From positions 1-64,000 of the forward strand of contig NZ_JASBQE010000050.1 in assembly GCF_029960785.1 (NCBI RefSeq): a stretch of DNA of 64,000 bases. The letters are read 5' to 3'. The notes under the pieces were generated by a model that worked only from the letters and a program-made list of their open reading frames with translations, was not told the DNA's origin and did not search any database. Shown piece by piece: positions 1 through 64,000 of the stretch. The stretch's first letter is position 1. Each line of letters starts with the position of its first letter. Position numbers and translations under genes: made by a program. Origin of the DNA: Polyangium sp. 15x6 (GTDB lineage Bacteria > Myxococcota_A > Polyangia > Polyangiales > Polyangiaceae).

Positions 1-236
1 TACCGGAAATCCGGCGGCGACTGATTCAAAGGCTCGCTGCGCCCCAAAGATGCGCGCGGTGCGGAGCGACGGTGCGGGCGCTCGTGCCGATATGAACGTG
101 TGGGTGGATGTGGCAGAGTAGTGCTAGCGCCCGTCCAGCCGTCCCGCATAGCTTTGACGTCCGTATCCGTTTTTGCTGGACCGGAGGTTTTTCGCCCCTC
201 TAGGATCGGACATCCAGAACACACGGACATCTGATC

Positions 237-645
237 ATGGCCCGCCCCAGCACCCTGCTTCTTGCATTCCTGTTGTCCGCCGGCGCCTGCGCGCAGCAGC
301 CCGATTTCGATCCGAGCAAACTGAAAGGTCCTGCCGGCGGCCCGGCGAACGAGGTACTGGTGCTGGGATCCTCGCACCTGTCGCAGCTGCCCAAGCGCTT
401 CGACCCGGCCGGCCTGCGCCCCCTGCTCGACCGGCTGGCCGCATGGCGGCCGCAGGCGATTGCGATCGAGGCCCTGTCGGGGCCGCAGTGCGACGTCCTG
501 CGCCGCTACCCGCTGCGCTACCAGGACACGATCACCACGTATTGCCCGGACCCGGACCCGGCCAGGGCCACGACCGGCCTCGACGTGCCGGCCGCCACCG
601 CCGAGGCGCACAGGCTGCTGGCCGCCTGGCCTGCCGCCCGCCCGA
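237..645 (+). pseudogene. DUF5694-like lipoprotein, 3' truncated (foreign-looking)
   Basis: ATG at 237 opens a frame with a hydrophobic leader ending at Cys18 (SAGAC), so probably a lipoprotein. It then runs into VLVLGSSHLSQLPKRF and a later IAIEAL stretch, which I recognise as the start of DUF5694 proteins, of unknown function and common in xanthomonads and sphingomonads. Family resemblance stops near residue 136 (about nt 640). Beyond that the frame stays open only because it reads antisense through the PEGA/TPR gene. Leu is mostly CTG here, while genes in the rest of the window mostly use CTC. Both the abrupt end and the codon use suggest a recently joined foreign piece, or an assembly or contamination join at the window edge. 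The family name is from memory of motifs. Confidence 0.5.
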
Positions 646-728
646 CCCCCCGCGCTCCTCATTCCCCAGACCCCTCCCCCGACTCTTCCGCCTGTGCCCG
701 CGCGAGCTTTGCCTTGATCTCCTCCGTC

Positions 729-2057
729 TCAGAGGTCGTGGTACACCGTGATCCCCGGCGTGATGACGAGTTGCCAGCTCCCGATGACGCGCTCGCTGAA
801 GTTCGCGACTTGATCCTGGGCCTGCGGGGCTCTGGATCTTGCGGTGAACGCCGCTTCGTATTGCGGTACGTTCGTCGGAGCGAACCCCAGAAGTCCCAGC
901 CTCAAGAGAATCGGCCAACCGGGCGCGAGGGTCCAGGGCGTACGCCATGCCCCCTGGAGCAGGAGGACGACGCCTGCGAAGCCGCTGACCGGCGTCTCGT
1001 CCGGTGGCACGAGGTCGAACGTGGACGAACCGTCGAATGTAGCGCGACCGTTCTGCGCCGCGCGGGCGTTGACGAGAGGGCCGCCGATGATCCCCAGGGT
1101 GAAGCCGGCGTCGAAGTGGCCGCCGCCTGCCGTGAAAGACGTATAAATCTCGGGTCCGGCGAAAAACGCGTTCAAGAAGAGGTCGTCCTCGACATCCGCG
1201 ACCTGCCGGACGCCGTCGACCACCACGGTCGCGCCGAGCCGGGATCGCGGTTGCCACTGGAAGAGGTAACCGGCCGTCGCGCCGACGTACAAGGATGACG
1301 TGAACCTGTAACGGTAACCGCCGCTGAGGAGCGCGCCGATCCCAGGACCTGCGCCACAGGCCTCGTCGCAATCGGTCACCGTCCCCCCGAGGCTCGGGCT
1401 GATCGCGAGCCCGATTCCGGCGTGGACCGAGTGGACGGCGAGCGCTGGTTTCGGCGGCTCCGGGGGCGAGGTCGGTGCAGGGGCCAGGGCCACGGCGACC
1501 CGGGCGTTCTCCTTCGGGAGCACGACGAACGTGGTTTCGAGCGGCTGATACGAGGGCAGCTCGATCTTCGCCGTATGCATTCCTATCGGCAGACGCATCG
1601 GCTGAGCTTGCGGCATCGTACCGACGTTCTTGCCATCCACGATGATCGTCGCGCCGGGATGGTCCCCGTCGAACACCACCGTCCCGACGATGCGTTCGAG
1701 CGCGTTGCGCAGCGCTTGCGCGGTTGCTTGATTGTTCGGCTGGAGCGTCGGGAAATCGCGCGCGAGCACGTCGAGCATCTCGAGCGCCTCCACGGGTCGA
1801 TCGAGCTCCTTCAAGAGGAGCACGATGTTCAGCGTATTGTTTTCGGACGGGCACGCCGCACGTGAGTTTCGGAATTCCGCGAGCGCACCTTCGAGGTTCT
1901 TCGCCTCGTACAGCGTTGTCCCTCGCTTGAAATGTGAAATCGCCAGGTCGCGATCTTCGCAGGTGGGTCCCGACGTTTGGGCGAGCGCGTGTGGAGCAAG
2001 GAAAAACGTCGCCAGCGTCGGACCTAGCAGCCGGAGGAAACCATGGATGTTGCGCAT
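729..2057 (-). CDS. TPR/PEGA-domain outer-membrane-type protein
   Basis: 442 aa. Residues 1-26 form a signal peptide (cleavage after AHALA). Residues about 30-110 are alpha-helical with TPR character (FKRGTTLYEAKNLEGALAEF). Residues about 115-190 form a PEGA domain (GATIIVDGKNVG, then LPIGMHTAKIELPSY). The rest alternates short polar and aromatic strands with Gly-rich turns, like a small outer-membrane beta-barrel. PEGA domains are thought to bind surface carbohydrate; the role here is unknown. An AAGGAA sequence lies 9 nt before the ATG. The gene lies 30 nt downstream of a Ser/Thr kinase on the same strand, so the two are probably co-transcribed, a common myxobacterial pairing. Confidence 0.8.
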   Translation of the reverse strand: MRNIHGFLRLLGPTLATFFLAPHALAQTSGPTCEDRDLAISHFKRGTTLYEAKNLEGALAEFRNSRAACPSENNTLNIVLLLKELDRPVEALEMLDVLARDFPTLQPNNQATAQALRNALERIVGTVVFDGDHPGATIIVDGKNVGTMPQAQPMRLPIGMHTAKIELPSYQPLETTFVVLPKENARVAVALAPAPTSPPEPPKPALAVHSVHAGIGLAISPSLGGTVTDCDEACGAGPGIGALLSGGYRYRFTSSLYVGATAGYLFQWQPRSRLGATVVVDGVRQVADVEDDLFLNAFFAGPEIYTSFTAGGGHFDAGFTLGIIGGPLVNARAAQNGRATFDGSSTFDLVPPDETPVSGFAGVVLLLQGAWRTPWTLAPGWPILLRLGLLGFAPTNVPQYEAAFTARSRAPQAQDQVANFSERVIGSWQLVITPGITVYHDL

Positions 2058-2087
2058 GGATGGATGTTCCTTGGCAATGCCTGCGCC

Positions 2088-3476
2088 TCAGAACTGGGGT
2101 CGCACTGTCATATCGGCCGATTCGTTCGGCTTGGGCGATTTCTCCGTGCGGAGGGATTTGGACGGGGAACCCTGGGAAGAAGGAGATACCGCAGGGGGGG
2201 CCGCGCTCGTCATGGCTTTCGTGATCGCTTCCGGCTGGGCCGGCGCAGGCTCCGGCACCCGGTGGCTCGCTGGAGCCGTCGGCTCGGCAGGTTTGGACGA
2301 TGGGGATGCTGCAGGCGCCGCTGCAGCGCTCGTCGGAGCCTCTGTGCGGGGAGGATCGGAGGAAGTGAAGCGGAAGGTCAACAGCGTCACCGCGGAGATC
2401 GCAATCATGACGATCCCCGCGAACACCATCGTGGCCGTTCGTGTCCTTGCCCGAGGAGAACCAGGTTCGAGGTCGCGCAGGGGACCCGAGGTTGCGAGCG
2501 GGGGGGCCGTCGTCGACGGCATCGGCGCGCGGCCGCCCATGGGCAGCCGCGGAGCCGCGTGGAGTCGCTCCCGTTCGGGGAGCGGGACGAACAGCTCCTT
2601 GCGGAGGCCCGTCCCTCCCTGCAGAAACGGCTGGATGGCCGCCAGCATGTCCCCCGCGCTCGCGTAACGTTGGTCGGGGTCGAGCGCGAGCGCTTTGTGC
2701 GCGATTGCGGCGATCTCGGGCGGGACCCAGGGGGCGAGATCCTGGAGAGGCGGCGCGGGCTCGGTGCAGATGGCCACGATGAGCTGCCCGAGCACCTTGT
2801 GAACGTGATGCGGCGTCTTTCCGCAGAGCGCCTTGTAGAGCACCACGCCGAGCGACCAGATGTCGCTGCGATGGTCCAGGCTTCGGAGGCCTTTGGCTTG
2901 CTCGGGCGACATGTATTGAGGAGAGCCGATCGTCGCGCCCGTTTGCGTGAGCTCGCCGGTCGTGACGGCCTCGGGGTCGTGCTTCCGCATTCGAGCGATC
3001 CCGAAGTCGAGGAGCTTCACCACGAGCTCCCCGCCGTCACGCTCGGCCAGGAACAGGTTCGCAGGCTTGATATCGCGATGCACGATCCCCGCCGCGTGTG
3101 CCTTTTCCAGCCCGAGGCAAGCCTGGGCGACGACACGCAGGGCGAGATCCGGAGGCAAGGGACCCGTGCGCTTGATGTGCGCGTCGAGATCCGTGCCCGT
3201 GAGGAGCTCCATCACCATGTACGGGTGCCCGGACGAACGGTCGACCCCGAGGTCGAAGACCTGGACGATATGCTGCGTCTCGATGGCTCCCAGGGCGCGC
3301 GCTTCGCGCTGGAACCGAACGAGCATCTCGTCGTTCGTCGCCAGCGCGTCCGACATCACCTTGACGGCGACGCGGCGTCCGGTTCCCACGTGACGGGCCT
3401 CGAACACGGAGCCCATGCCACCCGCACCGAGCGCACGCACGACGGAATACTTGTCGTCGATGGTGCTGCCTATCAA
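2088..3476 (-). CDS. Eukaryotic-type Ser/Thr protein kinase, membrane-anchored
   Basis: Hanks-type kinase of 462 aa. It has a Gly-rich loop GAGGMGSV, the catalytic Lys in VAVKVM, HRDIKPANLFL with the catalytic Asp, DFGIARM and SPQYMSPEQ in the activation segment. A Pro/Ala/Ser-rich linker follows the C-lobe, then one transmembrane helix (VFAGIVMIAISAVTLLTF) and a low-complexity periplasmic tail without a recognisable sensor. I chose TTG at 3476 because the kinase fold begins at once (IGSTIDDKYSVV), as in related kinases. An in-frame ATG at 3716 would add 80 low-complexity residues and run past the start of the divergent addB gene. No strong ribosome site marks either start. The PEGA/TPR protein downstream is a plausible partner or substrate (inference). 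Confidence 0.88.
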   Translation of the reverse strand: MIGSTIDDKYSVVRALGAGGMGSVFEARHVGTGRRVAVKVMSDALATNDEMLVRFQREARALGAIETQHIVQVFDLGVDRSSGHPYMVMELLTGTDLDAHIKRTGPLPPDLALRVVAQACLGLEKAHAAGIVHRDIKPANLFLAERDGGELVVKLLDFGIARMRKHDPEAVTTGELTQTGATIGSPQYMSPEQAKGLRSLDHRSDIWSLGVVLYKALCGKTPHHVHKVLGQLIVAICTEPAPPLQDLAPWVPPEIAAIAHKALALDPDQRYASAGDMLAAIQPFLQGGTGLRKELFVPLPERERLHAAPRLPMGGRAPMPSTTAPPLATSGPLRDLEPGSPRARTRTATMVFAGIVMIAISAVTLLTFRFTSSDPPRTEAPTSAAAAPAASPSSKPAEPTAPASHRVPEPAPAQPEAITKAMTSAAPPAVSPSSQGSPSKSLRTEKSPKPNESADMTVRPQF

Positions 3477-3625
3477 AGTGAAGGCAGAAAAACATGGTTT
3501 GTCAGCGTCGTCAAGGTGCCGTACGTACTGAGACGAACCGCGGGTTTGCCCGGGACGTTTGCCCCCGGTCCCTGAGACGAACGCTCTCGGGGCGTGTTGC
3601 AGGACGCAGCCCTCGGTGAGTAATT

Positions 3626-6600
3626 GTGCGTTCGCCAACGGAGGTGCGCCCTCGGAGCCCTGGAGCTTCGTTCCCCCCAACCCTGGCAAACCCCCCCGCC
3701 CCGTCCCCCGTTTCACCGGCCGTCCCCCCGGGAAACCTCTTGCCGCGCGATCCCCCCCCTGCCAAAAAGGCGCCCCTGTTTCTCGCGCCGACCGATCGCC
3801 ACGTCGAGCTCGCTCTTGCTGCGCCGGGCCAAGCTGCTCGTGGCGCCAGGACCTTGCGCGCCTTCGTGCAGGGCGCCCTCGCCATGGTCGAGCCGGATTG
3901 TGGCCTCGCTTCGAACGCCGTCACCCGCCTCGTCTCCCGCGTCGCCCTCGAAGCGGGCCCCGTCGCCGGCCTCGAGCTTCCCGACGCACCGGCCGAGCGG
4001 GTCGCGTTTGCCGACGTCATCGACTCCGCCCTCGGCCGCCTCCGCCGCGCCGGCGTTCGGCCGGACCACCTTTTCCAGGCCGAGGGACCCCAGGCTGCGC
4101 TCCTCGCCGAGGTCATGCGCCGCGCCGATGAAATCCTCGCGCAAAAGAGCCTCGTCGACCCGCGCAGCGCCGGGTTCGTCCTGTCTCGCGCCCTCCGCCG
4201 CGGCCCTTGTGACGCCCTCCTCCAGGAAATGTCGGCCTACGACGTCACCCTCTCCGGCCTCCTCGCCTTCGAGGCCGACGACCTCTCCTGGCTGGAGGCC
4301 TTGCATGCCCGCGCACGCGAGGCCGGTGGACGTGGCCTCGTCGTCGAGATGCCGCTCCTCTCGGGCGATTCCCTGTTCGACCCGACCGACCTCGACGAGG
4401 AGGCCGTCGGCGGTGTCGCCACCGTCCTCGAAAAACGCTGGGCCGAGCTCACGTTCGGCCCCTCCATCGATTGGAGCCCCCTCAATGACGGCGCCGCCTC
4501 CCTCGTATTGCGCGCCGCCGGCCCCGAGGGGGAAGCGCGCGCCGTCGCGGCCGAGGTCCTCTCCGCGCTCGGCAGCGGCGTCCCGCCCGAATCCATTGCG
4601 ATCCTCGTCCCCGCCCTCGACGACGCCACCCTCGATCCCCTCCGCGCCGCCCTCTCCGACGCCCGCATTCCTTTTCACGAGCCCCGTGGCCCCTCGCCCG
4701 ACGCTTCGCCCGAGGGCCGCGCCGCGCTCGGCCTCTTCGCGCTCGCGGCGGGACCCGTCACCCGCGAACGTGTCATCGATATCCTCCGCGCCCCCGGCCT
4801 TCATTCCGGTATCTGGGTCTCCGAGCGCGCCGAGCGCGACGCCGAGGCGAAGGCCGCATTGCTCGCGCACAGGCTTCGCGACGTCCCCGTCGAGGTCGAT
4901 CGCACCGGCACGCTCCTCGTCGACAATCTCCGCACCGTCATCGAAGCCGCGGGGGATGGGGACGAGGCCTGGATGCCGGAGGCCCTCACGCGAATGCTGG
5001 AGAGCGTCGCGCTCCTCGCGGGCGGAAAAACCCGGGCCGAGATTGCCGCGAGGTTTGGCACGCTTTGCGACAAGCTCGATCTCGGCCGGCCCTCGATGGG
5101 CGAGCTCGGCGCGGCGCTCCGCGTCGAGGCGCTCCGCGGTCGATCCCTCGCGCTCAAGGCCATTGGCGAAGGACAAGCGGCGGTGCGGGTCATTCGCGAT
5201 GCCACGCGCGCCGTCGTCGAAGCGGCCGCCATGCTCGGCCTCGAGGCTGCGCCGGCCCGCGTCGAAGAGCTTTATGCCGAGGTGCGTCGTGCGGGCGCGA
5301 CGCAGGGCCGGTCCGACGGCGGCGGCAGCCGCGCCAGCGCCGTCCGGATCGCCCGACCTTCCGAGCTTTGTGGGATCCGGTACGAGGTCCTGATCGTCAC
5401 GGGCCTCGGGCCGGGTGGGTACGGGCCGGAGGCGGACGGCGGGCTCATCGACGAACGGCTCTGGTCCACGCTGCCGGCCTCGGCGCGTCCGCCGACGTCA
5501 CGCGAGCGCGACCGCATCCGCCGCGCCGAGCTCGCGTGGGCCATGGGCGGGGCGCGGCGCGTCGTGCTCGCGTACAGCACCACCGACGACGAAGCCTCCC
5601 CGCACCCGACCGTCACGCGCGCGCTCAAAGCGCAGATCGCCGAGCGCGTCGAGCCCTCCTCGCGTGTGTCGCGGGCGGCCTCGCGGATCGATCCACGCGG
5701 GGCCGAGCTCGTCGCGCTCTCGGCGGGCTCGCTCCCGGCGCCGCTCATCGCGGATCGTGTCTCCATCGAGCGCGCGCGCCTCGCGTTTTTCCTCGATCCG
5801 CGCGCGGACGCAGGCCCCTTCACGGGCCGGATCGACGCCGCCGATCCCGAGCTCGCCGCGCACCTCCGCGCTTGCGTGGGCGGCGACATGCCCTCGCGGC
5901 CGATCGCGGTCACGCACATCGAGAAGGCCGCGGGCTGCGCGTTCGCGGGGTTTGCGCGGCGCGTGTGGAAGACACGTCGCCAGGAGGACGCGCTCGAAGC
6001 GGCGGATCCGCGCGAGCGGGGCACGCAGGTGCACGCGGCCACGGCGGCGGCGTTCCAGGCGGCGTGGGAGGCGGGCGGGCGAGCGAACCGGCGCAAGGCG
6101 CTCGAAGCCGCGCGCGAGGCGGCGATGCGCGCGGTCGGCGCGGACAAGGAGGCGGCGCCGCTGCGGCGCGAGCTCTTGATCGCGGCCGTCGACGTGGCGC
6201 TCGGCTTCGTCGCGCACGGGCTCGACGAGCAGGGTTTTTCGTTCGCGCTCGCGGAACAACCGTTCGGCCCGTCGGGCGAGGCGCCGTGGGACGCGCTCCC
6301 GATCGCGCCGATGCCGGGGGAAGGGGAGGGAGACCGGGCGCCGGGGCCGTCGGTGTTCGTCGAGGGCAAGATCGACCGCGTGGATCGAGGCGACGGCGGC
6401 AAGAGCGCGGCGCGCGTCGTCGACTACAAGACGGGGCAGATTCCGAGCAAGAGCGAGCAGGGAACCTTGCACCTCCAACTGCCGCTCTACGCCGCCGCCG
6501 TGGCGCGGGCGACGGGCGCCGAGGAGGTGCAGGCGCTCTACCTCGGCGCGGACAAGCGTGGCGAGATCAAGGCCTCACCGGCGAAGGACATGGACCGGCG

Positions 6601-6784
6601 CGCGATCGCGGACAAACGCATCGACGCGGAGCGCACGGCCCGCAAGGTGGTGCTCTCGCTGTGGGACGGCCACATCGAGCCGCGTCCCGTGAAGGGGGAT
6701 CTCTGCGATCGGTGTGACGCGCGGGACGTCTGCCGGAGGCCGGCCGTGGTGCCGGGCGAGGCGGACGAGGAGGGCGGCGGATGA
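3626..6784 (+). CDS. addB: AddB-type exonuclease/helicase-like subunit (PD-(D/E)XK)
   Basis: 1052 aa from GTG 3626; a TTG at 3739 is another possible start, since the first residues are Pro-rich. The C-terminal nuclease domain has GKIDRVD (about 914-920) and VVDYKTG (about 930-936), the PD-(D/E)XK core, then LQLPLYAAAV. A Cys at about 771 (AAGCAFAGF) and a C-x2-C-x5-C cluster at about 1027-1036 match the 4Fe-4S 'iron staple' of AddB nucleases. With AddA it would resect double-strand DNA ends for RecA recombination in the cytoplasm. The gene overlaps addA by ATGA, so translation is probably coupled. A RecB-family nuclease outside AddAB is the alternative, but the pairing argues against it. Confidence 0.85.
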   Translation: MRSPTEVRPRSPGASFPPTLANPPAPSPVSPAVPPGNLLPRDPPPAKKAPLFLAPTDRHVELALAAPGQAARGARTLRAFVQGALAMVEPDCGLASNAVTRLVSRVALEAGPVAGLELPDAPAERVAFADVIDSALGRLRRAGVRPDHLFQAEGPQAALLAEVMRRADEILAQKSLVDPRSAGFVLSRALRRGPCDALLQEMSAYDVTLSGLLAFEADDLSWLEALHARAREAGGRGLVVEMPLLSGDSLFDPTDLDEEAVGGVATVLEKRWAELTFGPSIDWSPLNDGAASLVLRAAGPEGEARAVAAEVLSALGSGVPPESIAILVPALDDATLDPLRAALSDARIPFHEPRGPSPDASPEGRAALGLFALAAGPVTRERVIDILRAPGLHSGIWVSERAERDAEAKAALLAHRLRDVPVEVDRTGTLLVDNLRTVIEAAGDGDEAWMPEALTRMLESVALLAGGKTRAEIAARFGTLCDKLDLGRPSMGELGAALRVEALRGRSLALKAIGEGQAAVRVIRDATRAVVEAAAMLGLEAAPARVEELYAEVRRAGATQGRSDGGGSRASAVRIARPSELCGIRYEVLIVTGLGPGGYGPEADGGLIDERLWSTLPASARPPTSRERDRIRRAELAWAMGGARRVVLAYSTTDDEASPHPTVTRALKAQIAERVEPSSRVSRAASRIDPRGAELVALSAGSLPAPLIADRVSIERARLAFFLDPRADAGPFTGRIDAADPELAAHLRACVGGDMPSRPIAVTHIEKAAGCAFAGFARRVWKTRRQEDALEAADPRERGTQVHAATAAAFQAAWEAGGRANRRKALEAAREAAMRAVGADKEAAPLRRELLIAAVDVALGFVAHGLDEQGFSFALAEQPFGPSGEAPWDALPIAPMPGEGEGDRAPGPSVFVEGKIDRVDRGDGGKSAARVVDYKTGQIPSKSEQGTLHLQLPLYAAAVARATGAEEVQALYLGADKRGEIKASPAKDMDRRAIADKRIDAERTARKVVLSLWDGHIEPRPVKGDLCDRCDARDVCRRPAVVPGEADEEGGG

Positions 6785-9700
6785 CGTTGCCCCCCGAAGA
6801 CACGCTGCTCTACGCGTTCCGGCGCAACATCGTCGTCGCCGCGAGCGCGGGCACCGGCAAGACGTACCGGCTCACGGCGCTCTACGTCCTGCTCACGCTC
6901 GGGCTCACCTCGATGGGGAAGGCCGACGGCGACGAACCCGCCGAGCCGATCCCGCCCGAGCGGATCGTCGCGACGACCTTCTCGCGCGCCGCGGCGCAGG
7001 AGATCGCGGCCCGCGTGCAGGCGGCGCTCTCCGAGATCGCGGCGTGGGACGAGGAAGCTCCCGCGCCGAAGCTCGCGGCGATCATCGAGGCCCGGCGCGC
7101 GGCCATCTCGGATCCGCCTTCGATCCCCGAGCTCAAGCGCCGCGCGGCCGACGCGCTCGGTCGCTCCGCGGGCGCGCGCATCGACACGTTGCATGGCCTC
7201 GCGCAGCAGATCGTCCGCACGCACGCGCTCGCGCTCGGCGTCGATCCGCAAGCGCGCGTGGTCGAGGAGGACGAGGCGCAGGCGCTCGCTGATCTCGCGG
7301 TCGACGAAGCGCTCTCGGCCGCCCTCTCGGCCGGCGGTGATCGCGCCGAGGCCGCGCGCGCGCTCGTCGCCGCCGCGAACGGCGTGTGGGGCGCGCGCAA
7401 GCAGGTCGCGAGCCTGTGCGACCGCCTCGACGAAGAAGGCCTCTTGCCCTCGGAGCTCTTGCTCGCCGAACACGAAGGCGGCGCGCGCTCCCTTCGCGCC
7501 TCGCTCGACTCCATCGTCGCCACCTGCGTCGCGGGCGGACAACGCACCAAGGACGCGGCCGCGGTCCTCGCGCGCGCCCTCGCGCAGGGCGGCCCCGGCG
7601 AGCTCTTCCCGGCCGCGGCCGAAGAGCCGCTCCGCGACCTCTTCGGCATCGCCATGCGTGGCAAGACGAGCGACGCCGACAAGGAGTTCGCCGCCTTCCG
7701 CGAAGAGCTCCCCGGCGACAGCAACGCCGAGCGCGCCGCGGGCCTCGTCGCCATCCTCCGCGAGGCGCCGCATCTCTCGGTTCGCGAGCGTGGCATCGTC
7801 GCCCTCCTCGAGGACGCGCGCACCCGCCTCGGCGCCCTCCGCCGCCAGGAAGGCCTCCTGAGCTTCGGCGACATGCTCCGCATGGCCCGCGACGGCCTCC
7901 GCGATCGCCCCGAGATCGCCGCGCAGGTCCGCGCTTCCATCGACGCGCTCCTCGTCGACGAGTTCCAGGACACGAGCCGCGCCCAGCGCGACATCGTCTA
8001 TCTGCTCCGCGAGCGCGAGGACAGCGCTCGCCCACCCGGCCGCGCGCCCATCGCGGAAAACCTCGTCGGGCACGGCCTCTTCCTCGTCGGCGACCGCAAG
8101 CAATCCATCTACGGCTTCCGCGGCGCCGACGTCGCCGTCTTCTCGCGCATCACGGGCGAGCTCTGCGGCCCGCTCGCTCGCGAGGCCCTCGCCCTCGCGC
8201 CCGAGATCTGCGCCCCCGAGGCCCGCGCCGACCTCGTCGCCCTCCGCGAGAGCCGCCGCAGCGGCGGCAAGATCCTCGACTTCGTCAACGCCTTCTCCGC
8301 CCACGATTTCCACGCCCCGAAAGACGCGCCTCCGCGCGACTTCGAGGTCGTCTACGGCCCCGCCGATCACCTCGTCCCCGTCACCGAAGCGGTCGGTACG
8401 GGCGAAGTCGTGCTCGTCGACGACGACGGCGCCTCGCCGCCCGACGCCGAGCCCGTCGTCCGCGGCGCCACGCGCTCCATGCGTGAAGCCTTCGTCGCCG
8501 CGGCCTTCGCCGCGCGGTTCGTCCGCAGCGGAGAGGGCTCCTTCCGCGACATCGCCATCCTCGCGCGTCGCCGCAAGACCCTCCCGCTCCTCGAGCTCGC
8601 GCTCGCTCGCATCGACGTCCCGCACGTCGTCGCGGGCCGCGCGCTCTTCGACACCTCCGAGGTCCGCGACGTCGCCGCGGTCCTTCGCCTCCTCGTCGAT
8701 CGCCGCGACCGCCTCGCGCTCGCGACCGTGCTCCGCGGCCCCGCGGTCGGTTTGTCGGACGCCGCCCTCGCGTGGTTGGGCGCGCCGAAAACCGGTCTGT
8801 CCTTGCCGCTCGAACGATCGGACGCCCCGCGCCTGCTGCCGACCTTGCCCGCCTGGGAGAAGCTCGGACCCGCGGATCGCACGCGCCTCGAAGACTTCGT
8901 CCGCCGCTTCGTCGAGCTGCGCCGCGCGGCCTTGCGCCTTCATCCAGGCGAAGCGATCCGCGCGGCCGTCGCGGCCTTCGACCTCGATCGTGTCTTCGCC
9001 TCGATGCCCCGGCCCGAGATGCGCATCGGCCACGTCGATCGCCTCCTCGGCGTGGCGCGTCGCCGCGGCGGCTCGCTCCCGGGCTTCGTCCGCTGGCTCG
9101 ATCGCCGCATGCGGGACGACTCCGACGAGCGCGACGAGGCCACGTTCGCCGAGGAGGAAGACGCCGTCCGCCTCATGACGATCCACGCGAGCAAGGGCCT
9201 CGACTTCCCCGTGGTGATCGTCCTCGACCTCGACGCGGGCGTGTCGCCGCGGCCCTCGGGCCTCGGGATCGCCTCGCTCGGAGGCCCGAAGCCCACGCTG
9301 ATCCTGCGGCATCACGCCTCGCGGCCGGATCCGCTCTCCGACACCATGCTCGCGCGGCTCGAACGAGGCGAGCGGCCCGTGCTCGATTCGCTCCGCACCG
9401 AAGCGCAGGCGAAAGCGGACGAGCTCGCCCGCGCGCGCGAGCTCGCCGAGCGGCAGCGCCTCACGTACGTGGCGATGACGCGGCCGAAGCGCGCCCTCGT
9501 CATGATCGGCGTCCCCGATCCGCCGGAAGGCTCTCGCAAGCGCGCGAAGGGCGGCTCCGCGTTCGAGTCCCTCAAAGACGGGCTCACGAAGCCCGCGATC
9601 AAGGACGCGATCACGCGCCGCGAGCAAGCCTCGGCCCTGCTCGCCGATCCCCACGCGCAGCCTCGCGAGGCGCGGCACGGCGCCGTCTCCCCGACGGGCC

Positions 9701-10590
9701 CCGCGCCGCCCTGGCCGGAGCGTCCGCCGACGCGCACGATCTCCATCGCCACGACCCCGCTCTCGCTCTTCCAGGGCTGCGCGCGTCGCTTCCGCCTGCG
9801 TCAGCTCATGGGCTTCGACGAGCCGATCAGCACCGGCTACGTGGAGCTGCCCGGCGATCCCGCGGCCGAGCCCGTCGAGATCGACACCGAGGCCGATCTC
9901 GACCCGCGCATCCGCGGCCTCGCAGCCCACGGCGTGCTCGAACGCTGGCCACGCGAAGCCTTCGGCCGCTCCGTCGACGTCGCCGACGTCCGGCGCCGTC
10001 TCGCCCTCGCAGGTCTCCGTCCCGAGATGCCCGAGGCGTCACGCATCGCCGAAGGCATCGCGCGTTTCCTCGACGGTCCCTACACCCGCGCGATCCGTGA
10101 TCAAGGCCTCCGGATGCTGCGCGAAGAACCCTTCGTCCTGACGATCGGCCTGTCCGCGGCGCCCGACGGTTCCCCGCGCGCCCTCGGTCTACGCGGCGCC
10201 GTCGACTTCGTGGTCTTCCGTCCGGACGGGACCGTCGACGTCATCGACTACAAGCTCTCGCGTCCGCGTTCCGACCTGTCGGTCTACGCCTTCCAGCTCC
10301 ACGCCTACGCGCTGAGCATGCACCGCCGCGAGCCAGAGCGGCGCATCCGCGCAGGCGTCGTTTTCCTCGCAGGCTCCTCGCCCGAGCCGATCTTCCTCGC
10401 CGCCGAGGGCGAAGACGGCACCATCACGAACGCAGAGCACGACCACTTCGCGAACGAGCTCAGGACCCTCGGCGAACGTTTCGCCGAAGCACGCTGGGCC
10501 GACCGTTTCGACCCCGTCCCCCTCGATCGATGTCGCAAGCTGCACTGCGGTTTCGTCGGGGCCTGTTACGGGCCTGAAAGCACGATCTGA
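6781..10590 (+). CDS. addA: AddA-type UvrD-like helicase-nuclease
   Basis: 1269 aa superfamily 1A helicase. Walker A is AASAGTGKT (about 22-30). Motif Ia is TTFSRAAAQE. A TLHGLAQQIVR stretch follows. The Walker B/DExx motif is VDEFQDTSRAQRD (about 391-403). Motif III is VGDRKQSIYGFRGADV, motif V is LMTIHASKGLDFPVV and motif VI is TYVAMTRPKRAL. The last 150 residues carry a RecB-type nuclease fold with GAVDFVVF and VIDYKLS (about 1155) and QLHAYALSM. It unwinds and cleaves DNA ends together with AddB. The start codon lies inside the addB stop (ATGA). No RecD- or RecC-like gene is nearby, so an AddAB-type rather than RecBCD-type enzyme is indicated. Confidence 0.9.
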   Translation: MTLPPEDTLLYAFRRNIVVAASAGTGKTYRLTALYVLLTLGLTSMGKADGDEPAEPIPPERIVATTFSRAAAQEIAARVQAALSEIAAWDEEAPAPKLAAIIEARRAAISDPPSIPELKRRAADALGRSAGARIDTLHGLAQQIVRTHALALGVDPQARVVEEDEAQALADLAVDEALSAALSAGGDRAEAARALVAAANGVWGARKQVASLCDRLDEEGLLPSELLLAEHEGGARSLRASLDSIVATCVAGGQRTKDAAAVLARALAQGGPGELFPAAAEEPLRDLFGIAMRGKTSDADKEFAAFREELPGDSNAERAAGLVAILREAPHLSVRERGIVALLEDARTRLGALRRQEGLLSFGDMLRMARDGLRDRPEIAAQVRASIDALLVDEFQDTSRAQRDIVYLLREREDSARPPGRAPIAENLVGHGLFLVGDRKQSIYGFRGADVAVFSRITGELCGPLAREALALAPEICAPEARADLVALRESRRSGGKILDFVNAFSAHDFHAPKDAPPRDFEVVYGPADHLVPVTEAVGTGEVVLVDDDGASPPDAEPVVRGATRSMREAFVAAAFAARFVRSGEGSFRDIAILARRRKTLPLLELALARIDVPHVVAGRALFDTSEVRDVAAVLRLLVDRRDRLALATVLRGPAVGLSDAALAWLGAPKTGLSLPLERSDAPRLLPTLPAWEKLGPADRTRLEDFVRRFVELRRAALRLHPGEAIRAAVAAFDLDRVFASMPRPEMRIGHVDRLLGVARRRGGSLPGFVRWLDRRMRDDSDERDEATFAEEEDAVRLMTIHASKGLDFPVVIVLDLDAGVSPRPSGLGIASLGGPKPTLILRHHASRPDPLSDTMLARLERGERPVLDSLRTEAQAKADELARARELAERQRLTYVAMTRPKRALVMIGVPDPPEGSRKRAKGGSAFESLKDGLTKPAIKDAITRREQASALLADPHAQPREARHGAVSPTGPAPPWPERPPTRTISIATTPLSLFQGCARRFRLRQLMGFDEPISTGYVELPGDPAAEPVEIDTEADLDPRIRGLAAHGVLERWPREAFGRSVDVADVRRRLALAGLRPEMPEASRIAEGIARFLDGPYTRAIRDQGLRMLREEPFVLTIGLSAAPDGSPRALGLRGAVDFVVFRPDGTVDVIDYKLSRPRSDLSVYAFQLHAYALSMHRREPERRIRAGVVFLAGSSPEPIFLAAEGEDGTITNAEHDHFANELRTLGERFAEARWADRFDPVPLDRCRKLHCGFVGACYGPESTI

Positions 10591-10685
10591 CTGCAACGGG
10601 GAGGCGCCGCGCCGGGGCGCTGCCCCGGGCCCCGCGGGGGCTGTTCGCCCCTCGACCCGAACCAGGGCAAGCCCTGGACCTCTGG

Positions 10686-10714
10686 GCATCGACTGCGCGA
10701 AGCGCAGTCGATGC
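10686..10714. repeat. 13-bp perfect hairpin, 3-nt loop
   Basis: GCATCGACTGCGC (10686-10698) and its exact reverse complement (10702-10714) are separated by GAA. The sequence GGGGAAATTTTT follows, so it may act as a terminator for addA, 95 nt after its stop. It shares the inner ACTGCGC-N3-GCGCAGT core with the hairpin at 10769-10799, which suggests a repeated element family rather than two unrelated terminators. Confidence 0.6.
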
Positions 10715-10768
10715 GGGGAAATTTTTGTAGCTGTCCGCCCCCTTTGCAGGCCAGGCCTGGACCGAGGG

Positions 10769-10799
10769 CGGAAGAACTGCGCGATGCGCAGTTCTTCCG
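10769..10799. repeat. 14-bp perfect hairpin, 3-nt loop
   Basis: CGGAAGAACTGCGC (10769-10782) pairs with 10786-10799 across GAT. No T-run follows. The core matches that of the hairpin 83 nt upstream. It may be a REP-like element or a bidirectional terminator between the convergent genes. Confidence 0.55.
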
Positions 10800-10901
10800 A
10801 CGGGCCGGTGGCAAGACCCTCGGGGTGGATTTCACGCTGGCGACGGGGAGGGAGCTCGTCGGGCGCGTGAAAACCGAGCTCGGCGCGCTCCGGGTGGTGT
10901 C

Positions 10902-11157
10902 TGCAACGCGTGCAGAGGGCACAACGAACGTCGAAGAGCCGTTTGCAACGCGTGCAGAGGGCACAACGAACGTTCGAAGAGCCGTTTGCAACGCGTGCAG
11001 AGGGCACAACGAACGTTCGAAGAGCCGTTTGCAACGCGTGCAGACGGCGCAACGAACGTTCGAAACCCGTTTGCAACGCTTGCACGCGGGGTCTCGTGCG
11101 TTGCGATCAGCGTTTGCAACGCTTGCACGCGGGGTCTGGTGCGCTGCGAAGCCGCTC
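10902..11157. repeat. Six-unit tandem repeat, 42-43 bp period
   Basis: Units start at 10902, 10944, 10987, 11030, 11072 and 11115, each opening with TGCAACGC(G/T)TGCA. Units 2 and 3 are identical. Units 1 and 4 differ slightly, and units 5 and 6 share only the opening and a different second half (CGCGGGGTCT). The unit contains the small palindromes ACGCGT, AACGTT and TTCGAA. The period is close to four helical turns, so the cores would face the same side of the DNA. There are no variable spacers, so it is not a CRISPR. Confidence 0.85.
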
Positions 11158-11168
11158 GGGCAGTGAAG

Positions 11169-12467
11169 CTAGAACTCTCCGTCCGCGATCGCCCGCATCA
11201 ACACCTGCATCGTCACGATGCCGAGGTACCGCCCGTGATGCTCCACGATCACCGGATCGTACGTGCGTGGCTCGTCCCGCGACGTCGCAAGCCGCAGCGC
11301 GACCGGCAAGGGCGTCGCCTGGTCCACCCGCAGCGGATGCGGATCCATCAGCGTAGCGATCGGACGACCGCCGCGGCGCGTGTGCGTGAGCTCGTCCAGA
11401 AGCCGCTCCCGCGTCGCGAGTCCGAGCACGTGTCCCTCACAGTCCACCACCGGCAGCGCCGCGAACGCGGTCGCTCGCCGCAGCGTCTCCGCGACCTCTC
11501 CCGCGGGCGTCGTCGGCAGCACGGACGCATGGGATCCGCGCAGCGCGCTGATCGTGCGCGGCGGCGGGATCGACCGGCCATCCCGCTCCGTCTGGCGCGC
11601 CGCGCGCCGCACGAGATCCTTCACGGTCGTAGACAGCGCGGAGAGCTCCGGCGCAGGCCTCGCGAGCAGATAGCCCTGGCCGAGCTCCACGCCGCACGCG
11701 AGCAGCGCGTGCAGATCGTGTTCGTCCTCGATGCCCTCCGCGATCACCTGGATCCCCGCGCGCCGCCCGAAATCCGCCAGCGCCCGCACGAGATGCGCGC
11801 GCAGCGGATCACCCGCCAGGTGCCGCACGATCGCCTTGTCGAGCTTCAAGAAATGCGGCCGCACGCGCACGAGCGCCGTGAGCGACGCGTAGCCCGCGCC
11901 CACGTCGTCGAGCGCAATCCGAAACCCTTGGCTCGCGTAGTGCCGGACGATCCGTTCGAGACGGTCACTGTCGAGCACCGCCCCCGACTCCGTCAGCTCG
12001 AGGACGATGCGCGTCGGAGCGACCCCATGCTCTTCGAGCAGCCGCCGCGTGAACCCCGCGCTGAAGGCCGGGTCGTCGATCACCCGTGGATCGACGTTCA
12101 GGAAAAACACGCCTTCGGATCCGACGCGCGCGAGCGTCTCGATCCCGATCTCACGGAAGCGACGGTCGACGGCCACGAGCTTTCCGTGCGAGTGCGCCAT
12201 CTCGAGGAGCGCCTGCGGCCCCGACACACCACGCGCGTGTGCCTCGGACGCACCCGGGCCGAGGCGCCCGAGCACCTCGCGCCCCATCACCTCGCCGGTG
12301 CCGAGGTCCACGATCGGCTGGAAAGCCACGTGCAGGTGTTCACTCACGAGCAGTTCGTCGAGCCAGGTCGCGGCGGTCGACACCGCGCCCGAACCTGGCG
12401 GGATGGTCCCGAGGGTATCCTCCCTCGCCGCCAACGGCGCTTCCGCGCGCTGCTCACCTGCCTTCAT
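11169..12467 (-). CDS. EAL-domain protein with C-terminal CBS pair
   Basis: 432 aa with no GGDEF domain. The EAL domain (about 40-285) would hydrolyse cyclic di-GMP. The signature is EVLGRL instead of EALLR, with the metal-binding Glu kept. The other catalytic motifs are present: LNVDP (Asn), ELTES, LDDVGAGYASL (Asp pair), LKLDKAIVR (Lys), AEGIED and GQGYLLARP. Residues about 310-430 form two CBS motifs (LPVVDCEGHVLGLATRERLL; VIVEHHGRYLGIVTMQVL), which usually bind adenine nucleotides and could gate activity. No membrane span or signal peptide is visible, so it is cytosolic. It is divergent from the phospholipase gene and convergent with addA. The Val at the signature leaves some doubt about catalysis. 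Confidence 0.85.
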   Translation of the reverse strand: MKAGEQRAEAPLAAREDTLGTIPPGSGAVSTAATWLDELLVSEHLHVAFQPIVDLGTGEVMGREVLGRLGPGASEAHARGVSGPQALLEMAHSHGKLVAVDRRFREIGIETLARVGSEGVFFLNVDPRVIDDPAFSAGFTRRLLEEHGVAPTRIVLELTESGAVLDSDRLERIVRHYASQGFRIALDDVGAGYASLTALVRVRPHFLKLDKAIVRHLAGDPLRAHLVRALADFGRRAGIQVIAEGIEDEHDLHALLACGVELGQGYLLARPAPELSALSTTVKDLVRRAARQTERDGRSIPPPRTISALRGSHASVLPTTPAGEVAETLRRATAFAALPVVDCEGHVLGLATRERLLDELTHTRRGGRPIATLMDPHPLRVDQATPLPVALRLATSRDEPRTYDPVIVEHHGRYLGIVTMQVLMRAIADGEF

Positions 12468-12494
12468 CGGTAGGTCAATCCTCCGGTGTCCTCA

Positions 12495-12519
12495 TACTAC
12501 CGGTTTTTTTCGGGACGGT
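12495..12519. promoter_or_regulatory. Short inverted repeat in divergent promoter region
   Basis: CTACCG (12495-12500) and CGGTAG (12514-12519) flank a 13-nt spacer containing T7. They sit in the 164-bp gap between the divergent EAL and phospholipase genes, so this could be an operator or a small hairpin. No clear sigma-70 boxes were identified. Confidence 0.3.
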
Positions 12520-12631
12520 AGCATTCCCGTTTCTTGCGAACGTACGTACGCAGCGGTTCGTGGTTTTGCTCGCGTATGCACGCTTTCGAGTCCGCCCGCC
12601 CGGCTCTAGGGCTTTCCTTAGGGGAGGGCGT

Positions 12632-14428
12632 ATGCCGAGGGAACGGGCCGCGCTGGAAGTCCTGGTCACGACGCCTCACGGCGCGCCTGTCCAGGGTGCA
12701 TCCGTGCGTGTCCTCGGCCCGCGGGGGGCCGCGGTGGCGGAGGAGTTCGCGCCCGGGTGGAGCCGCGTCGTCTTGCCGCGGCGCGGCGATTACGAGCTCA
12801 TCGTGGAGCCCGGGGCCTCGCCGTTCGAGCTCCGGTCGCTCCGCACCACGCTTTTCCTGACACCCGGCAAATGCGGGAGTGTGCTCGCCGCGATGAGCGG
12901 CCTCGAAGGGGTGCGATCCCGGGTCGAGCGCGTCGATTGCGCGGAAGGTCGCGTCACGGCCCACGTGGTCCTCGATTACGTGTGGTTTTCCCACATCGGT
13001 TATCCTCCGACGCTCGGCAATCGTGTGGACATGCTGGTCGACGGGGAGGACGGCTGGCGCGCGGTGGCCGAGGCGCTCCTCGACGCGCGACGCTCGATTC
13101 GCGTGACCACGTGGGTCTACGAGCCGGAGCTCGAGCTCTTGCGCCCCCATCCGCTCGCGGAGCCCGAGGACCGCGAGGCCTATACCATCCAGCGCATCCT
13201 CGAATCCCGGGCCCAGGCGTCCGTCACCGTCCAGCTCCTGCTCTGGAAACCGCCGCTCTTGCCCATTCCCGGCGACGCGCGGCGCGTCGCGCTCACCGAG
13301 GGGGACGGATTCGAGGTCCTCACCGAGAAAAACCCCACCGAGCGCCCGCTCTTCGACGAACGTCATGCGCTCGGAAATCGTCTGCTCGGCGAGATGCAGA
13401 TCGGCTCGTTTCACCAGAAGACCGTGGTCGTCGACGGCCGCATCGGGTTTTGCGGCGGGATGAACATGCGCCAGAACGACTGGGACACCCGCCATCACCG
13501 TCTGTTCGAGCCGAGCCGGTGCCGATTCTCGCGGTCGAGCTCGTTCCGCGCCCGCGTCAAGGAGGGGCTCTGCGCCGCGGACCACCCGCCCCGCCACGAT
13601 TTCGTGGCCCGTATCGAGGGCCCGAGCGTCGCCCACCTCGAAGAGAACTTCCGCGAGCGATGGAATCGCCTGCTCGAGCGCGGCGCGCCGAACGCCGAGC
13701 GCTCCACGTACGTGCCCGCGCCCGAGCCCGCCGTGCTCCCCGAGGCGCCCGGGCGCTCGGCCGTGCAGGTCGTCCGCACGATGCCCGCGCCGAACGCCGA
13801 GCGCGGCATCCTCGACGTGTATCTCCGCGCCGTCGCCGCCGCCCGCCGCCTCATTTACATCGAGGATCAGTATTTCCGGTCCACCTACGTCAGCGAGGCG
13901 ATCGCCGAAGCAGCCCGGAAGAACCCGCGCCTCTCGGTCCTCGTCATCACGAGCGAGGCGCAGGCGAACCACCCCCTCATCGGCGCGTGGAGCCACGCCT
14001 GCTTCGAGCGCATCCGCGAGGCCATCCCCGATTTCGAGCTCTACTCGCTCCGCTGCGCCGGCCGCGACGGGCGCGGCAAGCGACGCGTGCAGGAGGTCGA
14101 CCTCCACGGCAAGCTGCTGCTCGTCGATGACGCCTTCGTCACGGTGGGGAGCTGCAACGTGAACGACCGCGGCTTCGAATACGAGGGCGAGTGCAACGTG
14201 GCCATCGTCGATCCGGCCTTCGTCGCCACCCTCCGGCTCGGCCTCTTCCGCGATTACCTCGGCGGCGATCCGCGCCTCGGAAAGGACATCGAGCGCGACG
14301 TCGCGATCTTCCGCGAGCACGCCGCGCGGAATGCCGAGGGCTTGCCCGACGGCGATCCGCACCCGTACGTCGTCCCGTTCGCCCCGCGCCCCCGACGCTC
14401 GCAGATCTTCGGCCGCAGCGTCTTTTGA
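12632..14428 (+). CDS. Phospholipase D-family protein, two HKD motifs
   Basis: 598 aa. The ATG at 12632 is preceded by AGGGGAGGGCGT, which decides the start. HKD motif 1 is HQKTVVVDGRIGFCGGMN (about 260). HKD motif 2 is HGKLLLVDDAFVTVGSCN (about 491). Both keep His, Lys and Asp. Before them lies a domain of about 110 residues that resembles a small beta-sandwich (GAPVQGASVRVLGPRG, then YELIVEPG). The IYIEDQYF and NDRGFEYEGECNVAI stretches are typical of phospholipase D and cardiolipin synthase-like enzymes acting on phosphodiester bonds of phospholipids. There is no signal peptide or membrane span, so a cardiolipin synthase is unlikely; a soluble phospholipase or phosphatidyltransferase fits better. 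Confidence 0.85.
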   Translation: MPRERAALEVLVTTPHGAPVQGASVRVLGPRGAAVAEEFAPGWSRVVLPRRGDYELIVEPGASPFELRSLRTTLFLTPGKCGSVLAAMSGLEGVRSRVERVDCAEGRVTAHVVLDYVWFSHIGYPPTLGNRVDMLVDGEDGWRAVAEALLDARRSIRVTTWVYEPELELLRPHPLAEPEDREAYTIQRILESRAQASVTVQLLLWKPPLLPIPGDARRVALTEGDGFEVLTEKNPTERPLFDERHALGNRLLGEMQIGSFHQKTVVVDGRIGFCGGMNMRQNDWDTRHHRLFEPSRCRFSRSSSFRARVKEGLCAADHPPRHDFVARIEGPSVAHLEENFRERWNRLLERGAPNAERSTYVPAPEPAVLPEAPGRSAVQVVRTMPAPNAERGILDVYLRAVAAARRLIYIEDQYFRSTYVSEAIAEAARKNPRLSVLVITSEAQANHPLIGAWSHACFERIREAIPDFELYSLRCAGRDGRGKRRVQEVDLHGKLLLVDDAFVTVGSCNVNDRGFEYEGECNVAIVDPAFVATLRLGLFRDYLGGDPRLGKDIERDVAIFREHAARNAEGLPDGDPHPYVVPFAPRPRRSQIFGRSVF

Positions 14429-14488
14429 CGCGCCGCGCGCGCCTCACCCCTTGACGGCCGCGCCCCGCTCCGATGTTCTCTCGCTGCC

Positions 14489-15154
14489 ATGCAGATCGAC
14501 CGCTCCCGGTTTCTCTTCCTCACCGCGACGATGGCCTCCGGCGCGTGCGGCGGCGCCGCGCAGCCCGGGGCCGGTGATCCCGTCGTCGCGGCGCCGGTCG
14601 TGACGTTGCCCGGGGAGGACAACCCCGCCGAATCCCGCACGGCCGCGGGCTCGCCGGGCCAGCCGGGCGTGGGCGAGCCGAGCGAGGAGGTCCGCGCGAC
14701 GCTCGAAGGGGCCGGTTCCTCGTCCACCGACGAGCCCTCCGTGTGCGACGACGGCGGCCCGGCGCCGAAGGGGTGTGACACCCTGCGCGCGCCGGGGCCT
14801 CAATGCGAGAGCTTCTTCGATACCCGCGAGATGTGTGGCAAGCTCGCGCAGGGGCTCAAGCCGCGCGTGGCGGAGAAGGCCGTCGATTGCCTGCTCGCGA
14901 AGAGCGGCAAGCAGTCGCTCTGCAGCTTCGACATCGCGAACCAGTGCGGGATGTCGGCCGTGCGCAAGGCGTCGTGCGTCGAGCCCTCCACGCAATCGGC
15001 GTGCGCCCCCGCCGTGAAGGCTTGCGGCGGCCGGCTCGCGATGAAGGATTGCCAGGCGCTCCTCTCGTCCGTGAACAGGAAAAACCGCGAGAACATGCTC
15101 GCCTGCGTGACCGAGGGCTGCTCGATCGATTATTGCATGTATTCGGTGGAGTGA
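14489..15154 (+). CDS. Cys-rich lipoprotein, unknown function
   Basis: 221 aa. The leader ends in ASGAC (Cys20), a lipobox. An acidic, Gly/Pro-rich linker runs to about residue 95. The remainder has about a dozen Cys in alternating spacing (MCGKL, VDCLL, SLCSF, QCGMS, ACAPAVKACGG, DCQALL, ACVTEGCSIDYC), which suggests a disulfide-stabilised helical domain in the periplasm or on the surface. I do not recognise the family; similar Cys-rich lipoproteins are frequent in myxobacteria. Its end overlaps the convergent MYXO-CTERM fragment by 25 nt. Confidence 0.75.
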   Translation: MQIDRSRFLFLTATMASGACGGAAQPGAGDPVVAAPVVTLPGEDNPAESRTAAGSPGQPGVGEPSEEVRATLEGAGSSSTDEPSVCDDGGPAPKGCDTLRAPGPQCESFFDTREMCGKLAQGLKPRVAEKAVDCLLAKSGKQSLCSFDIANQCGMSAVRKASCVEPSTQSACAPAVKACGGRLAMKDCQALLSSVNRKNRENMLACVTEGCSIDYCMYSVE

Positions 15155-15917
15155 CGTGATCCGGGGCGGCGCCGCGGCCGGCGGCAGAGCCCGAGGGCGC
15201 CTGCCGCGGCCAGAACGAGCCATGGCGTGTTGCCCTCGCCTTCGGGGGCCGTGACGTTGCAGCCGCCATACTGGGGGAGCGGCGGGGGCACGCAGCGCCC
15301 GTCGACGTTGCAGCCGAAGCCGTTCGCGCAATGCTCGTTCTTGGTGCAGCTCTCGCGACAGGTGCCCACGGTGAAAGCGCAGATGTACGGTGTGCAATCG
15401 AGGTTCACGCGCTCCTCGACGGCGCAGCCGAGGAGCGGGCCCTGACAGAATGCCGGCCCGAGGCTCGTCACCTCGTCGACGCACTCGGGGCGAACGCACA
15501 TGGCGGCTTCCGTGGCATCGATGCAGTTGCCTGCGCCGTCGCACGTGGCCACGCAGGTGTTTCCGAGCGAGCAATCGCCGTGCAGATCGACGCCCGCCGG
15601 CTCCACGAAGCACTGACCGTAGCGCCCGGGGAGCGAGCACGAGTAGCAGGGCAGCTCGCAGGCCGATTCGCAGCAGACGCCGTCCACGCAATGGCCCGTG
15701 GCGCACGTGTCGTCGCTCTTGCATTCCTGAGCGCCGCTCGGGCGGTAGATCTGCGCGCCGTTGCCGTTGAAAAGGAGCGCCGTGTTGTTCGCCGGGATGG
15801 CGACGAGCTGCGGCGTCGCGAGGTCGTACGCCTCGGGGCTGCCTCCCTGCGGGGGCGGCGTGGTCTCCCACGTGTCCGTGATGGGCTGATACCGGAACGA
15901 GACGAGCGACGGGTCGT
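15130..15917 (-). pseudogene. C-terminal fragment of a kelch-type MYXO-CTERM protein
   Basis: The reading frame is coherent from about 15917 down to the stop at 15130. It starts inside a kelch-like blade (DDPSLVSFRYQPITDTWE), continues to IPANNTALLFNGNG, then a Cys-rich stalk (ECKSDDTCATGHCVDGVCCESAC and further Cys pairs) and a tail with one membrane span (WLVLAAAGALGL) followed by an Arg cluster. This is the architecture of myxobacterial surface proteins sorted by the MYXO-CTERM route. No start codon or signal peptide belongs to it; upstream the frame enters unrelated sequence. It is therefore a 5'-truncated remnant or the product of a misjoin. Confidence 0.65.
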
Positions 15918-16225
15918 CAAGGCGGAGGGATCGGCCGATACGGTGGAGCGCACGGCGGTTACCAGGGCCAAACCGCCGCCGAGCACGCGGTCCGGAGGAA
16001 GGTCGTCCTTGCCGGTGCTCGCGCTGCTCCTGGTCGTGGGGATCGGATCCGTGGGCGCGATGGCGCGGATGCTCGCGGGAAACGGGAGCACGGCCCCGGG
16101 GAGCAGCGCGAAGGAGGAAACGCCCGCCGCAGAGGCCCCGACGATGGCCGTCGCGCCGGAAGCCGCGGCGTCCGCGAGCGCCGTGGCCCTCCGCCCCCCG
16201 GAGGCCGTGGCGGCGTCGGCGATGC
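15918..16225 (+). other. Inverted segment encoding a kinase-type linker and membrane span
   Basis: On the + strand this reads AEGSADTVERTAVTRAKPPP, then a transmembrane helix (LPVLALLLVVGIGSVGAMA), then an Ala/Pro/Glu-rich tail. This is exactly what follows the catalytic domain in the kinases of this window. The kinase N-terminus next to it is on the - strand. GGTCGT (15912-15917) and ACGACC (16233-16238) flank the segment as inverted 6-bp microhomology. Flipping the segment between these sites puts this frame in phase with the kinase frame (EIGAVVKAEGS). Part of the kinase C-lobe would still be absent. Confidence 0.55.
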
Positions 16226-17008
16226 GCGGTGCACGACCGCCCCGATCTCCGGCGAGACCCACGGGGCGCGCGCCTGCACGGGCTCGGGCGCGCGGGAGCA
16301 GATCGCCATGATGAGATCGCCGAAGGCGCTGATCCCCTCGTGCGGCGCGGTGCCGCAGAGGGCGCGGTAGAGCACGACGCCGAGCGACCAGACATCCGTG
16401 CGGAAATCGATCTCTTTGATCCCGCGCGCCTGCTCCGGGGACATGTAGAGCGGCGAGCCCAGCATGGAGCCCGATCGGGTCATTCCGGTGGTATCGGCGC
16501 CTGGCTCGGCCTTGGTCTTGGCGATGCCGAAGTCGAGGATCTTCACGGTGATCCCGCCGTCCTCGCCGCGGGCGAGGAACAGGTTGGCGGGCTTGATGTC
16601 GCGATGGATGATCCGCGTCGCGTGCGCGGCCGCGAGCCCGGTGCACACCTGCCCGACGATGTTCACCGCGATCGCGGGGTCGAGCCGCGGGGCCCGCGAG
16701 AGCAGCCGCTCCAGGTCCTCGCCCTGGAGCAGCTCCATCACCATGAATGCCTCGTTCGTGTCCGGGTCCTCGCCCGTCTCCAGGATCCGGGCCACGTGAT
16801 CGCTATCGATCGACGCCGTCGTCCTCGCTTCCCGGTGGAAGCGCGCGAGGCGCGAGTCGTCCTTCATCACCATGAACGCGGGCAGCACTTTGACGGCCAC
16901 GCGCGCGTCGTCCGTGACGCACCTCGCCTCGTAGACGACGCCCATCCCGCCGGCGCCGATTTGCCGAAGGATCTCGTACTTTCCGGCCAGGATGTTGCGC
17001 ACCACCAC
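15959..17008 (-). CDS. Ser/Thr protein kinase, C-lobe broken by rearrangement
   Basis: GTG at 17008 starts a normal kinase: IGAGGMGVVYEA (Gly loop), VAVKVLPAF, HRDIKPANLFLARG, DFGIAKTK, SPLYMSPEQ and TDVWSLGVVLYRAL. Coherent kinase sequence ends at EIGAVVHRA (about 16226). After that the frame reads Pro/Arg-rich nonsense through an inverted segment until a stop at 15959. The late C-lobe and the membrane anchor are lost from this frame. The membrane anchor appears on the opposite strand just downstream. The conserved core could still fold, but the missing C-lobe makes activity doubtful. I regard the gene as disrupted. Confidence 0.65.
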   Translation of the reverse strand: MVVRNILAGKYEILRQIGAGGMGVVYEARCVTDDARVAVKVLPAFMVMKDDSRLARFHREARTTASIDSDHVARILETGEDPDTNEAFMVMELLQGEDLERLLSRAPRLDPAIAVNIVGQVCTGLAAAHATRIIHRDIKPANLFLARGEDGGITVKILDFGIAKTKAEPGADTTGMTRSGSMLGSPLYMSPEQARGIKEIDFRTDVWSLGVVLYRALCGTAPHEGISAFGDLIMAICSRAPEPVQARAPWVSPEIGAVVHRASPTPPRPPGGGGPRRSRTPRLPARRPSSGPLRRAFPPSRCSPGPCSRFPRASAPSRPRIRSPRPGAARAPARTTFLRTACSAAVWPW

Positions 17009-17098
17009 GTGACTCTACGCAAGAGCAACTGGCGCTGCAACGCGGTTGCCGTCCGCGCGGCGCGGCCTACGCGCCGGCGCGGACGTGACGCGCAATGC

Positions 17099-18628
17099 TC
17101 AGGCGGGCAGGGGAGAACGCGCGCCGCGCAGGCGCCGCCGCGCGAGGGCGAGCATGCCCGCGCCGAGCGTCGAGAGGACCACGACGAACGTGCCGCGATC
17201 CTTGTTCGAGCCATTGCCGTTCTCGGGCAGGAGCGCCACGCCGGACGGGCAGATCGTCTCCACGTTCTTCGACGACCGCGCCCGGATCTCGTGCTCCACC
17301 TCGACCTGGGCTTCCGACGGCTCGACCTCCAGATCCTTCGCCAGCGCCGCGCGCGGCAGCCTCGCTTCGAGCCGCGTCAGCCACACGTCTTTCGGGTGCA
17401 GTCCATTCAGCGCCGTCGCGACGTCGTCCAGCGTCGAATCCACGAGCGCGTCGTTCTCGCCGCATTCGAAGAGCCGCGCGTCGATCTCCCCCGCGGCCAC
17501 CTCGCCGCAGGACGGATCATTCGACGGAACGCCTGCCGGACACGGATCCACGACCATCCGGTTGTCGATCGCGAACGTGTTGAAGCTCGTCACGCACGAC
17601 TCGTCGGTCGCCTCCTCGTTGAGCACGCCCTGGCCGATGTACCCCTCCGCGATCGTGTTCACGGAGCGGGAGGGGAAGCCGAACTCGTCGACCGTCAGCG
17701 TGATCGGCACCTTCCCCCGCACCGCGCTGTCGATCGGCGCGAGCAGCGCCTGCGGCTTCGCGAATGTCGTGATCCACGTGGCGCCGTCGTTCGCCGCGAG
17801 CGTCTTTTCCCGCAGCGTGCCGTAATTCGAAGCGTTCGTCGCGAAATCCCACGACACGAGATCCGCCGGGACGAGCGCATTCGCGAAATTCTTCGCCTCC
17901 CATCGCCCCTCGGTGATCAAGAACAACGTGATGTCCACGTTCGCGCCCGTGCCGACCGCGACCATGCGCAGCGGCAAGGTCGGGCTGATGCCGGGTTGCC
18001 ATACGCGGACCGGCTTCATTTCGTTCACGTCTTTGCCCGGCTGCAGCCGGAGCGCGATGAAATCGAATCCCTCGTCGATGTACGCGTCGATGACCGGCGC
18101 CGTCTCCGGGGGGATCGTGTATCCGGCGGCCGTCAGCCAATCGTCGAGCACGCCCGGCGTCTCGGTGCTCAGCGTCACGGTCTCGAACGGCCCCACCGTG
18201 CCGCGGTGCACCACGGTCACGCCTCCGCCGCCCGGCCCGAGCTCGCCCGCGCTCCCCGCGGCGAAATCGGCCTGCGCGCACCCGCAATCGAAATCGGGGC
18301 CATTGTTGCAGCGGATCGGCGGCGCGAACACGGTGGTCGACGTCGCCGCGTCGAGCGTCTCGAACCAGGCGTTGGTGGAAATCTCGATGACCGCGCCCGG
18401 CTTCACCGGCAAAAGCCAGCCCCATGTCTCGGGGTCGCCGTCGTACCGGATCTGATCCCAGAGCACCGTCTGCTTCGGCGAGACCGAGAGCGCCATCCGA
18501 TGCGCGTTCACGATGGTGTTCACCATGGGCGGGACCACGCAGCCGCCACACGCGTGGGCGTCGCTCGGAGCGAGCAACGCGGCGAGCGACGCGGAGGCGA
18601 GGAGGGCCGCAAGCAAGGACGTCTTCAT
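17099..18628 (-). CDS. DUF2330 secreted protein with C-terminal membrane anchor
   Basis: 509 aa. The ATG at 18628 follows GGAGA with good spacing; an upstream TTG (18640) is less likely. A signal peptide precedes HACGGC at residues 25-30, the Cys-Gly-Gly start typical of DUF2330 proteins. The body has WGWLLPVKPG, WFETLDAAT, FIALRLQPGKDV and a paired-Cys segment. The tail is a hydrophobic helix (TFVVVLSTLGAGMLAL) with a trailing ARRRLRG cluster, a MYXO-CTERM-like sorting tail. It is expected to be exported and surface-attached. The function of DUF2330 is unknown; an adhesive or proteinase-resistant surface role is only a guess. Confidence 0.8.
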   Translation of the reverse strand: MKTSLLAALLASASLAALLAPSDAHACGGCVVPPMVNTIVNAHRMALSVSPKQTVLWDQIRYDGDPETWGWLLPVKPGAVIEISTNAWFETLDAATSTTVFAPPIRCNNGPDFDCGCAQADFAAGSAGELGPGGGGVTVVHRGTVGPFETVTLSTETPGVLDDWLTAAGYTIPPETAPVIDAYIDEGFDFIALRLQPGKDVNEMKPVRVWQPGISPTLPLRMVAVGTGANVDITLFLITEGRWEAKNFANALVPADLVSWDFATNASNYGTLREKTLAANDGATWITTFAKPQALLAPIDSAVRGKVPITLTVDEFGFPSRSVNTIAEGYIGQGVLNEEATDESCVTSFNTFAIDNRMVVDPCPAGVPSNDPSCGEVAAGEIDARLFECGENDALVDSTLDDVATALNGLHPKDVWLTRLEARLPRAALAKDLEVEPSEAQVEVEHEIRARSSKNVETICPSGVALLPENGNGSNKDRGTFVVVLSTLGAGMLALARRRLRGARSPLPA

Positions 18629-18711
18629 GAAGTTCTCCAATCACGCCGGGAAAAGGCGCGGCGCGGGACCATCGTATAGCAAATTGCGCCCGTCGATCGG
18701 GCTTTCGCGTC

Positions 18712-19640
18712 TCAGCCCCGCGGCGGGCGAGCTTCCTCGGGGGGGTCCACACCCGGGGGACGCAGAGGGAGCTCCACGGTGAACGTCGCTCCGGCGTTTG
18801 GCTTACTATCAACCCGGACGGACCCGCCATGCGAGGTCAAGACCCAGTGTACCAGGTATAACCCGAGGCCGAGGCCCCCGAAATTCTGCGCCGGCACCGC
18901 GCGCTCGAAGCGATTGAAGATCTTGGCCTGATCTTTCTCCGCGATCCCGATTCCATGGTCCCGGACGACGAGCAACGCCGAGGCGGCTTGCCTGCGCACG
19001 GTCACGTGAATGGGCTGATGCTTGCCGTACTTCATCGCGTTCGACAGGAGATTCACCACGACCTGCTCCAGGCGAAACCTGTCCCAAAAGCCCACCACCG
19101 GCTCGTCCATGTCGAGCTCCGTCCGGCAGCCGGCTGTCGCGAGCTGCGGAGCCATTCGCCCGGCGACCTCGCGGGTCAGGGCGGAGAGCTCGACAGGCTC
19201 GAAGGTGAGCGTCAGCCGTCCGCTGTGCAGCCTCGAGACGTCGAGCAGCTCGTCGACCAGATGCCCGAGCCGCGCCACCTGCCGATGAAGGACCTGGAGC
19301 ATCGTCTCGAGCCGCGCTGGCGTGAGGTTCGCGGACGGGTCGCGGCGCGGCGTCCGAGCTCCTCGGCCAGCGCCAGGTCGGCCGGGCCATAATGACGCTG
19401 GGGCGCGGTCGCCAGCAGGAACATGACCCCGAGGCATCGTTCGCGCGCGAGGAGGGGAACCCGGATGTAGGCGTGGACGTTGTACTGCTGCAAGAGGGGC
19501 ACGGCGCGGGCGTCCCCAGCGAATAGGAGGCGATCGGCGCGCCTGCGGTTCATAGGGCGATCGAGACACTTGCGCATCGCGCAGGCCACGAACGGGAGCC
19601 CCCGCTCGACCCCTTCGTCGATTCCTTCGGCTGGATGCTC
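18712..19640 (-). pseudogene. Broken GAF-sensor histidine kinase
   Basis: Two kinase pieces lie in different frames. The upstream frame (about 19640-19340) is the end of a GAF domain (LLQQYNVHAYIRVPLLAR, then FLLATAPQRHYGPADLALAEEL). The downstream frame (about 19330-18712) begins late in the HisKA region (LTPARLETMLQVLHRQVARL, then VDELLDVSRLHSG). It continues through a full ATPase domain (NLLSNAMKYG, DHGIGIAEKD, GGLGLGLYLV). The HELRTP-type phospho-acceptor box is missing between them, so a deletion of about 50 codons plus a frameshift best explains it. The GAF N-terminus is also absent, cut at the Mur ligase start. It cannot autophosphorylate as it stands. Confidence 0.65.
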
Positions 19641-19697
19641 GCGCCGAGCGCGCGAGCCACTACGAATTTCCGGGACGATGTACTAGGCTCGGCGCCC

Positions 19698-20900
19698 ATG
19701 TTCCCGCCGCCGCCCCGCTTTTCGCGCCGCATGACCACCGCGGGCGTCACCGGCACGAACGGGAAGACCACGACCACCACCTACCTCGCGGCCGCGCTCG
19801 CTTGCCTCGCGCGGCCCGTCCTGCGTGTCACCACGCTCGGCGCCTTCCTCGACGACGCGCCGCTTCCGTTCCCGGCGACGCACGACGACTTCCTCGAAGC
19901 GATGCGCCACGGCTACGAAAAGGGCGCGCGACATGCCGCCGTCGAGGCCACGAGCGAGGCGCTCGCGCTCGGGTTTGCCAAGGCCTGGCCCATCTCCCTC
20001 GCCGTCTTCACGAACCTCACGCGCGATCACCTCGACGCGCACGGCTCGCCCGAGCATTACCTCGCGAGCAAAGCGCAGCTCTTCGTGCACCTGCCCGCGG
20101 GCGGCGCGGCGATCCTCAATGCCTGGGATCCCGCCTCGGAGCTGCTCGCCGAGGTCGTCGCGAAAGGCGCGCGGACCGTCACGTACGGCCTCCCGTCCCG
20201 CGCGCCGGGGAGGCCGGCGCTTCGGCCCGATCTCGTGGCCGAGGAAATCTCCGTCGGCTGGGAAGGCACGCGCGGCAGGCTCGCGCCCTCGTCACGTCAT
20301 CGCGACATGCCGCAGGAAATATGCATTCGCGCGATCGGCGAGCCGTTCCTGGAGAATGCCCTCGCCGCGCTCGCGGCCGCGATCGAGGCGGGCGTCCCTC
20401 CGGCCGACGCGGCGGACGCGATCGCTCGCGTGCCCGCGCCGCCCGGTCGATTCCAGGTCCTCGGCGAGGGGCCACGCGCCGTCGTCGATTACGCGCATTC
20501 GCCCGACGCGCTCGCCCGCACGCTCGCCACCGCGCGTCGCCTCACCGCGGGCCGCCTCGTCGTGGTCTTCGGCGCCGGCGGCGATCGCGACCGCGGCAAA
20601 CGCGCTTTCATGGGCGAAGCCGCGCGGCGCGCCGATCGGATCGTGCTCACGAGCGACAACCCCCGGAGCGAGGATCCTGCGGCGATCGCCGAACAAATCC
20701 GCGCGGGGCTCGGCGATCATCCGGGTGTCCGCGTCGTCCTCGACCGCGCCGAGGCCATCCGCGGGGCGATCGCGGACGCGGGCCTTTCGGACGTGGTCGT
20801 GATCGCGGGCCGCGGCCCGGAGACCGAGCAGAGCTTCGCCTCGGGAAAACGCCGCCTCGTGGACGCGGAGGTCGCGGCCGCGGCGCTCGCGCCTTCGTGA
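19698..20900 (+). CDS. MurE-like Mur ligase lacking the N-terminal domain
   Basis: 400 aa from ATG 19698, shorter than the roughly 490 aa of MurE. It has the ATP-binding loop GVTGTNGKTTTTTY (about 14-27), AVEATSEAL, FTNLTRDHLDAHGS and the C-terminal VVDYAHSPDAL and VVFGAGGDRDRGKR. It also has DNPRSEDP, the motif that recognises meso-diaminopimelate in MurE. The usual UDP-binding domain 1 is missing: the ATP loop starts about 14 residues in. It probably joins an amino acid or related group to a substrate in the cytoplasm. A peptidoglycan-recycling or secondary role is possible; canonical murE probably lies elsewhere. Confidence 0.75.
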   Translation: MFPPPPRFSRRMTTAGVTGTNGKTTTTTYLAAALACLARPVLRVTTLGAFLDDAPLPFPATHDDFLEAMRHGYEKGARHAAVEATSEALALGFAKAWPISLAVFTNLTRDHLDAHGSPEHYLASKAQLFVHLPAGGAAILNAWDPASELLAEVVAKGARTVTYGLPSRAPGRPALRPDLVAEEISVGWEGTRGRLAPSSRHRDMPQEICIRAIGEPFLENALAALAAAIEAGVPPADAADAIARVPAPPGRFQVLGEGPRAVVDYAHSPDALARTLATARRLTAGRLVVVFGAGGDRDRGKRAFMGEAARRADRIVLTSDNPRSEDPAAIAEQIRAGLGDHPGVRVVLDRAEAIRGAIADAGLSDVVVIAGRGPETEQSFASGKRRLVDAEVAAAALAPS

Positions 20901-20949
20901 AGCAAAAAAAGAACCGGCATTCCCCGTACCCGCCGCGCGCCGTTCGGGC

Positions 20950-22335
20950 ATGATGCCCGCGATGCAGCGAGGGTTCGTCTTGCGCCTGGTTCAGCGCGTC
21001 GTCGCCGTGCGCCCCGAGGAGATCGGCGCCGTCGTGTGGGCGTTCGTCTACTTCTTCCTGCTCCTCTCCGGGTATTACCTCATTCGCCCGCTCCGGGACG
21101 CCATGGGCATCGCCGGCGGCGAGAAGGCCCTGCCTTGGCTCTTCTCCGCGACGTTCGTGGTGATGCTCTGCGCGGTCCCGCTCTACGGCGCCCTCGTCAC
21201 GCGCCTCTCGCGCCGCCGCCTCGTTCCCGTCGTCCACCGGTTCTTCGCGGCAAACCTCCTCCTCTTTTTCGCGCTCGCCTCCCTCGGCGTCCCGCGCCCG
21301 ATGATCGGCCGCGTCTTCTTCGTCTGGACCAGCGTCTACAACCTGTTCGTCGTCTCCGTCCTCTGGAGCTTCCTCGTCGACGTCTTCACGAGCGAGCAGG
21401 GCAAACGCCTCTTCGGCATCATCGCCGCGGGCGGCAGCGCGGGCGCGATCGTGGGCCCGCTCGTGACCGCGGCCGTCAGTGAGCGACTCGGACAAACGCA
21501 CCTCTTCTGGCTGCTCATCCTCTCGGCCGTCACCCTCGAAGCTTGCGTCTTCTGCGCGCGGCGCGCCGAGCACCACGCCGGCGCCCGGAACGAATCGGGG
21601 CCCCGCGCCTCCTCGGACAAACCCGTCGGCGGCTCGCTCTTCGCCGGCGTTCGCCTCATCGTCGCGTCGCCGTACCTCGCGGGCATCGCGCTCGCGATGC
21701 TCCTCCTCACGACGATGAACACGTTCCTCTATCTCCAGAAGACGGACCTCGTCCGCCGCGCGGCAGAGGGAGCGGCCGCGCATACGGCCCTCTTCGCCTG
21801 GAACGATACGGCCGTGAACGTCCTCTCCGCCGTGCTCTCGCTCTTTCTGACGGGCCGATTGATGACCCGGCTCGGCCTCGCCGCGGCGCTCGTGGTGCTC
21901 CCCGTCCTCTCCGGCCTCGGATTCTCGGCGCTCGCCGTCTATCCGTCGCTCGCCGTCGTGGCCGTGGTCGAGGGCCTCCGCCGCGCGGCACAATACGCGA
22001 TCGAGCGCCCGGCGCGCGAGGTGCTTTATACCGTCCTGCCCCGGGAAGCGAAATACAAGGCGAAGAGCTTCATCGATACCGTGGTGTTCCGCGGCGGCGA
22101 CGCCGCGAGCGCGTGGGCGCACAAGGGCCTGCTCTCGCTCGGTTTGTCCTCCTCGGGGATATCGCTCGTCGCGGTCCCGCTCGCGGGCCTCTGGCTCGGC
22201 GTGGCGCTTTTCCTCGCCCGCCGCGAGAAGATCATGGCCGCGGAGCTTCCCGAGCCGCGCGCGGCGACGAGACCGGCGGAGGAACCCCCAGCGTCGCCAG
22301 AAGCGACACCACCTGCGCAAGCTCCGCCGGCTTGA
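20950..22335 (+). CDS. Npt1/Npt2-like nucleotide transporter (ATP/ADP translocase superfamily)
   Basis: 461 aa with about eleven hydrophobic helices. The opening VVWAFVYFFLLLSGYYLIRPLRDAMGI, followed by YNLFVVSVLWSFLVDVF and GIIAAGGSAGAIVGP, resembles the TLC/ATP:ADP antiporter-like group found in several free-living bacteria and often labelled MFS. Later REVLYTVLPREAKYKAKSFIDT is typical of the same group. It would sit in the inner membrane; the substrate is unproven, and nucleotide exchange is known only for relatives in intracellular bacteria and plastids. It follows the Mur ligase by 49 nt on the same strand, so co-transcription is likely. Its last 104 nt overlap the convergent histidine kinase gene. 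Confidence 0.65.
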   Translation: MMPAMQRGFVLRLVQRVVAVRPEEIGAVVWAFVYFFLLLSGYYLIRPLRDAMGIAGGEKALPWLFSATFVVMLCAVPLYGALVTRLSRRRLVPVVHRFFAANLLLFFALASLGVPRPMIGRVFFVWTSVYNLFVVSVLWSFLVDVFTSEQGKRLFGIIAAGGSAGAIVGPLVTAAVSERLGQTHLFWLLILSAVTLEACVFCARRAEHHAGARNESGPRASSDKPVGGSLFAGVRLIVASPYLAGIALAMLLLTTMNTFLYLQKTDLVRRAAEGAAAHTALFAWNDTAVNVLSAVLSLFLTGRLMTRLGLAAALVVLPVLSGLGFSALAVYPSLAVVAVVEGLRRAAQYAIERPAREVLYTVLPREAKYKAKSFIDTVVFRGGDAASAWAHKGLLSLGLSSSGISLVAVPLAGLWLGVALFLARREKIMAAELPEPRAATRPAEEPPASPEATPPAQAPPA

Positions 22336-25300
22336 CGAGGTGCGCCCGGAACCCGGCCTCCTGCGTGCGGAGGCGATCGCCGATTTGCCCGTAACCCGTG
22401 AGCGCCACGAGCGGCAAGCTCGCCATGCCCGGAATCTCGTGCAGCCGACGCGCGAGCTCGTAGCCATCCATCACCGGCAAACCAATGTCGAGCACGGCGA
22501 GATCCGGCGAGGTCTCCCGGGCGAGCGCGAGCCCGGAGAGGCCGTCGCTCGCGACCACGACCTCGTAGCCGAACGCGCGTAGCCCCTCCGCGAGCATTTC
22601 GGCGGCGTCGCCGTTGTCGTCGACGACGAGCAGCCGCGTTCGCTTGGGCGCAGCGGCGTGCGCGGACCACGCGTCGTCCCTCCTACCCGCGCGCGACGCA
22701 TCCCGCCCGGCATCGGGTTTTTCCCCGAGCGGCAGGCGCACCGTGAATGCGCTTCCCTTGCCCGGCCCTTCGCTGTCGGCGAGGATGGTCCCGCCGTGGA
22801 GTTTTACCAGGCTCTGCGCAATGGCGAGCCCGAGCCCGAGCCCGCCCTCCGAGCGGTCGAGGGTGCGTTTTCCCTGAATGAACAGATCGAACACGTGCGG
22901 CAGGAGCTCCCCGGCGATCCCCACCCCGGAATCCCGCACCCGCACGCTCACCTCGTCGCCCTGTCGCTCCGCCTCGACCTCGACCTCCCCGCCGGGCTCG
23001 GTGTATTTCGCCGCATTCGTGAGCAGATTGGCGAAGACCTGCACGAGCCTTTGCTCGTCGCCGTGGGTGGGCAGCCCGGACGGGGGGACCGATACCGAGA
23101 GCCGATGCTTGCGCCCTTCGAGCAAAGGGCTCGCGAGCTCCACCGCCCTGCCGAGCACCTCCGCCATTTCGAGGGTTTTTCGGCGCAGCTCGATCTTGCC
23201 CCGGGCGATCCGGGAGACGTCGAGCAGATCGTCCACGAGCCGCGAGAGGTGCCCGACCTGCCGCTCGATGATGGTGCGCTCCTTGACGAGCACGTCCGGC
23301 GCGCGCATCTGCATGAGCTGGAGCGCAGTGAGCATCGGCGACAATGGATTGCGGAGCTCGTGGCCGAGCATGGCCAGAAACTCGTCCTTGCTGCGGCTCG
23401 CTTGCTCCGCCTCGTCGCGGGCCATTTGCGCGCGGAGGAGGAGCTGCGCGCGCTCGTCTTCCGCGCGCATGCGGCCGGTGATGTCGGCCGCCCCGCCCAC
23501 GAAGCGCGTCGGGTGGCCCTCGGCGTCGAACATCACGCGCCCGCGCAGCGCGGTCCAGCGCATCTCGCTGTCGCTGTTTCCCTGCACGCGGAACTCTTGC
23601 AAGAACGTCCCGTCGCTCGTGGGCTCGAGCGCGCGGCGCACCGCCTCCCGCACGCGATCCGCATCCTCGGAATGTACGTGCTGGAAAAACGACTCTCGAT
23701 CGAGCTCCCCCTCCGCGGGGAGCCCCATCGCCGTCCGACACCGCGCGTCCGCCTCCACCTGGCCCGTGTCGAGCCCGAGATCCCAGATCCCGATGGCCCC
23801 CGCGTCGAGCGAAAGCCGCAGCCGCTCCTCGGCGGCCGAGAGCCGCGCGCGCGCCGCCTCGGCCGCGCGGAGCGCGAGCACCTGGTCGGTGACCTCGATA
23901 TCCATCGTCATGACGCCGTCGATCCGGCCGGCGTCGTCGCGGGTCGGCTGATACACGAAATCCCAGTAAGAGTCTTCGAGCACGCCATGATTGTGCCGGT
24001 CGAAGCGGGCCAAGGCCTGCTTTCCTTCGATTCGCTCGCCGGTCCGGTAGACGTGCCGTAAAAGCTCCATGAAGGGCTGCTTTTCGTGCTCCGGGATCGC
24101 CTCGAGGACGGGTTTGCCCGCGAGCTCACGCCCGCCGAGCGCGCGCACCGTGAGGGGGTGGGCGAATTCGAAGACGAGGTCGGGCCCGCGCAGGATGTTG
24201 AGGATCGCCGGCGTCTGGGCAATGAGCAATTGCAGCCGTCGCGCCTCGCGACGATCCCGATCGTGCAGCCGGGCGCGCTCCATGGCCTGCGCGCATTGAT
24301 CGGCCACGAGCTGGATGAATTCGCGCTCGGCCGGGACGAACCGCCGCTCCTCGGCGAACCAGACCGACAGCGTGCCGAGGACCTCCCGCGGCGTTCGCAG
24401 GAGGACGACGGCGAGCGCGCGATAGCCGTGTTGTCTCGCGACATCGGCGAGGTTCGAATAACCCTGGAGGAAGCTCTCCGCCTCCTCGAAGAAGAGCGCG
24501 GCGCCCGTCGCGAGCGCGTCGGTCGAGGGGCCCACCGCGATCCGCGTTCCCACGAATTTCGTCTGGATGACCTCGGGGTAGCCCTGCATGGCGAAGACGA
24601 GCGGCGCGCCCGCGTCGCCGTCGGCGAGGTAAATTGACCCGGCGACCCCGCCGAGGGCAGCGATCCCGTGCTTCAGCGCGACATTCGCGACGTCCTCGGG
24701 CGTGATGGCCTCGGCGAGCGCCGCGGTCACCGAATGCAGGCAAGCGACTCGGGCCGCGTTCGCCTCGGCCGCGCGCCGCGCTTCCTCGCGGGCGTGGTGG
24801 ATCCGGGCGTGCTCGATCGACATGCCCGCGCGCTCGGCGAGCGCCTCCACGAGCGTGAGATCCGCCTCGTCGAGCGGCCGCGGCGTGTAACGGCCGACGG
24901 CGACGAACCCCGTGGGGCGCCCCTGCACGGAGAGGGGCGCGACGATCTGCCCGTGGAGCGTGTAACGATCGAGGATCTGCCGGTGTTCGGGCCGCAGGCG
25001 CGCGCGTTGCTGCGCGAGGTCGTGCGCTGTCGAGAGGACGGCCTTGCCGGTGCGGAGGACATGCGCGCTCATGCCTTCGGTCACGCGCTGCGGGTACTTC
25101 GCGAACAGCTCCTTGGCGAAGGCCTCACGCTCGGGGTCCCGATCGCTGATCGCGGCGTAATGCAGCTCGGTCCCGTCCTCGGAGAGCAGGCTGACCGAGC
25201 ACGAATCGCCGAGGGCCGAGGTGATCTGCTCGGCGATCGTCTGGAGCAGCACCTCCAGATCGAGGCTCGCCCCCGCGAACGCGCGCGTCGCGTCCGAGAG

Positions 25301-25366
25301 GAGTTTTCTTCGGGCCGCCGCGGCCGCATCCGAGGTTTCTTCTGTGCCGGTGCCCGACGAGGCCAT
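22232..25366 (-). CDS. Hybrid sensor histidine kinase (GAF-GAF-PAS-PAS-HisKA-HATPase-REC)
   Basis: 1044 aa from ATG 25366; a GTG at 25384 is the alternative. Two GAF domains (about 25-180 and 200-365) and two PAS-type domains (about 375-500 and 505-640) precede HisKA with GHELRNPLSPM (His near 667). The ATPase domain shows NLLTNAAKY, DSGVGIAGEL and GGLGLGLAIAQ. A receiver ends the protein (LLVVDDNGDAAEML; LDIGLPVMDGYE with phospho-Asp near 956; Lys in LVKPAEL). No membrane span is visible, so sensing is cytosolic. The internal receiver suggests a phosphorelay, but no Hpt partner is adjacent. The 3' end overlaps the convergent transporter by 104 nt. Confidence 0.9.
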   Translation of the reverse strand: MASSGTGTEETSDAAAAARRKLLSDATRAFAGASLDLEVLLQTIAEQITSALGDSCSVSLLSEDGTELHYAAISDRDPEREAFAKELFAKYPQRVTEGMSAHVLRTGKAVLSTAHDLAQQRARLRPEHRQILDRYTLHGQIVAPLSVQGRPTGFVAVGRYTPRPLDEADLTLVEALAERAGMSIEHARIHHAREEARRAAEANAARVACLHSVTAALAEAITPEDVANVALKHGIAALGGVAGSIYLADGDAGAPLVFAMQGYPEVIQTKFVGTRIAVGPSTDALATGAALFFEEAESFLQGYSNLADVARQHGYRALAVVLLRTPREVLGTLSVWFAEERRFVPAEREFIQLVADQCAQAMERARLHDRDRREARRLQLLIAQTPAILNILRGPDLVFEFAHPLTVRALGGRELAGKPVLEAIPEHEKQPFMELLRHVYRTGERIEGKQALARFDRHNHGVLEDSYWDFVYQPTRDDAGRIDGVMTMDIEVTDQVLALRAAEAARARLSAAEERLRLSLDAGAIGIWDLGLDTGQVEADARCRTAMGLPAEGELDRESFFQHVHSEDADRVREAVRRALEPTSDGTFLQEFRVQGNSDSEMRWTALRGRVMFDAEGHPTRFVGGAADITGRMRAEDERAQLLLRAQMARDEAEQASRSKDEFLAMLGHELRNPLSPMLTALQLMQMRAPDVLVKERTIIERQVGHLSRLVDDLLDVSRIARGKIELRRKTLEMAEVLGRAVELASPLLEGRKHRLSVSVPPSGLPTHGDEQRLVQVFANLLTNAAKYTEPGGEVEVEAERQGDEVSVRVRDSGVGIAGELLPHVFDLFIQGKRTLDRSEGGLGLGLAIAQSLVKLHGGTILADSEGPGKGSAFTVRLPLGEKPDAGRDASRAGRRDDAWSAHAAAPKRTRLLVVDDNGDAAEMLAEGLRAFGYEVVVASDGLSGLALARETSPDLAVLDIGLPVMDGYELARRLHEIPGMASLPLVALTGYGQIGDRLRTQEAGFRAHLVKPAELAQVVSLLATLGVPPPVSSPRAAREAPRP

Positions 25367-25468
25367 CTCGCGTTGCCCATACACGATGCATCCGGCAATG
25401 GCAATGCTCGGACGGCTCGGGATTCCACCGAACGAGCCCTCGGGATTTCCCTGGTAGAACGCAGAACG

Positions 25469-26443
25469 TCAGCCGTATCCCTTGGCGCGCAGCCAGGCGA
25501 AGCTCCTCGCCATTCCCTCGTCGAGCCCGATCCGCGGCCGGTAGCCGATCGACTTGATCCGCTCGATCCCGTATTGCCCGCGGCGCAGCACGTACCGCAC
25601 GGCCTCGCGGTTCATCTCGAGCTCCCGCCCGAGCGCGGAGGCCGCGCGATCGAGCGCGGAGGCCGTGCGGAGCACGAGCGGCGCGGGGAGATCGGGGAGC
25701 CCGCGCAGGCCCAGGAATCGCTGGTAGTGGCTGAAAAATTCGCGTGCCGTCGTGCGCCGATCGTCGGTGACCGTGAAAGGCAGGCCGCTCTTTTTCGTCT
25801 CGAGGACGAGGTCGATCGCGTCGAGGAGGTTGTCCACGTATACGTGGTTCACGTGACGGGCCTTGCTATCGACGTAAATCCAGGACCGCGCCGCCATCAT
25901 GCGCGTGGGCCGCTCCGTCCAGGGGATCGAGCCCGGGCCATAGATGTCGCCGGGCCGCACCACGTAGACGTCGAGCACGCCCGGCTCGTGCGCCGCGAGC
26001 GCGAGCGCCTCGCTTCGGATCTTCGTCGCGCAATAGGGATTGTCGAGGCCGCCCACGGGTCCGTCCTCGGCCACGCCGTCGGGGTAATCGAAGCCGTGCA
26101 CCATCACCGACGAGATCATCACGAAATGGCGCACCCCCGCGCGCCGCGCCGCCACCAGCATCGCGCCCGTGCCGCCCACGTTCACCCGCTCGAAGAGCGC
26201 CATCGGGCCCGACTCTCGAACGACCGCGGCCGTGTGATAGACGATCTCCGCCCCCGCGCAGAGCGCCGCGCACGCCGCCGGATCCGAGACGTCGCCGCGG
26301 ACGAGCTCGATCGAGGGGCCGCCCTCCCGTTCCGGCGCGAGATCGAGCCCTCGCACCGTCCTGCCGGCGGCGAGCGCACGCTTTGTGAGTGCCCGGCCGA
26401 GGAAGCCCGACGCGCCCGTGATGGCCACGACCGATCCGCTCAT
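25469..26443 (-). CDS. NAD-dependent epimerase/dehydratase (3-beta-HSD-like extended SDR)
   Basis: 324 aa. The ATG at 26443 is supported by GGGGAG 6 nt upstream. The Rossmann motif GASGFLGRAL lies at about 10-19, with YHTAAVV, VNVGGTGAML and the active-site YCATK. The body matches 3-beta-hydroxysteroid dehydrogenase-like reductases (VVRPGDIYGPGSIPW; HVNHVYVDNLLDAI). These enzymes oxidise or reduce sterol, terpenoid or nucleotide-sugar hydroxyls; the substrate cannot be told here. It is divergent from the alpha/beta hydrolase with a 74-bp shared promoter region. Confidence 0.85.
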   Translation of the reverse strand: MSGSVVAITGASGFLGRALTKRALAAGRTVRGLDLAPEREGGPSIELVRGDVSDPAACAALCAGAEIVYHTAAVVRESGPMALFERVNVGGTGAMLVAARRAGVRHFVMISSVMVHGFDYPDGVAEDGPVGGLDNPYCATKIRSEALALAAHEPGVLDVYVVRPGDIYGPGSIPWTERPTRMMAARSWIYVDSKARHVNHVYVDNLLDAIDLVLETKKSGLPFTVTDDRRTTAREFFSHYQRFLGLRGLPDLPAPLVLRTASALDRAASALGRELEMNREAVRYVLRRGQYGIERIKSIGYRPRIGLDEGMARSFAWLRAKGYG

Positions 26444-26517
26444 GTGTCTCCCCGCTCCTTCTCTCCGAGAGGCGCCGCATCTTGACCGCAAGGCCCCTTT
26501 CGGTTTTCTTTCATGCC

Positions 26518-27303
26518 ATGCCCCACGTCGATCTGAATGGCCAGAAGATTTTCTACGAGGATTCCGGCGGCGACGGACCGCCCGTCGTCCTCGCGCATGG
26601 CTTCTTGATGGATCTCACGATGTTCGATCCGCAGATCTCGGTCCTCGCGCCCGAGTTCCGCGTGATCCGCTTCGACGCCCGCGGCTTCGGCCGCACGCAG
26701 AGCGACGGCAATCGCTTCACCTACTGGGACTCGGTCGAGGACTGCATTCGGCTCCTCGATCACCTCGGCATCGAGCGCGCCGTCGTCGGCGGCATGTCCC
26801 AGGGCGGCTTTCTCGCGCTGCGCGCCGCCTTGAAGTGGCCCGATCGCGTGAAGGCCCTCGTCCTCATCAACACGCAGGGCGGCGTCGACGACGCCGAGAC
26901 CCTCGCCGGGAACCGCGGCATGCTGGAGACCTGGCGGCAGCAAGGCCCGATCGATCCGATCGTCCACGCGATCGCCGGCCTCATCCTCGGCGCGCCCGAG
27001 CACTGGGAGCCGTGGGTCTCGACGTGGCGAAAGACCCCGATCGAGGGCCTCGTGGCGCCCACGCTCGCCCTCATCGAGCGCGAGGACATCACCGATCGCC
27101 TCGCGGAGATCAAGCAGCCCGCCATCGTCTTCCACGGCGACGCGGACCTCGCGATTTCGATGGAGCGCGGCCGCCTGCTCGCGGACAAACTCTCGGGTTG
27201 CAAGAATTTCGTCACGGTGAAAGGCGCCGCCCACGCGTCGAACCTCACCCACGCCGATCAGGTGAACCCGCCGCTCCTCGCGTTCCTCCGCGCGTACGCG
27301 TGA
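26518..27303 (+). CDS. Alpha/beta hydrolase
   Basis: 261 aa from ATG 26518 (MPHVDLNG). It has the HGFLMD oxyanion motif, DARGFGRTQSDG, the nucleophile elbow GMSQGG (Ser near 97), the acid in FHGDADLAIS and the catalytic His in GAAHASNL. The length and cap region fit single-domain esterase/lactonase-type hydrolases. There is no signal peptide. The substrate is unknown. It is divergent from the epimerase. Confidence 0.88.
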   Translation: MPHVDLNGQKIFYEDSGGDGPPVVLAHGFLMDLTMFDPQISVLAPEFRVIRFDARGFGRTQSDGNRFTYWDSVEDCIRLLDHLGIERAVVGGMSQGGFLALRAALKWPDRVKALVLINTQGGVDDAETLAGNRGMLETWRQQGPIDPIVHAIAGLILGAPEHWEPWVSTWRKTPIEGLVAPTLALIEREDITDRLAEIKQPAIVFHGDADLAISMERGRLLADKLSGCKNFVTVKGAAHASNLTHADQVNPPLLAFLRAYA

Positions 27304-27362
27304 GTTTGCCGGACTGAACATCCGAGCAGACAAACCGGGGCCGTCGCGCTAGGATGCGCGGC

Positions 27363-28385
27363 ATGCCGCGCCCCGTGCAGAACCCGCCGAACCCCTGGGC
27401 GAAGACCGAGGTCGAGTGGCTCGACGAGCCGCCGAACGCGACGCTCCAGGTCTTCGAGGAGGAGGCCCGCTCGATCCTCTCCGAGAACGAGAGCCCGGAT
27501 CTGCCCTTCCGCTTCAGCCTGAACCCCTACCGCGGCTGCATCCACGCCTGCGCCTACTGTTATGCCCGCCCGAGCCACCAGTACCTCGGCTTCGGCGCGG
27601 GCACCGATTTCGATCGCAAGATCGTGGTCAAGACGAACGCGCCGCGCCTGCTCCGCGAGGCGTTCGAGAGGCCGAGCTGGCGCGGCGACGGGATCGTCCT
27701 GTCCGGAAATACGGATTGTTATCAGCCGCTCGAGGCGAGCTACGAGCTCACGCGGCAATGCCTGGAGGTTTGCCTCGCCTTCACGAATCCGGTCTCGATC
27801 ATCACGAAGAGCCGCCTCGTGGCGCGGGACGCGGGCCTCTTGGCGGAGCTCTCCCGGCGGGCGCGGGCGCACGTGTTCCTCAGCATCCCGTTCGCCGAGG
27901 ACGAAGACGGGCGCAAGATCGAGCCTTGGGCGAGCAAGACGAGCCTGCGCTTCGGCGCCATGCGCGCCCTCGCCGACGCGGGCGTCCCGGTCGGTATCGC
28001 CATTGCGCCGGTCATCCCGGGGCTCAACGATTCCGACATCGCGGAGCTCCTCGAACGCGCGCGGGAGGCGGGGGCGGAGGCGGCGTTCCTGCAGCCCCTC
28101 CGGCTCTCGGCCGAGGTCCTGCCCGTCTTCGAGGAGCGGCTCGCCGAGGCGTACCCGCTCCGGGTGCAGAAAATTCGCAATGCGATCCAGGAGATGCGCG
28201 GCGGGAAGATGAACGAGAGCGCGTTCGGGGCGCGCTTCTCGGGGCTCGGGCCCCGGTGGGCGATGATCGTGCGGATGTTCGAGGCCCATTGCGCGCGGCT
28301 CGGCCTGAACCGGGAGCGGATCACCCGTGAGGCAAAGACCACGTTCCAGCGGCCGAAGCGACAGCTCTCGCTCTTCGACGAGTGA
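27363..28385 (+). CDS. PA0069-family radical SAM protein
   Basis: 340 aa from ATG 27363 (AGGA 8 nt upstream); ATG 27354 is possible. RGCIHACAYCYARPSH carries the radical-SAM Cys triad (about 59, 63, 66), spaced C-x3-C-x2-C. FRFSLNPYRGC before it, and SGNTDCYQPLE and ITKSRLVARD after it, are typical of this spore-photoproduct-lyase-like family. It should bind a 4Fe-4S cluster and cleave S-adenosylmethionine; the substrate is unknown, and DNA repair has been suggested only from similarity. The end, QLSLFDE, is typical of the family. Confidence 0.85.
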   Translation: MPRPVQNPPNPWAKTEVEWLDEPPNATLQVFEEEARSILSENESPDLPFRFSLNPYRGCIHACAYCYARPSHQYLGFGAGTDFDRKIVVKTNAPRLLREAFERPSWRGDGIVLSGNTDCYQPLEASYELTRQCLEVCLAFTNPVSIITKSRLVARDAGLLAELSRRARAHVFLSIPFAEDEDGRKIEPWASKTSLRFGAMRALADAGVPVGIAIAPVIPGLNDSDIAELLERAREAGAEAAFLQPLRLSAEVLPVFEERLAEAYPLRVQKIRNAIQEMRGGKMNESAFGARFSGLGPRWAMIVRMFEAHCARLGLNRERITREAKTTFQRPKRQLSLFDE

Positions 28386-28717
28386 TCCGCGAAACCGACC
28401 ACGATACCATGGCCCGGGGCCGCGGCGCGCCGTTTTCCCTCCCGCGCCGCCCCGGGCCTCGAAATGGGCGAACCGAGAACCCGCCAGGTTACCACCGCCG
28501 GCGGACGGGCGACCATGAGAATCTACGCTGCGCCACCAATTCGGTCATGAAGTGAGATCCAGTTCACGGACCTCGCGCCTGCGCTCGATTCGACGCGGAA
28601 AATGAAGGAACGCGACGGCGGTCGGGTTACGCTGGAGATGGTCACTGCGTAACGACGTCCGGCGCCGCACCCCCACCCGGCGTGCACGTCTCCGCAGTGT
28701 CGGAGGTGAGGTGTGTC
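28386..28717. other. 332-bp intergenic region before NlpC/P60 gene
   Basis: It holds a strong GC-rich hairpin (listed separately) near the radical SAM stop. The rest has no open frame with a start signal and no clear promoter boxes. The ribosome site GGAGGTGAGG of the next gene lies at its 3' end. Confidence 0.5.
28411..28458. terminator. GC-rich hairpin after radical SAM gene
   Basis: GGCCCGGGG (28411-28419) pairs with CCCCGGGCC (28450-28458), and CGGCGCG (28423-28429) pairs with CGCGCCG (28443-28449), with a 3-nt bulge. There is no T-run, so it may work by pausing rather than as a classical intrinsic terminator. Confidence 0.45.
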
Positions 28718-29908
28718 ATGGCCAAGAGCCTGTCCCTGTTCCGTATTTCCGCCGCTCTTCTCCCCTGTGCGACGATCGCCGCGACCCTGCCGAGCTGCAT
28801 CCTCGACGAGGAGGAGCCGAATGATATCGCGCAGTTCGGCCACGATTGGCAGGACGACGGCGACGACGAATCCAAGCTGGCCGCGTTCGAGGAAGAGGAC
28901 GAACCCGAGGACGTCGAGCCGGACGATGTCGATGCCAAAGGAAAGAAGAGCAGTGGTAACCCGAGTCCCCAGGCGGGTGCGGCGTGTACCACGGTGGCCA
29001 CCTTCAAATATGCAACGTCGGGGGACGTCACGACCGCCTCGATCAACACGACCGTCGTCGCCTGGTTCACGAAAGGCTCCTATACGGTCCGGATGACCGG
29101 TCCTTCGCGGACCTTCTCCGCCGGGGTGACCGGCGTGCCCTCCGTCACCACGACGATGTGGATTCGCACGCTCGCCACGCCCTTCGACCCCGTCACGATG
29201 GGGACCACGGCGCGCAGCGCATGGCTGAACGCCGCGCGCGTCGTCAATTGCGTGACGGGGACCTCGGACATCCTCGCCGTCGCTTACGAATACATCGAGG
29301 GCGCCTCGAAGGACGCTGCCTACGCGAACGGCGCGGACTTCCACGATTATCTTGGCCTTTCGTGGGACCCCGCCGACGGGAACATCGTCGCGGCGGATGC
29401 CACCCAGCTCGGCAGGATCGATTGCTCGGGCTTCTTGCGGCTCGTCTTCGGCTTCCGCGCGAATTTTCTTTATAGCGGCCTGGAGGCGAAGATCCCGATG
29501 TCGTTTTACGTGCCGGGCACGCTCACCCGCGCGAGCAAGGATCAATATCAATCGGGGCCGGGCAAGATCATCGTTCCTTTCCGCACCCAGCCCACGGGCG
29601 CCGTCGCCTTCAACGGCACGCCCACGACGACGGAGCTCTCGGCCATCCAGGTCGGCGATATCGTATTTTTCGATTCGAGCTGTGATTACGCGGTGTCCTC
29701 CCCCTCGTGCGGCACGGACTGGACCTCGATCAGCCACACCGGGATCTACGTCGGCCAGGACTCCGCGAACAACGCCCGCTTCCTCTCGTCCCGCTCGACG
29801 GCGAACGGCCCGACGGTCGCGAACACGGGCGGCTGGTCGGTCTTCAACAATGCCACCGGCATCTCCGGGACCTACCCGAAGCGCTTCCGCGGCGCGCGTC
29901 GGTTCTGA
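28718..29908 (+). CDS. NlpC/P60-like lipoprotein, paralog A
   Basis: 396 aa. ATG 28718 follows GGAGGTGAGG. The lipobox LPSC is at the end of the leader (Cys near 27). A highly acidic linker with EEDEPEDVEPDDVD-type runs spans about 28-80. Then comes a domain that opens with ATFKYATSGD and includes AWFTKGSYTVRM. The C-terminal third has DCSGFLRLVFG (catalytic Cys near 236) and SHTGIYVG (catalytic His near 340), the NlpC/P60 Cys-His pair of cell-wall peptidases. It ends in YPKRFRGARRF. It would be anchored in a membrane facing the periplasm or surface. A paralog lies 119 nt downstream. Confidence 0.75.
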   Translation: MAKSLSLFRISAALLPCATIAATLPSCILDEEEPNDIAQFGHDWQDDGDDESKLAAFEEEDEPEDVEPDDVDAKGKKSSGNPSPQAGAACTTVATFKYATSGDVTTASINTTVVAWFTKGSYTVRMTGPSRTFSAGVTGVPSVTTTMWIRTLATPFDPVTMGTTARSAWLNAARVVNCVTGTSDILAVAYEYIEGASKDAAYANGADFHDYLGLSWDPADGNIVAADATQLGRIDCSGFLRLVFGFRANFLYSGLEAKIPMSFYVPGTLTRASKDQYQSGPGKIIVPFRTQPTGAVAFNGTPTTTELSAIQVGDIVFFDSSCDYAVSSPSCGTDWTSISHTGIYVGQDSANNARFLSSRSTANGPTVANTGGWSVFNNATGISGTYPKRFRGARRF

Positions 29909-30027
29909 TCCGCAAATTCGGCCGGCACACCCCTTGCAGCTTATCGTAGCCGAACCACGCCGCCTCCCCCGGCGGCAGGCGCGGAAGCCCCGGCGCCGCG
30001 AAACCCCGACCCTCGGAGGTTCCCCCC

Positions 30028-31203
30028 ATGGCCACGATGCTCGCTGCACTTCGGTCTTTTGCCAGCGTCCTCGTCCCCGGAATCACGCTCGCCGCGACCC
30101 TCACCGGTTGCTTCGGCGGGGGTGGAAAAGATGCGCCCCCCCCCGCGGGCCAGGACGTGGAAATCACGGACGGTGACGAGCCCGACGAGACGGGCGGAGA
30201 CGAGACGACGACGCCGCCGCCCGACGACGAGCCGGTCGTGGAGACGGAGGACGAACCGCAAGACGCGGGGCCGTGCGCGAAGGTCGCGACGTTCACGTTC
30301 ACGAAATCGGGGGACACGAAGATCGCGTCGATCGACGGCGAGCCGGTCGCGTGGTTCACGCAGGGCGGGTATTCGGTGCGGATGATCGGGGCATCGCGCA
30401 CGTTCGACGCGGGGGACAAGTCGGTCGCCACGGTCACGACGACGTCGTGGGTGCGGACGCTGAGCGAGCCGTTCGACATGGAGAAGACCTCGGAGACGAT
30501 GCTCTCGGCGTGGCTCAATGCGGCCCGCGGCGTCAACTGCGACGCCGGCACGACCGACGTGCTCGCCATCTCCTACGACTACGTGGAGGGCGGCTCCGAG
30601 GACGCGCGGTACGCGCTCGGCGCCGATTTCCATGACTTCCTCGGCATCGACTGGGATCCCATCGACGCGCTGAAGATCCTGCCGGACCTCGGGTTCGAAG
30701 GCGCGCTCGACTGCTCGGGCTACATGCGCCTCGTCTGGGGCAGCCGCACGAACTTCACGTTCGAAGGGAAGGACGCGAGCATCCCGCTTTCCCTGAAGTC
30801 GCTCACCGGTCACCTGCCGCGCTCGAGCGAGGACATGTACCGGTCCGGCACGGGCAAGATCATCGTCCCCTTCCGCACGCAGCCCGCCGGCGCGCCCTCC
30901 TTCCAGGGCGCCCCGACCACGACCGAGCTCGCCTCGATCGAGCCGGGAGACCTCGTCTTCTTCGACACGTCGTGCAACTACGCGATCGCCACGGCCATCC
31001 TCTGCGGCAAGAATCCGAGCGCGATCAGCCACGTCGGCATGTTCGTGGGGCGCGATAGCGGCGGGAACTACCGCTTCATTTCGAGCCGCACGACGGCCAA
31101 CGGCCCGACGGTGGGCAACACGGGCGGCTGGTCGATCTTCAACGGCGGCGTCGACGGCACGGGCTCGTACCCGCAGCGCTTCCGCGGCGCCCGCCGGATC
31201 TGA
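30028..31203 (+). CDS. NlpC/P60-like lipoprotein, paralog B
   Basis: 391 aa. GGAGG lies 8 nt before the ATG. The lipobox LTGC is near residue 26, followed by an acidic, Pro-rich linker (about 30-82). The rest aligns with the upstream paralog throughout, roughly half the residues identical by eye: AWFTQGGYSVRM, LSAWLNAARGVNC, ADFHDFLGIDWDP, DCSGYMRLVWG (Cys near 229), GKIIVPFRTQP and SHVGMFVG (His near 335), ending YPQRFRGARRI. The linkers differ strongly while the catalytic part is conserved. This looks like tandem duplication followed by divergence. The domain before the peptidase core is not one I recognise. Confidence 0.75.
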   Translation: MATMLAALRSFASVLVPGITLAATLTGCFGGGGKDAPPPAGQDVEITDGDEPDETGGDETTTPPPDDEPVVETEDEPQDAGPCAKVATFTFTKSGDTKIASIDGEPVAWFTQGGYSVRMIGASRTFDAGDKSVATVTTTSWVRTLSEPFDMEKTSETMLSAWLNAARGVNCDAGTTDVLAISYDYVEGGSEDARYALGADFHDFLGIDWDPIDALKILPDLGFEGALDCSGYMRLVWGSRTNFTFEGKDASIPLSLKSLTGHLPRSSEDMYRSGTGKIIVPFRTQPAGAPSFQGAPTTTELASIEPGDLVFFDTSCNYAIATAILCGKNPSAISHVGMFVGRDSGGNYRFISSRTTANGPTVGNTGGWSIFNGGVDGTGSYPQRFRGARRI

Positions 31204-31221
31204 ACCGAGCTCCCGGGGGGG

Positions 31222-31239
31222 TGAGGCTCCGACGCCTCA
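31222..31239. terminator. Small hairpin after paralog B
   Basis: TGAGGC (31222-31227) pairs with GCCTCA (31234-31239) around a 6-nt loop, 20 nt past the stop. There is no T-run, so the support is weak. Confidence 0.3.
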
Positions 31240-31403
31240 GGTACGTAAGACAAACCTGGATCTCCACTTATCCACCTGGATCACGGATGCACCAGGACCC
31301 CGGATCCTGATTCCTGCGTCTGGCGGCCTGGCTGGGCTTCCCGCGGGCCACTCCCGGTGCCAGGTTTCCCTCGGGGCGGTTCAACCGAGGGGAGGCGAGG
31401 GGG

Positions 31404-32309
31404 GTGGAACGCTTCGACGTGCTCATCGTCGGCGGAGGTCCGGCCGGACTCGGTGCGGCGCTGATTCTGGGGCGCTGCCGTCGCAAGGTGCTGGTCTGCG
31501 ACGCCGGGACCCCTCGCAATGCGCCCGCGCGAGGCATTCACGGGCTCCTCGGGCACGACGGTTTGCCCCCGGCGGAGCTCTTGCGCCGCGGGCGCGAGGA
31601 AGCCCGGCGATACGGCGTCACGATTCGCGACGTCGAGGTCTGCGACGTCCGCCGGAGCGGGCATGGATTCGAGGCCGAGCTCGCGGACGGCGGCCGGGTC
31701 GAGGCGCGCAAGATCGTGCTCGCGACGGGGATGCTCGACGTCATTCCCTCGATCGAGGGCATCATCAAGTATTACGGGCGCGGCGTGTACCATTGCCCGA
31801 TCTGCGACGGCTGGGAATGCCGGGACCAGCCGATCGGCGTCCTCGGCCCCGCGCACCGCGCGATTCGTGCTGCATTGCTGCTCCTCGGCTGGAGCGACGA
31901 CGTGGTCGTCTTCACGCACGGCCCAGCCGCGCTGACGGACGACGACAGGCGCCTGCTCGAAAAACATCGAATCGGATTGCGGGAGACGCCCATCACGCGG
32001 CTCGAAGGCGACGGCGAGGAGCTTTCGCGGGTCGTGCTCGAGGACTGCGAGGTCGTGCCGCGGCGGGCGATCTTCCTGAAGACGGGCGAGGTGCCTCGAT
32101 CGGACCTGCCCACGAAGCTCGGTTGCAAGATCAACGGCGACGGGACGACGGAGGCGGAGTTCCACGGGAGCACGGAATCCGAAGGCGTCTTCGTGGTGGG
32201 TGACGCTTCGCCGCGGGTCCAGCTCGTCAGCGTGGCGCAGGCCGAAGGGGCGGCCGCCGCCGTCCGCATCAATGCCATCTTGCAGGCCGAGGACCTCGCA
32301 TCTCGTTGA
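31404..32309 (+). CDS. Thioredoxin reductase-like FAD/NAD(P) oxidoreductase
   Basis: 301 aa from GTG 31404. GGGPAGLGAALILGR (about 10-24) binds FAD, KIVLATGMLDVIP is the middle motif and VFVVGDASPRVQLVSVAQAEG is the C-terminal FAD motif. A redox Cys pair CPICD (about 131 and 134) replaces the CATCD of thioredoxin reductase. The nucleotide-binding loop is weak (GVLGPAHRAIRAALLL lacks GGGxxA). This places it with the low-molecular-weight thioredoxin-reductase-like flavoproteins that often act on small-molecule disulfides or in secondary metabolism. The true partner is unknown. No thioredoxin is next to it. Confidence 0.8.
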   Translation: MERFDVLIVGGGPAGLGAALILGRCRRKVLVCDAGTPRNAPARGIHGLLGHDGLPPAELLRRGREEARRYGVTIRDVEVCDVRRSGHGFEAELADGGRVEARKIVLATGMLDVIPSIEGIIKYYGRGVYHCPICDGWECRDQPIGVLGPAHRAIRAALLLLGWSDDVVVFTHGPAALTDDDRRLLEKHRIGLRETPITRLEGDGEELSRVVLEDCEVVPRRAIFLKTGEVPRSDLPTKLGCKINGDGTTEAEFHGSTESEGVFVVGDASPRVQLVSVAQAEGAAAAVRINAILQAEDLASR

Positions 32310-32358
32310 GCGTGTGAGAGTGGAAGACATCCCCCTGTCCATTTGATAGGGTGCGGCA

Positions 32359-34680
32359 ATGTCCGCGTCCTCCCCCGTCCCCGATGCCGAGGCCGCCGTC
32401 CCCGATGCATCGGCCTCGCACGCGCCTCACGAGCCCTATGTACCCGCGCGCGAGAGCCCACGCGAGCTCACCGTGCGCGCCGTGGCGCTCGGCGCGCTGC
32501 TCGGCATCGTCTTCGCCGCCTCCTCGGTCTACCTCGCCCTCAAGGTCGGCTTGACCGTCTCGGCGTCCATTCCGATCGCCGTCATGTCGATCACGATCTT
32601 CCGCTTCTTCGGACGCGCGACGATCCTGGAGAACAACATCGTCCAGACGACGGGCTCCGCGGGCGAGTCGATCGCGGCGGGCGTGGCATTCACGCTGCCG
32701 TCGCTCCTGCTCATGGGCTACGACCTCGCGGCGGGCCGGGTGCTCCTGCTCTCCGTGCTCGGCGGCTTGCTCGGCGTGCTGATGATGATCCCGCTCCGGC
32801 ACGGGCTCATCGTGGAGGAGCACGGAAAACTGACATACCCCGAGGGCACGGCCTGCGCCGACGTGCTCGTCGTGGGCGAGACGGGCGGCACGAACGCGAA
32901 GACCGTGTTCGCGGGCTTCGGGCTCGGGTTTCTGTACAAGCTCCTCGGCGACCCGCTGAAGCTCTTCAACATGAACCCCGCCCATCGGTTCACGAGCTGG
33001 AAGGGCGCGAGCGTCGCGGGGGAGCTCACGCCGGAAATGCTCGGCGTCGGCTACATCATCGGCCCGAAAACGGCGAGCACCACGATGGCGGGCGGCGTCC
33101 TCGCGTATCTCGTGCTCATCCCGCTCATCGCGTTCTTCGGCGACAGGATCGATAGCCCGATTTTCCCGGCGACGACGCTCATTCGCGACATGTCGCCGAA
33201 CGACATCCGCAGCCGGTACGTGCTTTACATCGGCGCGGGCGCGGTGGCGACGGGCGGCTTCATCAGCCTCGGCCGCGCGCTGCCCACGATCGTCAAGGCG
33301 TTCCGGAGCGGCATCAAGAGCTTCCGCGCGGGCAAGGCGGCGAAGGAGGTGCCGCGCACGGAGAAGGACCTGCCGTTCTCGGTGGTCGTGTATGGCCTCG
33401 TCGCGCTCCTGCTCGCGATATGGCTCGCGCCCATGCTCGGGATCACGCTGCCCACGGCCATTCTGATCATGCTCTTCGGCTTCGTGTTCGTGACCGTCTC
33501 CTCGCGGATCTGCGGCGAGATCGGCTCGTCGTCGAACCCGATCTCGGGCATGACGGTGGCGACGCTGCTCATCACGTGCCTGCTCTTCCTGGCGATGGGC
33601 TGGGTCGGCGTGGAGCACCGGGCGATGGCGCTCTCGACGGCGGCGATCGTGTGCATCGCGGCCTCGAACGGCGGTGCGACGAGCCAGGACCTGAAGACGG
33701 GGTATCTCGTGGGCGCGACGCCGCGAAGGCAGCAGATTGGCCTGCTCGTCGGTGTCGTGACGAGCGCGCTCGTCATCGGCTACACGCTGCTCTTCCTCAA
33801 TGCGTCCTACACGACGCGGGCCGCCGAGACGTACGACGTGCCCATTCCGGTCGAGTCGATCACCGCGCAGGTGGAGAAGGGTCCGGACGGGAAGGACTAT
33901 CGCGTCGCTTATCAGCCGAACTCGGGCGCGGCCATTCCGCAAGGAAAATACCTGGTCGAGGAGTCGGGGAAGGTGGCGTTCGTCATCGACCCCGGCATCG
34001 GCGGGCGCGTGCCGCACGAGCCGAAGAAGCTCGAAGGCGACGTCGCCGTGCCCGAGAACGCGGCGAGCAAGGGCACGATGCTCGGCCCGGATCGCAAATC
34101 GTACACGGTCTTCGAGGTGGCCGAAGGCGGGGCGATGCACGCCGGGCGGTACCTCGGCGAGGACGGGAAGCTCGTCTACGAGCTGCGCGAGGTGAAGAAG
34201 CTCGACGCCCCGAAGGCGAGCCTCTTCGCGCTGATCATCGACGGCATTCTCACGCGCAAGCTGCCCTGGAGCCTCGTGCTCATCGGCGTGATGCTGGCGA
34301 TCGTGATGGAGCTCTGCGGCGTATCGGCGCTGCCGTTCGCGGTCGGCGTGTACCTGCCGATCTCGACGAGCGTGCCCATTTTCGTCGGCGGCATCGTGCG
34401 GTGGCTGGTCGACAGGAAGCGCGGGCAGGCGGGCGGCGACGAGGAGTTCAGCCCGGGCACGCTGCTCAGCTCGGGATACATCGCGGGCGGCGCGATCGCG
34501 GGCCTCGTCGCGGCGCTCGTCGCGGGGCTCGGCATGGAGCACAAGTTCGACCTCTCCACCGTGTTCACGCAGTTTTCGACCTCGAACCTCTCGGGCGTGA
34601 TCGCGTTCGGCGCGATCGCGGCCGCGCTTTACTGGGCCGCCGTTCGGGGGAAGTCGGCCGTCGGCAAGAACGAGGGTTGA
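32359..34680 (+). CDS. OPT-family oligopeptide transporter with soluble insert
   Basis: 773 aa inner-membrane protein with about 14-16 hydrophobic helices. The signatures are SVYLALKVGLTVSASIP, NNIVQTTGSAGESIAAG and LTYPEGTACADVL, all typical of OPT-family symporters taking up oligopeptides or metal-siderophore complexes. Residues about 495-615 form a hydrophilic insert between helices (ITAQVEKGPDGKDYRV to YELREVKKLDAP) rich in charged residues, probably a soluble domain. The last helices follow. It stands alone, without a peptidase or binding protein beside it. Confidence 0.88.
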   Translation: MSASSPVPDAEAAVPDASASHAPHEPYVPARESPRELTVRAVALGALLGIVFAASSVYLALKVGLTVSASIPIAVMSITIFRFFGRATILENNIVQTTGSAGESIAAGVAFTLPSLLLMGYDLAAGRVLLLSVLGGLLGVLMMIPLRHGLIVEEHGKLTYPEGTACADVLVVGETGGTNAKTVFAGFGLGFLYKLLGDPLKLFNMNPAHRFTSWKGASVAGELTPEMLGVGYIIGPKTASTTMAGGVLAYLVLIPLIAFFGDRIDSPIFPATTLIRDMSPNDIRSRYVLYIGAGAVATGGFISLGRALPTIVKAFRSGIKSFRAGKAAKEVPRTEKDLPFSVVVYGLVALLLAIWLAPMLGITLPTAILIMLFGFVFVTVSSRICGEIGSSSNPISGMTVATLLITCLLFLAMGWVGVEHRAMALSTAAIVCIAASNGGATSQDLKTGYLVGATPRRQQIGLLVGVVTSALVIGYTLLFLNASYTTRAAETYDVPIPVESITAQVEKGPDGKDYRVAYQPNSGAAIPQGKYLVEESGKVAFVIDPGIGGRVPHEPKKLEGDVAVPENAASKGTMLGPDRKSYTVFEVAEGGAMHAGRYLGEDGKLVYELREVKKLDAPKASLFALIIDGILTRKLPWSLVLIGVMLAIVMELCGVSALPFAVGVYLPISTSVPIFVGGIVRWLVDRKRGQAGGDEEFSPGTLLSSGYIAGGAIAGLVAALVAGLGMEHKFDLSTVFTQFSTSNLSGVIAFGAIAAALYWAAVRGKSAVGKNEG

Positions 34681-34723
34681 AGGGCCGGGGGGCGCGGCGC
34701 GGACCTTGCCAGCCGCCCCCCCG

Positions 34724-35461
34724 ATGTCTCCTCGAAACGTACTGAAATACCTCCTCGTCATCCTGTTTTTCCCCGCCTGCTCGGGCGGCGATCCCGAATC
34801 CTTCACCGAAGACCCCGAATTCCTCGCCGAAGAAACCGAATCCCTCGCCGAGGACGTATCCGCGATCGCGCGACGCTGCGAAGTCGGCTCCGATTGCGCC
34901 GCGGGGCTCGGCTGCGTCCAGGGTGTCTGCTCGCCGTGCAATCGTCACGCACACTGCGCGAGCGACGTGTGCGACCTTTACCAGGGCGGCCGGTGCATCC
35001 CCGAAAGAGACGTCCTTTACGTGGGCCGCAAGGTCGTCGTCGACTACGAAGAATGCGAACGCGCCACGGGCGCGAGGCACGATCCATTTTGCCAGATCCG
35101 GGACGCCATTCCTGCGCTGGGCAGCGGGAAAAAGGTGATCCGTGTCGCGCCGGGGTTCTATTTGCCATTCCACGTCAGCGCCGGCGAGGCGTTCACCGTC
35201 TACGGACCGGCCGGCGAGGGCGGGATCGCGCAGGTCACCGAGGAGGACGTGGGCGGATTGAGCGTGCGGGGCGGTGCGAACGTCGTGCTCGATGGGCTCG
35301 AGATCGGCCGCTATTCGTATCGCTCCGGCCTGCGCTGCGAGGGCCCGGGGACGCGGCTCGTCGTGCGGCGCAGCCAGATCTTCACCGACACGAGGGCGCC
35401 CATGCACTCGAATGGATGTGACCTGAAGCTCGAGCACACCGAGGTCTTCACCCGCGATTAG
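34724..35461 (+). CDS. Cys-rich lipoprotein with beta-helix-type domain, possibly truncated
   Basis: 245 aa from ATG 34724. The lipobox FPAC gives Cys near 19. An acidic stretch with a DPEFLAEETESLAED pattern follows, then six or more Cys in a short disulfide-rich module (CEVGSDCAAGLGCVQGVCSPC). The remainder (about 110-245) looks like the first turns of a right-handed parallel beta-helix (VIRVAPGFYLPFHVS; LDGLEIGRYSYRSGLRCEGP; LVVRRSQIFTDT). Such proteins are usually much longer, so the stop after EVFTRD may be premature. Its end overlaps the convergent merR gene by 14 nt. Confidence 0.65.
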   Translation: MSPRNVLKYLLVILFFPACSGGDPESFTEDPEFLAEETESLAEDVSAIARRCEVGSDCAAGLGCVQGVCSPCNRHAHCASDVCDLYQGGRCIPERDVLYVGRKVVVDYEECERATGARHDPFCQIRDAIPALGSGKKVIRVAPGFYLPFHVSAGEAFTVYGPAGEGGIAQVTEEDVGGLSVRGGANVVLDGLEIGRYSYRSGLRCEGPGTRLVVRRSQIFTDTRAPMHSNGCDLKLEHTEVFTRD

Positions 35462-35900
35462 TCCCGTTTCGTGGTGGCCGCGGAGCCCTCTTTTTTCGCG
35501 CTCCGAGAGCTCCAGATGCGGTGGCCCGAAGCAGGCGGCGGAAGGTGGGGCATTCCATGTGGCTCGGCGCGCGGCACGCAGCGGCGTGCCGGAGGCCGTC
35601 GCGCATGGCACTCAGTTCACGGATTGTCTTGTCGAGTTCGTCCGCCTTGGCCACGAGCATCTGCCGATCGATGTGCGGTCGCCCGTCCGGCGCGAACATG
35701 AGCGCGATCTCGTCGAGCGAAAAGCCGGCGGCGCGCCCCAGCGCGATCAGCGCCAGCCGCTCCAGCACGCCGGGCTCGAACAGACGGCGCAGGCCCCGCC
35801 TGCCGATCGAGGCGATGAGCCCCTTTTCCTCATAGAACCGCAGCGTCGAGGCAGGAACGCCGGACCGCTGCGCCACCTCGACGATGTCCAGGTTTCTCAC
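35448..35900 (-). CDS. MerR-family transcriptional regulator
   Basis: 150 aa from GTG 35900. The winged helix starts at once (LDIVEVAQRSGVPASTLRFYEEKGLI), followed by GRRGLRRLFEPGVLERLALI and a long dimer helix (DRQMLVAKADELDKTIREL). The C-terminus has AACRAPSHMECPTFRRLL, whose two Cys and His could bind a metal or sense redox state. It is divergent from a methyltransferase gene, with a perfect 14-bp palindrome between them. It should bind there and twist the 19-bp spacer promoter. The effector is unknown. Confidence 0.85.
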   Translation of the reverse strand: MRNLDIVEVAQRSGVPASTLRFYEEKGLIASIGRRGLRRLFEPGVLERLALIALGRAAGFSLDEIALMFAPDGRPHIDRQMLVAKADELDKTIRELSAMRDGLRHAAACRAPSHMECPTFRRLLRATASGALGARKKRAPRPPRNGTNRG

Positions 35901-35904
35901 CCTC

Positions 35905-35935
35905 TTGACCTCAAGTCGACTTGAACTGGCATGGT
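35905..35935 (+). promoter_or_regulatory. MerR-type promoter and operator for the methyltransferase gene
   Basis: TTGACC (-35, 35905-35910) and CATGGT (-10, 35930-35935) are separated by 19 bp, the long spacer typical of MerR-regulated promoters. The perfect palindrome TCAAGTCGACTTGA (35911-35924) fills the spacer and resembles SoxR-type operators. It points to the + strand methyltransferase gene, 41 nt downstream. Confidence 0.6.
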
Positions 35936-35975
35936 GCAGCTCCTGCTTCTCGAAGGCAAGGAAAAGGAGAGGACC

Positions 35976-36833
35976 ATGGATGCAACGCGACATGCGGACA
36001 ACGAGCAGGCGAAGCTTTGGAACGGCCTCGCCGGACGCGCCTGGGTCGATGCCCAGGCGCTGCTCGACCAGATGTTCGAACCGTTCGAGGACCTACTCGT
36101 CGAAGCGGTCTCCGCCGAATCCGGAGGCCGCGTGCTCGACGTCGGCTGCGGCACGGGCACGACGACGCTCGCCGTGGCGCGGAAGCTCGGAGCGAAGGGC
36201 CGCTGCGTCGGCATCGACATCTCGGAGCCGATGATCGCCGCCGCCCGGACCCGCGCCGAACGAGAACACACGCCGCCGAGCTTCGTCCGCGCCGACGCGC
36301 AGAGCCACGCATTCGAGCCTGCGAGCTACGACAACATCATCTCGCGCTTCGGCGTCATGTTCTTCGACGACCCTGTCCGGGCCTTTGCGAACCTGCGACG
36401 CGCCGCGAGGGACGGCGCCGAGCTCCGGTTCATCGCCTGGCGGAGCGCCACGGAAAACCCCTTCATGACGACGGCCGAGCGCGCCGCGGCGCCGCTCTTG
36501 CCGAACCTCCCCGCCCGCCGTCCGGATGCGCCGGGGCAATTCGCCTTCGCGGATCAGCGCCGGGTGCACACCATTCTCGAAGAGAGCGGCTGGGCCGAGA
36601 TCGAGATCCGGCCCATCGATGTCGAATGCATCCTGCCCGAGAAGGAGCTCGTCCGTTACCTGAGCCGGCTCGGTCCCGTTGGCCTGCTCCTTCAACAGTC
36701 GGACGAACGGACGCGCACGCAGGTCATCGAAACGGTCCGCGCCGCCTTTGATCCCTACGTGCACGGAGCCGAAGTCCGCTTCACGGCCGCCTGCTGGAAC
36801 GTCGGCGCCCGAGCGCCGTCTGCTTCCGCCTAA
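35976..36833 (+). CDS. Class I SAM-dependent methyltransferase
   Basis: 285 aa. ATG 35976 is preceded by GGAGAGGACC; an upstream start at 35931 falls in the promoter and is rejected. Motif I is VLDVGCGTGTTTLAVARK, followed by GIDISEPMI and FVRADAQSHAFEP and FGVMFFDDPVRAFANLRR. The group is the UbiE/Methyltransf_11-25 type that often sits next to a MerR regulator. The substrate is unknown. It should be induced through the MerR operator just upstream. Confidence 0.85.
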   Translation: MDATRHADNEQAKLWNGLAGRAWVDAQALLDQMFEPFEDLLVEAVSAESGGRVLDVGCGTGTTTLAVARKLGAKGRCVGIDISEPMIAAARTRAEREHTPPSFVRADAQSHAFEPASYDNIISRFGVMFFDDPVRAFANLRRAARDGAELRFIAWRSATENPFMTTAERAAAPLLPNLPARRPDAPGQFAFADQRRVHTILEESGWAEIEIRPIDVECILPEKELVRYLSRLGPVGLLLQQSDERTRTQVIETVRAAFDPYVHGAEVRFTAACWNVGARAPSASA

Positions 36834-39568
36834 ATATCCTCCGCCTCGCGCGGCGCCGGCGTGCGCGGCAGGGTCACCGTGAACGTCGTCCCCTTGCCGA
36901 GCGCGCTCTTCATTTCGATCGTCCCGTCCATCATCTCCACGAGCCGCTTCGTGATGGAGAGGCCGAGCCCGGTCCCCCCGTATTTGCGGCTCGTCGAGAG
37001 GTCGGCCTGCGTGAAGGGCTGGAAGAGCCGGCTTTGCTGCTCGGGCGACATCCCGATGCCCTCGTCCTCCACGACGAGCCGCACGCAAGGCCGGTTTCCC
37101 GCCTCGTGGAGCGACGCAGAGAGCACGATACGCCCGCCCTTCGTGAACTTGGCCGCGTTGCTGAGCAGGTTGTTCAGCGTCTGCATCACGCGCTTCTTGT
37201 CCGCGACCATTTCGATCGGCTGGGCGGCGCCCTCGACGATCAGCTTGCTGCCATTGCGATCCACCATGGGCTGCACCGTCCCGCGCACCTCTTCGAGGAG
37301 CGCGGCGAGGTCGAACGGCGTGGGATCGAGGACCATCCGGTTCGCCTCGATCTTCGACAGATCGAGCACGTCGTCGACGAGCATCAAGAGCTGCTTGCCC
37401 GCCTGCCGGATCTTGCCGAGGTCGGGGACGATCGCCTTGTACCCGCCCTCGTCGGCCTCCTCCTCGAGCATCTCGCTGTAACCGATGATCGCATTCAGCG
37501 GCGTGCGCAGCTCGTGGCTCATGTTCGCGAGGAACTGGCTCTTCGCATGGTTCGCCGCCTCCGCCGCGCTCGCGAGCGTCTCGGCCTCGGCGCGCGCTTG
37601 TCGGAGCGCGCCCTCCGTCTTTTCGTGCTCCTTGATTTCCTGTTCGAGCTCGACGTTTTGCCGGTCGAGCTCCTCTTCGACGAGCTCGCGGCTCTCCCAC
37701 GAGAGCACGAGCCACCACGCGCCCACGCCGACGAGCACCACGACCGCCGCATAAAGCCCGGTCAGCGTACGCCCGAGCGCGGCGCGCGCCTCGCCGGTCA
37801 CGGCCGAGGCCTGGTGGAACAGGAAAAACACGAGCGCCGCCGCGAACGCCAGGCCCGCATAGACGGCGGCGAAGCGCAAAAGGCGCGAGGCGAGGCGCGG
37901 CGCGAGTTTTCCTTCGAGGAACGTCGCGATGCGCCGGCGGCTCTCGGTCTTCGATTTGCAGGCGTCGTGGCAGCGCCCGTCGAGCGTGCAGCAGAGCGAG
38001 CAGATCGAGCCCTGGTAGACAGGGCAATGGGCCATGTCCTGCGGCTCGTACGAATGCTCGCAGATGCAGCACGGCTCGCTGCCGTGGGCCTTGTCGTTCG
38101 AGAAATGGTCGTTCGTGCGGGCGATGTAATATTTGCCCTTCGTCGCCACCGCGATGAGCGGCGAGAGCACGAACGCGAGGCCGAGGGCGAGGAACGACGA
38201 ATACGCCTTCAGCGCCGGGCCGAAGAGGCCGGTGTAGCAGAGCATGGATACGACCGAGGCCGCGGCCATCGACCCGAAGCCGACCGGGTTCACGTTGTAC
38301 AGGTGCGCCCGCTTGAACTCGATGTACTTTGGAGACAAACCAATCGGTTTGTTCACCACGAGATCGGCGACGATGGCCCCGATCCACGCGATGGCCACGT
38401 TCGAATACAGCGCGAGCACCTTGTCCAGGGTGTGGAAGACCCCGAACATCATGAGGAGCAGCGCGATCGCCACGTTGAACACGAGCCAGACCACCCGGCC
38501 GGGGTGGTTGTGCGAGAGGCGCGAGAAGAAGTTCGACCAGGCGAGCGAGCCCGCGTAGGCGTTCGTCACGTTGATCTTGAGCTGCGAGACGAGCACGAGC
38601 AGGATGCCCGCCCCGATCATCATGTTCCGGCTCGAAAAGACGTATTCGTAGCCGGCCACGTACATCCAGATCGGCTGCAGCGCCTTCTCCACGCTCGTGC
38701 CGTGCCGGATCGCGAGCGTGGCGAGGAACGCGCCCGCGAGCTGCTTGGCGCCCCCGAGCACGATCCAGCCCGGGCCCGCGGCGAGCAGGGCGAACCACCA
38801 GACCTTGCGGTTCGATTTCGTCTTGTCCGGCATGAACCGGAGGTAATCGACCTGCTCGCCGATCTGGACGATGAGCGAGAACGACACGTTCGCGGCGAGC
38901 CCGAACAGGATCGGATCGAAATGGCGGCCGCTCGGGGAATCACCGGCGAAGCTCGTCCAGCCGGCGAGCGCGGAAGGGTCCTTCTCGAAGACGTAGACGA
39001 ACGGCAGGATCATGAGGACCAGCCAGAGCGGCTGGGTCCAGAGCTGGAACCGGTTGATCAGCGTGACGCCGAAGAGGACGAGCGGGATGATGCAGAGCGA
39101 GCTCACGAGATAGCCGGCCGCGAGCGGCATCCCCAGCCAGAGCTCCAGCGCCTGGGCCATGATCGAGGCCTCCAGCGCGAAAAAGATGAACGTGAACGAG
39201 GCGTAAATGAGCGAGGTGATTGTCGAGCCGATGTACCCGAACCCGGCGCCGCGGGTCAAAAGGTCCATGTCGAGGTTGTATTTCGCGGCGTAATACGTGA
39301 TCGGGACGCCGGTCAGGAAGATGATCGCGCTGCAGACGACGATCGCCCAGAAGGAGTTCTGGAACCCGTAATGGACGACGAGCGAGCCACCGATCGCCTC
39401 CAGCGCGAGGAACGAGATGCCCCCGAGCGCGGTGCTCCCGAGCAGGAGCGGGGACCATTTGCGGAAGGACCTCGGCGCGTACCGCAGCGAGTAGTCCTCC
39501 ATCGTCTCGTTGGCGACCCAGCCGTTGTACTCGCGCCGCTCCCGGACGATTTGCCTGACGAGCTGCAT
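36830..39568 (-). CDS. NCS1-type permease fused to a Cys-rich module and a histidine kinase
   Basis: 912 aa. Residues 1-485 form a 12-helix transporter of the NCS1/purine-cytosine permease type (SPLLLGSTALGGISFLALEA; YIGSTITSLIYASFTFIFFALE; NVTNAYAGSLAWSNFF). Residues about 498-535 carry a dense Cys cluster (CCIC, HCPVYQGSICSLCC, GRCHDAC). Two more helices and a coiled coil (about 610-670) lead to HisKA with NMSHELRTPLNAI (His near 683). The ATPase domain follows (NNLLSNAAKF, DEGIGMSPEQ, GGTGLGLSITK). No receiver is fused. The permease part probably senses or transports a small nitrogen compound and signals to the kinase, as proposed for CbrA-like proteins. GGAAG lies before the ATG. It is last in a four-gene operon. 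Confidence 0.88.
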   Translation of the reverse strand: MQLVRQIVRERREYNGWVANETMEDYSLRYAPRSFRKWSPLLLGSTALGGISFLALEAIGGSLVVHYGFQNSFWAIVVCSAIIFLTGVPITYYAAKYNLDMDLLTRGAGFGYIGSTITSLIYASFTFIFFALEASIMAQALELWLGMPLAAGYLVSSLCIIPLVLFGVTLINRFQLWTQPLWLVLMILPFVYVFEKDPSALAGWTSFAGDSPSGRHFDPILFGLAANVSFSLIVQIGEQVDYLRFMPDKTKSNRKVWWFALLAAGPGWIVLGGAKQLAGAFLATLAIRHGTSVEKALQPIWMYVAGYEYVFSSRNMMIGAGILLVLVSQLKINVTNAYAGSLAWSNFFSRLSHNHPGRVVWLVFNVAIALLLMMFGVFHTLDKVLALYSNVAIAWIGAIVADLVVNKPIGLSPKYIEFKRAHLYNVNPVGFGSMAAASVVSMLCYTGLFGPALKAYSSFLALGLAFVLSPLIAVATKGKYYIARTNDHFSNDKAHGSEPCCICEHSYEPQDMAHCPVYQGSICSLCCTLDGRCHDACKSKTESRRRIATFLEGKLAPRLASRLLRFAAVYAGLAFAAALVFFLFHQASAVTGEARAALGRTLTGLYAAVVVLVGVGAWWLVLSWESRELVEEELDRQNVELEQEIKEHEKTEGALRQARAEAETLASAAEAANHAKSQFLANMSHELRTPLNAIIGYSEMLEEEADEGGYKAIVPDLGKIRQAGKQLLMLVDDVLDLSKIEANRMVLDPTPFDLAALLEEVRGTVQPMVDRNGSKLIVEGAAQPIEMVADKKRVMQTLNNLLSNAAKFTKGGRIVLSASLHEAGNRPCVRLVVEDEGIGMSPEQQSRLFQPFTQADLSTSRKYGGTGLGLSITKRLVEMMDGTIEMKSALGKGTTFTVTLPRTPAPREAEDI

Positions 39569-39589
39569 CGTTCTTCCGAAACGGTGGCG

Positions 39590-40567
39590 TCAGCGCGCGC
39601 CCTGGATCTCCGCCAGCATTCCCTGGTAGGCGCGCTCGCGCTCGCGGTGCCGCCGGAGCTCGAGGGCCATGCGGATCCGCGCACGGAGCAGCACCATGTG
39701 GAAGGGCTTCGTCACGTAATCGTCGGCGCCGCGCTCGAGCGCCGAGACCACGCCGTCGAACTCGTCGAGCGCGGAGAGCACGATGATCGGAAAGCGCCCG
39801 AGGCGGCCCTCCGCCCGGAGGACGTCGAGCACCTCGATGCCGCTCCGATCCGGCATGACGAGGTCGAGCAAGACCAGATCGAATTCACGCGTCCGGAGGA
39901 GCTCGAGCGCCGGCTCGCCGCCGTTCGCCTCCTCGACGTCGTGCCCCTTTCGGACGAGCCATTGGCGCAGCACGTCCCGGGTGACGGAGTTGTCGTCGAC
40001 GAGCAAGATACGGCCCCGCTCGGCGGACGGCGCCTCGGAGAGGCGCGCCTCGCTCGCCGGATCCGCGGCCTTCGGCATTCCGCCGATCCTGGGCGCGTGG
40101 GGCAAAAGATCGAGCGCGTAGCCGGCGAGGAGATCGTTCAGCATGACCCCCGCCGCCTGAATGCGGCAAAGCGTGGGGATGAGGGCGTAATGCCCGGCGC
40201 CCTCGGCCGCGGCGACGAGGCGCGCGCAGAGGGGCGCAATGGCCGAGGCGGGCTCGGCGCAGGCGTCGCCGAGATCGCGCACGAGGCGCGGCAACGTGAG
40301 GGCCGACAGATCCCGCAGCGACTCCGCGCCGAGGCGCTCGTTCACGAGCGAAAGCACGGCCGCGCCGGCGCTGCGCAAGGCTTTGAGCTCGGCGCGGATC
40401 TCCTCGGGGCCCTCCAGCGTCTCCAGGAGGTCCTCGCTGTATCCGATCACGGCCGTGAGCGAGGTCCGCAATTCGTGACGAAGGTGCGCGACGAGGCGCC
40501 GCAGCTCCTCCTCGCTCGGCGCGGGACGGCTCGGGGGCGATGTATCGGGGCGATCGGGGTGGCTCAT
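39590..40567 (-). CDS. HisKA-like/receiver protein without ATPase domain
   Basis: 325 aa. The N-terminus has LRHELRTSLTAVIGYSEDLL, a histidine-kinase dimer box with His near 30, but no ATPase domain follows. The middle is helical (IPTLCRIQAAGVMLNDLL). A receiver occupies about 188-310 (ILLVDDNSVTRDVLR; LLDLVMPDRSGIEVLD with phospho-Asp near 236; Lys in VTKPFHMVLL). A short coiled tail ends it. It could act as a phosphorelay intermediate, with the His as a phosphotransfer site for the neighbouring kinase. Its start overlaps the stop of the upstream receiver gene (ATGA), and it lies 22 nt before the fused permease-kinase gene. Confidence 0.8.
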   Translation of the reverse strand: MSHPDRPDTSPPSRPAPSEEELRRLVAHLRHELRTSLTAVIGYSEDLLETLEGPEEIRAELKALRSAGAAVLSLVNERLGAESLRDLSALTLPRLVRDLGDACAEPASAIAPLCARLVAAAEGAGHYALIPTLCRIQAAGVMLNDLLAGYALDLLPHAPRIGGMPKAADPASEARLSEAPSAERGRILLVDDNSVTRDVLRQWLVRKGHDVEEANGGEPALELLRTREFDLVLLDLVMPDRSGIEVLDVLRAEGRLGRFPIIVLSALDEFDGVVSALERGADDYVTKPFHMVLLRARIRMALELRRHRERERAYQGMLAEIQGAR

Positions 40568-40938
40568 GACGCCTTCCTCTCGAGGAGCGCCCGCATCTTT
40601 CCGAGCAAGCGATCGATGTCCACGGGTTTGACATCGTAATCGTCCGCGCCGGCCGCGAAGGCGTGCTCGCGGTCCTCGGCCATGGCGCGCGCGGTGAGCA
40701 CGATGATCGGCACGGCGCGCGTCCGCGCGTCCGCCTTGAGCTTGCGCGTGACCTCCAGGCCGTCGATGTCCGGCAAGGTCATATCCATCAGGACGAGGTC
40801 CGGGATCGCCTCCTCGACCATGCGGATGCCGGTCCCCCCGTCCTCCGCGATCCGCACCGAAAACCCCCGGCGCCCGAGGCGGCGCGCGAGCATGTCGCGA
40901 TTCATTTCGTTGTCCTCGACGAGCAGGATGTCGGGCAT
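40564..40938 (-). CDS. Single-domain response regulator
   Basis: 124 aa from ATG 40938. It is a complete CheY-like receiver: ILLVEDNEMNRDMLARRL (acidic pocket), LVLMDMTLPDIDG with the phospho-Asp near 52, VLTARAMAED with Thr, and DYDVKPVDIDRLL with the conserved Lys. No output domain is present, so it should act by protein contact or as a phosphate shuttle. It sits between the STAS and HisKA-receiver genes in the operon and overlaps the latter by ATGA. Confidence 0.88.
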   Translation of the reverse strand: MPDILLVEDNEMNRDMLARRLGRRGFSVRIAEDGGTGIRMVEEAIPDLVLMDMTLPDIDGLEVTRKLKADARTRAVPIIVLTARAMAEDREHAFAAGADDYDVKPVDIDRLLGKMRALLERKAS

Positions 40939-40961
40939 GGCTTTGACCTCCCTTCGAAGCG

Positions 40962-41666
40962 CTAGGCGCTCTGGCCGGTGGGTTTGGAGAGGCGTCGGAG
41001 CGCGAATTGCAGCGCGGCCTGCAGCTTGCCGAACGAGAGGAGCTCGCCGAGCCCGACGTCGAGCCCGACGAGGGCGCTCGCGACGCGCGGCGAGAGCCCC
41101 GAGAGCAGGCAAGAGGTGCCGAGCAGGCGGGCGGCGCGGCTCATTTTGACGAGGTGATCGGCGGTCTCGGTGTCCATGTCGTCGACGCCGGTGAGGTCGA
41201 GAACGACGAACGTGCTTTGCGTGTCGACGACCGCTTCGAGCAAGCTGCCCATCATGTCGGAGGCCCGACGCGCGTCGAGCCCGCCCACGATGGGCAATAC
41301 GAGGATGTGGTCCCAGACCTGGATGACGGGCGTGAAGAGCGCGCGGATGGTCTCTTGTTGCTCCTCGATCTTGGCGAGCTTGTCGGTGAGCTCCAGCGTC
41401 CGCTCCCGCACCTTTTCTTCGAGCCGTTCGTTGGCCTGACGCAGCGCTTCCCGGGACGACTCGAGCTCCTTCTGGAACGAAGCGAGTTTTTGGTACGCGT
41501 CCGAGAGCGAGTCGTTCACCGATTTCCAGAACGCTTGCTGCTGCTGTGACTCCCGCTGCATTTTTTTGATCTGCCAGAACGCCGTCTCCAGCTCCTTGCC
41601 GGAGAGGATGGCGCCTTCGGGAATCTCGGCTGCTCGGAAAAAATCTTGCGCAGACAATTCGGGCAT
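40962..41666 (-). CDS. RsbR-type STAS-domain protein
   Basis: 234 aa from ATG 41666; ATG 41687 is also possible. Residues about 25-105 form a coiled coil (QKELESSREALRQANERLEEKV). Residues about 115-225 are a STAS domain of the RsbR/stressosome kind: TPVIQVWDHILVLPIVGGLD, FVVLDLTGVDDMDTETADHL and CLLSGLSPRVASALVGL. The Thr in DTETADHL corresponds to the position phosphorylated by RsbT in stressosomes. No rsbS or rsbT gene is in the window. As first gene of the operon it may pass a signal to, or be controlled by, the kinases downstream. Confidence 0.82.
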   Translation of the reverse strand: MPELSAQDFFRAAEIPEGAILSGKELETAFWQIKKMQRESQQQQAFWKSVNDSLSDAYQKLASFQKELESSREALRQANERLEEKVRERTLELTDKLAKIEEQQETIRALFTPVIQVWDHILVLPIVGGLDARRASDMMGSLLEAVVDTQSTFVVLDLTGVDDMDTETADHLVKMSRAARLLGTSCLLSGLSPRVASALVGLDVGLGELLSFGKLQAALQFALRRLSKPTGQSA

Positions 41667-41863
41667 CGCCCCCCGCTCCTCATCCACCCCCTATCCCAGC
41701 GCCGACATTACCAGAGGACCGGCGAGCGACCAAGCCCAGACGGCGTGTTTCATTCCACGATCGATTTTCGCGGAACCACGTATGCGTGTGTGATCCGTAA
41801 TGTCGCCCCGCGCAACCAATCCAGCGCACGAGTGCTGTTCGGACGGAACGCGTCTTCTTTGGC

Positions 41864-41885
41864 GCGCATGGGGCGTCGTATGCGC
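41864..41885. promoter_or_regulatory. Inverted repeat upstream of the STAS operon
   Basis: GCGCAT (41864-41869) and ATGCGC (41880-41885) are separated by 10 nt in the 290-bp gap between the STAS start and the stop of the binding lipoprotein gene. It could be an operator of the operon or a weak terminator. Nothing else in this gap looks coding. Confidence 0.25.
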
Positions 41886-41956
41886 GACGCGCGGATGCCC
41901 CCTCACGGGGGGAGCGACGTCCCGCCCTCGGGCACCGGCGTCCTGTTTTCGATGGA

Positions 41957-42946
41957 TCAGTCTTCGAGCGCGACGAGGTATTCGTCGAGCGGCGGCACCT
42001 TGTCGATGATGCCGAGGTCGAGCAGCTGCTTGCCGAGCGTGTCCCAGCGCTCGCGCGTCATCATCCCGAGCTTCTTCGTTTGCGGGTTCTCGACGAGCGG
42101 CTTCTGCGCCGCGGCCGCCGCGGCGAACGTCTCGGCGTCCATGGTCGTATTGAGCTTTTGCATCACCGCATTCGCGGGGGCCGGGTCGTCGAGGTAGGCG
42201 CGCAAGCCTTCCCGCGAGGCGCGCACGAACGCGCGGACCTTGTCCGGGTTCTCCTTCCAGAGCGCCTTGCGCGTGATGATGACCGTGCCATACGGGTCGA
42301 ATCCCTCGTCGGCGACGAGAAAGACCTTCGGCTCCGCGCCCTTCTTCCGCGCCGCGATCGGCTCCGACGTGATGAAGCATTGCTGGGCGTATTCCTTGTC
42401 CAGCACGAACCGGGCGACGCCGCCGTCGTAAGGAACGACCTTCACCTTGTCGAATCCGTATTTCTTCTTGAGATAAGCGGCGTACGCGGTGCCGGGCTCG
42501 ATCGCGAGGGTGCCGGATTGGAAGACGTCGGCCATGCTCTTCGCGCCGCGCGACGCGTGGACCATGATGGCTTGCGGGAATGTCTGGTACGTGGCGAAGA
42601 CCGGGATCACGTCGGCGCCGCGGGCGCGGGCGATGATGAGCTCGTCCGCGCCGACGACGCCGAAGTCGCTCTGGCCGTTCGCGACCATCTGCAGGACGGG
42701 CACGCCCGCGCCGCCGGGCATGATGTCCACGTCGAGACCGGCGCGCTTGTACGCGCCCGCCTCGCGGGCGGCATAAAACCCTCCGAACTCCGGCTCGGGC
42801 ACCCAGTTGAGCGTGAGCTTGACCTTGCCCGCCGCCGCGCCCCCGCCCTCCGCGGAGCCCTTGCACCCCGCGGCGGTCGCGAGGATCCCGAGCGAGAGCA
42901 AGAGCCAGGTGCGGCGGGGAAGGCGGGAGGGAGGCGCCGTTTTCAT
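41957..42946 (-). CDS. NMT1/THI5-like substrate-binding lipoprotein
   Basis: 329 aa from ATG 42946. A basic leader ends in the lipobox TAAGC. The mature part has LTLNWVPEPEFGGFYAAREAG, an opening typical of the NMT1/THI5-like and SsuA-like family (binding thiamine-precursor pyrimidine or sulfonate-type ligands), then GLDVDIMPGGAG, VNGQSDFGVVGADELI-like motifs and AIEPGTAYAAYLKKKYG. It should deliver a ligand to an ABC importer. No permease or ATPase gene is adjacent, so it is an orphan. A link to thiE at 55 kb is only a guess. Confidence 0.82.
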   Translation of the reverse strand: MKTAPPSRLPRRTWLLLSLGILATAAGCKGSAEGGGAAAGKVKLTLNWVPEPEFGGFYAAREAGAYKRAGLDVDIMPGGAGVPVLQMVANGQSDFGVVGADELIIARARGADVIPVFATYQTFPQAIMVHASRGAKSMADVFQSGTLAIEPGTAYAAYLKKKYGFDKVKVVPYDGGVARFVLDKEYAQQCFITSEPIAARKKGAEPKVFLVADEGFDPYGTVIITRKALWKENPDKVRAFVRASREGLRAYLDDPAPANAVMQKLNTTMDAETFAAAAAAQKPLVENPQTKKLGMMTRERWDTLGKQLLDLGIIDKVPPLDEYLVALED

Positions 42947-42985
42947 ACCGGCGTTGATCTCACAGCCGCGGATGCGCTGCAAGCC

Positions 42986-43537
42986 TCAGCGAACTTGCGC
43001 CCAGAGGAGCGCGAAAAGCTTGCTCCGCGCCGGGGCGTCGAGCTTTCCCTCCGCCGCATATTCGACCCGCCCGTCCTTGCCGACGAGGATCACGCTGCTC
43101 ACGCCGCGCCGCAGGCCATACGCGCTCCGGAATTGGCCATCCCAGTCGCAATAGATCGGCTGCCCGACCTCCACGGCCTTCTTGCGCACGGAGCGCTCGG
43201 CGAAGCCGCGCAGCGGCCAGGAGCGGTAATCGCTCGTGTCGGCAATGGCCACGAACTGGATCTGCTTCGCCTCGGCTTTCGTGTCCGAGAGCTTGTTGAG
43301 CTCGTCCTTGAGCGCCCGGTTTTGCGTCGCCGACTTGCGATCCTCGTAGAGAATGAGCATCGGCTTTTTCCGGGGAAACGCGAGATCCATGACGCGCCCG
43401 TCCGGATCCTCGACCACGACCCGCCGCGCCGATTGCCCCACGCTCGGCAGGGCCAGCGCCGAGCCCGCGGGGATCAGGAGGAGCAGGGAGAGGATCATCA
43501 GGAAGAATCGGAGCTTGCGGACGAACGTCTGTTGCAT
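42986..43537 (-). CDS. Secreted redoxin/YtfJ-like thioredoxin-fold protein
   Basis: 183 aa from ATG 43537 (GAGAAGG upstream). A signal sequence (FFLMILSLLLLIPAGSALA) precedes a thioredoxin-like fold: VVEDPDGRVMDL, KPMLILYEDRKSATQN, FVAIADTSDYRSWP and SVILVGKDGRVEYAAEG. The CxxC motif is absent; only one Cys (IYCDWDG) is left, so a classic disulfide role is unlikely. It resembles YtfJ-type periplasmic proteins of unknown function. The 280-nt region upstream contains a 42-bp tandem repeat. Confidence 0.7.
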   Translation of the reverse strand: MQQTFVRKLRFFLMILSLLLLIPAGSALALPSVGQSARRVVVEDPDGRVMDLAFPRKKPMLILYEDRKSATQNRALKDELNKLSDTKAEAKQIQFVAIADTSDYRSWPLRGFAERSVRKKAVEVGQPIYCDWDGQFRSAYGLRRGVSSVILVGKDGRVEYAAEGKLDAPARSKLFALLWAQVR

Positions 43538-43667
43538 GGACTTGCCTTCTCGCCTCGATCGTCTGGGGGACGCGGGGCGTAGCACCCATGGGTACAGGAG
43601 GCATGCCAAGGCAGGACGCTATCTTCCGAACCGGGGGGATGTGTCTCCAGGGGTCGCCCGCCCGATT

Positions 43668-43793
43668 CCGACGCATCCGGAGCGCCCTCCGGAGCTCTCG
43701 CGCGCCATTCCGACGTGTCCGGATCGTCCTCCGGAGCTCTCGCGCGCCATCCCGACGCGTTCGGATCGTCCTCCGGAGCTCTTGCGCGTCATC
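43668..43793. repeat. Three-unit tandem repeat, 42-bp period
   Basis: Units start at 43668, 43710 and 43752, each exactly 42 bp and opening CCGACG; a partial fourth begins at 43794. The CTCCGGAG palindrome lies in the middle of every unit, and a GCGC(G)CAT end is shared. All three units also read as open frames because 42 is a multiple of 3. It lies upstream of the redoxin gene and just past the stop of the next gene. The sequence is unrelated to the 10902-11157 repeat, although the period is the same. Confidence 0.85.
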
Positions 43794-43817
43794 CCGACGG
43801 GTGGGGACGCTCGTTCT

Positions 43818-44474
43818 TCAGCCCTCCGAGCCGCCGCCCTTCCTCCGCCTCGCGCCGCTCGGCTTGGGGAAGAACTTCTCCGCGGCGGGTTTTCCGAGCT
43901 CGCTGACGAGCAGACCATACACCTTGGTCATGATGCGCCGAAAAGCCTCCTCGGCGGCGTCGAGCCGGGTCGAGGCGAGCGACTCCGCGGTCAGGGACGT
44001 GGCGAGTGCTTTCTCGGAGGCGTCGAAGGCGGCGAGGCCGGCGGCGATCTTCAGGACGGCGTCCTTTCGGACCTCGTCATTCGCGGGGAGGTGCTCGGTC
44101 AATCGTTTCTGGAGCTCGTCGTACCGCTTCTTTTCTTCATCGATGGGGGCGGCGGTATAATATCCGATTCCATCGGGAAAGATGAGCGTATACGGCGCCT
44201 TCTTGACGGCGTCGGCGCTGCGCCCGGCGAGGTTCGCTCGTGCGTCTTGCGCGACGGAATCGAGCTCGTCGTCGGCCGCGTCGCGATCGGCGCGCGCGTC
44301 CTGCACGGGGCCCTTCGCGTCTTCCCATTCACGACCGCGCTGGAGGACGAGGAGTGTCGCCGCCTCGACGTCGGCCGCGAGCGCGGCCCGCTGGGCCCGG
44401 CGGAGGCGCCGCGAGACGTAACGGCCGTAATGGACGTTGTGGCTGAAAGCGGCATCTTCGTCGGGGAGGCGCAT
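43818..44474 (-). CDS. Helical protein of unknown function
   Basis: 218 aa from ATG 44474; an upstream in-frame ATG at 44537 adds 21 basic residues with no ribosome site. The sequence is mostly helical, Ala/Glu/Asp/Arg-rich with repeated heptads (ADRDAADDELDSVAQDARANL; SEKALATSLTAESLASTRLDAAEEA), and ends in a basic tail ARRRKGGG. No signal peptide, Cys pair or catalytic motif is seen. I do not recognise the family. The coiled-coil pattern suggests a structural or scaffold role. Confidence 0.6.
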   Translation of the reverse strand: MRLPDEDAAFSHNVHYGRYVSRRLRRAQRAALAADVEAATLLVLQRGREWEDAKGPVQDARADRDAADDELDSVAQDARANLAGRSADAVKKAPYTLIFPDGIGYYTAAPIDEEKKRYDELQKRLTEHLPANDEVRKDAVLKIAAGLAAFDASEKALATSLTAESLASTRLDAAEEAFRRIMTKVYGLLVSELGKPAAEKFFPKPSGARRRKGGGSEG

Positions 44475-44582
44475 AGAGGGGACCCTTTCTCCTTTTGAAC
44501 GGCGGCCGAGGCTACGGGGGGTGGGGGAGGGTGTCAAGAGGTTGACGGTGGCCTGTGGCGGGAGGGCCTGCGCGGGGCGTGG

Positions 44583-44981
44583 TCATGGGCCCTTTCGCTG
44601 GGCTTCGAGCTTGTCGCGGAGTTCAAGGGGTTTGGTCTTCGTCCGGGGTACTGCGGCGCGCCTCGTCGATCCGCCGCGTCCTCTTCCCCGGGATTGGTTC
44701 GCCCCTTCGTTGGGCCAGGAGCTCGTCACGCAGCTTCCGCAGGGGGCCGAGGTGGTATTCATAAAAATCCGTCGGGCCATTTGCCATCCCCACGAAAGGT
44801 CACCACCGAACTCATCCACGCATTCGCGTAGGCGCTCCGCGGTGGCATCGGGGACGCGCGGGCGGTCGTCCTGCTGCGTCAGTTGTCGGACCGTGGCCCC
44901 GCAGCCGAGCGGCACGAGCGCCGTCGTCGCGCAACCGAGGAGCCCAAGGGAGAGGAGGGTTTGCGCACGCGCAGAGGTCAT
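44583..44981 (-). pseudogene. Lipoprotein gene with scrambled 3' half
   Basis: ATG 44981 opens a leader with two possible lipobox cysteines (LLGC, LGC) and a coherent start (TVRQLTQQDDRPRVPDATAERLRECVDEFGGDLSWG). After GGDLSWG (about 44790) the frame gives a low-quality sequence to its stop at 44583. Another frame takes over with protein-like sequence (see 44623-44787). No ribosome site is clear. Most likely this is a lipoprotein gene cut and joined to a piece of another gene. Confidence 0.4.
44623..44787 (-). CDS. Possible 54-aa small protein
   Basis: The frame starts at ATG 44787 (MANGPTDFYEYHLG) and includes LRKLRDELLAQRRGEP and IPGKRTRRID before its TGA at 44623. The composition is balanced and helix-friendly, unlike the overlapping frame. 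A weak GGGG precedes the start. It is either a short gene or the end of a gene whose 5' part was lost in the join described for 44583-44981. An echo of LRDELLAQRRG occurs as LRDKLEAQRKG about 30 nt further in the other frame. Confidence 0.3.
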   Translation of the reverse strand: MANGPTDFYEYHLGPLRKLRDELLAQRRGEPIPGKRTRRIDEARRSTPDEDQTP

Positions 44982-45012
44982 GCCAAAGCGGACCACGCCG
45001 CAAAGGCGTGCG

Positions 45013-46929
45013 TCAATGCGGCGGGCGAGGAGGCGGGGCCGGCATTGGGCCGCCGGGTCCCGGCGGCGCCGCTTGTTTTCGTTGTCCCTCCGAAAGCAGC
45101 GCCCGATAGGTCTCCGAAGTCCGAACGAGCTCCTCGTGTGTGCCCATTGCCGCAATGCGGCCCTTGTCGAGCACCACATTGAACGTCGATTTCACGAGGT
45201 GCGGCGCATGCGTGACGATAATCGTCGTCCGCCCGGCCGAGAGCTCGACCACGCTGCCGAGCAGCTCCTCCGCCGTGGCCGCCGGCAGCCCCGCTTCCGG
45301 CTCGTCGAGCACGAGCAGGCGAGCGTCGCGGAGGAGCATTCGCGCCAGCATGATTCGACGCTGCTCGCCGCCCGAGAAGTTCGGCGGCACCTTGCGCACG
45401 ACCGCCTCGAGCCCCCGGCCGCCCTTGTCCTCGGCCAGATCGTCGAGCCGCACGCGCGCGAGGATGCGCCGCATCGCCGCCTCGTCCGGCGGATCGGCGA
45501 GGCCGAGCGCGAGGTTTTCCGCGACGCTGCGCTCGAAGAGCAATGACGCCTGGCCGAGCACCGCGAAGAGGCGCGAGAGGCCTTGCGGCGAGAGGCGCGT
45601 GAGGTCGACGCCGCCGACCTCGATCTTGCCACGCGTCGGATCGTCGAGCCGCAAGAGCAAGCGCACGAGCGTGGACTTGCCCGAGCCCGAAGCGCCGCAG
45701 ATCGCGACCACCGCGCCCGCGGGGATGCGAAGCGAGAGGTCGCAGAGCACGTCGTCCTTCGCGCCCTCGGGCCGGTAGCCGACGTGATCGAGGACGACCT
45801 CGTCGCTCGCGATCGCCGCGAGCGGGAGCGGGCTCTCGGGCTCGGGCGGGTGCGGGGGCAAGGCGAGCAGATCACGGAGCGAGGCGAGCAGCGGCGCGCG
45901 CTCGAGCAGGCCCGAGCGGAGGCCGTCGAGCGCCTCGAAGCGCGCGAGCAGGAGCGGCGTGACGAGCAGGAGCTTCGCGACGTCGCCGGCCTCGTACACG
46001 CGGCCCGAGAGGCGGAGCGCGATGAGGATGACGAGCGGCGACATCGCCGTGAGCACGCTCTTGATCTGCCCCGACGCCGCGAGCGCAGCGGCAAAGCTCC
46101 GGCGCGCGTCGGCCGCGCGATGTGCCGCGTCTTGGACTTCGGTGAGCGCCGTTTGCCGCGCGCCGAGCAGGCGCAGCTCCTCGGTGCCCGCGAGCATCTC
46201 GCCGAGCGAGCCGAAGACCGCCGTGTCCGATCGCTGCATGGCCTGCATGCGCTCGCCCACGCGGCGCGAGGCGCGATCGGAGAGCACGCGCGAGAGCACG
46301 AAGAGCAGCGCCGTGCCCACGAGCACGGGCCACGCGCCGCCCGTCGCGAGCTCGAACGCGAGGACGAGGAGCGTGACGATCGCCTGGGGCAAGCCCGTGA
46401 TGACCGCGACGGCAAAATCCGATACGGCCGCCGCGTCGCGCGCGATGACGAGCTTCACGGCCTCGAAGCCACGAACGGCCGGCGCTTTCACGCCGGGCGG
46501 CGCCGGCGGACCGCCTTTGGGCGCGAGCGCGCGCGCACCGGCCGCGTCGACGTCGCGCGGAGAGGCCCAGAGCGCCGCGCGCACGAGCTCCACGCGGAGC
46601 GCCGCCGTGAGCTCGGCCGAGAGCTCGGAGCCTTTGCGGCTCTGCGCCATCGTGACGCCCACGCTGATCGTCACGGCCGCGAGCGTCGCCACGATGACGA
46701 GCCACGGGCTCTGTCCCGACACGAGGCGCGCGAACAGGCCCGCGAGGCCAGGGCTCGGCGAGGCGGGGCGCCCCTGGATCGCGCCGATCGCGACGCCGAC
46801 GAGGCCCGGCAGGACGCCGGCCATGACGCCCGCGAGCGACGCGAGGCCCGCCGCGAGGACGAAGCCGACGAGCGGGCCGCCTCGCAAGGAGCGACGGACG
46901 ACGCGGAGGATCCTCCAGAGATCGCGCAC
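45013..46929 (-). CDS. ABC transporter, fused membrane and ATPase domains
   Basis: 638 aa. Residues 1-340 hold about six helices of an exporter-type membrane domain (GFVLAAGLASLAGVMAGVLP; VLVGTALLFVLSRVLSDRAS; SVLTAMSPLVILIAL). Residues about 385-615 are the ATPase: Walker A GASGSGKST, Q-loop LGQASLLFERS, signature NFSGGEQRR, Walker B LLVLDEPE and the switch His in VTHAPHL. A Pro-rich tail ends it. It probably exports a lipid, peptide or drug as a homodimer or with an unlinked partner; the substrate is unknown. No second ABC gene is adjacent. Confidence 0.9.
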   Translation of the reverse strand: MRDLWRILRVVRRSLRGGPLVGFVLAAGLASLAGVMAGVLPGLVGVAIGAIQGRPASPSPGLAGLFARLVSGQSPWLVIVATLAAVTISVGVTMAQSRKGSELSAELTAALRVELVRAALWASPRDVDAAGARALAPKGGPPAPPGVKAPAVRGFEAVKLVIARDAAAVSDFAVAVITGLPQAIVTLLVLAFELATGGAWPVLVGTALLFVLSRVLSDRASRRVGERMQAMQRSDTAVFGSLGEMLAGTEELRLLGARQTALTEVQDAAHRAADARRSFAAALAASGQIKSVLTAMSPLVILIALRLSGRVYEAGDVAKLLLVTPLLLARFEALDGLRSGLLERAPLLASLRDLLALPPHPPEPESPLPLAAIASDEVVLDHVGYRPEGAKDDVLCDLSLRIPAGAVVAICGASGSGKSTLVRLLLRLDDPTRGKIEVGGVDLTRLSPQGLSRLFAVLGQASLLFERSVAENLALGLADPPDEAAMRRILARVRLDDLAEDKGGRGLEAVVRKVPPNFSGGEQRRIMLARMLLRDARLLVLDEPEAGLPAATAEELLGSVVELSAGRTTIIVTHAPHLVKSTFNVVLDKGRIAAMGTHEELVRTSETYRALLSEGQRKQAAPPGPGGPMPAPPPRPPH

Positions 46930-47035
46930 GGGCCGCGGATGCTACCCGAAGACGGACGAGCAAGGGCGCCCGTTGCAAGCCGCGCGCTTTCGGTAGACCC
47001 TACGCGTGGTGCGAAGAGAGCAGAACGGAGGCCTC

Positions 47036-47716
47036 GTGCTCACGGCCCTGCTGTGCGCCTCGCTCGTCGCGTGCACGAGCGAGCCCGCGCCCGCGCCCGC
47101 GCCTCCGCCACGCGCTGCCTCGTCCGTGTTCTCGCCCGAGGTCGCCGCGCGCCTGCCGCTCGCCGAGCCCGAGGACGGCGGCGCGCCCGTCGCGAAGGCG
47201 CCCGTGCCGGGCGTGCTCGAGGAGATCCTCGCCGCCGCGCCGAAGTCGTCCGCTCCGCCGACGGGGCCGGACGGAGGGACGCTCGTCGGTACGGAGACGG
47301 GCGTCCGCGACGAGACGGAAGGCGCGCCCGAAGGCCCAGGCAGTCGCCTCGAGGTAGCCGCGCCGCGGATGGCCAAACGAATCCAGATCCAGGAGGGGAG
47401 CCCCGACGTGCACGAGGGGATCCCGTCGCCGGCCGTGGAGCGCGCAGCGCGCGCGCAGCTTTATTACCCGCTCGTCACGCGTTGCCGCGGCGCCGATGGC
47501 AAGATCCTGCCGCCCGACACGATCGTGCTTCGTTTCAAGATCGACGTGGACGGCTACATCGTGCCCTCGTCGATCAGCGCGAGCGGCACGGAGGCGCGCT
47601 ACGAGGCCGCGGCAAACTGCATGCAACGCGAGCTGTCGGCAGCGGCGTTCCGGGCGCCCGCGGCCGCGCGGGGCGTCGCCACCTGGGTGAACGCCACGGT
47701 TCCGTCCGTCGATTGA
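47036..47716 (+). CDS. Lipoprotein with TonB/AgmX-like C-terminal domain
   Basis: 226 aa. GTG 47036 is chosen because GGAGG ends 4 nt before it; GTG 47006 would add 10 residues but has no ribosome site. The lipobox LVAC follows. A Pro/Ala/Glu-rich linker leads to a C-terminal domain of about 90 residues: YYPLVTRCRGADGKILPPDT, VLRFKIDVDGYIVPSSISASG, YEAAANCMQRELSAAAF. The pattern 'vector of polar strand, C...C, then F-x-P' resembles the TonB/AgmX-type C-terminal fold common in myxobacterial lipoproteins. The function is unknown. Confidence 0.65.
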   Translation: MLTALLCASLVACTSEPAPAPAPPPRAASSVFSPEVAARLPLAEPEDGGAPVAKAPVPGVLEEILAAAPKSSAPPTGPDGGTLVGTETGVRDETEGAPEGPGSRLEVAAPRMAKRIQIQEGSPDVHEGIPSPAVERAARAQLYYPLVTRCRGADGKILPPDTIVLRFKIDVDGYIVPSSISASGTEARYEAAANCMQRELSAAAFRAPAAARGVATWVNATVPSVD

Positions 47717-47839
47717 TTGACGCCTCGATGCCGGAACTTGCTCCCACGCCGGGCGCTTGCGGTTCGGGTTGCATGACCGGCGCGGCGAGCCCAGCCTGGC
47801 TCGATGCCTCGCGGCGCGGGCAAGGGAGGGGAGCGCGGA

Positions 47840-47865
47840 ATGCGGTCCATTTTCGTGGGCCGCAT
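47840..47865. other. 9-bp hairpin between lipoprotein and flavoprotein genes
   Basis: ATGCGGTCC (47840-47848) pairs with GGGCCGCAT (47857-47865) with one T-G wobble around an 8-nt loop (ATTTTCGT). It lies 124 nt past the lipoprotein stop and 125 nt before the flavoprotein start. It may be a terminator or part of the flavoprotein leader. Confidence 0.35.
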
Positions 47866-47989
47866 CGCTTGTCCATTCGGCTTGCGTGGTCTTTTCGAGC
47901 CTTCGCTTCCGTCCGGGAAATACGGGGATGGAGTATAAGGGCCGAGCGCCGCCACGAGGACCGAGGGTAGAGGTGAGCGGAGACCGACG

Positions 47990-50900
47990 GTGGATCTGAG
48001 CGACCAGTCCCAGACCCTGGTGATCATCGGCAACGGGATGGTCGGCTGGAAGCTCTGCCAGCGAATGGTGGAGTACGGCGCGAACGACGAGATCCGCATC
48101 CTCGTGTTCGGCGAGGAAGCGGTGCCGGCCTACGACCGCGTGCACCTCACGGAGTACTTCGCCGGGCGCCCGCTCTCGACGTTCTCGCTCTCGCCCGAGA
48201 GCTGGTACCAGCAAAACGGGATCGAGCTCTACCTCGGCGATCCGATCGTCGAGGTCGATCGCGAGCAGAGCGTGGTGCGCTCACGCTCGGGCCTGCGCGT
48301 CGAGTACAACCGCCTCGTCTTCGCCACCGGGTCGCGCCCGTTCGTCCCGCCGATCGAGGGCGCCGATCTGCCAGGCGTCTTCGTCTACCGCACGCTCGAC
48401 GACGTCGCCGACATCGAGGAGTACGCGTGCGATTTCGCGCCGACGACGAGCGCCGCCGTGATCGGCGGAGGCCTGCTCGGGCTGGAAGCGGCGAAGGCGG
48501 TCTACGATCTCGAGCTCGACGTGCACGTCGTCGAGGTCTCGCCCTACCTCATGCCGCGGCAGCTCGACGCCGACGGCGGCGCGGTCCTGCGCGACAAGGT
48601 CGAGCGGATGGGCGTGAAGGTCCGGTGCGGGAAGAAGCTGCTCCGGATCGAGCAGGTCTCGCTCGATCCACCCGGCGGCGCGTACGGCGACGACGGCGTG
48701 TCCCGTCCCCTTGCCCCGCGCTCCCCGGACGAGCCCGAGGCCGAGGGCGAGGACGTCGCCCCTGCGATGGCGCTGCGCCTGCACTTCGACGACGGCGAGA
48801 CGCTCATCGTCGGCATGGTGATCTTCGCGGCCGGCGTGCGCCCGCGGGGCGAGCTCGCGAAAGCGGCGGGCCTGCAGATGGCCGGCGACGGCGGGATCGT
48901 GGTCGATGACCGGCTGCAGGCGATCGATCGGAAGACGCGCATGCCCGATGAGCAGATCTTCGCCGTCGGCGAGTGCGCGTCGCACCAGGGCACGACGTAC
49001 GGGCTCGTCTTGCCGGGCTACCAGATGGTCGACGTGGCCGCGGCGAACCTGCTCGGCGCCGAGCGCAAGTTCGAGGGCGCCGACACCTCGGCGAAGCTCA
49101 AGCTGATGGGCGAGACCGTCGCGGCGCTCGGCGAGCACGATGGCGATCAGCGCCTCGGCGGCAACGCGCTCGTGTTCAGCGGCGGCGGCGTCTACCGCAA
49201 GCTCGTGATCCGCGACGGGCGGCTCATCGGCGCGGTGACCGTGGGCGAGTGGGAGAACCTCGACCGCATCCGGGAGCTGCTCAAGGCGCCGCTGCCGCTC
49301 TCGTTCTGGGACATGCGCAGGTTCCGCGGCACGGGCAACCTGTGGCCGAAGTCCGAGTCCTCGCCCGTCACGGAGTGGCCGGCCGAGGCGATCGTCTGCG
49401 GCTGCGTGCGGGTGACGCGCGGCGCGCTCGCGCTGGCGATCGAGGGCGGGTGTGCGTCGGTCGAGGCGCTCGGGACGAAGACGGGCGCGGGCACGCTCTG
49501 CGGTTCGTGCAAGCCGCTGCTCGCGGAGCTGCTCGGCCAGGACGGACCCGTGAGCGTCTTCGAGCCGATGCCCACGTCGTGGCGTGAGGGGCCGCGGAGC
49601 CGTCGCGGCGACGGCGGGCCCCGGTCGCGGCGCGGGGAGGGGCCGCGGAGCCGTCGCGGCGAGCTCTCGCCCTCGTCGCGGCTCGAGTCGTCGAGACGCA
49701 CGAGCGTCATCCCGCCTTCGTCGCTCGCCACCGTGCCGTCGTCGACGGGCAGCGACGCGCCGCGCTCGCGCCGCGATGGCATCCCGTCGTCGCTCGAGGC
49801 CCTCGCGGGGCTCGAGCTCGCACAGCCCTCGGTCCGCGACATCGCGCCGGCCTCGCGCCGCTTCTCGATCACCATCACGGATCGGCCGCCGGAGCTCGCG
49901 AGCGCGCAGGGCCTCGGCCTCTGGAGCGTGACGCCCCTCGCGCCCGTGGTGGTCGAGGACGACGAGGACATCGAGCCGGCGCCGATGTCCGTGCGGGGCC
50001 GCATGATCCACGCGCCGGCCGAGGACGAAGGCGACGCGGGCCCCGTGTCGATGCGCAGCGCGACGCTCTCCTCCTCGCGCGTCGCCGTGGACCTGCCGCC
50101 GCCGAGCACGCTCCGTTCGTCGATCCCGCCGTCTTCGCCGGCCGAGGCGATCCAAGCCGCGAACTTCGTCGCCGCTTCCTTCGAGGCGCTCGAAGCGCCG
50201 GAGGAAGCGCCCGTCGCGCGTCGTGGCGTCGCGCTCGCGTCGGAGACGCCGCCGGCCGGCACCGAGATCGCGCCGCGCTCGAAACCGACACTCGGGGAGA
50301 CCACGCTCCGCGAGGCCGTGAAGACGCCGCCGACGGGCACCGAGCTCGCGCCGCGCTCGCCGCGCCTCGCGCTCGATCCGGTTCGCCGGGACGACGCCGC
50401 GCCGACGCCGCCCACGGGCATTGCGGTCGTGCCGCGATCACCGCGTTCCTTGGAGGCCCAAGCGCCTCCTTCGGTCCGCGCGTCCTCGATCACGCCGCCC
50501 TCGGGCATCGCGATCACGCCGCGCACCCCGCGCCGCACCTCGACCCCGCCGGCGGGCATCGCGCTCATCGGGCTCGGCGGCGAGGCGCTCCCGCCTTCGC
50601 TCCCCGAGACGCCCGCGACCGGCCTCGTCCTCGGCCTCGCCGCGCGCGCCACCGCCGAGGGCCCGATCCGCAGATCGACCCCGCCGGCCGGCTCGGTGCG
50701 CGTCATGTCCATCTTGCCGCCGCCTTCTTCCCACGCGGTCCCGCCCTCGTCCGCGCCGCCGACCTCGTCGCGCCCGATCTCCAGCGGCGTCATCCTCCCG
50801 CCCTCGGACGTGGCCATCATCTCGGTCGACGAGCCCTTGCCGAGGCTCGCCCCCTTGCCCATCATCGAGCCGCCCCTCTTCGCGGCCTCCTCGGACGTGC

Positions 50901-51748
50901 CGCCCTCCTCGGCGCGCCGGCTCTCCGCGATGGAGGGCCTCATCGACATCGACGAGCGCAAGGAGAGCTCCTCGACCCGCTACTCGCGCATCTCGCTCCT
51001 CGCGAGCGTCGACGAGGGCGAGATCGCCGGGGTCCTCGCGGTCTCGCGTGACGGGCTCACGCCGAGCGTCACGCCGGGCCTCGCCGCCGTGGATCGGGCG
51101 CCGATGTCCCGGCGGAGCTGGGTGCCTCCGAAGCGCCTCAGCATACCGCCGGGCGCGCTCCAGACCCCCTCGGTGCCGCCGGTGCGGCCCTCGATCGCGC
51201 CTTCGATCCAGGCTCCGCCGGAGCGCGGTCGCAAGATTCTCCTCGTTGCGTCGGTCGTCGCTTTATCCTGGGTCCTCGTGCTGGTCCTCGCCCCCTCGCT
51301 CACCCCCTCGCGCTCCGTCCGGACGGGCGTCTTCCTGGACGTGCTCCTGCGTCCGGGGATCGCGAAGCAGGTGAGCGGCTACGCCCTCGTCGGGCTCGCG
51401 GTGGCGAGCCTCGGCGTCTCGCTGCGCAAGCGCTGGAAGCGGTTCCGGTCCGCGGACGTGCCCGTCTGGCGCACGGTCCACGCGGTCCTCGGCGCGGCGA
51501 CCATGCTCTTGTTTTTCCTGCACACGGGCCTCTCCGCGGGGACCCGGATCAACCTCGTCCTGGCGATCGACTTTCTCGCCGTGGTGCTCCTCGGGGCGCT
51601 CGCGGGGGGCGTGTTCGCGGTGAGCTCCCGGTGGAGCCCCCTCGTCGCGCGGGACCGTCGTTTGCGGGCTTCCTACGTTCACCTCCTCCTGACCTGGCCG
51701 TTGCCGATCCTGATCGCCCTCCATGTGCTTGCCGTGTACTACTACTGA
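47990..51748 (+). CDS. NirB-like FAD/[2Fe-2S] protein fused through a repeat linker to a heme b-type membrane domain
   Basis: 1252 aa from GTG 47990. Residues 1-430 are a pyridine-nucleotide disulfide-type flavin domain close to the NirB N-terminus (VIIGNGMVGWKLCQRM; FATGSRPFVPPIEG; AVIGGGLLGLEAAKAV; FAVGECASHQG). Residues about 465-515 form a BFD-type [2Fe-2S] module with VCGCVRV and LCGSCKP. Sirohaem domains are absent. Residues about 525-1078 are Ser/Pro/Arg-rich low-complexity, with several TPP(A/T/S)G-x4-PR(S/T)PR-like repeats and PRSRRG repeats. The last 170 residues have five helices with His in helix 3 (RTVHAVLG, FFLHTG) and helix 5 (SYVHLLL, ALHVLAV), fit to bind two b hemes. It should pass electrons from NAD(P)H into the membrane. 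The gene ends 15 nt before the multiheme cytochrome gene. Confidence 0.85.
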   Translation: MDLSDQSQTLVIIGNGMVGWKLCQRMVEYGANDEIRILVFGEEAVPAYDRVHLTEYFAGRPLSTFSLSPESWYQQNGIELYLGDPIVEVDREQSVVRSRSGLRVEYNRLVFATGSRPFVPPIEGADLPGVFVYRTLDDVADIEEYACDFAPTTSAAVIGGGLLGLEAAKAVYDLELDVHVVEVSPYLMPRQLDADGGAVLRDKVERMGVKVRCGKKLLRIEQVSLDPPGGAYGDDGVSRPLAPRSPDEPEAEGEDVAPAMALRLHFDDGETLIVGMVIFAAGVRPRGELAKAAGLQMAGDGGIVVDDRLQAIDRKTRMPDEQIFAVGECASHQGTTYGLVLPGYQMVDVAAANLLGAERKFEGADTSAKLKLMGETVAALGEHDGDQRLGGNALVFSGGGVYRKLVIRDGRLIGAVTVGEWENLDRIRELLKAPLPLSFWDMRRFRGTGNLWPKSESSPVTEWPAEAIVCGCVRVTRGALALAIEGGCASVEALGTKTGAGTLCGSCKPLLAELLGQDGPVSVFEPMPTSWREGPRSRRGDGGPRSRRGEGPRSRRGELSPSSRLESSRRTSVIPPSSLATVPSSTGSDAPRSRRDGIPSSLEALAGLELAQPSVRDIAPASRRFSITITDRPPELASAQGLGLWSVTPLAPVVVEDDEDIEPAPMSVRGRMIHAPAEDEGDAGPVSMRSATLSSSRVAVDLPPPSTLRSSIPPSSPAEAIQAANFVAASFEALEAPEEAPVARRGVALASETPPAGTEIAPRSKPTLGETTLREAVKTPPTGTELAPRSPRLALDPVRRDDAAPTPPTGIAVVPRSPRSLEAQAPPSVRASSITPPSGIAITPRTPRRTSTPPAGIALIGLGGEALPPSLPETPATGLVLGLAARATAEGPIRRSTPPAGSVRVMSILPPPSSHAVPPSSAPPTSSRPISSGVILPPSDVAIISVDEPLPRLAPLPIIEPPLFAASSDVPPSSARRLSAMEGLIDIDERKESSSTRYSRISLLASVDEGEIAGVLAVSRDGLTPSVTPGLAAVDRAPMSRRSWVPPKRLSIPPGALQTPSVPPVRPSIAPSIQAPPERGRKILLVASVVALSWVLVLVLAPSLTPSRSVRTGVFLDVLLRPGIAKQVSGYALVGLAVASLGVSLRKRWKRFRSADVPVWRTVHAVLGAATMLLFFLHTGLSAGTRINLVLAIDFLAVVLLGALAGGVFAVSSRWSPLVARDRRLRASYVHLLLTWPLPILIALHVLAVYYY

Positions 51749-51763
51749 GAGGCGGGCCTGCTG

Positions 51764-53068
51764 ATGAGCACGCGTACCTCGATCTTGGCCTGGCTCCTGC
51801 TCACGGGGCTCGTGGGCGGCTTCGGGGCCTTCCGGTTCACCTCAAAGGACCAGACGCTCTATTTGCCCGATCAGACGTCCCACGGGCATCATCAAATCGA
51901 AATGGCGTGTGCGTCCTGCCATACCCCGTTCGGCGGCGTGAAGGACGACGCTTGCACGAATTGCCACGGCGAACAGCGCACCGCGGCCGACTCGCATCCG
52001 GCCTCGAAGTTCAACGACCCGCGCAACGCCGGCAACCTCGAAAAGATCGACGCGCGCCGCTGCGTCACGTGCCACGTCGAGCACTGGCCCGAGGGGACGC
52101 ACCGCGAGGGCTACACGCTCCCCGTGGATTTCTGCGTCACGTGCCACGAAGACGTCGGCACCGAGCGGCCGAGCCACGCGGGGATGTCGTTTACCACGTG
52201 CAGCGACGCGGGCTGCCACAACTACCACGACAACCGCGTGCTCTGGGAAGACTACCTGAAGAAGCACCTCGGCGAGCCCTTCTTGCTCGCGTCGGCGAAG
52301 GTCTTGCCGCGCGGGGTCGCGACGGTCGCGAAGGGGCCGAAGTCGCTCGCCGGCAAGGATCAGGACGCGCCGCGCACGGTGGCGTTCTCGGCGGCGCTCG
52401 TCTCGGAGTGGGAGGAGTCGGCGCACGCGCGCGCGGGCATCAACTGCTCCGGTTGTCACGGCGGAACGCAGGGCCTCGCCTGGGTGAACAAACCCCCGCT
52501 GACGATCTGCGCGGGCTGCCATGCCGAACAAAACAAGGGGTTTGGCCTGGGGAAGCACGGAATGCGCGTCGCCGCGGGCCTCGGCCCGATGAGCCCGGCC
52601 CTCGCGCGTTTGCCCATGCGGGCCGAGGCCAAGGAGCTCGAGGTCGGCTGTGAGAGCTGCCACGGCGGGCACTCCGTGAATGCCCGGAAAGCGGCCGTGG
52701 ACTCGTGCCTCGGATGCCACGACGACGAACACAGCCGGTCCTACCAGCGGTCGCCGCACTTCAAGTTGTGGGAGGCCGAGATAAACCGCACGGCTCCGCC
52801 CGGGACGGGTGTATCGTGTGCAACGTGCCACATGCCCCGCGAGAAGTCGTCGAGTGGAGCTGTCGTGGTGCAGCACAACCAGAACGACAACTTGAGGCCG
52901 AGCGAGAAGATGGTCCGCAACGTCTGCGCGAGCTGCCACGGCGTGGGCTTCTCGCTCGACGCGGTCGCGGACCCGGAGCTCGTCCGGCACAACTTCGCCG
53001 GTCGCCCGAAGAAACACGTGGCGAGCGTGGACATGGTCGAGAAGCGCGCAGCGCCGGGGAAGCGCTGA
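51764..53068 (+). CDS. Multiheme c-type cytochrome (10 CxxCH plus one CX4CH)
   Basis: 434 aa. An N-terminal hydrophobic segment (ILAWLLLTGLVGGFGAF) exports or anchors it. Ten CxxCH heme sites are visible (CASCH, CTNCH, CVTCH twice, CSGCH, CAGCH, CESCH, CLGCH, CATCH, CASCH). One CSDAGCH, a CX4CH site, lies between the fourth and fifth. Extra His for axial ligation are plentiful near the N-terminus (HGHHQIEMACASCH). This arrangement fits a periplasmic electron conduit of the cytochrome c3/NrfH-octaheme type rather than a terminal reductase. It follows the membrane flavoprotein by 15 nt, so the two are almost certainly co-transcribed. Confidence 0.88.
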   Translation: MSTRTSILAWLLLTGLVGGFGAFRFTSKDQTLYLPDQTSHGHHQIEMACASCHTPFGGVKDDACTNCHGEQRTAADSHPASKFNDPRNAGNLEKIDARRCVTCHVEHWPEGTHREGYTLPVDFCVTCHEDVGTERPSHAGMSFTTCSDAGCHNYHDNRVLWEDYLKKHLGEPFLLASAKVLPRGVATVAKGPKSLAGKDQDAPRTVAFSAALVSEWEESAHARAGINCSGCHGGTQGLAWVNKPPLTICAGCHAEQNKGFGLGKHGMRVAAGLGPMSPALARLPMRAEAKELEVGCESCHGGHSVNARKAAVDSCLGCHDDEHSRSYQRSPHFKLWEAEINRTAPPGTGVSCATCHMPREKSSSGAVVVQHNQNDNLRPSEKMVRNVCASCHGVGFSLDAVADPELVRHNFAGRPKKHVASVDMVEKRAAPGKR

Positions 53069-53085
53069 GCAAGGAGAAGGACGAC

Positions 53086-53679
53086 GTGAAGATGGGACAC
53101 TCGAAGGCGGGCGCGATGTTGTGCGGCGCCGTGGCCCTCGCCGGCGTGACGGCGTTCGGCTGCGGTAGCCAGGGTGGTGGCGGCGGCGGGGGCATCCAGC
53201 CGCAGCAGATGGCGGACGCGCTCTACGCCGTCATCGCGGCCGATCGCGCGACCTACGCGGGCCAGGTCGTCGATCGCCTCGTGAAGGAGAACGCGATCAA
53301 GGCGACCGAGCGGTTCAAGGAAGAGAAGACGCTCCCGCTGCCGGCGCAGATGCTGCGCATGGGAGCCGAGCACGCGCAGAAGACGAACTCGAACTTCTCC
53401 TACGCGCTCCTCTCGATGTGGCCGATCAACCAGCAGAACAAGGCCAAGACGGACGCCGAGAAGGCGGGCCTCAAGTTCGTCGCGGAGAACCCGGGCAAGA
53501 ACTACTACACGGAGGAGAAAATCGCGGACAAGACCTATTTCACCGCGGTTTATCCGGACAAGGCCGTCGCCGCCGCGTGCGCGAATTGCCACAACGAGCA
53601 CGCCGACAGCCCGCGCAAGGACTTCAAGGAAGGCGATCTCATGGGTGGCCTCGTGATCCGCATTCCCGTGAACAAGTAA
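53086..53679 (+). CDS. Tll0287/DUF3365-like heme lipoprotein
   Basis: 197 aa from GTG 53086 (AAGG 5 nt upstream); ATG 53092 is the alternative. The lipobox is AFGC (Cys near 24). The mature part has helices and an alpha/beta sensor-like fold typical of the Tll0287/DUF3365 family (NFSYALLSMWPINQQNK; KTYFTAVYPDKAV) and one c-type heme site CANCHNEHADS. The family is known from cyanobacterial and sensory heme proteins. It lies 17 nt after the multiheme gene, so it belongs to the same operon and probably takes or senses electrons from the cytochrome. Confidence 0.8.
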   Translation: MKMGHSKAGAMLCGAVALAGVTAFGCGSQGGGGGGGIQPQQMADALYAVIAADRATYAGQVVDRLVKENAIKATERFKEEKTLPLPAQMLRMGAEHAQKTNSNFSYALLSMWPINQQNKAKTDAEKAGLKFVAENPGKNYYTEEKIADKTYFTAVYPDKAVAAACANCHNEHADSPRKDFKEGDLMGGLVIRIPVNK

Positions 53680-53682
53680 CGC

Positions 53683-53713
53683 CTCGGCCGGGGGGGCCGA
53701 GCGGGGGGGTTTT
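53683..53713. terminator. Bidirectional terminator after the electron-transfer operon
   Basis: CTCGGCC (53683-53689) pairs with GGCCGAG (53695-53701) over a 5-nt loop, followed by a G-run and TTTT (53710-53713). It lies between two convergent genes and would stop transcripts from both. Confidence 0.6.
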
Positions 53714-54953
53714 ACTTATCGGCCGGAGCCGGCGCCGAAGGCGCGGCAGGCGCAGCGGACGGCGTCGTCTCGGGGGATTGCGGCGCGTCGGGGGACGCGG
53801 AGGTATCCGCGGGCGGCGGCGGAGGCGGGGGCAGGGCCTTGGGCGGCTCGGCGAAGAAGGGCTCGGGCGCGGACGCGAGGCGGAGGAGCGTGGGCGTCTT
53901 CGTGAAGACCTCGGCCGTGTAGGCCTCGGCGCCCTCGACGGTCTCGCCGGCGTTCAGCGTGGTGTGCACGCGGTAGAGGCCCGGGCGCGGGAACGTGCCG
54001 CGCGGGCAGACCTCGTGGAGCAGGATGGTGAACGAGGTCGAGGCGCCGGGCTTCAAGCTCCGGAACGCGTCGCGCGGCAGCCCGCGCGGCGGATCGCCGA
54101 GGCAACTCTTCGTGTGCCCGTAAGGCCCGTCGACGCGGAACGAGAGCATCCACGGCCGCAGCGCCACGAAGATCGGCCGGAGCCCCGCGTTTTTCGCGGT
54201 CACCGTCAGCGAGACCCCGTTCGGCGCGGCCACGTCCTTCCACGCGTCGGCCGTGATTTCGAGCTTGCCGGCGCGCTCGTCGACGATCGGCGCGGTCGCG
54301 GCCGGCTTGCCGTCCGCAGGCTTCGTTCCGTTCGTGCTGCCGTTCGTGGCCTGCAGCGGCGGAGGCGGGCTCTCGCCGAGCACGATCGCGGGCGCGACGA
54401 TCTGCGGCTGCGGAGCGACCGTGGGCTCGCGCTCGGTGCTCTCGGCGGCGAAGGGCGGCTCGGGCGGCTTCTTCGAGGTCTTCTTCGGCGGATCCCAGCC
54501 GAGGCGCGCGTGCAACGTGACGCCCGGCCGGAGCGCGTCCGCGGCCTTGCCGAAGCAGAAGAGCCGCGGCTCGAAGGGCTCGACGTACGACTGCCCCGGG
54601 CCGAGCAGAAGCGCGCGGCTCTCGGGGAAGCTCGACGGCTTGAGCGCCTTCGGCAGCTCGCACGTCGTGGGCTTCTTCTCGCCTTCGATCTCGATCTCGA
54701 ACCGGAGCAGCCGCGGATCGGCGGGCACGCGCAAGGGGACCGTGCCCTCGTTGTCGATCCGCATCGTCCACGGCCCCGTCATCGTCGGCGCGACGATCCA
54801 GAGGCGCGCTTGCGCGGGCGGGAGCGGCGGCGGCTCGGGCGCTTTCTGGGCCTTCGCGGGCTTCGCGGGCGGCGCCGCGTGGGCGCTCGGCAAGACGAGG
54901 CTCGAGAGGCAGAACAGCGAGGCGAGGAGGGAAGCGCGCGAGGGTCGTATCAA
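53712..54953 (-). CDS. Secreted protein of unknown function, possibly surface or wall-associated
   Basis: 413 aa from TTG 54953, preceded by GGAG with a 6-nt gap; upstream ATGs fall in or before thiE. A signal peptide ([19 protein letters not shown]) is followed by a Pro/Lys-rich stretch and beta-rich segments ([42 protein letters not shown]) with paired Cys in a middle part ([29 protein letters not shown]). A long Pro/Ala tail ends it. Two segments (about 40-110 and 260-350) have the same strand order and might be repeats of one fold, of an immunoglobulin-like kind. I do not recognise the family. Confidence 0.6.
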
Positions 54954-55023
54954 CGGGAGCTCCGGCGTCGGTCGAGAGGCGGCTTTCCGCTTTCCTTCCG
55001 AGGGCGTCAACCTTAGCGTACAA

Positions 55024-55722
55024 ATGAGCGCCCGCATGCGAGGTCTGTACGCCATCGTGGACACCGCCGCGCTCGACCGGCGCGGAATCGACGTCGTCGC
55101 CTTCGCCGAGGCGGTGCTCGCCGCCCGCCCCGCCGCGATCCAGCTCCGCGACAAAACCTCGGGCGTGCGGCGCACGCTCGCGCTCCTCGCCGAGCTCACG
55201 AAGCTCGCCGCGCGCGCCTCCGTCCCGCTCTACGCGAACGATCGGCCCGACCTCGCGCTGCTCACGGGCTGCCCGGGGATCCATGTAGGTCAAACGGATC
55301 TGCCCGTACCGCTCGTGCGCGCGCTCGCGGCGCGGACGGGCGCGTCGTTCACCGTGGGACTGTCGACGTACGACGAGGCTCAAATCGAAGCCGGCATCGC
55401 CGACGGCGCGGACTACCTCGGCATCGGTCCAGTCTTTGGGACACAAAACAAAGACGACGCCGAGCCGCCGATCGGCCTTTCGCGCCTCGCGGCCCTCGCC
55501 GAGCACGCGCGCTCGCTCGGGTATGCGCGTCCGCTCGTAGCGATCGGCGGGATCACGCTGGAGAACGCGGCCGCGGTGGGCGCCGTCGTCGACGGCGCGG
55601 CGGTCATCGGCGCGCTCTTGCCGATCGCGAGCGGGGACGCGGGGCTCGCCGAGGCGACGGGGCGCGCGCGGACGCTGCACGAGGCGATCCTCGGCACGAC
55701 GCCCCGAACGGAGAACGCATGA
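55024..55722 (+). CDS. thiE: Thiamine phosphate synthase
   Basis: 232 aa from ATG 55024 (ATG 55036 also possible). It is a TIM barrel with all family signatures: LYAIVD, IQLRDK (phosphate/diphosphate site), [41 protein letters not shown] and VAIGGI. It joins the thiazole and pyrimidine halves into thiamine phosphate in the cytoplasm. Other thi genes are not in the window. It overlaps the next gene by ATGA. Confidence 0.92.
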
Positions 55723-56345
55723 GCCTCGTCGCCATCGCCCTCACGGCCGCCGTGGCCGCGTCCCTCGGCTACCTCGCGAGCCGGCGCCGCGAGAGCGCGC
55801 GCGAACTCGAAGGTCCGGACGAGACCAAGGCGCTGGGCGACAAGAAGAAGCCTCGCGCGCTGAAGGCGCCCGCGCCCGCCGATCCGCTCGAGGGGCTCGC
55901 GTTCGCGCTCGGCGACGTCGTCTCCGCGGAGGGCGACGAGCGCTGGCTCGCGGGCGCGATCGTGGCGCGGGAGCAAGCGCTCGCCGCCGTGATCTTCGTG
56001 GCGCCCGAGGGCCTCGCGCACCACGCCGTGGCGCTCTTCCCGGCGGCCGCGCGCACGGCCCTCTGGCTCAGCCCGGAGGCCGTGGACACCCCGCCCGAGC
56101 CGCCGGGGACGCTCGAAATCCGAGGCATGGCGATGCAACGCCGGAGCCGTTTGCCCGTGACGTTCGAGCGTCTCGGCCAGGGCGCGCCGACGGTCGGCCC
56201 GTCGGGCATCCTCGCCATGTACGAGGCAGGCGGCCGCGAGGTCGCGCTCGTCGTCACGAGCGAAGGCAAGTCCCTCGCGTGGGCCGGTCGCCGCCTCGAC
56301 GAAGGCGAGTACGACCGCATGGGCCGCGTGGGCGACGAGGGCTGA
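55719..56345 (+). CDS. Membrane-anchored protein of unknown function, coupled to thiE
   Basis: 208 aa. The start overlaps the thiE stop (ATGA). One N-terminal helix ([17 protein letters not shown]) is followed by a basic linker and a domain with [42 protein letters not shown] and [22 protein letters not shown]. The strand pattern suggests a small beta-domain in the cytoplasm or periplasm. No catalytic motif is seen, and I do not recognise the family. Translational coupling suggests a shared condition rather than a proven thiamine role. Confidence 0.65.
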
Positions 56346-57344
56346 TCAAGGCATCGCGTCGCGCAGCTCCGACACGAGCTGGATGATCGACAGGTTCGGC
56401 GACGCGTTCCGCTCGAGGTAGCCGATCGTGCGGAGCACGAACTCGTAGCGCCGGGCGTCGATCACGGACGCGCGCGGATCACTCGCCGCGCGACCACGCG
56501 CCGAACGGGCGAGCGCCGCGCCGAGGGCGCGCAGGTCGTCGCGCAGCCGCTCCTTGTCCTTCGTGTCGAGCGCCTCCGCGAGCGCCACCGCCGGCCCGAG
56601 ATCCGGCGCCGCCACGGCCGAGAGCATCGACGTGACGAACTCGTCGCGCGCCGCCGTGCGCTCGGCGTCGGCGAGAGCGAGCGCCGCGGCCGCGCTCCCG
56701 GCGGCGAGCTCGATCGCGAGATCCTGCTGGCCCGCGGGCATCCCGTTCGCATCGAGGATCTTGTGCAGCACGGCGTCCGAGAGCGGCCCGAAGCGGATCT
56801 TCAGCGTGCGGGATCGGATCGTGTCGAGCATGCGATCCGGCCGCGACGTGAGCAGCACGAAGTGCGTCCCTTGCCGCGGCTCTTCCAGCGTCTTGAGCAG
56901 CGCGTTCGCGGCTTGCACCGTGATCTCCTCGGCCCTTCGGATGATGAAGATCCGCGCGCGGCCCTCGTGGGGCGGGTAGGAGGCGTGGGGGAGCACGATG
57001 CGGCGCACCTGCTCCACCGAGATCCCTTGCACCTCCTCGGAGCTCTTGCCGAGCGTCGCCGCCGGGTAGAGCCCGCGCTCGACGAGGATCACGTCCGGGT
57101 GCTTCGGCACCTCGGGGCGGTCGGCCCCGAGCGTCACGGCGCGCTGGCAGGCGTCGCATCGCCCGCAGCCGAGCTTGTCGCCGCCGGTGCACACGAGCGC
57201 CTGCGCCAGCGCGAAGGCGGCCATCTCCTTGCCCACGCCGTCGGGCCCTTCGAAGCGGTAGGCGTGGTGGACACGCCCGCTCTCGAGGGCCCGCACGAGG
57301 GTCCGGATGGCCTCGTCCTGGCCGAGGATGCGCGAAAACGGCAC
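56346..57344 (-). CDS. holB: DNA polymerase III subunit delta'
   Basis: 332 aa from GTG 57344. It is an AAA+ clamp-loader subunit: HAYRFEGPDGVGKEMAAFA (the P-loop-like site with Glu after Lys), a zinc module with CGRCDACQ, RIFIIRRAEEITVQAANALLKTLEEP (sensor 1 region) and FVLLTSRPDRMLDTIRSRT with the SRC/SRT arginine finger-like motif. It helps load the sliding clamp with DnaX and HolA. It is divergent from the FG-GAP/PQQ-like gene. Confidence 0.88.
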   Translation of the reverse strand: MPFSRILGQDEAIRTLVRALESGRVHHAYRFEGPDGVGKEMAAFALAQALVCTGGDKLGCGRCDACQRAVTLGADRPEVPKHPDVILVERGLYPAATLGKSSEEVQGISVEQVRRIVLPHASYPPHEGRARIFIIRRAEEITVQAANALLKTLEEPRQGTHFVLLTSRPDRMLDTIRSRTLKIRFGPLSDAVLHKILDANGMPAGQQDLAIELAAGSAAAALALADAERTAARDEFVTSMLSAVAAPDLGPAVALAEALDTKDKERLRDDLRALGAALARSARGRAASDPRASVIDARRYEFVLRTIGYLERNASPNLSIIQLVSELRDAMP

Positions 57345-57454
57345 GCGCGAGGCCTAGCACGGAGCCCCGCCGCGTTGAAGTGCCCTCGCACGGCGCGCTT
57401 GAATGTGGAAGGCCCGCCAAACAACCAAGATCCACCCATTTGAAGGGAGGAGTC

Positions 57455-60400
57455 ATGCGCTGCTCGTCTCGTGCTGCCTTGCTCGGCGCGCTCGTCGTTC
57501 TCGCGGGGGGACTTTCGCCTGGCCGCGCCGAAGCCGATACCTGGCCCGTCTCGCGCCATGACGCCGCGCGTACCGGCGCATCGGCGGGAAACGTGCCGGT
57601 GGTCGAGCCCGTCGTCACCTGGCGCGCGTACATGGGCGGCCGCCCGACGGGCCGCGTCGCGCGCTTCGGCCTCGACCATGTCTCGCAGTTCGTCGTGGCC
57701 GCCGGCGGTCGCTTCATCGCCAAGCACGGCGTCTCGGGGGCGACGCTCTGGAAGAGCGACATCCTCGGCATCGGCGCGGTCGAGGCCTTCACCGATCTCG
57801 ACGGCGATGGCGGGAGCGAGGTCGTGGTCCGCACCGACACACGCGCACACGTCCTCGACGGCGCGACGGGCAAGCTCCTCTGGAGCTCGCCGCTCGGCGA
57901 GTTCCGCTCGCCCGCGGCCGTCCGCGTGACCGATCTCGACGGCGATGGTTTGTCCGACGTTTACATCGACGAATGCTCGGGTTGCGCGACGCCCGGCACC
58001 ATGACGGCGGGCGCTTTCTCGTTCGCGGGCGGGTTTGGCACGGGCGGCGCGCTCTGGATGCGCCCGGCGAATGCGTCGCCGCCGCCCTCGCACACCGGCA
58101 CGGACACGATCCTCGACCTCGACGACGATGGTTTGCCCGAGATCGTGCTCACCTCGCCCTCCGAGATCGTGATCGTGAGCGGCAAGGACGGCCAGACCGT
58201 GACCACGGTCGGGGTGCCCGGCGCCTCGGACAAACCTTTCTCGCAGGCGTATGCGCTCGCGGCCGAGATCGACGGTTTGCCGGGCAAGGAGCTCGTCGTC
58301 GTGCAACCGCACGGCCAGGTCGCGGCGAAGGTCGGCCCGCCGGGGATCACGGTGTTCAAATTCGATCCGCAGACGAAGGCCGGGACGTTGCTCTTCCAGC
58401 GGAAGAGCGCCGGATACGACGCCGAAATGGTCGCGCTCGCCGACGTCGCCAAGGACCTCGACGGCGACGGTATCGACGAGCTCGTCTTCTCGCACCGCGC
58501 GACCGCCGCGTCCCCGTTCACCACCGAGATCCTGAAGGGCGCGGCGGGCACGACCGTCGCCGTGCTCCCGGGCGCGCGCTTCGAAGGCGCCGCCGACCTC
58601 GACGCGACGGCCGGCGCGGAGCTCGTCACCGCGACCGCGGCGGGTCTCTCGGTCCACCATTTCGACGGCAATGCCCTCTCGTCCCTGGCCGGCCCGATTC
58701 CCGGCGTGCGCGCCCATTCGATGCCCGACCCGGCGCGCGGGCAGAGGGGCCCGCTCGAGCTTCGCCTCGCCGTGCTCCCGCGGCCGGGACAAACCCCGGC
58801 GCTCCTCGTCGGCAGGCCCAAATCCGATCTGCCCTACGAGGCCCTCCCGATTCCGCAGACCTTCCGGGACATCCAGGGATACGCGGTCGGCGCCTCGGGC
58901 GCGACGAAGATCGGCGAGCACGTCCCGCTCGTCGGCGACGTGACCGGCGTCTTCGGGGCCGATTTCTCCACGCGGCCGTATCCGCAGGTCGCCGTCGGCA
59001 CGACCGCGGGCACGATCGTCGTGCTCGGACAAACCCTGCAGGGGACGAACGGCATCGTATTCTGGGGCGGCAAGGCGACCGGCTCGCTCGTCGGCGGCGG
59101 GATGCAGCCGAGAGGGGGCGCCGTGGGCGGGCCGCTCGTCGGGAGCGACGACCTCGGGCCGTTCGTGGTCCTGCCGGGCTCGCCGCTCGGCCTCTACGTC
59201 GGCGACGCGCGCTTCGCCTCGCTCATCGTCCCTCCGCTGCCGCGCTTCATTCAGCCCGGCATGCAGGCGGCGAGCATCGTGGACCTCGATTCGCTCGGGA
59301 TGGCCGTCATCGGCGTGGAAGGCAGCGCCCTCGTGGCGCGGCGCTCCGAGGACGGCGCCTCCCTCGGCGCCGTCGACCTCGGCCCCGGCGCGCCTCACGG
59401 CACGCCCTTGCCGCTCCGCGTGCAGGGCCAGAGCGCCCCGCGCGTCGGCCTCGACTGGCGCATCGAGGGCGTGCAGATCGTCCAGTCCGCCGTCGATTTC
59501 ACCACCGGCAGCCTCGTTTGGCAGGGCGAACCATTGCCCTACGGCGGCTTCTTCGGATCGGGCGTCGGCGACCTCGATGGCGACGGTACGGACGCGTGGT
59601 ATTCGATGAACGACGGCTTGAACGCGCGCGACGCCGCGACGGGCCTCGTCACCACGACGCCGGGCAATTACATGTGGTATGCGCTCCCCATGGTCGCCTC
59701 GTTCCAGGGCGGGCCCGGGCCCGAGCTCCTGCTCCAGGCGGGCGGGGCCGCGCCGCGGCTCCTCCAGGCGGACCTCGGCACCGCGTGGCAAGCGGAGAGC
59801 CCCGAGCAGGTCAATGGAATGGCCGGCGCGCGCGTGGTTTGCGGCAATGCCGCGCGGTTCGTCACGCCCGCCGTCCTCTCCCCCACGCTTCGCGCCTTCG
59901 ACGGCGCGACCGGCGCGCTCCTCGGCGCCCGCACGCTCGCTGGCGGCAGCGCGTTCCCCACCGTGGACGCGGCGCTCGCCGCGGGCAAGCGCCCCGGCGA
60001 GCTCTCGAACGTCTCCTCCGTCGCCTCGCTCGGCCCGGGCGGCCCCGCCATTCTCGCGGGCTCCTCGGACGGATACCTCTATGCCCTCGACGCCTGCACG
60101 CTCGATCTCCGCTGGTCGAAGTTCCTCGGCGGCTCGGTGGCGGAGCCCGTCGTGGGCGACACCGACGGCGACGGCGCGGACGAGATCATGGTGGGCGTCG
60201 CGGACGGCTACATCCACCATATCGACGTCCCCGGCTGCCTCGCGCCGAGCTCGATCATGTTTGGCGGGACAGACGATGGCCCGCCGTATGATGCGCCGCA
60301 CGTCGTCAAGCCCGGCGAGGCGGTCACGGTCGTGTTCGCACAGGTCCCCGAGGCGAAGAGCTACGAATACGCGCTCGTCGGCCCGGACGAGCAGGCCCTC

Positions 60401-61057
60401 TGGTCCCCGGCCTACAGGACCGCTTCCGGGACCTCGATTTCGCTCGACCTCACGGGCGCGCTCGCCGATCGCCCGTACCGCGTGGCCGTGCGCGCGATCG
60501 GCCCGAACGGCGCGAGCCCGGACGTCTTTTCGGGGCCCGTCGTCGTCGAGGACGGCAAGGCCCCCACGCTCGATGTCGCGGCGACGGTCGAGGGTACGAC
60601 CATGCACGTCGCCTTCGATGCCTCGGACGACCTCGCGCTCGACCACTGGCTCGTCCGCATGCACGAGGCGGCGGTCGAATCCTCGGAGGAGCTCTTCGTC
60701 GGGGAGGGGCTCTTCGATGGACTCACGGGCAAGGCCGAGCTCTCGATGACGCCCCCGCCCGCGCTCTTTGGCAAGAAGATCAAGGTGGTCGTCTCCGTGC
60801 TCGACTCCGGGGGCAATCCGGCGCTGACCACGATCAACGCTTCCGTTGATGACAAAGGCCAATTCACACACGTCGATCCGCCCGTGGTCCTGCATCCGGA
60901 TCCGCCGGTGAAACCCACGACGCCCGAGCCCCAAGCGTTCGGCGGCTGCGGCGCTTCGGGCCGAACGCCCGGCCCGTCCGCCCTCGTGGTGGCGCTCGGG
61001 CTCGGCCTCGGCGGTCTGTTCCGTCGCGCGCGGCGCGCCTCGACCAGGCGCCGCTGA
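57455..61057 (+). CDS. Large FG-GAP/PQQ-like beta-propeller MYXO-CTERM protein
   Basis: 1200 aa. ATG 57455 is set by GAAGGGAGGAGTC just before it. A signal peptide (ALLGALVVLAGG) is followed by many blade repeats with calcium-binding-like DLDGDG segments (FTDLDGDGGSEVVV; DLDGDGLSDVYID; DLDGDGIDELVF; DLDGDGTDAWYS; DTDGDGADEIMVG). PQQ-type outer-strand motifs occur (ATLWKSDILGI; LLWSSPLGE). Near 930-1050 there is a beta-sandwich (KSYEYALVGPDEQALWS). The tail has Cys (FGGCGASG), one membrane span and RRARRASTRRR, the MYXO-CTERM sorting type. It is expected on the cell surface. Function unknown, possibly adhesion or binding. Confidence 0.85.
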   Translation: MRCSSRAALLGALVVLAGGLSPGRAEADTWPVSRHDAARTGASAGNVPVVEPVVTWRAYMGGRPTGRVARFGLDHVSQFVVAAGGRFIAKHGVSGATLWKSDILGIGAVEAFTDLDGDGGSEVVVRTDTRAHVLDGATGKLLWSSPLGEFRSPAAVRVTDLDGDGLSDVYIDECSGCATPGTMTAGAFSFAGGFGTGGALWMRPANASPPPSHTGTDTILDLDDDGLPEIVLTSPSEIVIVSGKDGQTVTTVGVPGASDKPFSQAYALAAEIDGLPGKELVVVQPHGQVAAKVGPPGITVFKFDPQTKAGTLLFQRKSAGYDAEMVALADVAKDLDGDGIDELVFSHRATAASPFTTEILKGAAGTTVAVLPGARFEGAADLDATAGAELVTATAAGLSVHHFDGNALSSLAGPIPGVRAHSMPDPARGQRGPLELRLAVLPRPGQTPALLVGRPKSDLPYEALPIPQTFRDIQGYAVGASGATKIGEHVPLVGDVTGVFGADFSTRPYPQVAVGTTAGTIVVLGQTLQGTNGIVFWGGKATGSLVGGGMQPRGGAVGGPLVGSDDLGPFVVLPGSPLGLYVGDARFASLIVPPLPRFIQPGMQAASIVDLDSLGMAVIGVEGSALVARRSEDGASLGAVDLGPGAPHGTPLPLRVQGQSAPRVGLDWRIEGVQIVQSAVDFTTGSLVWQGEPLPYGGFFGSGVGDLDGDGTDAWYSMNDGLNARDAATGLVTTTPGNYMWYALPMVASFQGGPGPELLLQAGGAAPRLLQADLGTAWQAESPEQVNGMAGARVVCGNAARFVTPAVLSPTLRAFDGATGALLGARTLAGGSAFPTVDAALAAGKRPGELSNVSSVASLGPGGPAILAGSSDGYLYALDACTLDLRWSKFLGGSVAEPVVGDTDGDGADEIMVGVADGYIHHIDVPGCLAPSSIMFGGTDDGPPYDAPHVVKPGEAVTVVFAQVPEAKSYEYALVGPDEQALWSPAYRTASGTSISLDLTGALADRPYRVAVRAIGPNGASPDVFSGPVVVEDGKAPTLDVAATVEGTTMHVAFDASDDLALDHWLVRMHEAAVESSEELFVGEGLFDGLTGKAELSMTPPPALFGKKIKVVVSVLDSGGNPALTTINASVDDKGQFTHVDPPVVLHPDPPVKPTTPEPQAFGGCGASGRTPGPSALVVALGLGLGGLFRRARRASTRRR

Positions 61058-61201
61058 CGGGCCCATCCGCGCGTCCGTGCGCCCCGCCGCTGCGCAGGCG
61101 CTTCCCATCCGAATTCGTGGAACAGCGAGAGTCGAGAGGGAGGCGGGGACAATCCTCCCCGCCCATTCCACGAGACTCCCGCGTTGGCCTTTGCCGCCGC
61201 G

Positions 61202-61217
61202 TGGCACGGCGATGGCA
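61202..61217 (+). promoter_or_regulatory. Sigma-54-like -24/-12 promoter
   Basis: TGGCACG-N4-TGGCA at 61202-61217 matches the sigma-54 consensus TGGCACG-N4-TTGCA with one mismatch. The predicted start of transcription (about 61228) is 3 nt before the ATG at 61231, which would make the transcript nearly leaderless. A chance match in GC-rich DNA is possible. Confidence 0.3.
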
Positions 61218-61230
61218 GTGGACGGGGCGC

Positions 61231-61950
61231 ATGAACCGTAGCTCGAACGTGCTCTCGACCGGGTTTTCCGCGGCTCTCGCGGTTTCGGCGCTGGTCTTCC
61301 CGGTGAACGAGGCGAATGCCTTTCCGTGGTCTGGATTCGAGTGGACCTTGAAGGACAGCGGCGATACGCCGGTCGGACCCGGCCCGAACCCGTTCTCGGG
61401 GGCCAACGTCTTCGTCGACGCGCAAAACCGCCTGCACATGCTCATCGAGGACGAGGACGGCGACGGTGTCTGGTCGTGCTCCGAGATCATCTCGACACGC
61501 GCCGTCGGATTCGGCACGTACACGATGACCCTGGAGACGCCGATCCGGCAATTCCACAACCAGGCGGTCCTCGGCTTCTTCACCTGGAGCGACCAGGGTA
61601 CCACGAATACGGAGCTCGACGTGGAGATCGCACGATTCCAGGGCACGAACGCGAACGATCCGAGGCTCGTGCACTCGGTGCAGCCGCGCAGCTCGCATTA
61701 CCCGGTCCCCACCACCTGGACCGGCGCGTCGTTCCACCAGTTCATCTGGACGAGCGCGCGTGTCAACTTCACGAGCCGCCCCCTCGCCGGCGCGGGGACG
61801 TCCATTACCTCCCGAATCAACAATCCGCCGCGGCCGCTCGCCACGACGAACCTTCGCATCAATTTCTGGCTGCGCGCCGGCACGGCGCCCGCTGGGGCCA
61901 CGGGCCCGCTCGAGGTCATCATCCGGAACGTGACCTACACCCCGTCCTGA
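61231..61950 (+). CDS. GH16-like secreted protein
   Basis: 239 aa from ATG 61231. A signal peptide (AALAVSALVFPVNEANA) precedes a concanavalin A-like fold of glycoside hydrolase family 16: FSGANVFVDAQNRLHMLI, SRAVGFGTYTMTLET-like strand, and TNTELDVEIARF, whose ELDVE matches the GH16 catalytic pair (Glu-x-Asp-x-Glu). This could cleave beta-1,3/1,4-glucans, such as fungal or algal wall material, outside the cell. The family usually has a longer catalytic domain, so a trimmed or divergent substrate loop is likely. Confidence 0.75.
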   Translation: MNRSSNVLSTGFSAALAVSALVFPVNEANAFPWSGFEWTLKDSGDTPVGPGPNPFSGANVFVDAQNRLHMLIEDEDGDGVWSCSEIISTRAVGFGTYTMTLETPIRQFHNQAVLGFFTWSDQGTTNTELDVEIARFQGTNANDPRLVHSVQPRSSHYPVPTTWTGASFHQFIWTSARVNFTSRPLAGAGTSITSRINNPPRPLATTNLRINFWLRAGTAPAGATGPLEVIIRNVTYTPS

Positions 61951-61997
61951 CGTTCCCCGCCGGAATTGTAAAGAAGTTCGTGCCTGCCCGGCGCGCG

Positions 61998-62026
61998 TTG
62001 ACAGCCTGCGCCGGGCGCCGCAAGCT
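61998..62026 (+). promoter_or_regulatory. Candidate sigma-70 promoter of the Spy/CpxP-like gene
   Basis: TTGACA (61998-62003) is a perfect -35 box. With a 17-bp spacer the -10 position is CAAGCT (62021-62026), which is poor. It lies 79 nt before the start codon at 62105. Confidence 0.3.
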
Positions 62027-62104
62027 CCTCCCACGGCGCGAGGCATGAGGCCCGCGCTCGAAACACCCGCCGGGCGCGCTGAGCCCCGGCGAGGAGGAGT
62101 GAAC

Positions 62105-62629
62105 ATGCATCCTGCATTCGTGGCGTGGTGGCACGCGGGCCGAGGCGGCTCGTGTGGCCCCGAGGGGTGGTCCGGCGGTCGTCGTGCTTGGTTCGGAGGC
62201 GGCTGCGGCCCCGGCAGAGGCGGCGGCCATGGGCACGGGGGCGGCGACGATCTGCCCGGCGGCTCCGATTTCGACGGAGCGGGCGGCGGCAACTTCGGCG
62301 TGCGCCGGCCGCTGCGATTCTTGGCCCATCGGCTGGAGCTCGACGACGGACAAATCGCGGAGCTCGCGACGATCCTGGACGAGCTGAAAATCGAGCGGGC
62401 GCAGGCCGCGGTGGATCATCGGCGCTCGACGAGCGCGTTCGCCGACGCGGTGATTGGCGAGAAGATCGACGATGCGCGGCTCGAGGAGATCCGCGCGGAT
62501 CGGGTGAAGAGCGCCGAGCGGCTGCAGGCGTCGGTGGTGCGCGCGATCGGGCGCATTCACGCGATTCTGTCGGCCGAGCAGCGGAAGAAGCTCGCGTATC
62601 TCCTGCGAACGGGCGCGCTCGCCATCTGA
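62105..62629 (+). CDS. Spy/CpxP-like (LTXXQ-type) protein, no signal peptide
   Basis: 174 aa. ATG 62105 is set by GAGGAGGAGTGAAC. Residues 15-65 are Gly/His/Trp-rich (RRAWFGGGCGPGRGGGHGHG) and could bind metal. From about 70 on there is the helical Spy/CpxP region (RPLRFLAHRLELDDGQIAEL; ILSAEQRKKLAYLL), whose two repeats are similar to the LTXXQ type. These proteins usually sit in the periplasm and chaperone proteins or sense metal, but here no export signal precedes the fold. It may be cytosolic, or the start may lie elsewhere. Confidence 0.65.
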   Translation: MHPAFVAWWHAGRGGSCGPEGWSGGRRAWFGGGCGPGRGGGHGHGGGDDLPGGSDFDGAGGGNFGVRRPLRFLAHRLELDDGQIAELATILDELKIERAQAAVDHRRSTSAFADAVIGEKIDDARLEEIRADRVKSAERLQASVVRAIGRIHAILSAEQRKKLAYLLRTGALAI

Positions 62630-62641
62630 TGTCCCCGACCT

Positions 62642-62667
62642 GTGTGGGGGGCTCCGGCCCCCCGCAC
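62642..62667. terminator. 10-bp GC hairpin after the Spy/CpxP-like gene
   Basis: GTGTGGGGGG (62642-62651) pairs with CCCCCCGCAC (62658-62667), one T-G wobble, around CTCCGG. It lies 12 nt after the stop. There is no T-run. Confidence 0.45.
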
Positions 62668-62707
62668 GCTTCTTCCATTGCACGCTCGGCGCTGGCAAAG
62701 GGTTTTC

Positions 62708-62903
62708 ATGAGCAAACCCGTCATCGCCGTCGTGGGCGCGGCTCCGGCGTGGGCCTCGCCGTGGCCCGCCGGTTCAGCGCGAAGGCATTGGCGCCGCCCT
62801 GATCGCGCGTCGCCCCGGAGCCCTCGACGAATACGTCTCCGAGCTCCAGCGCACGCAACCTCGCTCGCGGCTGACCAGCCCGCAGTTGCGACAGGCCATG
62901 TGA
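62708..62903 (+). pseudogene. Decayed short-chain dehydrogenase (SDR) gene
   Basis: ATG 62708 opens MSKPVIAVVGA. Then one lost base moves the frame to GSGVGLAVARRFSAK. A second lost base moves it to GIGAALIARRPGALDEYVSELQ, ending at TGA 62901-62903. Restoring one G at each place gives a continuous SDR start with the GxxxGxG cofactor motif and RRPGALDEYV, like SDR family oxidoreductases. The frame then ends after about 65 codons, whereas SDRs have about 250. It is a remnant; sequencing errors in G-runs could explain the two gaps but not the short length. Confidence 0.65.
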
Positions 62904-62926
62904 AGCTCGAAGCCGGACCTCCGATG

Positions 62927-63682
62927 CTATCGCCCGCCCGCGCTCGGCTTTCCTCCCTTGCAAACGCAGATATCGGGGAACCTCGTCGGATCGGTCTGGA
63001 TCCATCCCCTTCCCTTGCAGATCTCGCATACCGCAGGACGTGGAGGTGGCGCCGGCGGCAGGACCGGCGGCGCGGCCGTACCACCCGGCGGCGCCTTCGT
63101 CGCGCGCCGTTTTCGCCATTCGAAGGGCTCGATCTCGATCCGGCTCCGCACGTCTCCACCCCACGAGACGGGCACGCCGTGATGCTTCAGCACGTGCACG
63201 ATCTCCCGTCCAATCGCCTCTCCCCCGCCCGCCTCGTCCCCGTAGGCGGTGAATGCGAGGCGCAAGCCGCCACCTTCGAGAGCCCGCTCGAGGTCTTGCC
63301 GGTGATAGAACGCGCTGCCCCGCGCCTCGCGGTCGCCGCTCATGGCATCGATGAGCTCTGCCCCTTCCTGCAGGGTGGACCCGAGCGCCTGCGCGGTGAC
63401 GATCCCGCGCGCGTCGAGGTCGTCGAAGGCGCTGTCGAGGCGATCGTTGATCGTGCGATCACCCCACGTCGCCTCCTCTCGCGCCCGAGCCTCGAGGCCC
63501 ACCTTCACGCGCGCGGCGAACTCCTCGAATAGGGCGGGAAACGGCTCACCGAGCTCGACCTCGATGATCTCTTCGAGCGCTTCGAGGATGTTCGCTTCGT
63601 CGTAGACCCCAGCGCGGCAGTCGACGTCGACGACGCGCTCGAGCCACTCCCGGCACTGCGCGATGGCTTCTTCCGTGGGCAT
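62927..63682 (-). CDS. DUF6891-like protein with C-terminal zinc-ribbon-type Cys
   Basis: 251 aa from ATG 63682 (MPTEEAIAQCREWL). The middle has GDRTINDRLDSAFDDLDARGIVT, AFYHRQDLERALEGGGLRLAF and AIGREIVHVLKHHGVPVSW, the pattern I know from DUF6891. After a Pro-rich linker, CEICKGRGWI and DICVCKGG give two Cys pairs like a small zinc ribbon. No signal peptide or membrane span is seen. The role is unknown. Confidence 0.7.
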   Translation of the reverse strand: MPTEEAIAQCREWLERVVDVDCRAGVYDEANILEALEEIIEVELGEPFPALFEEFAARVKVGLEARAREEATWGDRTINDRLDSAFDDLDARGIVTAQALGSTLQEGAELIDAMSGDREARGSAFYHRQDLERALEGGGLRLAFTAYGDEAGGGEAIGREIVHVLKHHGVPVSWGGDVRSRIEIEPFEWRKRRATKAPPGGTAAPPVLPPAPPPRPAVCEICKGRGWIQTDPTRFPDICVCKGGKPSAGGR

Positions 63683-63784
63683 CGGGCAGCTACGGTACCG
63701 ACCGCTGCGGTGCTCGGTCAACGGCGCCGCTAGAGGGAAGATCGCTTCGCGATTTTCCGAGCATCGAACCGGTCGATGCTTTAG

Positions 63785-64000
63785 CTAACGGCTGAGGTAT
63801 CGCGTCTCGCCCACGTCGAGGATCCAGAGATTGTCCTCGGCGCCGCCTTCGGCCTGCCACGCCGCGCGCGCCCGCTCGGGCGGCTCGCCGATCGGCTCGT
63901 CCGTCAGCTTGAACGTCCCCCAATGCATGGCCACGAAATGCTTCGCGCATAGCATCTTCGCGGCCAGCGCCGCCTCCTCGGGCCCCATGTGCTGCGGCTC
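63785..64000 (-). CDS. MBL-fold metallo-hydrolase (UlaG/NAPE-PLD-like), C-terminal end
   Basis: Only the last 71 or so residues are inside the window; the frame runs off the right edge (reading EPQHMGPEEAA there). HFVAMHWGTFKLTDEPIGEPP carries the late metal-binding His of the beta-lactamase-like fold and the typical end of UlaG/NAPE-PLD-like hydrolases. These cleave phosphodiester or lactone bonds with two zinc ions. The substrate cannot be judged from this part. Confidence 0.7.
   Translation of the reverse strand, partial: EPQHMGPEEAALAAKMLCAKHFVAMHWGTFKLTDEPIGEPPERARAAWQAEGGAEDNLWILDVGETRYLSR

Follow-up and report, generated by a model that had tools for sequence, protein, structure and literature searches.

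A three-gene cassette in the genome of Polyangium sp. 15x6 very probably encodes, as judged from its sequence, a transmembrane conduit for electrons from NAD(P)H to the periplasm. The window analyzed is a stretch of 64,000 nucleotides (contig NZ_JASBQE010000050.1, positions 1 to 64,000), in which the genes g1, g2, and g3 encode a flavoprotein with a [2Fe-2S] domain and a putative diheme membrane domain (the b-domain), a multiheme cytochrome c, and a sCache_heme protein, respectively (Table 1). The cassette was found in 62 loci of other genomes from at least eight phyla. Taken as a whole, the reading of this conduit as linked to nitrate assimilation and nitric oxide (NO) handling is somewhat favored; whether the job of the cassette is tied to nitrate assimilation and the accompanying NO we regard as an even call.

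Few quinone-free routes are known that hand electrons of cytosolic NAD(P)H straight to the periplasm, among them those of the NOX/ferric-reductase-like and MsrPQ types. The cassette is a candidate for such a route, conserved across phyla; it combines a fixed 11-heme partner with a b-domain for which the search gave neither a Pfam family nor a solved relative. If the nitrate/NO link is true, the cassette would provide single-domain globins of unknown reductase with an electron donor that can be tested, and it would be a periplasmic arm of NO defense, also in bacteria other than denitrifiers.

Table 1. Genes and domains of the cassette in the Polyangium sp. 15x6 window.
Feature	Position	Strand	Residues	Description
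g1	47990..51748	+	1252 aa	GTG start; NirB-type FAD/NAD(P)H reductase-BFD-linker-five-helix diheme-b-like membrane domain
g1 FAD/NAD(P)H reductase part	48017..49285	+	aa 10-432	Pyr_redox_2, Rubredoxin_C
g1 BFD-like [2Fe-2S] domain	49391..49537	+	aa 468-516	C470, C472, C504, C507
g1 low-complexity linker	49550..51244	+	aa 521-1085	Pro/Ser/Ala/Arg-rich; seen in Polyangium only
g1 five-helix cytochrome-b-like domain	51245..51745	+		H1164, H1178, H1231, H1245
g2	51764..53068	+	434 aa	Undecaheme c-type cytochrome; hydrophobic helix at N-terminus
g2 hemes 1-5	51887..52228	+		Cytochrome-c3-like half, including CX4CH site at C146
g2 hemes 6-11	52334..53005	+	aa 191-414	HAO/ONR/NrfA heme core weakly resembled
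g3	53086..53679	+	197 aa	GTG start; monoheme sCache_heme (Tll0287-like) putative lipoprotein; CxxCH aa 165-169

Conservation of the three-gene unit

The ORF calls in the window leave 15 nt between g1 and g2 and 17 nt between g2 and g3, in agreement with an earlier note on this DNA. That note had also proposed a search for the same three-gene order, in which the unit proved to be kept together. Gene order, the conservation of cofactor motifs, and gene neighbors were observed directly in the loci. The FAD-BFD-b gene lies directly upstream of g2 in 61 of the 62 loci, and in the 62nd (L014) the contig edge falls inside the b-domain. The g3 gene is directly downstream of g2 in 58 loci and upstream of g1 in three. 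Because this order recurs in nearly all loci, chance is excluded for the cassette, and its spread over phyla rules out a curiosity specific to Polyangium.

The pairing of g1 and g2 was followed further in 244 genomes of the Alcanivorax order, where a b-domain profile matched 26 of the 27 genomes with g2 and none of the 217 others. The b-domain adjoins g2 in all 26, while in the 27th genome g2 starts at the contig end. This co-occurrence rules out g1 and g2 as chance neighbors. Context tallies leave out L001-L005 and L068 (near-duplicates, short stretches, and a 25-residue match). Protein alignments, with the window included, hold 58 g1, 59 g2, and 59 g3 sequences; L059, L060, L065, and L067 (split frames or contig ends) are left out of all three and L014 out of the g1 alignment. 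Alignments A1-A4 took in 50, 49, 47, and 44 of these sequences.

The earlier note knew of no description of a sirohaem-less NirB front end fused to a cytochrome b561-like back end, and no published description of the cassette turned up in the open-access full-text literature. The portions available of PMC5371394, PMC10734462, PMC13264449, PMC13386937, PMC13293256, PMC3770913, PMC5566968, and PMC9230427 describe other systems.

The g1 front end and linker

Pfam identified Pyr_redox_2 (3.2e-44), Fer2_BFD (4.3e-10), Pyr_redox, and Rubredoxin_C in g1, and glycines 14, 16, 159, 161, and 164 and all four BFD cysteines are invariant in 58 of 58 aligned sequences. These results bear out the NirB-like FAD/NAD motifs and BFD cysteine pairs of the earlier note, which had suggested a domain profile search of g1. 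The g1 protein scored 420 bits against TIGR02374 (cut-off 578), and six NirB rows sit within a well-supported set alongside 20 g1 front ends. As the earlier note had also stated, sirohaem domains are lacking: neither NIR_SIR nor NIR_SIR_ferr matched g1 at E up to 1 in the Pfam search, and the NirB of L072 matched both. The absence of these domains rules out g1 as an ordinary NirB.

The g1 linker of ~565 aa does not appear in the earlier description. The g1 protein is 1252-1275 aa long in the four Polyangium sequences aligned and 639-687 aa in the 54 aligned from outside Polyangium. Polyangium also carries a second g1 copy with neither g2 nor g3 beside it, a paralogue that counts against our preferred explanation. 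A NirB query in five Polyangium genomes returned front ends only, with no sirohaem half.

The membrane b-domain

The C-terminal part of g1 contains the five helices and four histidines described earlier. Five membrane-length helical stretches also appear in this region when the L019 homologue is modeled by AF2 (pLDDT 87.1). The histidines form two pairs, 14 residues apart within each pair, and are kept in 58 of 58 g1 sequences. Pfam has no family of its own for this domain. Searched at E up to 1, 24 of 49 members matched DUF4405 and 23 of 49 Ni_hydr_CYTB, with best member E-values of 1.6e-6 for Ni_hydr_CYTB, 1.2e-4 for DUF4405, and 1.4e-3 for Ferric_reduct; the window's own domain fell below every Pfam cut-off. 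Heme binding by this domain is accordingly a prediction and not the outcome of a family assignment. A PDB search by sequence gave no credible relative of the b-domain, and Foldseek/VIA on g1 returned flavoprotein reductases only among the matches listed, so that the b-domain fold was hardly probed. Lysine and arginine outnumber acidic residues by 6 to 1 in loop 2-3 and 5 to 1 in loop 4-5 (loop limits set by eye), an excess that predicts a cytosolic flavin end and a C-terminus on the outer face.

The undecaheme cytochrome g2

Pfam matched g2 to Cytochrom_c3_2 (6.2e-16). The eleven c-type heme sites counted in the earlier note are present as ten CxxCH and one CX4CH, and relatives keep eleven sites and exactly eleven further invariant histidines in 59 of 59 sequences, which is the count expected of an all-bis-His wire. 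The eleven extra histidines fall short of proving eleven bis-His hemes, as a non-ligating active-site histidine fits the count equally.

We also considered that g2 itself is a periplasmic nitrogen-oxide reductase whose six-heme C-terminal half derives from NrfA/ONR/HAO with one catalytic heme, in which case the whole cassette would reduce NO or nitrite at the expense of NADH. HMMER linked hemes 6-7 and 10-11 of g2 to NrfA and to eight-heme nitrite reductases (whole-sequence E-values of 3.5e-9 and of 2e-8 to 9e-8; for single stretches, 3e-5 and 8e-6), and the non-heme residues M267, R268, and Q373 are invariant. VIA-align matched hydroxylamine oxidoreductase over 193 residues (Z 6.8, rmsd 3.8), but a Z below 8 can reflect a common arrangement. 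Furthermore, a CxxCK site was found in none of the 59 g2 sequences, and the spare invariant histidines are enough to ligate every heme. We therefore consider this reading distinctly unlikely.

The sCache_heme protein g3 and the proposed electron path

The CxxCH lipoprotein of the earlier note is recognizable in g3, which has one CxxCH (invariant in 59 of 59), a lipobox-like N-terminus (lipobox-like in 41 of 59 relatives), and a match to the Tll0287-like family PF11845 (5.2e-19, 69.5 bits; cut-off 24.1). A PDB search by sequence gave nothing credible for g3. The axial cysteine of the Cys/His redox subtype is missing, with no cysteine beyond residue 45 outside CxxCH in 58 of 59 sequences; L048 alone differs, with a cysteine close to its C-terminus. 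This absence does not by itself predict NO binding, because removal of the axial cysteine in a P. putida sCache_heme protein (C59A) did not lead to tight NO binding (PMC12889525). Both the P. putida wild type and C59A let go of NO rapidly, and the P. azotoformans protein does so slowly.

In the path we propose, cytosolic NAD(P)H would reduce the FAD of g1, and electrons would pass to the BFD [2Fe-2S] cluster and on to two stacked b hemes, with H1164/H1231 as the predicted ligand pair on the cytosolic side and H1178/H1245 on the periplasmic side. The b hemes would then reduce the membrane-anchored 11-heme g2. From g2, electrons would reach g3 with its one heme and, in part of the relatives, also a small cytochrome c. 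In this path g2 and g3 would be the periplasmic end of the conduit, facing a putative final acceptor. The globin next to g3 in most relatives would remove NO in the cytosol as a dioxygenase, with electrons from the g1 reductase or another. The earlier reading of g1 as a single protein that moves electrons from NAD(P)H to the periplasm is supported by motifs and gene order, the electron flow itself being predicted; its statement that the cytochromes "distribute" these electrons is unspecific.

A bolder version of the NO role is two-compartment NO disposal, in which the conduit feeds NO reduction at a periplasmic heme of g3 or g2 and the globin of the same operon clears the cytosol, attached to nitrate assimilation over at least eight phyla and unlinked to NirK denitrification in the Alcanivorax order. 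We hold this version to be unlikely, as the C59A result undercuts the argument from the missing cysteine of g3 (PMC12889525).

Gene neighborhoods

A globin gene is found in 39 of the 62 loci and nitrate/nitrite genes flank 21, both as raw counts with no random-locus baseline. In all 38 loci with a placement for both genes, the globin comes after g3 and on its strand, within 600 bp in 37; judged by this position and strand, it was rejected as a chance neighbor. Neither globin nor nitrate gene is present in 19 loci, six of which have a hemerythrin. In the window's own genus, Polyangium (L006-L008), both kinds of gene are missing from the flanks of the cassette, which counts against the nitrate/NO role. 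NsrR-like genes adjoin g3 in L021 and L030 (136 and 121 bits, under the curated cut-off of 182). FNR/Dnr-like and NsrR-like motifs, searched upstream of g1 with consensus patterns, were no commoner than background. NirK showed no association in the Alcanivorax order (1 of 27 cassette genomes, 16 of 217 others).

NasA homologues occur in 24 of 27 cassette genomes of this order versus 115 of 217 others (p 3e-4, kinship uncorrected), at a cut-off of 1e-98 chosen to drop most formate dehydrogenases, with two NasA types mixed in the set. A DmsBC fusion shows a similar skew (15 of 27 versus 26 of 217; p 9e-7, kinship uncorrected). The cassette is embedded in nitrate-assimilation genes spread over ~34-42 kb in G246 and G287, and in L009 nirB, a 118-aa ORF, nasA, the cassette, and a globin are all co-directional. 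NasA is unlikely to be an obligatory partner, as 4 of 50 cassette genomes lack a NasA-like match even at 1e-60, a cut-off that lets in formate dehydrogenases too, although some of these assemblies are possibly incomplete. The search passed over 13 of the 62 loci, for the most part near-duplicates or short contigs. One of the four, G225, holds the DmsBC partner.

The NasA association and the L009 arrangement would also suit a reversed direction of flow, in which the FAD-BFD part of g1, fed from outside through the hemes, would supply NasA and/or the globin in the manner of NasC/Flp. In Bradyrhizobium the NAD(P)H flavoprotein Flp is proposed, in the text available, to serve the globin Bjgb as well as NasC (PMC4724949), a proposal that also speaks for the nitrate/NO role of the conduit. 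However, the FAD and NAD(P)H motifs of g1 are invariant, so its front end has a strong electron source of its own, and the genomes without NasA-like matches and the Polyangium loci without nasA or globin nearby do not fit. This direction appears quite improbable.

A small monoheme cytochrome c (PF13442) is held by 23 of the 62 loci, in 22 of them after g3 on the same strand. Together with motif counts in g2 that fit all-bis-His hemes and the redox roles assigned to stand-alone sCache_heme proteins (PMC12889525), it speaks for an NADH:cytochrome c shortcut in which surplus electrons of NADH would run via g2 and the small cytochrome to a terminal oxidase, bypassing quinones. Its purpose would be redox balance, and nitrate genes would lie nearby because assimilation burdens the redox state, not because of NO chemistry. 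We judge this shortcut unlikely: the small cytochrome was not found in 39 of the 62 loci, and the scheme gives the globin no part to play.

Multiheme cytochromes often serve extracellular electron transfer, and the NADH-to-outside topology, weak Ferric_reduct matches in 3 of 49 b-domains, and one host locus from a biocathode MAG (L017) would agree with a ferric reductase or with electron export to metals or further acceptors outside the cell. A porin-cytochrome partner did not stand out, however; Alginate_exp porins are present in 7 of the 62 loci and no outer-membrane cytochrome was recognized among the 40 neighbor clusters listed. We regard this reading as highly improbable.

Comparison with known systems

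The conduit we favor can be set beside several known systems. UetJ of Tenderiales and Gallionella has eleven c hemes, as g2 does, and Uet, as far as the available text describes it, differs in having a porin, tetra- and triheme cytochromes, and PPIase and NHL proteins (PMC10734462, PMC5371394). In the Bradyrhizobium narK-bjgb-flp-nasC cluster, the gene of an NAD(P)H flavoprotein is accompanied by that of a single-domain globin and by genes of nitrate assimilation, an arrangement echoed in part of the cassette relatives (globin 39/62, nitrate genes 21/62) but not at the Polyangium loci; the available text describes Flp as a cytoplasmic-type oxidoreductase and makes no mention of a b-type membrane domain, multiheme cytochrome, or sCache_heme (PMC4724949). 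Similarly, g3 shares PF11845 and the CxxCH with the Tll0287/DUF3365 sCache_heme proteins, although the stand-alone Tll0287 and P. putida proteins are reported to have an axial cysteine (PMC12889525) and g3, also stand-alone, does not.

The likeness of g2 to NrfA, eight-heme nitrite reductases, and HAO consists of short similar stretches at heme pairs and a loose match in fold over aa 191-414, whereas g2 differs in its lack of CxxCK, its eleven hemes, and its N-terminal hydrophobic anchor. NirB (TIGR02374) has the same FAD/NAD(P)H reductase and BFD front end as g1, which carries a membrane b-domain in place of the sirohaem/4Fe-4S domains. Dihemes of the NADPH oxidase, ferric reductase, and cytochrome b561 types are transmembrane and have two histidine pairs 14 residues apart on two helices. 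The g1 protein shares this pattern and a flavin donor, but the b-domain of the window gives sub-threshold Pfam matches only, and its flavin module is N-terminal and belongs to the disulfide-reductase family with a BFD cluster.

Gene layout and domain structure

The cassette consists of g1 (a reductase-BFD-membrane b fusion), g2 (an 11-heme cytochrome c) and g3 (a monoheme sCache_heme protein), and the gene coordinates agree with the gaps of 15 nt (g1/g2) and 17 nt (g2/g3) given in the earlier note. The host genome measures 13.4 Mb, and g2 of the closest named relatives, other Polyangium species, is 94-96% identical to that of the window.

Features of the cassette and of the second Polyangium fusion
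Feature	Position	Orientation	Content or further copies
g1	47990-51748	co-directional with g2, g3	FAD/NAD(P)H reductase-BFD-linker-five helices
FAD/NAD(P)H reductase of g1	aa 10-432		
BFD [2Fe-2S] domain of g1	aa 468-516		
Linker of g1	49550-51244		565 residues, Pro/Ser/Ala/Arg-rich
g2	51764-53068	co-directional with g1, g3	ten CxxCH, one CX4CH
g3	53086-53679	co-directional with g1, g2	Tll0287-like monoheme protein
Second FAD-BFD-b fusion	L087:6453-9575 (G000:C133)		also L088, L090

A domain search of the g1 protein found no sirohaem domains and bore out the NirB-like front end (the FAD-BFD part) of the earlier reading, in which it is joined to a membrane b-like back end. The C-terminal end of g1 (the b-domain) forms five hydrophobic helices; helix 3 carries H1164 and H1178, helix 5 carries H1231 and H1245, and the two His of each pair are 14 residues apart. 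The dinucleotide glycines, the four BFD Cys and the four membrane His are all invariant among 58 aligned g1 proteins. Loops 2-3 and 4-5, whose limits were drawn by eye, carry a surplus of K/R, which would place the flavin part on the cytosolic side and the C-terminus on the periplasmic side. By sequence, the b-domain has only weak relatives among known families: in the profile search the window's own copy fell below every family cut-off, and at E up to 1 members matched DUF4405 (24/49) and Ni_hydr_CYTB (23/49). Length is 639-687 aa in 54 of the 58 proteins and 1252-1275 aa only in the window and loci L006-L008; the tether joining the flavin and membrane parts was found in Polyangium only. Imperfect repeats of the type PPxGxxxxPRSPR were spotted by eye in the linker. 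The AlphaFold2 models reached a pLDDT of 87.1 for g1 of locus L019 and 78.6 for the window's g2.

The eleven c-type heme sites claimed for g2 were recovered, and all are invariant among 59 aligned g2 proteins, as are exactly eleven further His. This count is compatible with eleven bis-His hemes forming an electron wire. It is no proof of one, because the count would be the same if one His belonged to a catalytic site without serving as a heme ligand, and it is possible that g2 carries out catalysis. In two loci (L059:8085-9454 and L060:1695-2928) the g2 match is broken in two, with a change of reading frame between the parts, through either a frameshift or an assembly error.

Distribution of the cassette

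The g2 scan returned 63 loci, and exclusion of L068 (a 25-residue match) left 62, L006-L067, which belong, going by the labels of our front-end tree, to at least eight phyla. The genes, treated earlier as one module, do stay together in relatives: of the 62 loci, 61 have the FAD, BFD and b-domains encoded ahead of g2, and 58 have g3 immediately after g2. At L014 the contig holds only part of the b-domain ahead of g2; g3 is upstream of g1 at L021, L024 and L030, and its position at L065 falls past the contig end. In the window's class, g2 occurs in five of 192 genomes, among them the window's own and both other genomes of its genus in the scan's listing, which covers part of the genomes without a match. 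Within the order of Alcanivorax, 27 of 244 genomes carry g2 and 26 of these 27, and no others, carry the b-domain, adjoining g2 each time; in the remaining genome (G252) g2 starts at the contig start.

Five Polyangium genomes, the window's and four others, encode a second FAD-BFD-b fusion. Thirteen checked residues are intact in L087, L088 and L090, and these 15-17 kb stretches contain no g2, g3 or open frame with at least two CxxCH, so the fusion is able to exist without its own g2. Two b-domains are also present in one Thermoanaerobaculia genome (G223), where the second, on L089 (G223:C270), belongs to a second complete g1-g2-g3 cassette on a 6-kb contig.

Neighbouring genes and nitrate assimilation

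Neighbours of the 62 loci were tallied as raw counts without a random-locus control. A globin (PF00042 or PF01152) is present in 39, and it lies 3' of g3 on the same strand in all 38 loci where both could be placed (within 600 bp in 37). Nitrate or nitrite genes occur within about 8 kb of the cassette in 21 loci. The cassette may act as an electron donor to NasA or to the globin. Both kinds of neighbour are missing from 19 loci, including those of Polyangium, Poribacteria and Thermoanaerobaculia. Globins are encoded elsewhere in the window's genome, and a NirB query in five Polyangium genomes found front ends only and no sirohaem half. In 22 loci a small cytochrome c is encoded 3' of g3; another possible role is a shortcut through cytochrome c to an oxidase.

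Six loci (L051, L054, L055, L056, L063, L064), all globin-less, have hemerythrin-domain genes about 2.2-2.6 kb ahead of g2. NsrR-like Rrf2 regulators adjoin g3 in two Verrucomicrobiota loci (L021:3747-4187 and L030:383-808), with NF008240 as best match, under its cut-off. At L073:1521-2915 a Fer2-FAD-NAD reductase gene adjoins a truncated globin, a pair resembling a flavohemoglobin split in two; similar pairs occur at L040, L041, L047 and L070.

In genomes G246 and G287 the cassette sits within a nitrate-gene set that takes up about 34-42 kb and is interspersed with other genes. The set comprises NarK, a 739-aa molybdoenzyme with a DmsB-DmsC fusion, NirB, NirD, an ANTAR regulator, NrtABC, a porin, a cytochrome c, a truncated globin, a ferredoxin-type reductase and NasA. 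Across the order of Alcanivorax, with kinship ignored, NasA homologues occur in 24 of 27 cassette genomes versus 115 of 217 others (p 3e-4), the DmsBC fusion in 15 versus 26 (p 9e-7; 41 of all 244 genomes) and NirK in one versus 16. Four of 50 cassette genomes had no NasA-like match at 1e-60. At L072:1449-5600, and also at L071, NarK has as neighbours a NasA/Fdh-like molybdoenzyme of 739 aa and, after it, a DmsB-DmsC fusion of 639 aa; the pair may be an assimilatory nitrate reductase that is anchored in the membrane and linked to quinol.

Proposed function

The best supported part of our proposal is an electron conduit from NAD(P)H to g3. Electrons would pass from NAD(P)H through FAD to the [2Fe-2S] cluster within g1, cross the two b hemes of the membrane domain in turn, and reach g3 through the eleven c hemes of g2. 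We are less sure of the biological role, and service in extracellular electron transfer is possible.

In 58 of 59 cases g3 has no Cys beyond residue 45 outside its heme motif. PMC12889525 describes a stand-alone P. putida sCache_heme protein with Cys/His ligation and weak NO binding, and a signalling P. azotoformans protein that has no axial Cys and binds NO tightly. Being stand-alone like the former and Cys-less like the latter, g3 falls between these two groups. Absence of the Cys is by itself insufficient, since, in that paper, the P. putida protein likewise released NO rapidly when its Cys was replaced by Ala.

Relationship to known systems

In the front-end tree, six NirB rows and 20 g1 rows (Planctomycetota, Verrucomicrobiota, Poribacteria, Acidobacteriota, Gemmatimonadota and Myxococcota) form one set with support 100/98, and 31 g1 rows of Pseudomonadota and Nitrospirota are separate from it. 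On one reading of these sequences, front ends may have been exchanged between NirB and g1; the tree is midpoint-rooted and gives no direction of change. The earlier note did not recall the fusion as described, and our search of the open-access literature, with most subscription papers outside its scope, likewise found no description of it or of the cassette.

We place the cassette as a transmembrane flavin/diheme-b electron transfer system with a multiheme partner, outside NirB, NOX and Uet. In Bradyrhizobium, according to PMC4724949, NO is produced during nitrate assimilation and one NAD(P)H flavoprotein was proposed to serve nitrate reductase and globin alike. Together with its globin, the cassette resembles an elaboration of this theme that would span the membrane and have a periplasmic arm.
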